DNA from: a virus
Length of the DNA: 21,775 nucleotides
Direction: 5' to 3' (one strand)
IMG/VR virus record: IMGVR_UViG_3300032245_000575
Coordinates: 1 to 21,775 of that record
Shown piece by piece: positions 1 through 21,775 of the stretch (positions within the stretch are counted from its first letter, which is position 1; each line of letters begins with the position of its first letter). The position numbers and the translations under genes are program-made. The notes below the pieces were generated by a model that did no database searches, was not told where the DNA came from, and saw only the letters and a list, made by a program, of their open reading frames with translations.

Positions 1-10
1 GTTCTCCTTA
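1..10 (-). promoter_or_regulatory. Ribosome binding site of the next leftward gene (off window)
   Basis: Read on the minus strand these bases are TAAGGAGAAC, a strong Shine-Dalgarno sequence at the very edge of the window. The start codon it serves must lie just outside. It shows that the late operon continues leftward beyond the capsid gene, probably into tail or head-completion genes. Confidence 0.7.
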
Positions 11-23
11 GTGAACTTACTCA

Positions 24-47
24 GTGACAGGGGTTGCCCCCTGCCAC
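24..47 (-). other. GNRA-tetraloop stem-loop downstream of the capsid gene
   Basis: In the minus-strand transcript, bases 47-38 pair with 33-24 as a 10-bp stem: GUGGCAGGGG against CCCCUGUCAC, with one G-U wobble. The loop is GCAA, a GNRA tetraloop. The wobble pairs only in the minus-strand RNA, which fits an RNA element in the late transcript. No U tract follows, so it is unlike a normal intrinsic terminator. It sits between the capsid stop codon and the next gene's ribosome binding site, so mRNA stabilisation or tuning of capsid expression is a reasonable inference. Confidence 0.6.
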
Positions 48-66
48 CGCGTCAATCAACTAATGA

Positions 67-996
67 TTAACCGTTTGTCGCTGCAGACTCAATGCGGTAG
101 AGCGCTGCCTGACGGAGCAATGAGAAGCCTCCGAAGTAGTACCAACCGATTGTGTGGAAACGACGGAGTGCATCGATCTGTGGACCGATCACTGTTGAGA
201 TGTCTTGTCCCTGAGCTTCTGCAAGAGCTTCACGACCAGCAACAACTGCCTTGTAGACATTTACTGATCCTGAGTTAGCAGAGTAAGGTACACGAGGTGT
301 CTCGACGACGAATGCGCCTTCGATAACGCCGACTGCACCAGCCACGAATGGTGTGCGGTCTGTGTACTTTGAGAGATCCTGGAATCCGCCTGTACCAGTT
401 TCTGCACGAAGGTCAGCTGTCTGGCGTGGGTGGAGGTAAGCTGCGTAGAGTTCGCCAATGCGTGGAAGCGCCTTGTTTGTGCGAAGTTCTGTAACAGCCT
501 CACGGATGTCCTGTACGCTCATCTTCATTGCTGAAGTGATTGTGTTTGTTGATGTTGCTGTACCTGCGTAGATCACATTTGTGCCTGCTGTAAGTACAGA
601 TGCTACAACTGCGTCGATAGAATCTGCAGCGTTGTAAGCGATAATGTCAGCAAGAGCTGCATCAACATCGTTGAAAGAAGTAAGGTTCAACTTCTTTGTT
701 GTTGTTACGGCTGAGCCGTATTCGTTGAGTGTTACTGTAACCTGGTTAGGGTTACCGAGAGCGATTGAAGATACATCTGATGCTTCTGTCAAAGTCGTTG
801 TCGCCTGAGCGAGGTCAGAATAGATTGAGAATACAACTGATGAACCTGGCATCGCCTGCTGTACTGGCTTCACATCAGCAAGTGCTCGCATCACAGGGAT
901 GGAACGGAGTGCCATACGAACATACTGATCGTATGCTGTTTGCACCAAATTGCTAATAGCGGATGTACCAGTGAGTGAACCACCTGGAATTGCCAT
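67..996 (-). CDS. Major capsid protein, N4-gp56-like
   Basis: This 309-aa protein most likely forms the icosahedral shell. The run TTLTEASDV followed by NPNQVTVTLNEYGSAVTTT and then KLNLTSFNDVD (about residues 67-110) matches my recollection of the N4-gp56 group of HK97-fold capsid proteins. A C-terminal stretch with VVAGREALAEA and a final beta-rich segment also suits the fold. The length is normal for the group. The ATG at 996 is preceded by GAAAGG about 10 bases upstream. It lies directly after the scaffold-like gene, the usual scaffold-capsid order, at the distal end of the visible late operon. The family call is from sequence memory, not a search. Confidence 0.85.
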   Translation of the reverse strand: MAIPGGSLTGTSAISNLVQTAYDQYVRMALRSIPVMRALADVKPVQQAMPGSSVVFSIYSDLAQATTTLTEASDVSSIALGNPNQVTVTLNEYGSAVTTTKKLNLTSFNDVDAALADIIAYNAADSIDAVVASVLTAGTNVIYAGTATSTNTITSAMKMSVQDIREAVTELRTNKALPRIGELYAAYLHPRQTADLRAETGTGGFQDLSKYTDRTPFVAGAVGVIEGAFVVETPRVPYSANSGSVNVYKAVVAGREALAEAQGQDISTVIGPQIDALRRFHTIGWYYFGGFSLLRQAALYRIESAATNG

Positions 997-1022
997 TTAG
1001 GTATTTGCCTTTCGGTTGTTAG

Positions 1023-1499
1023 TTAGAGTCCAGACTGACGCATAACTTCAGCGAGTTCGTCAGGTGTCTGTGCACTAAGAAGCTTTCGCATAAGGTCCTG
1101 CTCTGAATCAGGAGTTAAACCCTGATCTGTCGCATTACTCATTCTCTTATATGCAGCGGCCTGTGCTGGGTCAACAGCAGCCTGGTTGGATTCAGTAGCC
1201 GAGAATCCGAAGACATCTCCGTTTTCATCTAGCCACTTAGACAATGACTCCTCAGTTGGGTCAATGTCCGTTGGAATGAACTTAGCAATTTTGCTACTCA
1301 CTCCACGAGATTCGAGGGCGTCTTTAATCGCTCGTTCTCTTTGTGCTTTGGAAAGGCCATCAAACTTCTCACGAAGTTCTGCGATTTCCTTTTCCTTCTG
1401 CTTGTTTGCTTTACGCAACTGTTTGACGAGATCATTACTGTCATTCGCCACTGGTGTGGTGAAGTCATCTTCGTCGTCCTCGTACTCGAAATTGGACAT
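1023..1499 (-). CDS. Capsid scaffolding protein (putative)
   Basis: This 158-aa protein has an acidic N-terminus (FEYEDDEDDF), a charged predicted coiled coil at about residues 25-55 with heptad-like K/E/L spacing, and a short helical C-terminus ending in RQSGL. That composition, and its place immediately before the capsid gene, is typical of phage scaffolding proteins, which assist shell assembly and leave or are degraded before packaging. I chose the ATG at 1499 because GGGAG lies 7-8 bases upstream. An in-frame ATG at 1517 would add six residues but has no Shine-Dalgarno site. There is no catalytic protease motif. The role is inferred from composition and position. Confidence 0.7.
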   Translation of the reverse strand: MSNFEYEDDEDDFTTPVANDSNDLVKQLRKANKQKEKEIAELREKFDGLSKAQRERAIKDALESRGVSSKIAKFIPTDIDPTEESLSKWLDENGDVFGFSATESNQAAVDPAQAAAYKRMSNATDQGLTPDSEQDLMRKLLSAQTPDELAEVMRQSGL

Positions 1500-1513
1500 A
1501 GTCCATCTCCCAT

Positions 1514-1627
1514 TCATTTTGTAGTTGACGCAGACCTCATACAGTTCTGGGGATCTCCTGTATGGCTTCTGCTACCAGTCTTAGGTTTCACTCCTTGAGC
1601 GCTGGTCTGTCCCAAGGTAGGCTTTAT
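1514..1627 (-). other. Structured leader upstream of the scaffold gene
   Basis: This spacer of about 110 bases can fold in competing ways in the leftward mRNA. 1531-1536 (CAGACC) can pair with 1604-1609 (GGTCTG), while 1574-1578 (ACCAG) can pair with 1602-1606 (CTGGT); the two helices share bases 1604-1606. A third hairpin, 1538-1544 with 1558-1564, has a 7-bp stem and a 13-base loop. The frame of the preceding gene also stays open for 37 codons past its TAA and ends in TGA at 1514-1516, overlapping an ATG upstream of the scaffold start. No convincing start codon and ribosome site pair was found there. Confidence 0.35.
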
Positions 1628-2818
1628 TTAGTAGGCTCCGAACCCTGACTGGGTTGTGCCGTAGTTGGTTGCACGGTCTCTGCTAAGTGCTCCAACTCCT
1701 GATGATCCGCTGAACTGTGCAGTCTCAAGTTCAGTTAAATTTTTGCGTTTGCGTGCAGCTTGAGCGCCGCCTACTGTATTCAGTGCTTCAGCTTCTGCTT
1801 CTGCTTGTCCATAAGGACCTTGGTTGTAGAAGGAAGTGAGTTCACTACCTCGCTGTGCAGCTTCAGAAATAAATGGAGCTGCTTGCGAGTATTGCTTACC
1901 TGTTACACCTTGTCCAGCTAAAGCTTCTGCTGAAGCTCCGTTTGCCTGCAAACCATTAGCAAGAGCTGCTCCACCAATCTCAGCTGCAGTTACCTTGCGC
2001 TTGATATTGTCAAGACCGTTCTGTGGGTCAAGGGTATAGGCCAAGATGTCAGCGTTGCTGATGTCTGGGTAGAACTGGCGTAGCGCTTTAAGTACTTCTG
2101 GGTTTGAATTGAGTACACGCTGTTGCGCTGTAGCAATACGATCTTCTAGTTCTACTGCAGATACATCTGCACCAAGAAGCTTGTCAAATCCTGATTGCTT
2201 CTTAACTCCAGTTACTGGGTCTATGCTCTGCTCGTAGTAAGACTTAGGAAGTCCGTAGTTACGCATAAGGTTTTGGTACTGATCTTCCATAGCAACATAC
2301 TCGGCTGGGCTAAGTGCTGCAAGACCTGCTTTAATGCGATCTTCATTGGCTGAAAAACGAGCCTTGTACTGAGGAGTCTGACGAAGACGAAGAGCAAACT
2401 CTGAGGCTGGTGTTCCATCTGTAAGAAGACCACGAATGCCTTCTACCAATAATCCAAGTCCATACTTGTCAAACTCATCCTTAAGAATATTAAATGCACT
2501 TACACGATTATCCTGTGCGGTAGTATCAACTGTTTTTTTGCCGCCAGTAATTTTTGTACCTTTTATTTCAGATGTTCCATCTGAATAAGTTACAGTATAT
2601 GTTCCATCACCATTGTCTTTTGTGCCAGTAATAGTTTTAGTGTCACCACCTCCGCCACTGTCACCAGCTGGTGGAAGTGCCGCTGCTTCTGCTTCTTTAA
2701 AAGATTTGAGACCAGCAGTTGTTAGTTTCTTTGCGGCAGCCTTTGCTGCTTTTGCTCCTGCAATACGAGTTGACTCATCCGTTACAGGTAGGTCTGAATA
2801 AAATTCTGTAGCCATCAT
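1628..2818 (-). CDS. Structural protein of unknown function, Ala/Gly-rich
   Basis: I do not recognise this 396-aa protein. It begins with an alanine- and lysine-rich helix (about residues 18-48), then a PPAGDSGGGGD linker, a short beta motif (DGTYTVTYSDGTS, residues 71-83), a mostly helical middle, and an Ala/Gln/Ser-rich tail ending in TTQSGFGAY. There is no signal peptide or membrane segment. It lies among virion genes between the 303-aa protein and the scaffold, so a minor head, neck or internal virion role is likely. Its ATG overlaps the upstream stop by one base (TAATG), which suggests translational coupling; only a weak GGGG precedes it. A second ATG follows immediately at 2815. Confidence 0.75.
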   Translation of the reverse strand: MMATEFYSDLPVTDESTRIAGAKAAKAAAKKLTTAGLKSFKEAEAAALPPAGDSGGGGDTKTITGTKDNGDGTYTVTYSDGTSEIKGTKITGGKKTVDTTAQDNRVSAFNILKDEFDKYGLGLLVEGIRGLLTDGTPASEFALRLRQTPQYKARFSANEDRIKAGLAALSPAEYVAMEDQYQNLMRNYGLPKSYYEQSIDPVTGVKKQSGFDKLLGADVSAVELEDRIATAQQRVLNSNPEVLKALRQFYPDISNADILAYTLDPQNGLDNIKRKVTAAEIGGAALANGLQANGASAEALAGQGVTGKQYSQAAPFISEAAQRGSELTSFYNQGPYGQAEAEAEALNTVGGAQAARKRKNLTELETAQFSGSSGVGALSRDRATNYGTTQSGFGAY

Positions 2819-3729
2819 TACCCCATAAATCCGAAGTCTTTAAGCACAGTAGTAGCAATACTAGACGCTTGCTCTCGTGCATTGTTTGTGTACTGCCAGC
2901 GTGGATCTTGTCGTAGTTCCTTTTCAAAGTCATAGATTGACTTTGTTCCAACTTTGCCATCAGGCATAGTATAAGACATAGCGCTACGAATCTTTGGGTC
3001 AAACAGATCAATACCAGTATCTGGTATCTCAAGGATATTACTCATTGACTGGATATAAGGATCAGCCAAAGTCTTAAGGTTAATGCCAGACTTAATCTTA
3101 TCAGCCAGTGAAGGGAAGGCATTGGCTGCAGATTCACGAACTGTATTAAACACAGTGTCTTCGCTTAAACTTCCAGATGCAATTCCAGTAGCATAATCAG
3201 TAGCTGCACTGTCTGAAAGGTTGATACCGTTTTGAGCTGCAAAGTTCTTGACCGCTACAAAGTATTTACCAGCTGGACCCTCTGGAATGTTAAGAGAGTT
3301 AACGGTTGTATCACCAGCATTAAGCTTAGTCTTTAGCGTATCTTCAAGCCAAACTTTTGGATCGGCATTGTCCTTAGTAAGATACTTAGTACTAACAAGT
3401 TCACCGTTCTTATAGGTGTACTCAACATTGGTTTGAGTCTTACCTTTAGGACCAGTATATTGCGCCTTAAGCTGTGGAAGGTAATCTTGAAGTTCCGTTT
3501 GGCTAGCATCTCTACCATAGTACTTCTGGAATATGTCGTTGACATATGAAGTAAGCGTTGAGTCAGCAGGGATATTGTTAGATGTTTGAACGCTTGTAAA
3601 GATACCGCTTTTCTTAGGCTTGGCTGGCTTGCTAGAACTAGCAGCAGCATCTTTTTCCATCTGTGCAATTTCAGCATCGCTGATACCTTGTGATTTAAGT
3701 AAAGCTTTGAGTGCGTCTGAATAAGCCAT
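2818..3729 (-). CDS. Putative virion protein, 303 aa, unknown
   Basis: This protein has no family I can name. The first 45 residues are a short helix plus a Ser/Ala/Lys/Pro linker. Next comes IFQKYYGRDASQTELQDYL (about residues 67-85), which resembles the YxxxxGRxxsxxEl helix-turn pattern of repeated virion and adhesin domains. The remainder is mixed helix and strand. The start is supported by GGAG about 8 bases upstream and a TAATG overlap with the stop of the 1544-aa gene. Co-translation with its two large neighbours suggests the three products act together, perhaps as internal or ejection proteins; this is inference. Confidence 0.75.
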   Translation of the reverse strand: MAYSDALKALLKSQGISDAEIAQMEKDAAASSSKPAKPKKSGIFTSVQTSNNIPADSTLTSYVNDIFQKYYGRDASQTELQDYLPQLKAQYTGPKGKTQTNVEYTYKNGELVSTKYLTKDNADPKVWLEDTLKTKLNAGDTTVNSLNIPEGPAGKYFVAVKNFAAQNGINLSDSAATDYATGIASGSLSEDTVFNTVRESAANAFPSLADKIKSGINLKTLADPYIQSMSNILEIPDTGIDLFDPKIRSAMSYTMPDGKVGTKSIYDFEKELRQDPRWQYTNNAREQASSIATTVLKDFGFMG

Positions 3730-6700
3730 TACTTACTCTCCTTCGGTGTTAAGTACTTGTCTGACACTAAATCCTGTGAAAGAAATCTTTCATACAGTGG
3801 CTTGAATCCAAGCTTGTCATCATTTTCTAATTTTGCAACTACGGCATCGTAAAGAGTTTTTAGGTCTTTATTTTCTTTTGCGTCAATAGATTTAACTGGG
3901 CGTAGCGTTAGTTCTGCCGCAATTGCCTTGCGGAAATCAAAATACACTCCGATTGACTTCCAAGTTGAGCTGTTTTTATGATCTTCCATAAACTTCTTGT
4001 CATTAAGAATTGCATTTAATCCTCTAACGACTCTGTTAGTTTTAGAACCATCTGAATCTAGGTAGTCATCATACCAAGGAGTCTGTACATACTGACCAGT
4101 TTTCTTGTCGTAAACAGGGCTTCCATCTGGGTTTGTCTGGATAGACAACTTTTTAATTACAGCAGCTTTGACGATAGCCAAATCTTCTGCACCTTTTTCT
4201 TGAATAGATGTAAGTCCGCGTGCCTTAAGTTCTTCCTTAATAACATCACGAAGTTTGCCGTATTGAATCCAGCCCTTTTCAGCTTCATTAGCCTTTTGAG
4301 CCTCAAGCGGATCTTTGCTAGAAAGAAAAGTTTCTTTAGAGTTTGGTGAAATCTTCTTGTTGTACAAGTACTGGTAGGCAGCTTGTGAGAACTTGTATCC
4401 GTCTTTATCATTAACAATTGTGCCAATAAGTTTTGGCTCAATACCCTTAAGAACTGTAACAAGTTCTGGATACTTTTCAATGTTCTTTACAGCAGTCTGT
4501 GTGTAATCAACCTTTGCTGGGTTGTTCGAGGTAGATGCTGTAAATGCAAAGAATTCCGGGAAGTCATCAAAGAATTTAGCGTCTGCGTCCATACCAAACT
4601 TACGCTTGTATTCACGAGATTTGTTGATATAGAAAGTGTAAGGGCTGTCAAAGCGTGGAGCAAACGGCATAATCAAGTTGGCTGCAATACGCATCTTCCA
4701 GTAATCTTGAGTCATCTTCATAATCTTGTCAGCGCTAATCGGTGGAGAACCGTTACGCTTTGCACGAGTCTGCTGTGTAGCAAAGATAAGATCATAAGTT
4801 TTGGCAAACTGAGCATCGTCTAGTTCGCTAGTTGCAATCTGAGCCTTGTTCACCCAAGCAGGTAGGAATCCTGACGCAAGATTCTTAGGGGCACCGTAAG
4901 GAATAGCCCATTTAAGAGCATCTTCTAGTGAAGGCTTTTTCTTAACAATCTTGCCAACTGGTACGGCAACATATGGTCCTACTGGGAAGATGTCGCTAAA
5001 TACATTTGGGTTGCCCTTGTTATAGAGCACATCCATTCCACCCTGAAAGATGATGTCAAGTGACTGCTTAGGAACGCCTAACTTAGTAAGAGCACCAAGT
5101 CCTGTTAGTCCCTGCATTCCCTTAGGAATGTTAAGCCAGATAACATCGTTGCCTGAAGTTTGTCCTTCTGGAACAATGTTGCCATCTTGATCTGTTACAA
5201 GGCTTGAACGGTTTGGAGCTTGCCATACATTGTAGCCACGATTGACGATTGCTGGATTAGCAGCAGCCAACTTAAGCCAAGTCTTGTAAGCGTTCTCTTG
5301 TGCTGAGAAGAATGGGCTGATGTACTTCATAGCAGTAGCAAGATTTGTACGGCGTTCAATGTTGAAGAGAATACCCTTCATCTCACGCATTGCAGTCTTG
5401 TGAGCTGCAGCCATAGCCGCTTCTTGTGCAGCAGGAGTAATACGATCACCAATCTGACCAGCAAGAATTTCTAAACGGCGCTGCATATCCTGACGATAAA
5501 GTTGTACATAAACTGGGTGACGCGCCCAGGCATCTTCTGGCAAAGTTCCCAAGAAGTGAAACGCACCGTTGATTATCTTCTTAATTTTAAGCGCACCTGT
5601 ATTGGTAAGCGCTTCTTCAAGGATATGGCCGTGAATAATAGGCAACTCTGTTGGATCAGTAAATGCAGCACGAAGATCATTGGCTGTTATATCACGAAGC
5701 TTACTGCGCAAACCTGATGATTCAGGAAGATACTTGTCAAAGAATCCCTTAATTTTTGCTGCGTGTTCTTCTGAATCCTTTGATGCAATTTGAAGGCGAC
5801 GACGAAGGTCACGACCTTCTGAAGATGACTTAAGCCAAGTAGCAATATCATCAACACTTTCGCCTGCTGCAAGTTTTTTCACAACTGCTGAGTTGCCAAA
5901 CTGCTGACGAAGAGTCTGTGCCCACTGCTCGAAGTATCCTGCATCTCCTGGGCGTACAACGCCAAAGCCTTTGCTCTGCAACTTGCGTGCGAGCAACTCG
6001 CTATTGCTTTCAGCCATACGCTGGAATGAGCTTTGTGATGAAGCAATACGACGGAACATTTCACCAAGAGGTCCACCGAAGGCATCAGGAATGTTATATT
6101 CCATTCCATCGCTGGTAGTAATCTTGTAAGTACCAGTACCAATAGTTGCCTTTGGTCCGCGATCCTTTACTGAGTTAAGAATCTCAGTATGGTTGTTATA
6201 AACAGCAAGTTTTTCTGCTTGAAGTTCTTTAAGAGTATTAACTTTAGCGGCAAGATCTAAGTCATCTGGATGCAGCGATAGCGTTGTTTCGCCTTCAGCA
6301 ATTTGAGTCTTAAGATCTTGAAGTTCACGAATAACAGCGTTGGCAGATTGTTGTACATTTTTGATACTCATACCACCGTGTACTGGAAGGTAGCGATCAA
6401 TCATACGAGCAGGTGTACGCTTAGTATTGTTGATTAAGTTCTTAAAACCAGGACCAAGGTGACGCATTGAAGTCATAGCACCAAGTGATGCTGCAATACG
6501 AAGCTGTGAATCAACACCGTTACGAATAGTGTAACCAAGACGGAGCAATGCTCCTGCCTTAAAAGCATCTTGGAACAAGTCAGCATAATGAACTACTGGG
6601 TTTACAAATTTAGCACCCATAGTGCGAAGTGCTGAAGCATTTTCTTTGAGAAGGCGGTTCATTAAATCAAAGTCCATCATTGGAAGGTAATCAGCAGACT

Positions 6701-8363
6701 GTGATTCAAGTTGAGGGACCTTTAAGATTTCATCATTAAGGTCAACCATAAAGCCTTTGTCTCTAATTGACCGAAGGCCAGACTTGCGAGCACCCTTGTA
6801 TGTATTATAAATCTCATCTGCTTGCTCAGGACTAATAGCGTGACGAGCAGCAAGAGCACGAAGGCCAGTAGCCTCAATGTTAAGAGCTGCAATCTGACGA
6901 AGTTCTGGAGTAGCAGCTTTCATATAATTATCAAGAAGAGCGTTTGCTTCTTCATCAGTAATAACACCAATACGCTTAAGTGATGAAGGAGTTCCCTTAA
7001 TAGCATTAGTTGGGCGTAAACGCTCAAGTGTTGCTACAACTTCCTTATATGAATCTGGATCATTAAAATCTACAAGTCCTGCTGGACGCTCATTTTCTGC
7101 CCAAGAGATCTTCTGATACAAACGGTGGAAAGGTGTTGGCTGAAATACCTCAATGTTAGGAGTTCCAACAGCTTTATCGTAAAAGCGCATCGAGCGTGCT
7201 TGAGCCACAAAGTTTTCTACACCTTGTGTGAGTTTACCTGTTGTGCGTGTAAGCGAACCACCGCCTTCTCCAAGGCTCATCATCTTTGCAAAGAGTTCAT
7301 CGTTCTTAGCAAGAGCAGCGTAGTTTTCTTCAGCCGCTTTAATCACAGCTGGATTGTCATTAAGGAATGGAATCATTCCAGTTCCATCTGGAGCTGCAAA
7401 CAACTTGTATTCATCTGTTGCTGAGAGTGCGCCACGAGCAGCCTCAAGTGCATCCTTCATATCAGCACGAGCAAGTGCTAGTTCATCCATAGCGTGAGGA
7501 TCGCCAAGGGCAGAACGAAGTACAAGAGCCGTAGTGTCTCTATCTACTGACTGACCAAGAAGGTGAGCAAGAAGTGCTGGCTGATCTGAAGACTTAACGA
7601 TTGGGTGGTTAAGTGCATAGACAGAATCATTTTTTGTAAAATCTTCTATCACTCTAGTAAAACGATTTTTTACACCGTACTGAGCCTTGGTAATATCTTC
7701 TGCTGCTTTAGCAACAACATCTGCATTCTTAAGAATACCTGAAGCAAGTTCGCTTGCCTTAAGAGCCTTAGTTGCTTTACCGCCAACGATTGTCACATCG
7801 CCAAAAACCTGAGCAAGTGTATCTATAGTTCCTGATAAACCTTTACCCCAGTTTGAATTCTTAAATGCTTGTTCACGCTGGCGTGGATCATAGATATTAA
7901 ACTTAGGATCGTAATAAGAACGATACTGGTTTACTACAGCTTGACCAAAAGAAATATCTTGTGCGCCTTGAAATGCTTTCTTCCACTCATTAGGGTCAAA
8001 GAATGAAGCACGACCACCATTAACATCACCTTGTACAAGAGCAACTGTTGTTAATGGTTCACGAATATAATTTTGGTTAATATAGTTGATACGCTCAAGT
8101 GCTGGCTGTACGCCAGGTACCTTCATAATGGCTCCGCCTGCATCAGCAAGTGGCTTAATAATATCTTTACCTGCTTTTTCAGCGGCAGTTTTAAATGGCT
8201 GAACAAAACCATTGTACTCGTCAGCGTTATTCCAAGGAGCTGTACCAATATCCCACGCCATACGAGCAGGAGCAACTGCAGCCTTTGCTACATCTACACC
8301 AAAATGTGTTACATCTTTTGCAATTGTAGAGGCTACATCACCGATTCTGTTCCATATACTCAC
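3729..8363 (-). CDS. Very large virion protein, putative internal/ejection protein
   Basis: This 1544-aa protein takes up a fifth of the window. It is mostly predicted helix, with long charged stretches (for example ELQDLKTQIAEGE near residue 690) and an aromatic-rich segment, FFSAQENAYKTWLKL, encoded near 5270-5315. There is no signal peptide, no clear enzyme motif, and no tape-measure-like uninterrupted coiled coil. Size, solubility and position between portal and scaffold suggest a protein carried inside the head and injected, as in podophages; this is inferred. I chose GTG at 8363, not ATG at 8375: the GTG has GGGAG five bases upstream and overlaps the previous stop as GTGA, while the ATG has no Shine-Dalgarno site and overlaps by 16 bases. 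Confidence 0.8.
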   Translation of the reverse strand: MSIWNRIGDVASTIAKDVTHFGVDVAKAAVAPARMAWDIGTAPWNNADEYNGFVQPFKTAAEKAGKDIIKPLADAGGAIMKVPGVQPALERINYINQNYIREPLTTVALVQGDVNGGRASFFDPNEWKKAFQGAQDISFGQAVVNQYRSYYDPKFNIYDPRQREQAFKNSNWGKGLSGTIDTLAQVFGDVTIVGGKATKALKASELASGILKNADVVAKAAEDITKAQYGVKNRFTRVIEDFTKNDSVYALNHPIVKSSDQPALLAHLLGQSVDRDTTALVLRSALGDPHAMDELALARADMKDALEAARGALSATDEYKLFAAPDGTGMIPFLNDNPAVIKAAEENYAALAKNDELFAKMMSLGEGGGSLTRTTGKLTQGVENFVAQARSMRFYDKAVGTPNIEVFQPTPFHRLYQKISWAENERPAGLVDFNDPDSYKEVVATLERLRPTNAIKGTPSSLKRIGVITDEEANALLDNYMKAATPELRQIAALNIEATGLRALAARHAISPEQADEIYNTYKGARKSGLRSIRDKGFMVDLNDEILKVPQLESQSADYLPMMDFDLMNRLLKENASALRTMGAKFVNPVVHYADLFQDAFKAGALLRLGYTIRNGVDSQLRIAASLGAMTSMRHLGPGFKNLINNTKRTPARMIDRYLPVHGGMSIKNVQQSANAVIRELQDLKTQIAEGETTLSLHPDDLDLAAKVNTLKELQAEKLAVYNNHTEILNSVKDRGPKATIGTGTYKITTSDGMEYNIPDAFGGPLGEMFRRIASSQSSFQRMAESNSELLARKLQSKGFGVVRPGDAGYFEQWAQTLRQQFGNSAVVKKLAAGESVDDIATWLKSSSEGRDLRRRLQIASKDSEEHAAKIKGFFDKYLPESSGLRSKLRDITANDLRAAFTDPTELPIIHGHILEEALTNTGALKIKKIINGAFHFLGTLPEDAWARHPVYVQLYRQDMQRRLEILAGQIGDRITPAAQEAAMAAAHKTAMREMKGILFNIERRTNLATAMKYISPFFSAQENAYKTWLKLAAANPAIVNRGYNVWQAPNRSSLVTDQDGNIVPEGQTSGNDVIWLNIPKGMQGLTGLGALTKLGVPKQSLDIIFQGGMDVLYNKGNPNVFSDIFPVGPYVAVPVGKIVKKKPSLEDALKWAIPYGAPKNLASGFLPAWVNKAQIATSELDDAQFAKTYDLIFATQQTRAKRNGSPPISADKIMKMTQDYWKMRIAANLIMPFAPRFDSPYTFYINKSREYKRKFGMDADAKFFDDFPEFFAFTASTSNNPAKVDYTQTAVKNIEKYPELVTVLKGIEPKLIGTIVNDKDGYKFSQAAYQYLYNKKISPNSKETFLSSKDPLEAQKANEAEKGWIQYGKLRDVIKEELKARGLTSIQEKGAEDLAIVKAAVIKKLSIQTNPDGSPVYDKKTGQYVQTPWYDDYLDSDGSKTNRVVRGLNAILNDKKFMEDHKNSSTWKSIGVYFDFRKAIAAELTLRPVKSIDAKENKDLKTLYDAVVAKLENDDKLGFKPLYERFLSQDLVSDKYLTPKESK

Positions 8364-8785
8364 TGCATCTCCCATAGCTGTGCAATCGCTGCACGAGTTT
8401 CTGGTGAGGTATTAGGCAGGTCTGCGATATAGCCAAGCACTGGCTTTGCTGCCTGAATTGCGGCACGAAAATTATTATCATCTGGTTGGCGCATCATAAG
8501 CGCTTCAGATCCTGCACCTGCACCTGCGTCTACACCGTGTGTAACAGGCTCATTTGGACGCTGTGTTGGATCATAAAGACCAGTAACTGGTGCAGTTGGA
8601 ACTTGTGGTGCTTCTGAAAGAAGCGGTGACTTCTGAGCTGTAGCCAATGGTGCGCCTGACTTTGCTGCATCATATGCAACACCTTCGCCATAAGCATCTG
8701 GCTTGTACGCAAGATCTGTGCGCTTTGCAAACTTGCCAGGACCTGATACACCCTGCATTGGGTTAGTAGCGTCTTCAAGCGCCAT
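8360..8785 (-). CDS. Proline-rich disordered virion-associated protein (putative)
   Basis: This 141-aa protein is low in hydrophobic residues and rich in Pro, Ala and Gly (for example APQVPTAPVTGLYDPTQRP), with a short helix near the C-terminus (NFRAAIQAAKPVLGYIADL). It has no motif I recognise. The start is clear: AGGAGG lies six bases before ATG at 8785. It overlaps the upstream 73-aa gene by 11 bases and the downstream 1544-aa gene by four. The arrangement fits a small linker or chaperone of the large downstream protein, but there is no direct evidence for a function. Confidence 0.75.
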   Translation of the reverse strand: MALEDATNPMQGVSGPGKFAKRTDLAYKPDAYGEGVAYDAAKSGAPLATAQKSPLLSEAPQVPTAPVTGLYDPTQRPNEPVTHGVDAGAGAGSEALMMRQPDDNNFRAAIQAAKPVLGYIADLPNTSPETRAAIAQLWEMQ

Positions 8786-8996
8786 CTGTATCCTCCTGAA
8801 TAGTTTCTAAATCTTGAGCGAATTCATCCCATACCTTGTTGACTTTAGTCTCACGGTTGGAATGGTAAATACTTAATTCTAATAATGATTCAAATAATGT
8901 AGCCACTACTTGGCTAAGGTTGTACAAGAACTCGGTAAGAATCACGAGTCCGTCAGTTGGGCGGACTGGGCGTGGAACTTCATTACGATTTAACAC
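8775..8996 (-). CDS. Small conserved-type late protein, 73 aa
   Basis: A GTG-initiated 73-aa protein with GGGAG about 8 bases upstream. The N-terminus is basic and proline-rich (NEVPRPVRPTDG). A helix follows with a hydrophobic face (LVILTEFLYNLSQVVATLFESLLELSIY) and then an acidic tail (QEDTDGA). The helical region might be amphipathic or peripherally membrane-bound, but its charged flanks argue against a simple transmembrane span. The neighbours are the 46-aa basic protein and the proline-rich 141-aa protein, all between portal and the giant protein. The function is unknown. Confidence 0.7.
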   Translation of the reverse strand: MLNRNEVPRPVRPTDGLVILTEFLYNLSQVVATLFESLLELSIYHSNRETKVNKVWDEFAQDLETIQEDTDGA

Positions 8997-9020
8997 GCCC
9001 AGTCTCCCTTCTAAAGTTAT

Positions 9021-9161
9021 TTACTTCTTTACCTTCTTGCCTGGCTTTGGTGCTCCAGCGAATGGCTGTTCAACTTTGCCGCCTGTCATCTTAACAGTAG
9101 CTCCCATCGCGCCTTCCTTTGGCTTTGCCATTGAAGCTGGTGCGTGTATTCCCTTTTTCAT
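9021..9161 (-). CDS. Small basic protein, 46 aa
   Basis: Reading the minus strand from ATG at 9161 gives a 46-aa lysine- and glycine-rich peptide starting MKKGIHAPASMAKPKEGAMG and ending PGKKVKK, with TAA at 9021-9023. AGGGGG lies a few bases before the ATG. The gene fills the gap between the portal stop (9179) and the 73-aa gene with only 17 bases to spare, as expected in this packed operon. Its charge suggests nucleic-acid or acidic-protein binding; the function is unknown. Confidence 0.7.
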   Translation of the reverse strand: MKKGIHAPASMAKPKEGAMGATVKMTGGKVEQPFAGAPKPGKKVKK

Positions 9162-9178
9162 ATTTCACCCCCTTAGAG

Positions 9179-10927
9179 TTATGCCGCGCCGCCGATTGAA
9201 GCGAGCAATGATGCGATATCTGGTCTTCCTTGTGGACCGCCAGCAGCAGGGGCTGCACCGCCAGGTTGTACCATACTTGGCTGCGAGGCAGGGGCGGGAG
9301 CCATTCCTGCTACTGGGGCTTGAGGTTGCATCGCTGCGGCCTCAGGCTGAGGTTCTGGCGCGAACGCCTTTTCCACAACACTTTCGATTGATAATCCCTT
9401 TTGACGACCCTTGATCATATCTGCAAAAGATGTAAGTATCTTTGTTGGATCTTGACCCTGTGCCACCATCTGTGGGATTGCAAGTGCGGTCTGTGCTACA
9501 GCTGCGCGTAGCGCATCGCGCATTTCTTCAATATCAACTTTTTGTTCTTCCTGAGTTACATTAATCTCAATAGGAAGTTCACGGCGTACATAGTCACGGG
9601 ATACAAGCTTGTCTGATCGCATCTGAAGAAGTGCAACAGTTGCGTTGTTTGGGTTCATACCAGACATAATGCCGTAACGAACATCAACAGTGTAGTCACC
9701 GTTGATAGCCTTGCGTGGGTTGTACTTCAATGTGTACGGTGTACCGTCATCAACGCCACGAATTTCCTTCATTGTGTTACCGAAGATCTTCTCATCTGTC
9801 TTGAAACAGATAGCGATAAGCTCTACAAAGACTCGTGCGAACTGTGACTGCGCTGCCTTAATCTGTGTATCAAAGCCAGCTTGTAGTGCTTGAACACCAC
9901 GACCTGTAACAACGGATGCGTCTGTATTACCAGAGCGTGTTTCTGGGTAACGAGCACCCATACGAAGTTCACGCTCAAGCGCCTGTGATTCACCAAATAC
10001 ACCTGCTGGGAGTTCTAGTGGAACTCGACGGATAGCCTGTGGGTTAGATGATCGCATAATGGAATCTGGACCAAGGGCCAATTCCTGCACATCTTGTGGA
10101 ATAGCAATAGGAGCCTGAATAGACTTCTCTGCTGCTTGAATCTGGAGAACTGCAAAGCGAGCACGAGCGAGTTGAACGCCGAGAACATCGTCATATTGAC
10201 CACGAGCTTGGCCATCAATAGATGGACGCATAGCAACACGGACCATACATTCACCGATTGGGTTCGGTGTCTTAGAAAGAACTAAGTTTTTACGGTCTGG
10301 TAGATAGATAAGATCTTGATCCTTATCGTGGTATCGGACCAAAGATAGATAAGGAGAACCTGGTGTGAATTGGTTGCGCCCAACAATCTCTTGTGCGAAC
10401 TCTGGGTATAGAGAAGCCAAGGTCTGTGCATCCATACCTACAATCTGGGTAAGGGATAAACAACGGCCAAAGCGATCAATCTCAGGATATGCACCAAATG
10501 GGTTAATCAACTGAATGATCGGTTCGTTACCGTCATAATCTAGTTCAACACGGGCAATCAACTGGCCGTATGTGTTGTACCAATCTGCACCTGTGTACAT
10601 TTGTACACCTAGTTCAGAGCGATCTACATAATAGTTTGCAATACGACCACGAAGATCAGCGGCTTTACGAGCTGTATCTGAAACCATATTAGCTGCTGAG
10701 CAGTTAAATGATGGTAGTGGTGCCATTGCTTCTGCGAGGTCACGAGCCGAGACATCAATGATGTTGGCTACGAGAGGCTTAGAATACTCCTCTGAAAACA
10801 TTGCAGGGTAAACCTTTGAGATGTCTCCCTGACGAACCGAAAGGACATCACGCATACGGGCATCACGCTGGGCGTAATGGGTCTGTAAGCGGGCTACCTT
10901 TGCGGTGACCTCTTTAACATTTAGCAT
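9179..10927 (-). CDS. Portal protein
   Basis: This 582-aa protein is called the portal, the dodecameric ring through which DNA enters and leaves the head. The size is right, it lies downstream of the terminase, and it has the expected organisation: an N-terminal helical region (residues 1-115), a wing/stem region with INPFGAYPEID near 150, and a long helix-rich part (VLGVQLARARFAVLQIQAAEKSIQAP). The last 80 residues are Pro/Ala/Gln/Gly-rich and probably disordered. The ATG at 10927 has AAAGGA 5 bases upstream. The call rests on order and general pattern; portals diverge strongly. It could belong to the P22/T7-like head-tail connector group. Confidence 0.8.
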   Translation of the reverse strand: MLNVKEVTAKVARLQTHYAQRDARMRDVLSVRQGDISKVYPAMFSEEYSKPLVANIIDVSARDLAEAMAPLPSFNCSAANMVSDTARKAADLRGRIANYYVDRSELGVQMYTGADWYNTYGQLIARVELDYDGNEPIIQLINPFGAYPEIDRFGRCLSLTQIVGMDAQTLASLYPEFAQEIVGRNQFTPGSPYLSLVRYHDKDQDLIYLPDRKNLVLSKTPNPIGECMVRVAMRPSIDGQARGQYDDVLGVQLARARFAVLQIQAAEKSIQAPIAIPQDVQELALGPDSIMRSSNPQAIRRVPLELPAGVFGESQALERELRMGARYPETRSGNTDASVVTGRGVQALQAGFDTQIKAAQSQFARVFVELIAICFKTDEKIFGNTMKEIRGVDDGTPYTLKYNPRKAINGDYTVDVRYGIMSGMNPNNATVALLQMRSDKLVSRDYVRRELPIEINVTQEEQKVDIEEMRDALRAAVAQTALAIPQMVAQGQDPTKILTSFADMIKGRQKGLSIESVVEKAFAPEPQPEAAAMQPQAPVAGMAPAPASQPSMVQPGGAAPAAGGPQGRPDIASLLASIGGAA

Positions 10928-10936
10928 TGTAATCCT

Positions 10937-11116
10937 TTAGTAAGTAAGGCCGTTAACCTTTGTTGGCCATTCGACCTTATCTGTTGCTGCGGCTTGTGCC
11001 TTAGCAGCTGCGTACTTAGCATCAACTGTGGTGTTGTACTGCGGTGTCATTACCGCACCCTTGTCAATGTATTCTTCTTCGACTGCTTCAGTCTTGTATC
11101 CTGGTGTGATTGCCAT
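10937..11116 (-). CDS. Small late protein, 59 aa
   Basis: The minus strand from ATG 11116 to TAA 10937 encodes 59 aa, beginning MAITPGYKTEAVEEEYIDKG and including an alanine-rich helix (VDAKYAAAKAQAAATDK). AAGGGA lies about 5 bases before the ATG. The gene sits two bases after the stop of the 125-aa gene and nine bases before the portal start, so it is clearly part of the operon. No function can be assigned; a small head protein or portal cofactor is possible from position alone. Confidence 0.7.
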   Translation of the reverse strand: MAITPGYKTEAVEEEYIDKGAVMTPQYNTTVDAKYAAAKAQAAATDKVEWPTKVNGLTY

Positions 11117-11118
11117 TG

Positions 11119-11496
11119 TTATCCCTTTTTCTTTACTGGAACTGCTTTGGTTGCGCCCTTGTTTTTCATAGTGGCTTTTACAGTGTCTGAAGTTTTTGGA
11201 TCTCTGTAAATTTTGTTAATATCTTTTTTTGTCATATCAAGTTTTTGGTATTGAGTTGGTTTGCCTTGATTTTTTTCAGCCTTTATCTTGCCAGCAGTTT
11301 TGTCAAGTTTTGGATCCTTGCCTGTAGAAGAAGTAAGAGCGCGCTCAGTAGAGGCCATCTTTTGCTTCATTGTAGGAGCTTTCTCAACCTTAGGCTTTGG
11401 AACACTTGTACCTGTAGTAGAAGCTCCTGTGCGGCCACGACCACCACTGCGTGGAGCGCCACCAGCGATTTCTCCTACACGATCTGTTCTAGCCAT
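11119..11496 (-). CDS. Basic low-complexity protein between terminase and portal
   Basis: This 125-aa protein is rich in Lys, Thr, Gly, Ser and Pro (many KPK, KAP, KIKAEK segments), has almost no hydrophobic core, and a net positive charge. It looks intrinsically disordered and able to bind DNA. The ATG at 11496 has AAGGAGA four bases upstream; the terminase stop is only nine bases further up. A role in DNA packaging or in condensing DNA inside the head is inferred from charge and place. It lacks the compact helix-turn-helix layout of a typical small terminase. Confidence 0.7.
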   Translation of the reverse strand: MARTDRVGEIAGGAPRSGGRGRTGASTTGTSVPKPKVEKAPTMKQKMASTERALTSSTGKDPKLDKTAGKIKAEKNQGKPTQYQKLDMTKKDINKIYRDPKTSDTVKATMKNKGATKAVPVKKKG

Positions 11497-11505
11497 TATG
11501 TCTCC

Positions 11506-13365
11506 TTAGACGAATGTTTTGTTTTGTTCTGCAAGCATCTCGTCAATGTTGACGACAACTCTTCGGCCCATTTCAGCTCTTGACAGGAATGGATTCTTCA
11601 TATGGTGGGTTGCGTACTGACCATAGTTGAGCATCTCTCGTGCTCTGATTTCACAGAACCACAAGGCCATTACTAAGTCTGTCTTACCCTTAGTGGTTGG
11701 AGTCCAGGTAATCAACTGCTCGATTAGAGCCTTGATCATTTCAGATTGGTCACTAGGTAGATGTATTAAGTTATCTCGGTGGTGCTTACCGTCTGACTGC
11801 TTAGTCCCGAATAATGTAGACATAGAAGCAACACCGAAACCTGCGTCCCACTTATTACCACCTGTGTGGTGTTCACGAAGAACAACGCCACGACTTGCAA
11901 GGTGCTGACGAATACCTTCGTCCTGAGTAAGAAATGCCTGGAAAGCGTTCTTCTCAATAATCCATTCAGACGGGCTATAGAGCTGCGTCCAGTTAATAAT
12001 GATGTCGCGGATCTGCTGGGGGCTAGGTCTAGTAATCTTGATTGTGTCCAAGATATAGCGCTTGCTAGTATTGCGATCAATAGCGTAAGCGACTGCAGCT
12101 GTATCTCCCACGATTGCTGGGTCCATACCGCAGATAATGCTAAAGCCTGATAGATCTCTAGGATGGCCTGGGTAGCCAGGTTCTAGTCGGCCTGCTTTAC
12201 GCATACCGTCAATAGAACCCTTGACACATACTGGGTCGAATGCTGCGTTCTCAGAAACATCTTGCTGCTGGTAGACCAGCGCCCAAGTGGATGAGTCCAT
12301 CGCTTGGCGTTCGTTGTAAAGGTTACGGCCAGACCAGCGCGGATAGAGACCGTTCTCGTCTTTATCGCTATCTAGCTGTCCATCAAAGGGCATATCTGAC
12401 TTTGGCCACAGGGTGACCCACTTATCAGGGTCTTCATCTGCTTCCAGAAGTGCTGGCATAGCCAGATATGTCCAAGGTACTAAACCGCCTGGGTAGCGAT
12501 CTTCGGAGCGAAGCTCACGGTATAGATCAACGGAAGCCACACGCGTTCCAATAATAATCAATTTGCCAGTAGGGTTCAAACGAGAACGCACATCTTGGGT
12601 CAGCCAGCGGATCTGCTTCTCAAACTCGTTGGCGTTCTTTAAAGTGACAGCATCGTCTACAATGATCATATCGGCACGCTTACCGTAGATCTGGCCGCCG
12701 ATACCGACGGCTTCAATGTTCGGGTCTTTTTCAGAAGACTCACGAAGCTCATCACCAAAGGTGACACGGGTTGCTGCCCAAGTTGCCGTCTTAGAGTTAA
12801 AACCAACGCCAGCGGCGTAAGCCTGCTGGAGGTCCTCATAGTTCGGATGGGTCAGACGCTGCTTAATAGCGTAAAGGAAGTCTGCCGCAAGCTGCTGTGT
12901 CTGGGATACGATCAGGACACGGAAGTTTGGGTTCTTGGCTACCATCATCGTCACATACTCCACCGTAATGGACATTGACTTGGCGTGGTTTGGCGGGATG
13001 TTGATTAGGATGCGGTTATTGGCCAGACCCTTTTCAAACTTCATATTGGGATGAAGCCAGCTTGGTTCCCTACCCTCAATCACATCTACTAGGTTCTGCT
13101 GATGTGGAAAGACCTTGTGCTTCATATAGCGTTCGCAGAACTCGGCATAGGTCACATCGTGGGCATCGCCAGATGCAAATGACTTGTCCTTCAGACCTAG
13201 CCTTGTACGATCTACTTTGTCAGCAAAGATCTTGTCTGTGCGACGGTAGTACTCGTAAGTCTTCAGGCTTTTACCAGCTGAAGCGCAAGCGGCCTCAACC
13301 GTCATACCTTCTGCTACTGCGCCGAGAATAATTCTCTTGGCTATATCTGCTGAGTTCTCAGCCAC
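11506..13365 (-). CDS. terL: Terminase large subunit with N-terminal helix-turn-helix
   Basis: The ATP-driven packaging motor and nuclease, 619 aa. The ATPase shows a variant Walker A, PPNHAKS (124-130), Walker B MIIVDD (233-238), and a coupling motif IIIGTR (270-275). The RNase H-like nuclease shows acidic residues in the expected order: D415 in CGMDPAIVGD, E471 in WIIEKNAF and D563 in KTDLVMALW. Residues 10-55 (AVAEGMTVEAACASAGKSLKTYEYY) read as an added helix-turn-helix like that of small terminases. The start is GTG at 13365 with AGGAG about 7 bases upstream. It is the first gene of the leftward late operon, after a long structured leader. Confidence 0.93.
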   Translation of the reverse strand: MAENSADIAKRIILGAVAEGMTVEAACASAGKSLKTYEYYRRTDKIFADKVDRTRLGLKDKSFASGDAHDVTYAEFCERYMKHKVFPHQQNLVDVIEGREPSWLHPNMKFEKGLANNRILINIPPNHAKSMSITVEYVTMMVAKNPNFRVLIVSQTQQLAADFLYAIKQRLTHPNYEDLQQAYAAGVGFNSKTATWAATRVTFGDELRESSEKDPNIEAVGIGGQIYGKRADMIIVDDAVTLKNANEFEKQIRWLTQDVRSRLNPTGKLIIIGTRVASVDLYRELRSEDRYPGGLVPWTYLAMPALLEADEDPDKWVTLWPKSDMPFDGQLDSDKDENGLYPRWSGRNLYNERQAMDSSTWALVYQQQDVSENAAFDPVCVKGSIDGMRKAGRLEPGYPGHPRDLSGFSIICGMDPAIVGDTAAVAYAIDRNTSKRYILDTIKITRPSPQQIRDIIINWTQLYSPSEWIIEKNAFQAFLTQDEGIRQHLASRGVVLREHHTGGNKWDAGFGVASMSTLFGTKQSDGKHHRDNLIHLPSDQSEMIKALIEQLITWTPTTKGKTDLVMALWFCEIRAREMLNYGQYATHHMKNPFLSRAEMGRRVVVNIDEMLAEQNKTFV

Positions 13366-13383
13366 TGGTTCTCCTAAAATTAA

Positions 13384-13401
13384 ATGGCGCGGATGGCGCG
13401 G
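13384..13401. repeat. Tandem 9-bp repeat ATGGCGCGG x2
   Basis: ATGGCGCGG occurs twice without spacing, 13384-13392 and 13393-13401, just upstream of the terminase ribosome binding site in the leftward leader. Two GC-rich repeats so close to terL might be a protein binding or packaging site, but this is only positional inference. Confidence 0.6.
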
Positions 13402-13439
13402 AATAGTTCCTTATACTAGGTTGGAGAGTTTCCTAATAC

Positions 13440-13659
13440 TGGAAAAGGTGTTTTCCACAACGAAGCTTTGCTTCGTCTACTGGGATTAAATGATCTACTG
13501 GGAGTAGATAGACCTCTCCCTACTAAAAGTACCGAAGGTACTGTTCGGGCTTAGCGCCCGAAGGAGCCACAGCGAACTGAGGGGTAAGTCTGTACTCGGC
13601 CTAGGGGCCTCGTTAGAGGCCAACCATTCGGGTCGCAAAGCTAGTATTCCCCGCTTTGC
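13440..13659. repeat. Array of seven short perfect hairpins
   Basis: Seven separate perfect stems lie in 220 bases: 13440-13457 (7 bp, loop GGTG), 13460-13476 (7 bp, loop TTT), 13493-13509 (7 bp, loop GGG), 13528-13542 (6 bp, loop GAA), 13544-13562 (7 bp, loop TTAGC), 13606-13621 (6 bp, loop GTTA) and 13635-13659 (7 bp, loop 11). A weaker stem may form at 13577-13599. Stems differ in sequence, so these are not copies of one repeat. They would form the leader of the late mRNA if transcription starts near 13660, or could extrude as single-strand hairpins in DNA. Confidence 0.75.
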
Positions 13660-13665
13660 TCCCCT

Positions 13666-13694
13666 ACTATATATAAGCCGCTAAAAAAAGACCA
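13666..13694 (-). promoter_or_regulatory. Candidate leftward late promoter
   Basis: On the minus strand a -10-like TATAGT (13671-13666, five of six consensus bases) lies 17 bases from TGGTCT (13694-13689), a poor -35 with three of six matches. The site is within TATATATAA, easily melted. It points toward terL, about 300 bases away, and a start near 13659 would place the hairpin array at the 5' end of the transcript. An alternative phage-specific or activator-dependent promoter is equally possible. Confidence 0.25.
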
Positions 13695-13850
13695 TATTGC
13701 GTTTTTGACTCTGTGAATTGGAACACATTTGTATTACAGGGTAAAAGTGCAGGTCAAGCCATATACAGCTTCCTGCCGATCACGGCGTTTGACTTTAGCA
13801 AATATTTTTTTCTGGGGAGTATAGCGGGATGTGCATCAAAAGTTAACAAT

Positions 13851-13950
13851 GGGGGGTCGGCCTGCTGGCCAGCCAGAGGGCCAGAGGAGGGCGGGCAGGC
13901 ATTGGACGGCGTTGGTTGGGGGGCAGGCAGGGCAAGGCGGGGGCTATTCG
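13851..13950. other. G-rich strand-asymmetric block
   Basis: By direct count this 100-base stretch holds about 53 G and 21 C on the plus strand, far from the balance of the flanking DNA. It contains runs GGGGGG at 13851-13856, GGGGGG at 13918-13923 and GGGGG at 13939-13943, plus the palindrome GCTGGCCAGC at 13864-13873. Strict four-tract G3 quadruplex spacing is not met, but two-tier or bulged forms are possible. The block lies between the hairpins and the repeats, so an origin-associated role is conceivable. Confidence 0.5.
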
Positions 13951-13970
13951 GCTAAAGGTTGGCGGAGACA

Positions 13971-14003
13971 GCACCCTCGGCACCCTTCGGCACCCTCTCA
14001 CCC
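13971..14003. repeat. GCACCCT short tandem repeats
   Basis: GCACCCTCG (13971), GCACCCTTCG (13980) and GCACCCTCT (13990) follow one another with a 9-10 bp period, and CACCCT recurs once more from 13999. They adjoin the CGACAGCTG and 15-bp repeats. Likely a protein binding cluster; no known consensus recognised. Confidence 0.6.
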
Positions 14004-14012
14004 TAGGACAAC

Positions 14013-14030
14013 CGACAGCTGCGACAGCTG
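14013..14030. repeat. CGACAGCTG tandem pair
   Basis: CGACAGCTG is present twice back-to-back (14013-14021, 14022-14030) and followed by CGACC. The core CGACAGCT occurs again at 14111-14118, beyond the iterons. The core CAGCTG is palindromic and also forms the middle of the 14218-14229 palindrome, which suggests one protein may bind all these sites. Confidence 0.55.
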
Positions 14031-14034
14031 CGAC

Positions 14035-14099
14035 CTAAGTTACTCAACAGTAAGTTACCGTCAAGTAGGTTACCCATTGGTAAGTTACCCAACGGTAAC
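14035..14099. repeat. Four 15-bp iterons, GTAAGTTACCC-N4, plus a partial fifth
   Basis: Units start exactly every 15 bases at 14035, 14050, 14065 and 14080; a fifth begins at 14095 with only GTAAC. The conserved part is GTAAGTTACCC; the last four bases vary. Variants are CTAAGTTACTC in unit 1, a final G in unit 2 and GTAGGTTACCC in unit 3. Each unit contains GTAA-G-TTAC, a small dyad, so each may bind one dimer. Regular spacing with variable linkers indicates protein binding sites: replication initiator iterons or a multi-site operator. Confidence 0.8.
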
Positions 14100-14208
14100 A
14101 TAGCTGACCCCGACAGCTCTTGAATTGTCGACATATCGACATCAAACCCTGACAGAATTCTCAGTTAAATCTCAGGATATTGTTATCAAACCGTAATGAA
14201 AATGTGCT

Positions 14209-14229
14209 TGCTATACCCCACAGCTGTGG
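14209..14229 (+). promoter_or_regulatory. Extended -10 promoter with overlapping palindrome (operator)
   Basis: TGC followed by TATACC (14209-14217) resembles an extended -10 element; no good -35 is found at 17 bases. The perfect 12-bp palindrome CCACAGCTGTGG occupies 14218-14229, covering the expected transcription start. The first rightward gene begins 45 bases later with AGAGGAG ahead of its ATG. A repressor bound at the palindrome would block this promoter. Both parts are inferred from sequence. Confidence 0.4.
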
Positions 14230-14274
14230 TATCGTGCTCCTTGTAAGTCAAACAACTACAAAGAGGAGCTAAAA

Positions 14275-14577
14275 ATGCACAATGCACAAGAACAATTCGT
14301 CAATGACTATACCACAGTAGTGGACAATGACCGCAACGGCTACGAATTTATGAAAGGGCTAGTAGAGTCAAAGAAAACCCTAGAAGCTCTAGCGGGTACA
14401 ATTCAACACGAATTCGAGTCGTATATTGAAGCTGTGGCAAGCCGTGAAGAACTAGCGGGAAGAAACACGGGAGCGTTGATGATCCGTGAAATGCTATTAG
14501 GTTGGGGCGATGATTCGTTCCGTGCGATTGCACGACACTATATAGATATGGTGGAAGAGTTGGACACGATCAACTAG
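14275..14577 (+). CDS. First gene of the rightward operon, 100 aa, unknown
   Basis: The ATG at 14275 has AGAGGAG seven bases upstream, a strong ribosome site, and lies just after the palindrome promoter. The product is soluble, acidic and mainly helical: an N-terminal segment with FVNDYTTVVDNDRNGYEFM, then a helix with KKTLEALAGTIQHEFESYIEAV, and a C-terminal part GALMIREMLLGWGDDSFRAIARHYIDMVEE. It has no recognised catalytic motif. As the promoter-proximal gene it may be expressed early. I know of similar small acidic proteins in actinophages, without known function. Confidence 0.8.
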   Translation: MHNAQEQFVNDYTTVVDNDRNGYEFMKGLVESKKTLEALAGTIQHEFESYIEAVASREELAGRNTGALMIREMLLGWGDDSFRAIARHYIDMVEELDTIN

Positions 14578-14585
14578 ACCACACG

Positions 14586-14650
14586 GCCCCGCCCGCCTAG
14601 GGCGTACCTCTTCGATGAGGAGCGGGGCACTAGCTGCAAGATCTGCAGCT
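14586..14650 (+). other. Three-way-junction-like RNA structure followed by a 7-bp hairpin
   Basis: GCCCCG (14586-14591) pairs with CGGGGC (14623-14628) and encloses two small hairpins: CGCC/GGCG at 14594-14604 (loop TAG) and CCTC/GAGG at 14607-14620 (loop TTCGAT). Next, AGCTGCA (14632-14638) pairs with TGCAGCT (14644-14650) around AGATC. No T tract follows, so it is not a standard terminator. It lies between the first gene and the ribosome site of the 35-aa membrane peptide and may stabilise or process the mRNA. Confidence 0.4.
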
Positions 14651-14670
14651 GCAAGAGAAAGAGGGAGAAA

Positions 14671-14778
14671 GTGAACACGAATCACCTATGGGCCTTTGCA
14701 ACTATAACGGTGCCATTTTTAGGAGCTTATGTGCACTCTTTGATCATAGAATACAAAGAAAAGGGAGGGAGAAAATGA
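14671..14778 (+). CDS. Single-span membrane micropeptide, 35 aa
   Basis: GTG at 14671 with GAGGGAG 4 bases upstream opens a 35-codon frame ending in TGA at 14776-14778. After Asn-Thr-Asn-His there is one hydrophobic stretch, LWAFATITVPFLGAYVHSLI, and then a charged tail with EYKEKGGRK. This predicts one transmembrane helix with a basic C-terminus. The stop overlaps the next gene's ATG (ATGA), so the two are probably co-translated. Holin-like, superinfection-exclusion or envelope-acting roles are possible, but none is shown. Confidence 0.65.
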   Translation: MNTNHLWAFATITVPFLGAYVHSLIIEYKEKGGRK

Positions 14779-14915
14779 ACATCACAGTAGAGCGCCACAC
14801 GGTGGACGGTTTCACCCTGTACGCAATCAAAGACGGCTATCTGGTGCAACAGCGATATATCGGCTACACTTTGCGAGAATCTAAAGCTTTATTCCGCGCT
14901 AAGTTTGGAGATTAG
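14775..14915 (+). CDS. Small protein, 46 aa, actinophage-type
   Basis: ATG at 14775 follows GGGAGGGAG and overlaps the preceding stop by four bases. The peptide reads as a compact beta-hairpin plus helix: DGFTLYAIKDGYLVQQRYI, then GYTLRESKALFRAKFGD. The C-terminal YTxxESKxLFxxxF pattern recalls small proteins common in actinophage early regions; their function is unknown to me. An in-frame ATG at 14688 would add 29 residues but lies inside the 35-aa gene with no ribosome site, so I reject it. Confidence 0.75.
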   Translation: MNITVERHTVDGFTLYAIKDGYLVQQRYIGYTLRESKALFRAKFGD

Positions 14916-14964
14916 CTCCTCCCTATCCTTTACGGTAGTGCCGTAGAGGGTGGAGGGCAGCTAA
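14912..14964 (+). other. Long interrupted stem-loop after the 46-aa gene
   Basis: The outer arms TTAGCT (14912-14917) and AGCTAA (14959-14964) can pair. Inside, CCCT (14921-14924) can pair with AGGG (14947-14950), and the apex TACGG/CCGTA (14931-14945, loop TAGTG) is perfect. It is not followed by a T run. It resembles the element after the first gene in position: both precede a GAGGGAGAAAGTG ribosome site. Confidence 0.4.
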
Positions 14965-15002
14965 ACGGCTAACCTATCAACAACAACAGAAAGAGGGAGA
15001 AA

Positions 15003-15422
15003 GTGAACACAACAGAAACAAAACCGCTTGCGGAATTATGCGCTGAATTAGGCATTACCGCAACAGCAAAAGAGTTAGACACCTTCAACAGCGAAGGCGG
15101 ATTAACTAAGTTTCCTGATTGGGCAAAACAGGGCTGGACGGTATCGCTCAGATATAAGGGAGAGCGGGCACAGTTTCGTTTTTATGGTGGTGGATCGGCT
15201 AAAACCCCCACCGCTAGCGATCTAGTTTGGGCGGTGGCGATAGATAGCACCGCACTAAATGAGGAGTTTGGCGATTGGTGCAAAGAGTTTGGCTACGATA
15301 CCGACAGAATAAAAGCCCGCTCAATTTACAAGGCTTGTCAAACCAATGCGAACAGATTAAAAAACTTAATAAATGATGAGGATCTATTTTCTCAATTAGT
15401 AGAAAGAGCAAGGGATTACTAA
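15003..15422 (+). CDS. Conserved phage protein of unknown function, 139 aa
   Basis: GTG at 15003 preceded by GAGGGAG. The middle has RAQFRFYGGGSAKTPTASDLV, then AIDSTALNEEFGDWCKEFGYDTD, then RKAE-like RIKARSIYKACQTNANRLK. This layout (a beta strand with FYxGG, PTAxDV, an FxDWCxExGYDTD box and a final amphipathic helix) matches a small protein found across many phages of diverse hosts. No activity is known for it, to my knowledge. Length is as expected. The next reading frame starts by TAATG overlap. Confidence 0.85.
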   Translation: MNTTETKPLAELCAELGITATAKELDTFNSEGGLTKFPDWAKQGWTVSLRYKGERAQFRFYGGGSAKTPTASDLVWAVAIDSTALNEEFGDWCKEFGYDTDRIKARSIYKACQTNANRLKNLINDEDLFSQLVERARDY

Positions 15423-15457
15423 TGAGCGAGTCAACGAGAGAGGGCAAGAAAAAATGA
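15422..15457 (+). CDS. Possible 11-aa micropeptide, partial duplicate of a downstream N-terminus
   Basis: From ATG at 15422, overlapping the previous TAA by one base (TAATG), the frame reads MSESTREGKKK and stops at TGA 15455-15457, which overlaps the next ATG. The first seven residues nearly repeat the start of the 54-aa protein at 15668 (MSEPTRE), and the DNA matches at 18 of the first 22 positions. It may be a leader peptide for re-initiation or a remnant of duplication. Such a short frame could also be meaningless. Confidence 0.3.
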   Translation: MSESTREGKKK

Positions 15458-15522
15458 CATCACTAAACGATATAATAGAAGAGCTAGAGCAAGAGCTAGC
15501 AGACAAGGAGGAGCAAGAGTGA
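15454..15522 (+). CDS. Acidic micropeptide, 22 aa
   Basis: ATG at 15454, with GAGGG about 9 bases upstream, encodes MTSLNDIIEELEQELADKEE and two more residues. The peptide is a strongly acidic helix with i/i+4 E/L spacing. The stop (15520-15522) overlaps the GTG of the next gene as GTGA. The chain of four-base overlaps supports translation; function unknown. Confidence 0.45.
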   Translation: MTSLNDIIEELEQELADKEEQE

Positions 15523-15671
15523 AACCTTCAGACGCTGTAAAGGTAGCGATTCAATCGTTAGACCACAAGACCGCACCGCGCTATTCAAAAGAGGAGATAG
15601 AAGGCAAGAGGGCGGAATTAAAGCAAGCTTTGGAGCAAGCTCTTATCATTTTAAAGGAGGTCCAAAAGTGA
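15519..15671 (+). CDS. Small helical protein, 50 aa
   Basis: GTG at 15519 has AAGGAGG seven bases upstream, an excellent ribosome site. The product starts MKPSDAVKVAIQSLDHKTAP and continues as one charged helix (EEIEGKRAELKQALEQALIILKEV). The TGA at 15669-15671 overlaps the following GTG by four bases. It resembles the neighbouring 54-aa protein in size and helical nature, so the two may form a heteromer; this is inferred. Confidence 0.65.
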   Translation: MKPSDAVKVAIQSLDHKTAPRYSKEEIEGKRAELKQALEQALIILKEVQK

Positions 15672-15832
15672 GCGAGCCAACCAGAGAGTATCTCTTAGCA
15701 AAGGCGGAGCTGTGCGTTAAGACCGCAATCCGCCAACTTATGGAGGAGGAGACGGCGCAAGCTTTGAAGAACATAGAGAGGGCCAATAGCGCCCTGTACA
15801 GGGTGCTAGGGATTGAAAGAGAGGGAGAGTAA
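15668..15832 (+). CDS. Small helical protein, 54 aa
   Basis: GTG at 15668, preceded by AAAGGAGGT at eight bases, a near-perfect match to the 16S rRNA tail, starts a 54-aa protein beginning MSEPTREYLL. It is almost all predicted helix, with EEETAQALKNIERANSALYR in the middle and an acidic end. It overlaps the previous gene as GTGA and ends one base before the next start. The ribosome site suggests high expression. No known family recognised. Confidence 0.7.
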   Translation: MSEPTREYLLAKAELCVKTAIRQLMEEETAQALKNIERANSALYRVLGIEREGE

Positions 15833-16072
15833 GTGAGCAAGCTCAACGGGAAAGGCTATAGCCTTTTATTTGAAGTAGCAGACAGTGATGGAGAGACCAC
15901 ATACGGGGGAGAATCCCCCGTCCTAGCTATTCAATGGTTTAGACAATCACCAGCGGGATCACGCCTATATGTTACAGCGTGGGACGGTAACGAGGTAGAG
16001 AGCCAACCGCTAGGCCCTGCCATTGACCTAACAGAGCTAGTGGGCGCCGTGCGTGGAGGTTGGATATGGTAG
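15833..16072 (+). CDS. Small conserved-type protein, 79 aa
   Basis: GTG at 15833 directly abuts the preceding TAA; GAGGGAGAG lies 5 bases upstream. The sequence looks like a small beta-rich fold: LLFEVADSDGETTYGGESPV, then AIQWFRQSPAGSRLYVTAWD, then GPAIDLTELVGAVRGG. The WFRQSPxGSRLxVxAWD core is of a kind I recall in actinophage small proteins, function unknown. The end overlaps the Cys-rich gene by seven bases. Confidence 0.75.
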   Translation: MSKLNGKGYSLLFEVADSDGETTYGGESPVLAIQWFRQSPAGSRLYVTAWDGNEVESQPLGPAIDLTELVGAVRGGWIW

Positions 16073-16248
16073 AGGGGGAGGGCGCGTGCGAAGAGTGTGC
16101 GTTTGAGGGAGAGCCTCCATTATGGTGCACCGTATGTTATACGGAAGACCCTACCACTTGCGTTAATTGTGGGTACTGTACCTCTTGCGATAGGGTACAG
16201 AGAAAGATGGCGTTTAAGGGTTGGCGATCACGAGGGAGCTGGCGATGA
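16066..16248 (+). CDS. Zinc-binding Cys-rich protein, 60 aa
   Basis: The ATG at 16066 is six bases after GGAGG, so I prefer it to the in-frame TTG at 16060. Eight cysteines occur as four CxxC pairs: C8/C11, C21/C24, C32/C35 and C38/C41. They would hold two zinc ions in a double zinc-ribbon arrangement. The C-terminus is basic (RVQRKMAFKGWRSRGSWR), suggesting contact with nucleic acid. It could be a transcription or replication cofactor; WhiB-like proteins use a different four-cysteine spacing, so that assignment does not fit. Confidence 0.7.
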   Translation: MVEGEGACEECAFEGEPPLWCTVCYTEDPTTCVNCGYCTSCDRVQRKMAFKGWRSRGSWR

Positions 16249-16313
16249 TCTGGTTTATCTTATTATGGTTTATACTGTTCACTGTGTATACAAGAGGGAG
16301 AGACAATGACTAA
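16245..16313 (+). CDS. Membrane micropeptide, 22 aa
   Basis: ATG at 16245 overlaps the preceding stop as ATGA and has GGGAG six bases upstream. The peptide starts MIWFILLWFILFTVYTRGR and ends DND: one hydrophobic, Trp/Phe-rich span followed by two arginines, so the C-terminus should remain in the cytoplasm. It overlaps the next gene by eight bases. Placed just before the transglycosylase region, it might help permeabilise the membrane or anchor a partner; that is inference. Its size is too small for automatic gene callers. Confidence 0.55.
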   Translation: MIWFILLWFILFTVYTRGRDND

Positions 16314-16587
16314 GACAGCTGGCGCAAGCCAGACAATTCATTACCGTAACTACAGACGGGCAAGAGACCGTGCTATGCGTAGGTTGGCTAACGCCTATCC
16401 CGATCAGTACAAAGAATACTTGCAAGAGGAGAGGGCATTAGATGAAACTACTGGGAAAAAGTGGGTTAGTACTGGCGCTACTGTTAGCGTCGGGCTTAGC
16501 GTTGACTCACACGAATCTAACTCCAAGGTTAGAGGTAATACCACAGATGAAGGAGAGAACGAAGGCAACTCAGGAGGAAAAGCGTGA
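16306..16587 (+). CDS. Actinophage-type small basic protein, 93 aa
   Basis: ATG at 16306 follows AGAGGGAGAG. The first half carries IHYRNYRRARDRAMRRLANA and then YPDQYKEYLQEERALDET; this RNYxRARDRAxxRLaxxYPxxYxxxLxeE pattern recurs in small actinophage proteins and may be an RNA- or DNA-binding helix pair. The second half (residues 48-93) is Ser/Gly/Asn/Glu-rich and looks disordered. It coincides with the start of the transglycosylase frame, so its composition may be forced by the overlap. The stop overlaps the next gene as GTGA. Confidence 0.75.
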   Translation: MTKTAGASQTIHYRNYRRARDRAMRRLANAYPDQYKEYLQEERALDETTGKKWVSTGATVSVGLSVDSHESNSKVRGNTTDEGENEGNSGGKA

Positions 16588-16876
16588 GAATAGAAGAATT
16601 GCAAGGGAATATAGTGCAGCTCTCGGATATTCGAGAAGAGAAATTGCGTGCCTTGTCACCCTATGGACCAGTGAAAGCAGGTTTGACCACTTGGCCAAAC
16701 CACGAGACTCCAAAGGACGACCCACTAGTTCAGCTTTTGGAATTGCTCAACTCCTTGGAGAGCGCAGTGGATCACCTGAACTTCAAATCCTTCACGGTCT
16801 ACGATACCTTGGTAAGCGCTATCGAGGGAGTGCGTGTCGCGCTCTACGATTCCATAATAGAAAAGGGTGGTACTGA
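16442..16876 (+). CDS. Secreted lytic transglycosylase / lysozyme-like endolysin
   Basis: This 144-aa protein should cleave peptidoglycan. It starts with an N-terminal hydrophobic signal or anchor (residues 7-22, LVLALLLASGLA). A charged helix follows (35-55). The lysozyme-like part has a putative catalytic Glu78 in LWTSESRFD, the SLT-type motif SAFGIAQLL (97-105), a helix HGLRYLGKRYRGS and the closing ALRFHNRKGWY (134-144), as in actinobacterial transglycosylases. The ATG has GGAGAGGG seven bases upstream and the stop overlaps the methyltransferase ATG as TGATG. It overlaps the 93-aa gene by 146 bases and the 101-aa frame by 293, in other frames. Confidence 0.72.
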   Translation: MKLLGKSGLVLALLLASGLALTHTNLTPRLEVIPQMKERTKATQEEKRENRRIAREYSAALGYSRREIACLVTLWTSESRFDHLAKPRDSKGRPTSSAFGIAQLLGERSGSPELQILHGLRYLGKRYRGSACRALRFHNRKGWY

Positions 16877-16889
16877 TGAAACTTCTTGA
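16584..16889 (+). CDS. Overlapping frame, 101 aa (possible overprinted gene)
   Basis: GTG at 16584 overlaps the preceding stop as GTGA and has AGGAGG six bases upstream, the best start context in the neighbourhood. The frame begins MRIEELQGNIVQLSDIREEK and then predicts an amphipathic helical part (DPLVQLLELLNSLESAVDHL, and then VYDTLVSAIEGVRVALYDSI), without a known domain. Nearly its entire length shares DNA with the transglycosylase catalytic domain in another frame. One of the two may be spurious, but both have good signals. It ends 14 bases into the methyltransferase gene. Confidence 0.45.
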   Translation: MRIEELQGNIVQLSDIREEKLRALSPYGPVKAGLTTWPNHETPKDDPLVQLLELLNSLESAVDHLNFKSFTVYDTLVSAIEGVRVALYDSIIEKGGTDETS

Positions 16890-17547
16890 TTTATATTGCA
16901 AAGCAGGAGGAGCAAGTAAAGGCTACGCTGATGCTGGCTTTGAAGTAACAGGTATAGATATTAAGAAACAAAAGCGTTATCCCTATACCTTTATTCAGGC
17001 TGACGCTTTGGAAATCCTTTCAGATTTAGATTACCTGCGCACCTTTGATGTGATTACAGCTAGTCCACCCTGCCAAACTCATTCACGCACTAAGCATTTA
17101 AGAGATGCACAAGGTGGAACCACTACCAAGATAGACTTAATTCCGCAGACTAGAGCTGCGCTTATCGCTAGTGGCAAACCTTATGTAATAGAAAATGTTC
17201 CAGGCGCACCTCTTATTAATCCAATTCAATTATGTGGATCATCTTTTGGATTAAAGGTACGCAGACATAGACTTTTTGAATCCAACTATGAGATACTAGG
17301 ATCTGTCTGTAAGCACAAGGAACAGGGAAAACCTATTGGCGTTTACGGGGCAATGAACGATACAGCTCAGGGCTTGGATAAAACTACTGGTAAGTATGTC
17401 ATTGGAGGGTCTACCGCCAAGACTGTAGAAGAAGCAAGGCTAGCAATGGGCATTGATTGGATGATTTGGGGAGAGTTAGTAGAGGCAATCCCTCCAGCCT
17501 ACACGCTGCACATAGGGCAGCAGTTAATGAGGTTACTTAATGAGTGA
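16876..17547 (+). CDS. C5-type cytosine DNA methyltransferase (putative)
   Basis: This 223-aa enzyme should transfer a methyl group from S-adenosylmethionine to cytosine in DNA. Motif I is DLYCKAGGASKGYADAGF (5-22), motif IV PPCQ with catalytic Cys66, motif VI ENV (106-108), motif VIII RRHR (129-132), and motif X-like GQQL near the end. The target recognition region is short, making it a compact member. I chose ATG 16876, overlapping the transglycosylase stop as TGATG, rather than GTG 16867. No restriction endonuclease is nearby, so it is probably a solitary protective or regulatory methylase. Confidence 0.85.
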   Translation: MKLLDLYCKAGGASKGYADAGFEVTGIDIKKQKRYPYTFIQADALEILSDLDYLRTFDVITASPPCQTHSRTKHLRDAQGGTTTKIDLIPQTRAALIASGKPYVIENVPGAPLINPIQLCGSSFGLKVRRHRLFESNYEILGSVCKHKEQGKPIGVYGAMNDTAQGLDKTTGKYVIGGSTAKTVEEARLAMGIDWMIWGELVEAIPPAYTLHIGQQLMRLLNE

Positions 17548-18007
17548 AGGATTCTATAAAGGTGATACTTTTAGATCATCAGTTGATGACACTTGGACTA
17601 CGCCTAAAAAGTTCTATGCAAAACTGCACGAAGAGTTTGGCTTTACCCTTGATGCAGCTGCATTAAAAGAATCTGCTCTTTGTGATACATACTTTGGCCC
17701 AGATCATAGTGACCCAAGTATGCGCGATGCCCTGGTTTTGGATTGGTCAGAGTATGCGCCAAGCAAAACAGTATGGCTTAACCCTCCCTATGGTAGATCC
17801 ATTAAGGATTGGGTGGCCAAGGCAGACAGTGAAAGCAAAAGAGGCTTGACAGTAGTATGTTTGGTTCCAGCAAGAACAGATACTAATTGGTGGTGGAATA
17901 GTTGTATTCATCACGAGGTTAGGTTCATTAAAGGTCGCCTTAAGTTTGGTGATGGTTTAAATTCAGCTCCATTTCCAAGTGCAGTTATAGTAATGAGAGG
18001 ACAGTAA
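17540..18007 (+). CDS. Phage DNA N6-adenine methyltransferase (Dam-like, PF05869-type)
   Basis: This 155-aa protein carries the elements of the phage N6-adenine methyltransferase family: DTWTTPKKFYAKLHEEF at the start, FTLDAAA (35-41), catalytic NPPY (81-84) in VWLNPPYGRSI, LVPARTDTNWW (108-118) and the tail VRFIKGRLKFGD with APFPSAVIV. It methylates adenine N6 using S-adenosylmethionine. Length is normal. The ATG lies eight bases before the previous gene's end with GAGG upstream; the stop forms TAATG with the next start. This points to tight co-translation. Confidence 0.92.
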   Translation: MSEGFYKGDTFRSSVDDTWTTPKKFYAKLHEEFGFTLDAAALKESALCDTYFGPDHSDPSMRDALVLDWSEYAPSKTVWLNPPYGRSIKDWVAKADSESKRGLTVVCLVPARTDTNWWWNSCIHHEVRFIKGRLKFGDGLNSAPFPSAVIVMRGQ

Positions 18008-18636
18008 TGCTTATATTCGATTTCTTTTCTGGTACTGGTAGTTCTACGCAAGCGTTCAAAGATGCAGGTCATACTGTTATTACCTTTGAACTAGATGATT
18101 TCTTTGAGGCAACAGAACACGCTAATGTGTTCGACCTAAACGCAACCAATCTCATCGCCAAGTATGGACAGCCAGACTTTGTCTGGGCTAGCCCACCGTG
18201 CACTGCCTTTAGCGTGGCCTCAATGGGCCACCACTGGGGCGGAGGAATACGAGCATATGAACCCAAGACTGAAGCAGCTAGGATAAGCCAAGATTTGGTG
18301 GCTCACACTGTACAGTTAATTAAGGATCTCAACCCTACTAAGGGTTGGTTGATGGAGAACCCTAGAGGTATGCTCCGCAAGCTACCAGTAGTAGCCAACC
18401 TTCCACGCACTACGGTTACCTATTGCCAGTATGGAGATAGCCGTATGAAACCTACAGATTTGTGGGGAGTGGTACCTAACTGGGTCCCTCGTGATATGTG
18501 TAAGAACGGGCAGCCTTGTCACGAAGCTGCACCTCGTGGTGCTAAGACGGGAACTCAAGGTCTAAAGGGAGCGAGAGAAAGATCGCGTGTCCCGCACGCA
18601 TTGGGCGAGGAATTGTTAAAGGCTTTGCTACACTAA
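18007..18636 (+). CDS. C5-type DNA methyltransferase, actinophage type
   Basis: This 209-aa enzyme has motif I DFFSGTGSSTQAFKDAGH (5-22), a PPC motif IV with putative catalytic Cys65 (ASPPCTAFSV) and ENP (117-119) where classical C5 enzymes have ENV. YCQYGDSRMKPTDLWG (139-154) follows, then RSRVPHALG near the end. This is the layout of phage cytosine methyltransferase-like proteins; the specificity is unknown. AGAGGA precedes the ATG and TAATG couples it to the adenine methylase. It differs strongly from the 223-aa enzyme, so recent duplication is unlikely. It is the last gene before the terminator. Confidence 0.85.
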   Translation: MLIFDFFSGTGSSTQAFKDAGHTVITFELDDFFEATEHANVFDLNATNLIAKYGQPDFVWASPPCTAFSVASMGHHWGGGIRAYEPKTEAARISQDLVAHTVQLIKDLNPTKGWLMENPRGMLRKLPVVANLPRTTVTYCQYGDSRMKPTDLWGVVPNWVPRDMCKNGQPCHEAAPRGAKTGTQGLKGARERSRVPHALGEELLKALLH

Positions 18637-18658
18637 GAGAGCATTGCCCTCCTAAATG

Positions 18659-18708
18659 AACAGCCCTCGCAGGCTTAACCTCTTTCTCCTGCGGGGGCTG
18701 TTTTATTT
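18659..18708. terminator. Intrinsic terminator between convergent operons
   Basis: AACAGCCCTCGCAGG (18659-18673) pairs with CCTGCGGGGGCTGTT (18688-18702): 14 Watson-Crick pairs and one T-G wobble, 14-base loop, followed by TTATTT on the plus strand. It should end rightward transcription after the methyltransferases. The T tract on the minus side is poor, so termination of leftward transcripts is less certain. Confidence 0.9.
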
Positions 18709-19275
18709 CTTCTTGATCCAGACTTGGTCGTTCTTAGCAAGCAGCTCGTAGTCACCAAGGTGACGGTGAAGAAAGAGATCAACGCCAACCATAGGAGCAA
18801 GGCGTGGATCCCCACTCTCGTGGCTCCAAGTGTAATCATCAAAGGCAAGAATTCCGCCAGGCATAAGCTTGCGCCAGCTTAACTCAGCATCAACCAGCAC
18901 ACCAGCGGTTGTATGATCTGCGTCAACATAGATAAAGTCAAAGAGTTTGCCAGTATCTTTACTGGTAAAGAATGAAATGGTATCTCTGTGCGTAGGGATA
19001 ACCTGATAAAAGTCAGAGATCTTTGAATCATAAGTGGCTTTAACATCTTTAAAATCTATCTCCTCGTGAGCTGCTTCATCACTGCCACGCCAAGTATCTA
19101 CATCGTAGAGAACACAGTCTGGTCCAGTAAGTACATTCTCACAAAGCCAGACGCTGGCATCGCCAGTGAATACACCAAGCTGCAAGAAACGCAGGCCAGG
19201 TTCACCTGCCATTGGAATAAGGAACTGATCAAAGTTATGTTGCGCTGTCTGCGCAAACCAGTTTGGGTATGTCAT
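18703..19275 (-). CDS. Class I SAM-dependent methyltransferase (Methyltransf_24-like)
   Basis: This 190-aa protein has the glycine-rich AdoMet loop RFLQLGVFTGDASVW (29-43), an acidic end of strand 2 (YDVDTW, 57-62) and the motif FIYVDADHTTAGVLVDAEL (114-132), followed by LMPGGILAFDDYTW (137-150). This is the pattern of Methyltransf_24 enzymes, which typically act on small molecules or sugars. The substrate is unknown; modification of a nucleotide, lipid or glycan is possible. The start ATG overlaps the upstream stop as ATGA; the ribosome site is weak, so expression probably depends on coupling. It ends inside the tail of the terminator. Confidence 0.85.
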   Translation of the reverse strand: MTYPNWFAQTAQHNFDQFLIPMAGEPGLRFLQLGVFTGDASVWLCENVLTGPDCVLYDVDTWRGSDEAAHEEIDFKDVKATYDSKISDFYQVIPTHRDTISFFTSKDTGKLFDFIYVDADHTTAGVLVDAELSWRKLMPGGILAFDDYTWSHESGDPRLAPMVGVDLFLHRHLGDYELLAKNDQVWIKKK

Positions 19276-19544
19276 CGCTTAGGATTATCTGTGCTATAGA
19301 AACCGCTGCCCTTGAAAGAGATACTGGGCGCTGACCACTTGCGTTGGAACTGATTGTGACATTGATTGCAGATGTAAGTCTCTTCAGGATCATTCATCTT
19401 GCGTTCTATCTGGCGTACATCGCCACACCCTGGACACTCATACTCGTATATCATATAGCCATACCACCATTCCACTCGCTTCTTAGCACACTCTGGCGAG
19501 TGCTTGTAAGCACCCTTCCATTCTGTTTTGCAGTCACATCTCAC
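19272..19544 (-). CDS. FmdB-type zinc ribbon protein with N-terminal Cys extension
   Basis: Residues 31-85 show the FmdB/CxxC-CxxC-SSSS zinc ribbon: IYEYECPGCG (C37, C40), then ETYICNQCHNQF (C59, C62) and the signature SFKGSGFYSTD (76-86). FmdB-like proteins are small putative regulators. An extra N-terminal 30 residues hold C3, C5, H15 and C19, possibly a second metal site. The GTG start at 19544 forms a GTGA overlap with the previous gene, which supports the long form; initiation at Met31 would give the classical length. Either way, zinc binding is likely. Confidence 0.8.
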   Translation of the reverse strand: MRCDCKTEWKGAYKHSPECAKKRVEWWYGYMIYEYECPGCGDVRQIERKMNDPEETYICNQCHNQFQRKWSAPSISFKGSGFYSTDNPKR

Positions 19545-19702
19545 AACTTGTTAGCCTCATAATCATCTAACCATTTTATAGAATTGATACCAATAAGTTT
19601 TATAATTTCATTGCCACATTCCCAACAGATAATTTCATCAGCCCACTCAAAATCCTCGTGAACTTTTCTTCGCTCATTATGATTGCGACAGATACCTATC
19701 AT
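19541..19702 (-). CDS. Small Cys-containing protein, 53 aa
   Basis: The minus strand from ATG 19702 to TGA 19541 encodes 53 aa beginning MIGICRNHNERRKVHEDFEW. It has C5 with H8, and a pair C26/C29 in IICWECGNEII, enough for one zinc ion. GGAGGG lies about 11 bases before the start. The start overlaps the preceding stop as ATGA and the stop overlaps the FmdB-like gene as GTGA. The unbroken overlap chain makes it very likely real. Function unknown. Confidence 0.7.
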   Translation of the reverse strand: MIGICRNHNERRKVHEDFEWADEIICWECGNEIIKLIGINSIKWLDDYEANKL

Positions 19703-19863
19703 AGTTTTAATTCCCTCCATCGTGATACCAAAGCAAAATGAGATTCCAACAAATCGTAGAACTTATCTATATCATACTCACCGTGTTCAAGCACATCAAC
19801 TGCCAGCCATAACTCCATTTTATCTCTGCGATCTATTGCAGATAGTGGTGGTAATTCTTTCAT
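19699..19863 (-). CDS. Small acidic helical protein, 54 aa
   Basis: ATG 19863 to TGA 19699 on the minus strand encodes 54 aa, beginning MKELPPLSAIDRRDKMELWL, then a helix with FYDLLESHFALVSRW. It starts inside an ATGA overlap with the nuclease-like gene and ends in another ATGA. No recognisable domain. It lies in the replication-type operon between a nuclease-like protein and zinc proteins. Confidence 0.65.
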   Translation of the reverse strand: MKELPPLSAIDRRDKMELWLAVDVLEHGEYDIDKFYDLLESHFALVSRWRELKL

Positions 19864-20243
19864 AACTTGACTCCTTCAGATATATGTAAGTAACCTACTA
19901 ACTTCTCTACCTTGAAACGATTAGAGAACTCACTGGTCGCAGGCATACGCTGCTTGACCCAGTTAGGTTCTGGTACATCCATCAAGTCAAAAGAATAAAT
20001 ACCCTGTGGTGTGGAGTTGATATAGAAAGGGATAAGATCTTTCTCAGCTGACTGGACAATGAGTTTGCGGTACTTCATCTCTTCTATAAGTAGCGTATCG
20101 TAATGAGTATGGCGACACTTCAATTCAATATAGTGGCGAGCCTTCCAGCTGATACAGTCGAAGGCATCATAGATGCCTGGCGAACGCTCCAAGTCTGGGT
20201 ATATTTCCTGCTTAAGTTTGTCAAAGAGATCTTGTTCTTTCAC
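19860..20243 (-). CDS. Putative PD-(D/E)XK nuclease-like protein
   Basis: This 127-aa protein has DAFDCISWKARHYIELKCR (26-44). The D29/E40-x-K42 arrangement, preceded by a helix and followed by a helix with EEMKYRKLI, is the active-site pattern of small PD-(D/E)XK nucleases. The second half (FYINSTPQGIYSFDL, then MPATSEF) is consistent with a beta-rich core end. It may act in recombination, repair or DNA processing. It starts at GTG overlapping the sigma-like gene as GTGA. The catalytic reading is inferred from a short motif only. Confidence 0.6.
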   Translation of the reverse strand: MKEQDLFDKLKQEIYPDLERSPGIYDAFDCISWKARHYIELKCRHTHYDTLLIEEMKYRKLIVQSAEKDLIPFYINSTPQGIYSFDLMDVPEPNWVKQRMPATSEFSNRFKVEKLVGYLHISEGVKL

Positions 20244-20872
20244 TTGAATGGACTCCGTCCACCCAGTAGTTTGTTCAACTCACGCAGGGCGTGGTCGCAT
20301 CTACGATCAGCGGTGGTAGCGTGACATTCTAAGATGCCACCAATCTTCTCCAAGGTAAGTCCCTCGTGGTAACGCAGTACTAGAATCTGCTGATCCTCAA
20401 CCTCTAGTTTAGGGTAAGCGTTCTTAATATCAATCAAGGTAGCAAGCAAGTTGCCACCTTCAGCAGGGCTAGATGATCCCTTAGGTTGGCCATCACGAAT
20501 CATCTCTTGTGCTTGTTCTAGTACACTGCCATCTACAATAGATGCAAGTACAAAAGGTAGCAGCTGTGCGATAGTGGCTGTCTCGTAGTAAGCCTCATCG
20601 CTGGTATGGTAGCCAGATCGTGTGGCCTTCTCCTTACGACAGTAGCGTTCAGCTACTCGTGTCATCTGCCACGCAAGCTTCTGTTCGTTATGCCTACGCT
20701 TCTCAGTATCAGGTTCACCCAGTTGGCTATTAACCCATTCGGATCTATTCATAGCCCAGAGCAAACACTCCTGCTTTACATCGTCACGATCTACAAACTT
20801 ACGGTACTTCTTGAATACCGTGTTGGCTACAGACGGAACAATGTCAAAGATACTGGGATGTATCTCAGTCAT
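20240..20872 (-). CDS. Sigma-70-like / HTH transcription regulator
   Basis: In this 210-aa protein, residues 18-45 with YRKFVDRDDVKQECLLWAMN resemble sigma region 2 helices. The C-terminal part, LEVEDQQILVLRYHEGLTLEKIGGILECHATTADRRCDHALREL (156-199), is a clear region 4-type helix-turn-helix. The linker (105-145) is long and low in motifs. It may direct host RNA polymerase to phage promoters or bind the repeats at 14035-14099. The ATG at 20872 overlaps the upstream gene by eight bases. Small sigma-like proteins are common in actinophages, but sigma function has to be shown. Confidence 0.7.
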   Translation of the reverse strand: MTEIHPSIFDIVPSVANTVFKKYRKFVDRDDVKQECLLWAMNRSEWVNSQLGEPDTEKRRHNEQKLAWQMTRVAERYCRKEKATRSGYHTSDEAYYETATIAQLLPFVLASIVDGSVLEQAQEMIRDGQPKGSSSPAEGGNLLATLIDIKNAYPKLEVEDQQILVLRYHEGLTLEKIGGILECHATTADRRCDHALRELNKLLGGRSPFK

Positions 20873-21254
20873 TCGGCCACTTACCGTCGAGATACATTAG
20901 TGCAATAGCAGAGTAGTTCATCATATCTAGGAATGAATCACGCAATGATTCGTTCTCAGGTGTAGCACCCTTTTCAATCAGGTGATTGATACGAGCAAGC
21001 TTGTCCCAGATACGCACACGCAAACCATTGAGTGGTCCGCCAGGGGAGCGAGCAATGTTGAGTGGTCCATAGTCACGGTGCTTCTTAAGAAGCAGGTTGC
21101 CAGCACCATCGAAGATCTCCCACATATCAGCTGCGAACTGATCTTTGCTTACTACCTTACTTGGATTGGCTTCACCAGAATACTTTCGTCCGTCTGATTG
21201 ACTCGTAGTATAATGAATCCAAGGTCGCTTAATAGGTTCAGGGTTTGTTGCCAT
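20865..21254 (-). CDS. DUF1599/Nmad1-like protein (nucleotide-modification associated)
   Basis: Residues 40-125 of this 129-aa protein read as an all-helical MazG-superfamily-like domain: KKHRDYGPLNIA (57-68), RVRIWDKLARINHLIEKG (79-96) and SLRDSFLDMMNYSAIALMYL (103-122), with D/E clusters typical of metal-binding nucleotide hydrolases. The pattern is that of DUF1599, called nucleotide modification associated domain 1. It may bind or hydrolyse a nucleotide. The first 35 residues are unstructured. The ATG is six bases after the primase stop with AGGTGAG upstream. Confidence 0.7.
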   Translation of the reverse strand: MATNPEPIKRPWIHYTTSQSDGRKYSGEANPSKVVSKDQFAADMWEIFDGAGNLLLKKHRDYGPLNIARSPGGPLNGLRVRIWDKLARINHLIEKGATPENESLRDSFLDMMNYSAIALMYLDGKWPND

Positions 21255-21260
21255 TCTTCG

Positions 21261-21775
21261 TTACTCACCTTTCGCTTCACCTACTAGCAAAGCTCGTGTG
21301 CTATCTGCACCGTAAGCCAAGTAGTAGTCGTTGATGTCCATACCTGGTGGTAGTGTAACAATAACTGAGTTCAAAACCTCAGTAGCCACACGCTTGGCAA
21401 ACTCTTGGCCAGGGTTGGATCCGTCCTCTTTAACATCGTTATCACCCACTACAAAGACTGTGTCATAACCGTTGAGCAGTTTACTAAAGTGTGGCTTCCA
21501 AGCCTGCACTCCTGGTACACCCACAGCTGGGATACCTAGCACACCGCTGGTGATCACAGTATCCAACTCGCCTTCACAGACCACGATATACGGACTGGTC
21601 ACTGTCACATCAACCACATTGTAAAGGTGCGCCTTCTGCCCTGTAGGGCTGCCATACTTAGGCTTGCCATCGTCTAGTCTGCGGAACTTAAAGCCTACGC
21701 AATGGTTCATTGCAGTGATGTAAGGGATAGAGATCCATCCCTCATACATCTCGTGACCATTGATAGGATCAGTGA
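21261..21775 (-). CDS. DNA primase, Toprim domain (partial, 5' end off window)
   Basis: The frame stays open to the window edge, so the N-terminus, expected to bear a zinc finger, is missing. The visible Toprim fold has catalytic Glu in VVCEGELDTVI, then GIPAVGVPGVQAW, then the DxD pair in VFVVGDNDVKEDG, and ends with PPGMDINDYYLAYG. The phrase GWISIPYI before it is typical of the strand leading into Toprim of phage primases. It may be a stand-alone primase or the primase part of a primase-helicase; the stop at 21261 makes a C-terminal helicase absent here. It is the first visible gene of this operon. Confidence 0.85.
   Translation of the reverse strand, partial: TDPINGHEMYEGWISIPYITAMNHCVGFKFRRLDDGKPKYGSPTGQKAHLYNVVDVTVTSPYIVVCEGELDTVITSGVLGIPAVGVPGVQAWKPHFSKLLNGYDTVFVVGDNDVKEDGSNPGQEFAKRVATEVLNSVIVTLPPGMDINDYYLAYGADSTRALLVGEAKGE

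Follow-up and report, generated by a model that had tools for sequence, protein, structure and literature searches.

A covarying hairpin leader upstream of terL in phages known from metagenomes, and its possible role in expression of the late operon

The window analysed here is a 21,775 nucleotide stretch of viral DNA (positions 1 to 21,775 of IMG/VR record IMGVR_UViG_3300032245_000575). Within it, terL lies on the minus strand from 13365 to 11506 and is preceded by a leader running from approximately 13665 down to 13366. The array of hairpins originally predicted to stand in front of terL does so as its 5' leader: with terL on the minus strand, the array heads terL and the leftward portal and head gene block that follows. 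The features of the region, in window coordinates, are as follows.

13712 to 13727, minus strand: CRP-like palindrome TGTG-N8-CACA, a candidate activator site for the late promoter
13679 to 13708, no strand given: region of the inverted repeat P-1, weak in the window, whereas most relatives have 4-8 bp here and arms that drift
13662 to 13677, minus strand: promoter-like box CTTATATATAGTAGGG with -10-like TATAGT, the putative leader start
13630 to 13664, minus strand: P0/P1, with GGG/CCC closing pairs, tandem G-A mismatches, and then a 7-bp stem
13635 to 13659, minus strand: P1 stem GCAAAGC/GCTTTGC, with an 11-nt loop
13606 to 13621, minus strand: P2, GGCCTC-TAAC-GAGGCC, the upper part of which competes with P3
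13598 to 13609, minus strand: P3, GGCC-CCTA-GGCC, covarying
13579 to 13587, minus strand: unpaired TTACCCCTC, part of the P5/P6 module, conserved in alignments of terL-collected loci with P5/P6
13562 to 13578, minus strand: P5, an A-X..X'-T and GC-TGTG-GC helix, covarying
13544 to 13562, minus strand: P6, TTCGGGC-GCTAA-GCCCGAA, covarying
13528 to 13542, minus strand: P7, AGTACC-TTC-GGTACT, a variable hairpin followed by TTTT
13493 to 13509, 13460 to 13476, and 13440 to 13457, minus strand: accessory hairpins P8, P9, and P10, with CCAGTA-like repeats between them
11506 to 13365, minus strand: terL, with a GTG start and AGGAGA upstream (PHROG 38, E = 7.5e-64), the first late gene in the window

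The array at 13440-13659 contains, as originally predicted, seven perfect stems of 6-7 bp, with loops of 4, 3, 3, 3, 5, 4, and 11 bases, and is the densest cluster of such stems in the window. Sequences of equal composition do not yield as many: in dinucleotide shuffles of the region the mean is 0.47 and the maximum 4, with none of 2000 reaching seven. Folded as RNA, 13366-13700 is more stable than its shuffled versions, the minus (terL-sense) strand (z = -4.4) more so than the plus strand (z = -2.0), while folding of the minus strand as DNA gives z = -4.3.

Three of these stems (P1, P2, and P6) belong to the conserved core, together with two helices that the original prediction had missed, P3 and P5, the latter because its paired runs are short. 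P1, P3, P5, and P6 covary; for P2, covariation of its own is not shown, and this stem overlaps bases of the better-supported P3 hairpin. P8, P9, and P10 are accessory, with similar stems in few relatives; hairpins of the accessory type with CACC or TACC loops occur in 13 of 171 leaders, and in the place of P7 some relatives have AGCACC, GGCACC, or AGGCC stems. The relatives do not keep the C(GAA)G triloop.

Relatives were collected by scanning IMG/VR with TerL, which gave 80 loci of 84-92% identity, and further loci were added with two DNA patterns derived from the leader. The core motif is found in 238 locus records; in 230 of these it is followed by terL in the same orientation, and 7 are cut off. 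Since some contigs account for two or more of these records, there are fewer distinct leaders, with 192 unique core segments and 97 distinct alignment rows. The remaining record, L096, was rejected as a chance pattern match, with neither leader nor terL around it. All 16 of the near-full-length records have one leader match each. One of the pattern searches required TTACCCCTC, so that its conservation can be judged from the terL-collected loci only, where leaders with P5 and P6 carry TTACCCCTC or a one-base variant. The P5/P6 module is missing from one leader subtype, and the P2 sequence is kept within the subtype of the window, other subtypes having a longer hairpin instead.

Searches of the window and 12 further loci against Rfam 15 gave no match to the leader at gathering score. 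In bacterial genomes the exact pattern has two matches, neither with terL and in number about what chance allows, and no description of the element was found in the literature, within which coverage of subscription journals was limited. The closest cultivated relatives by TerL are phages infecting Streptomyces, which suggests that the host of the phage in the window is actinobacterial. The records carry no habitat, and a freshwater label for the carrier phages would be drawn from the kind of phage.

The original prediction had proposed selection for structure itself, and compensatory base changes in related phages were indeed found in number: the arms drift and the complementarity stays. In P1, the pair 13658-13636 is T-A in 63, C-G in 45, A-T in 9, and G-C in 3 leaders, with no mismatches, counted in the 120 leaders that fit a search expression anchored on the flanking motifs, without structural alignment or covariance model (72 leaders fall outside the expression). 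Double changes are seen in all 7 pairs of this stem. P0 is weaker than P1, with 90% of cells paired. For the second pair of P3 there are 55 G-C, 23 C-G, 12 T-A, and 1 A-T, with 5 non-standard, and the anchored counts for the P5 pair 13577-13563 are 72 C-G, 70 G-C, and 3 T-A, with one mismatch. P6 alternates in the relatives between CGGGC/GCCCG and CGGGAGT/ACTCCCG. In a mutual-information ranking that ignores structure, helix pairs take the top five places, with P1 at the top, P5 second, and P3 third.

A covariance model (R1) was built from 14 hand-chosen seed sequences and has 99 matches in 100 sources, one per source. In the resulting alignment of 97 distinct rows, 95.5% of cells are paired and double changes are present in 18 of the 23 pairs. 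Double-change cells number 261, compared to 69.7 in shuffles, and the score for covariation is 0.273, where shuffles give 0.079 and slid controls at most 0.047. Such an alignment leans towards structure by construction, and it is for this reason that the anchored counts matter. Parsimony, on a tree drawn from the same short alignment, gives approximately 68 compensatory events from one Watson-Crick pair to another, with 8 events involving G-U and 7 involving A-C. An alignment of the mixed sequences with plain MAFFT, followed by RNAalifold, was also tried and gave a poor consensus with one double-change pair, because the variable loops of P1 shift the alignment.

The loops of the conserved stems are of 4, 4, 5, and approximately 11 nt, and there are no UNCG or GNRA hairpins with at least 5 bp in 171 leaders. 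Conservation extends to unpaired stretches, these being TTACCCCTC, the CCTA loop, and CGA after P1 and P3. Taken from the aligned leaders, the conserved fold is very probably real. That some 68 paired mutations have kept it while the letters drifted means that the fold must do a job.

Upstream of the core the order is the CRP-like palindrome, the P-1 inverted repeat with its drifting arms, the box CTTATATATAGTAGGG, and then the core itself. The window has no second copy of the box when up to 3 mismatches are allowed, and the relatives keep it. The palindrome is the sole exact match in the window, yet 36 of 100 shuffles also contain one; TGTG-N8-CACA is present at the equivalent place in the relatives and in the Streptomyces phages. 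A P-1 stem is present in 135 of 150 unique relatives, with a longer version in the Streptomyces phages. Relatives frequently have a plus-strand T run after P-1, which could there terminate rightward transcription.

Among the relatives, terL is between 185 and 896 nt away from the box, while the core stays beside the box. In many of the longer cases another small ORF starts approximately 180-310 nt past the box, or a tRNA gene comes first; the usual gene after the core is terL, and sometimes it is a tRNA gene or other small gene. That the core is fixed to the box while the gene downstream varies indicates a promoter-linked operon leader and not a control specific to terL. In five contigs a tRNA-Phe(gaa) or tRNA-Arg(acg) gene, in the orientation of terL, separates terL from the core (L005:3911-3984, which is one with L118, L090:183-256, L108:9168-9241, L166:6847-6920, and L171:477-550), from which it is argued that the leader is transcribed. 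In L142, L157, L180, L012, L141, L053, L080, L073, L095, L145, L192, L122, and L047, the late operon opens, in the gap between leader and terL, with differing small ORFs that are often lysine-rich.

It is well supported that a fold of the terL-sense strand has been kept by compensatory change, in single copy and fixed to a promoter-like box. The role with the most support among those suggested for the array is that of a structured late-mRNA leader, given the promoter-like box and the same-strand tRNA or alternative first genes downstream. From sequence comparison, the leader is probably a cis-acting RNA of the late operon, in an antitermination or a protective form. The host RNA polymerase, perhaps aided by a CRP-like activator, would start at or near the putative box CTTATATATAGTAGGG; the nascent RNA would fold into P1, P3, P5, P6, and the accessory hairpins; and the fold would act in cis, allowing transcription to reach the end of the long late operon and the mRNA to survive. 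By analogy, the most likely form, although a tentative one, is that of a put-like RNA that may make RNA polymerase resistant to pausing and termination. The other form, somewhat more doubtful, would be a passive leader in which the 5' hairpin and the dense structure shield untranslated mRNA from RNases or Rho without any contact with the polymerase. Passive protection would suit the position of P1, which begins a few bases from the putative start, the accessory hairpins, whose sequences are dissimilar and whose number varies, and the subtype that lacks the P5/P6 module. The put-like form is slightly favoured over it because of the conserved unpaired stretches, which suggest a specific partner. 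Terminator-like sites are in no clear excess in the late block (15 found, 12.7 expected).

Through the zinc-binding domain of RNA polymerase, the put RNA of phage HK022 suppresses both pausing and termination. The putL and putR sites of this phage form hairpins in the nascent RNA, after a phage promoter that heads a long operon; put RNAs are approximately 70 nt, have two stem-loops, and belong to early operons, with two occurrences (PMC9378689). The leader would resemble them, if the promoter predicted from sequence is indeed one, in having hairpins after a phage promoter and a long operon behind, and differs in its core of approximately 120 nt with several helices, in heading a late operon, and in being present once per genome. 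As it does not have the two-stem-loop architecture of approximately 70 nt, the leader is not classed as a put RNA. Stabilisers of the ompA mRNA type are 5'-terminal stem-loops, where a stable hairpin stands in an untranslated leader. The stable hairpin at or near the putative 5' end of the untranslated leader is similarly placed, but there are in addition unpaired conserved motifs and several covarying helices.

The TerL of Streptomyces Beephvirinae phages is 44-45% identical to that of the window, and in their terL leaders (Immanuel3, Manuel, Abafar, and others) there is likewise a CRP-like site, an inverted repeat, a TATATATAATGGGG-like box, hairpins, and then terL. Their hairpins are perfectly paired, with arms that vary in sequence and covary. 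However, the hairpins differ from those of the window and covariance model R1 has no match there, which suggests that these phages share the layout and not demonstrably the same RNA.

The leader is always on the sense strand of terL. Non-standard cells include G-A (21) and A-G (9), with no T-C or C-T, which fits folding of the terL-sense strand, and in 30 of 40 leaders the core has a lower folding energy as sense strand than as its complement (p = 0.0002), with z-scores alike. Asymmetry of wobble pairs is uninformative as a test of strand, G-U and A-C events being about equal. G-U pairs make up 10 of 1964 cells (0.5%) in the leader, against 85 of 720 (11.8%) in a control of Mycobacteriaceae SRP RNA, and G-U and compensatory events number 8 and 68 in the leader, as opposed to 17 and 8 in SRP RNA (Fisher p approximately 4e-39 on cells, which are non-independent, and approximately 7e-8 on inferred events). 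As SRP RNA is slower-evolving and has longer helices than the leader, this contrast is suggestive and falls short of decisive. The scarcity of G-U is odd for a folded RNA, and would suggest that a role at the level of DNA is possible. In P-1 the pairing is also kept despite drift, though it lies upstream of the box and outside any transcript from it, and if TATAGT is the -10 then part of P0 would lie upstream of the start, a further reason to retain a DNA reading. It is nonetheless unlikely that this is a late-operon element whose fold is selected as DNA pairing, besides or instead of the transcript, in which terL-sense-strand hairpins that tolerate G-A and not G-U would link replication or RNA polymerase to the late promoter. 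If it were so, the element would form a new class among phages, and the coupling would be of a type not described before.

The hairpins might, with a somewhat better but still low chance, act as DNA in another way, with the terL-sense strand single-stranded or extruded, for example as a site of replication or primase loading between divergent gene blocks. In favour of this are the strict Watson-Crick pairing almost without G-U, the inverted repeat P-1 with its compensatory changes ahead of the putative start, and the DnaA-box-like TTATCCACA repeats a few hundred bases upstream in some relatives; however, every relative ties the element to the promoter-like box and to the strand of the late genes, the tRNA genes within the leader imply transcription, the DNA triloops are not conserved, and a GC-skew turning point clearly centred on the element was not found. 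The TTATCCACA repeats are seen at the upstream ends of contigs L148, L141, L048, and L017. That a small RNA acting in trans is freed from the leader by processing is improbable: maturation of the tRNA would free the leader where one sits between the core and terL, and the content after the core is exchangeable, but in most relatives there is neither a tRNA nor an evident cut site, and after the core there is a single, weak terminator candidate on the sense strand.

Translational or riboswitch-like control of terL is very unlikely: in the window the leader immediately precedes the ribosome-binding site of terL, but a number of relatives place a tRNA or other genes ahead of terL. Likewise very improbable is a site for packaging or a genome end beside terminase, which had also been suggested and was not demonstrated. 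Contig ends are in excess 0-500 nt upstream of the core, but they are spread over approximately 500 nt with no common position, other near-full-length contigs pass through the region, and repeats and strain variation account for the breaks equally well. As for the suggested N4-type promoters, in which a virion RNA polymerase would use the hairpins, the likeness is that the stems are short and that three in the window have 3-nt loops. The conserved stems have no triloops, there is a single array per genome and not a set of repeated promoters, and the window has no detectable polymerase gene; the largest protein, of 1548 aa, matches no Pfam family or solved structure and has no detectable RNA polymerase homology. 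As the record is partial, a polymerase gene may lie beyond it. There is next to no chance that this reading is correct.

The leader, probably a cis-acting RNA, is a strongly supported structured element, as yet without a name, and is shared by a large phage group known from metagenomes. Since cultivated Streptomyces phages have the same promoter-plus-hairpin layout, its function is testable now. Should it act on RNA polymerase, RNA-based antitermination would be extended beyond the lambdoid put sites, and should it act as DNA, it would represent an unusual architecture for a late promoter or origin. The many compensatory changes set against nearly zero G-U are a testable puzzle in themselves.

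Other features were seen in these sequences. On the relative phage contig L209, approximately 1 kb from the leader, there is an Rfam Hammerhead_II match at 1719-1778 on the minus strand (39.2 bits, E = 7e-5), which is above the gathering score. In the window, three more short perfect hairpins and GGTAAGTTACC-like repeats are present at 14016-14141, before the first rightward gene, and three adjacent DNA methyltransferase genes, two of the C5-cytosine type and one of the Dam type, lie on the plus strand at 16867-18636.

Follow-up and report, generated by a model that had tools for sequence, protein, structure and literature searches.

A tandem array of predicted FasR-type operators between the early and late genes of a freshwater phage, with a possible link to host lipid state

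LexA control of the Bacillus phage GIL01 is an example of a phage placed under a host regulator. In mycobacteria, FasR (Rv3208), a TetR-family protein released by acyl-CoA, activates fas-acpS; it binds several inverted repeats, and adjacent dimers sit consecutively on one DNA (PMC7382501). In Corynebacterium glutamicum, FasR is a repressor of fatty-acid genes (PMC6460773). The FasR co-crystal DNA, as given in the available text of PMC7382501, partially matches one unit of the phage array described here, with a step that we read as 13, not 15, bp; neither the 15-bp step nor the exact TTACYN4RGTAA motif was found in the FasR operator description of that same portion. The mycobacterial system resembles the present one in that FasR homologues are encoded beside matching bacterial arrays, and differs from it in that the operators studied here lie in a phage and that binding to them is predicted.

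We analyzed a viral record of 21,775 bases, hereafter the window, that belongs to a tailed phage of freshwater origin. Its genes for capsid, portal and terminase are read leftward from 13365 and its early genes rightward from 14275, and the array lies inside the gap that separates these two divergent groups (13366-14274). The leftward operon begins with the gene of the terminase large subunit (TerL; 11506..13365, minus strand; PHROG 38, E 7.5e-64), and the first rightward gene (14275..14577, plus strand) encodes 100 aa with no family match. At 14035-14103 the letters of the window read CTAAGTTACTCAACA GTAAGTTACCGTCAA GTAGGTTACCCATTG GTAAGTTACCCAACG GTAACATAG: four units at an exact 15-bp step and a partial fifth, as the original prediction had described. 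The unit consensus proposed there, GTAAGTTACC, is exact in its second and fourth units but not in the first (CTAAGTTACTC) or the third (GTAGGTTACCC). Judged by its letters, the array makes better sense as a series of four 14-bp palindromes, TTAC[C/T]-N4-[A/G]GTAA, separated by one base, than as GTAAGTTAC dyads, since the run starts with TTAC and ends with GTAA and whole TTACY-N4-RGTAA sites therefore fit its borders better; the GTAAGTTAC dyad is probably the junction of neighbouring sites. As a bare word, the 10-mer was not in excess in the window (allowing two mismatches, 22 matches versus 16.6 in shuffles, 13 of 100 shuffles reaching 22), and the improbable feature is its tandem order, not its frequency.

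The putative operator units, to which no strand is assigned, are unit 1 (TTACTCAACAGTAA, 14040..14053), unit 2 (TTACCGTCAAGTAG, 14055..14068), unit 3 (TTACCCATTGGTAA, 14070..14083) and unit 4 (TTACCCAACGGTAA, 14085..14098), followed on the early-gene side by the array end GTAACATAG (14095..14103, plus strand). Units 1, 3 and 4 are exact TTAC[CT]N4[AG]GTAA sites and the sole ones in the entire record, in which the reversed control had no match, and 2000 dinucleotide shuffles of the intergenic region gave a mean of 0.0075 such sites with a maximum of 1. Unit 2 is a variant whose last base is G (GTAG), a form also known from FasR-linked arrays. The half-site distance of about 10 bp would suit a TetR dimer, on what we take to be the geometry of such proteins. 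Other short repeats were seen in the gap (13971-13996, 14013-14034 and 14218-14229), namely GCACCCTTCG, a tandem CGACAGCTG and the palindrome CCACAGCTGTGG.

Using the DNA pattern alone, we found the relaxed two-unit form (YTACYNNNNRGTARSYTACYNNNNRGTAR) in 15 of 396 Actinomycetota genomes and the strict form in 5; the reversed two-unit control was found in none of the 396. A FasR homologue, that is, an acyl-CoA-sensing TetR regulator, adjoins 12 of the 15 arrays. These homologues are 40-100% identical to the protein of locus L280, and their projected starts lie 21-81 bp from the array or, in L277, overlap it. The arrays of L320 and L321 are upstream of acyl-CoA dehydrogenases, and that of L281, a single actinobacterial case among the 15, is upstream of an ATPase_2/DUF234 gene; FasR or acyl-CoA genes adjoin 14 of the 15 in all. 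The L280 protein is FasR-like (NF053731, E 3.4e-48; PDB 6o6p, E 1.4e-36) and scores below the NCBIfam NF053731 FasR cut-off (164 bits versus 330); we call it a FasR homologue, not mycobacterial FasR. Conversely, when the site was sought in 30 fetched FasR-like loci, between positions -200 and +70 relative to the start, an exact site was present in 11 of the 20 loci at 38.5% identity or above and in none of the 10 below, with none in the remaining 95.6 kb of these loci (shuffles, 0.003). A weight matrix built from 66 phage units gave the same picture (11/20 closer loci, 0/10 remoter loci, none elsewhere), although it is not fully independent because a relaxed version of the site pattern had served to choose its 66 units. 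In the small Actinomycetota genomes, the array was found in 0 of 40 and no FasR match was obtained at 1e-12 in 35 of the 40, the other 5 having one; at 1e-25, FasR was matched in 44 of 129 sampled Actinomycetota.

Phage and FasR-linked bacterial arrays also have variants in common, with CTAC/GTAG half-sites as well as the 15-bp step. A GTARYAT end toward the regulated gene recurs in both, and most fasR-side flanks of the bacterial arrays resemble the GTAACATAG end of the window (GTAATATA, GTAATAATA, GTAGCAT); L278, L318 and L322, among the 12 FasR-linked arrays, depart from it. In L277, L279 and L280, two operator units span promoter-like sequence (e.g., TTGACA-16-TAATAT in L279), and autorepression at these putative FasR operators is likely. 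That the site standing beside FasR genes in Actinomycetota is the one found in tandem in the phage switch is firm, and its identity as a FasR-type operator is well supported by these comparisons; the host, the binding by FasR and whether promoters are raised or lowered by it are what we infer.

Among related phages, TerL identified at least 80 loci at 84-92% identity, and 57 of the matches listed (56 and the window) have at least 900 bases 5' of TerL. Absence from close relatives had been named in advance as evidence against the motif: among the matches listed, 48 of these 57 loci carry no exact site within 1,100 bases upstream of TerL and 9 do, which suggests that these phages can do without the array. 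Where relatives have the array, its position is that of the window, with a patchy occurrence: 17 exact sites lie upstream of TerL versus 4 in 753 kb elsewhere (reversed control, 0 and 4), and at the same location L009 and L012 bear arrays of six and seven units. The unit step is 15 bp in 35 of 44 phage steps. Viral-contig scans by pattern alone also yielded phages with TerL 44-50% and 25-28% identical. Of the viral loci fetched, 110 have an exact site and 46 of these a TerL match, every cluster being upstream of TerL in 44 of the 46, which is not an unbiased rate as the loci were partly selected by TerL; the exceptions are L160 and, in L200, one cluster of the two. Set aside by eye were five loci resembling coding repeats (L091, L093, L134, L136 and L137) and L160, in which a T7-like promoter was seen. 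Four relatives without the array (L024, L041, L071 and L076) have different 15-bp tandem repeats, e.g., CTAACCGGTGCAGCT, at this position. Judged by TerL, the closest isolates that bear a name are phages of Streptomyces; Manuel, of the Beephvirinae, has the divergent TerL/early layout and a TerL 44.6% identical but no exact TTATCCACA DnaA box and, unlike the window phage, no array. Repeated binding of one protein beside a divergent switch, as originally proposed, is supported by an array that lies between TerL and the early genes, recurs there and elsewhere appears to be the operator of a bacterial regulator.

To look for a phage-encoded binder, protein clusters were compared in 27 phage records, 13 with the array, 6 with a single site (a group that includes L197, which has two sites) and 8 without. 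No phage gene family tracked the array, the best cluster being present in 3 of 13 records with it and 0 of 8 without. The sigma-like protein, put forward as a binder in the original prediction, was equally frequent throughout (11/13 with the array, 5/6 single-site, 8/8 without), and the zinc proteins suggested alongside it did not covary with the array either, so both candidates were rejected. The array-bearing phage records searched, which include fragments and so limit these negatives, gave no HxlR (0 of 49), no ATPase_2 (0 of 22) and no TetR_N (0 of 27). The N-terminus of TerL (13200-13340) resembles, by eye, the HTH of a terminase small subunit; as a candidate binder this segment was rejected, TerL being 84-92% identical in relatives that mostly have no array.

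Two probable promoters flank the array. The early one, TTGCTA-16-TATCGT (14208..14235, plus strand), lies about 105 bp to its right and was recognized by by-eye alignment with TTGACC-16-TATAGT of L009; it is weak by consensus and was missed by the promoter scan, and the palindrome CCACAGCTGTGG sits within its spacer. The late one, TTAACT-17-TATACT toward TerL (13818..13846, minus strand), lies about 190 bp to the left and includes the conserved TATACTCCCC element. On its -10 side, 13814-13823 reads GGGGAGTATA, and the 9-mer GGGAGTATA of this side occurs in 24 of 49 non-redundant loci. Further left, a block of several hairpin-like repeats (13540-13690), kept in L052, may correspond to a leader RNA for the late genes; it had no match in Rfam. 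No good -35 was found within the phage array, and its operators do not overlap a promoter, unlike those of L277, L279 and L280, which suggests that the mode of action may differ; with promoters at these distances, action would be from afar.

We consider it rather probable that the array is a set of tandem FasR-type operators to which a regulator of the host binds, and through which the lipid state of the host would act on the early/late switch. The most likely binder, attaching to the units as successive dimers, would be encoded by the host rather than the phage: an acyl-CoA sensor of the TetR family, from the FasR group. Placed beside divergent early and late promoters, the array would make phage transcription responsive to host lipid state; for example, a rise in long-chain acyl-CoA would lower FasR binding. 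Host FasR on the array would probably act at a distance on the early promoter, the late promoter or both, and activation, looped repression and titration are alike compatible with the layout. The nearness of Streptomyces phages by TerL, and LexA boxes in relatives, which we take to be of the actinobacterial type, were counted in favour of this reading. The arrangement would be like that of GIL01 in having the operator of a host repressor in the phage control region, and unlike it in that the signal would be lipid state, received at tandem TetR-type sites.

Another use of FasR-type operators would be as a decoy, multiplying phage DNA titrating FasR off host promoters and freeing the fatty-acid genes while phage promoters are unaffected. 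Arrays of up to 7 units would suit a decoy, as would their varying distance from the putative early promoter, estimated by eye at about 30 to 113 bp, and the position of the same operators in bacteria, where they would control fasR and acyl-CoA dehydrogenase genes. For this purpose any non-coding gap would do, but the array stands beside promoters in the control region across several TerL groups, and we regard a pure decoy as unlikely.

We hold it a little less likely still that a protein of another family, of host or phage origin (ATPase_2 with a winged helix, HxlR or another TetR), binds the palindrome. A search of all prokaryotes for repeated GTAASTTACC yielded 37 loci (L095-L131), and by tblastn an ATPase_2-like gene stands beside the TTACCN4GGTAA array in 28 of them, mostly in Bacteroidota and mostly with the array some 50 bp ahead of the gene; one genome with arrays of this type had as many as 13 overlapping two-unit matches. 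Five Nocardia arrays (L097, L111, L113, L115 and L121) lie upstream of a large Fe-S reductase-like gene, these genomes having GTAAGTTACC-N5-GTAACTTACC in common, and one Clostridiales array (L103) adjoins an HxlR gene. The same motif and step beside ATPase_2 genes mean that the motif alone is not diagnostic of FasR. The Bacteroidota arrays have the palindrome and 15-bp step of the phage array, but differ from it in the adjoining gene and, mostly, in phylum; they represent a distinct user of this repeat pattern. Among Actinomycetota, by contrast, 12 of 15 arrays are FasR-linked and one (L281) is ATPase_2-linked, and the phage records searched contained none of the three families. HxlR, considered on account of the Clostridiales locus, was rejected because of its absence from the 49 phage records and because FasR explains the actinobacterial cases.

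The original prediction also allowed for origin iterons, here bound by an initiator with DnaA boxes adjacent. Exact TTATCCACA DnaA boxes are concentrated 200-fold upstream of TerL (50 in 62.7 kb versus 3 in 753 kb elsewhere), immediately to the left of the place that the array takes in relatives, and are present in 7 of the 8 array loci other than the window; in relatives such as L010, L012 and L058 they are often in 11-12-bp tandem, mostly 400-700 bp upstream of TerL. A DnaA-dependent origin in this gap of relatives is possible from these boxes. Against iterons, among the matches listed 23 of 57 loci have the boxes and 7 of these 23 the array, and the array is not a general feature of relatives sharing replication genes, being present in the 9 loci mentioned; furthermore, the window contains no exact box, GC skew is mixed, the array is tracked by no phage gene and its non-phage copies sit at promoters. 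Given the patchy occurrence, neither replication nor packaging is likely to depend on the array, and we judge origin iterons improbable. A packaging or terminase recognition site at a genome end is very improbable, for although clusters lie upstream of TerL in those 44 of 46 loci and the corresponding gap of Manuel contains a terminal repeat of 276 bp, that phage lacks the site and, among the matches listed, most relatives with TerL 84-92% identical have no array. Three long contigs (L007, L069 and L080) end 320-375 bp upstream of TerL, which may mark phage genome ends at the array or assembly breaks at a conserved block there.

Other sites for host regulators lie in the same gap of relatives, which makes the reading of the array as a host-regulator target more plausible. 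LexA boxes number 9 upstream of TerL versus 1 elsewhere (6 of 57 loci among the matches listed), and LexA-box-like GAACRNNYGTTC sites were seen in the control gap of L009, L036, L045, L054 and L067, in which SOS control is possible on this evidence. The palindrome GTTGAANNTTCAAC occurs in the gap of 6 of 49 loci (L009, L012, L045, L067, L074 and L075) and nowhere in the rest of the loci. Tentatively, phages of uncultured freshwater actinobacteria may collect in one island operators for FasR as a gauge of lipid state, LexA of DNA damage and DnaA of replication, together with those for the GTTGAANNTTCAAC-binder, with an early/late switch that reads several host states without phage-coded sensors and modules freely swapped among close relatives.

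A literature search found no published link of membrane or carbon state to infection via a host lipid sensor. If FasR control is true, the phage wires a lipid sensor of its host into its own switch, tying membrane or carbon state to infection. The comparison would then supply a sequence definition for a FasR-type operator across Actinomycetota and a testable handle on gene control in common, uncultured freshwater phages. It would also offer a clue to their hosts, as bacteria infected by phages with the array would be expected to have a FasR that recognizes the TTACY-N4-RGTAA site.
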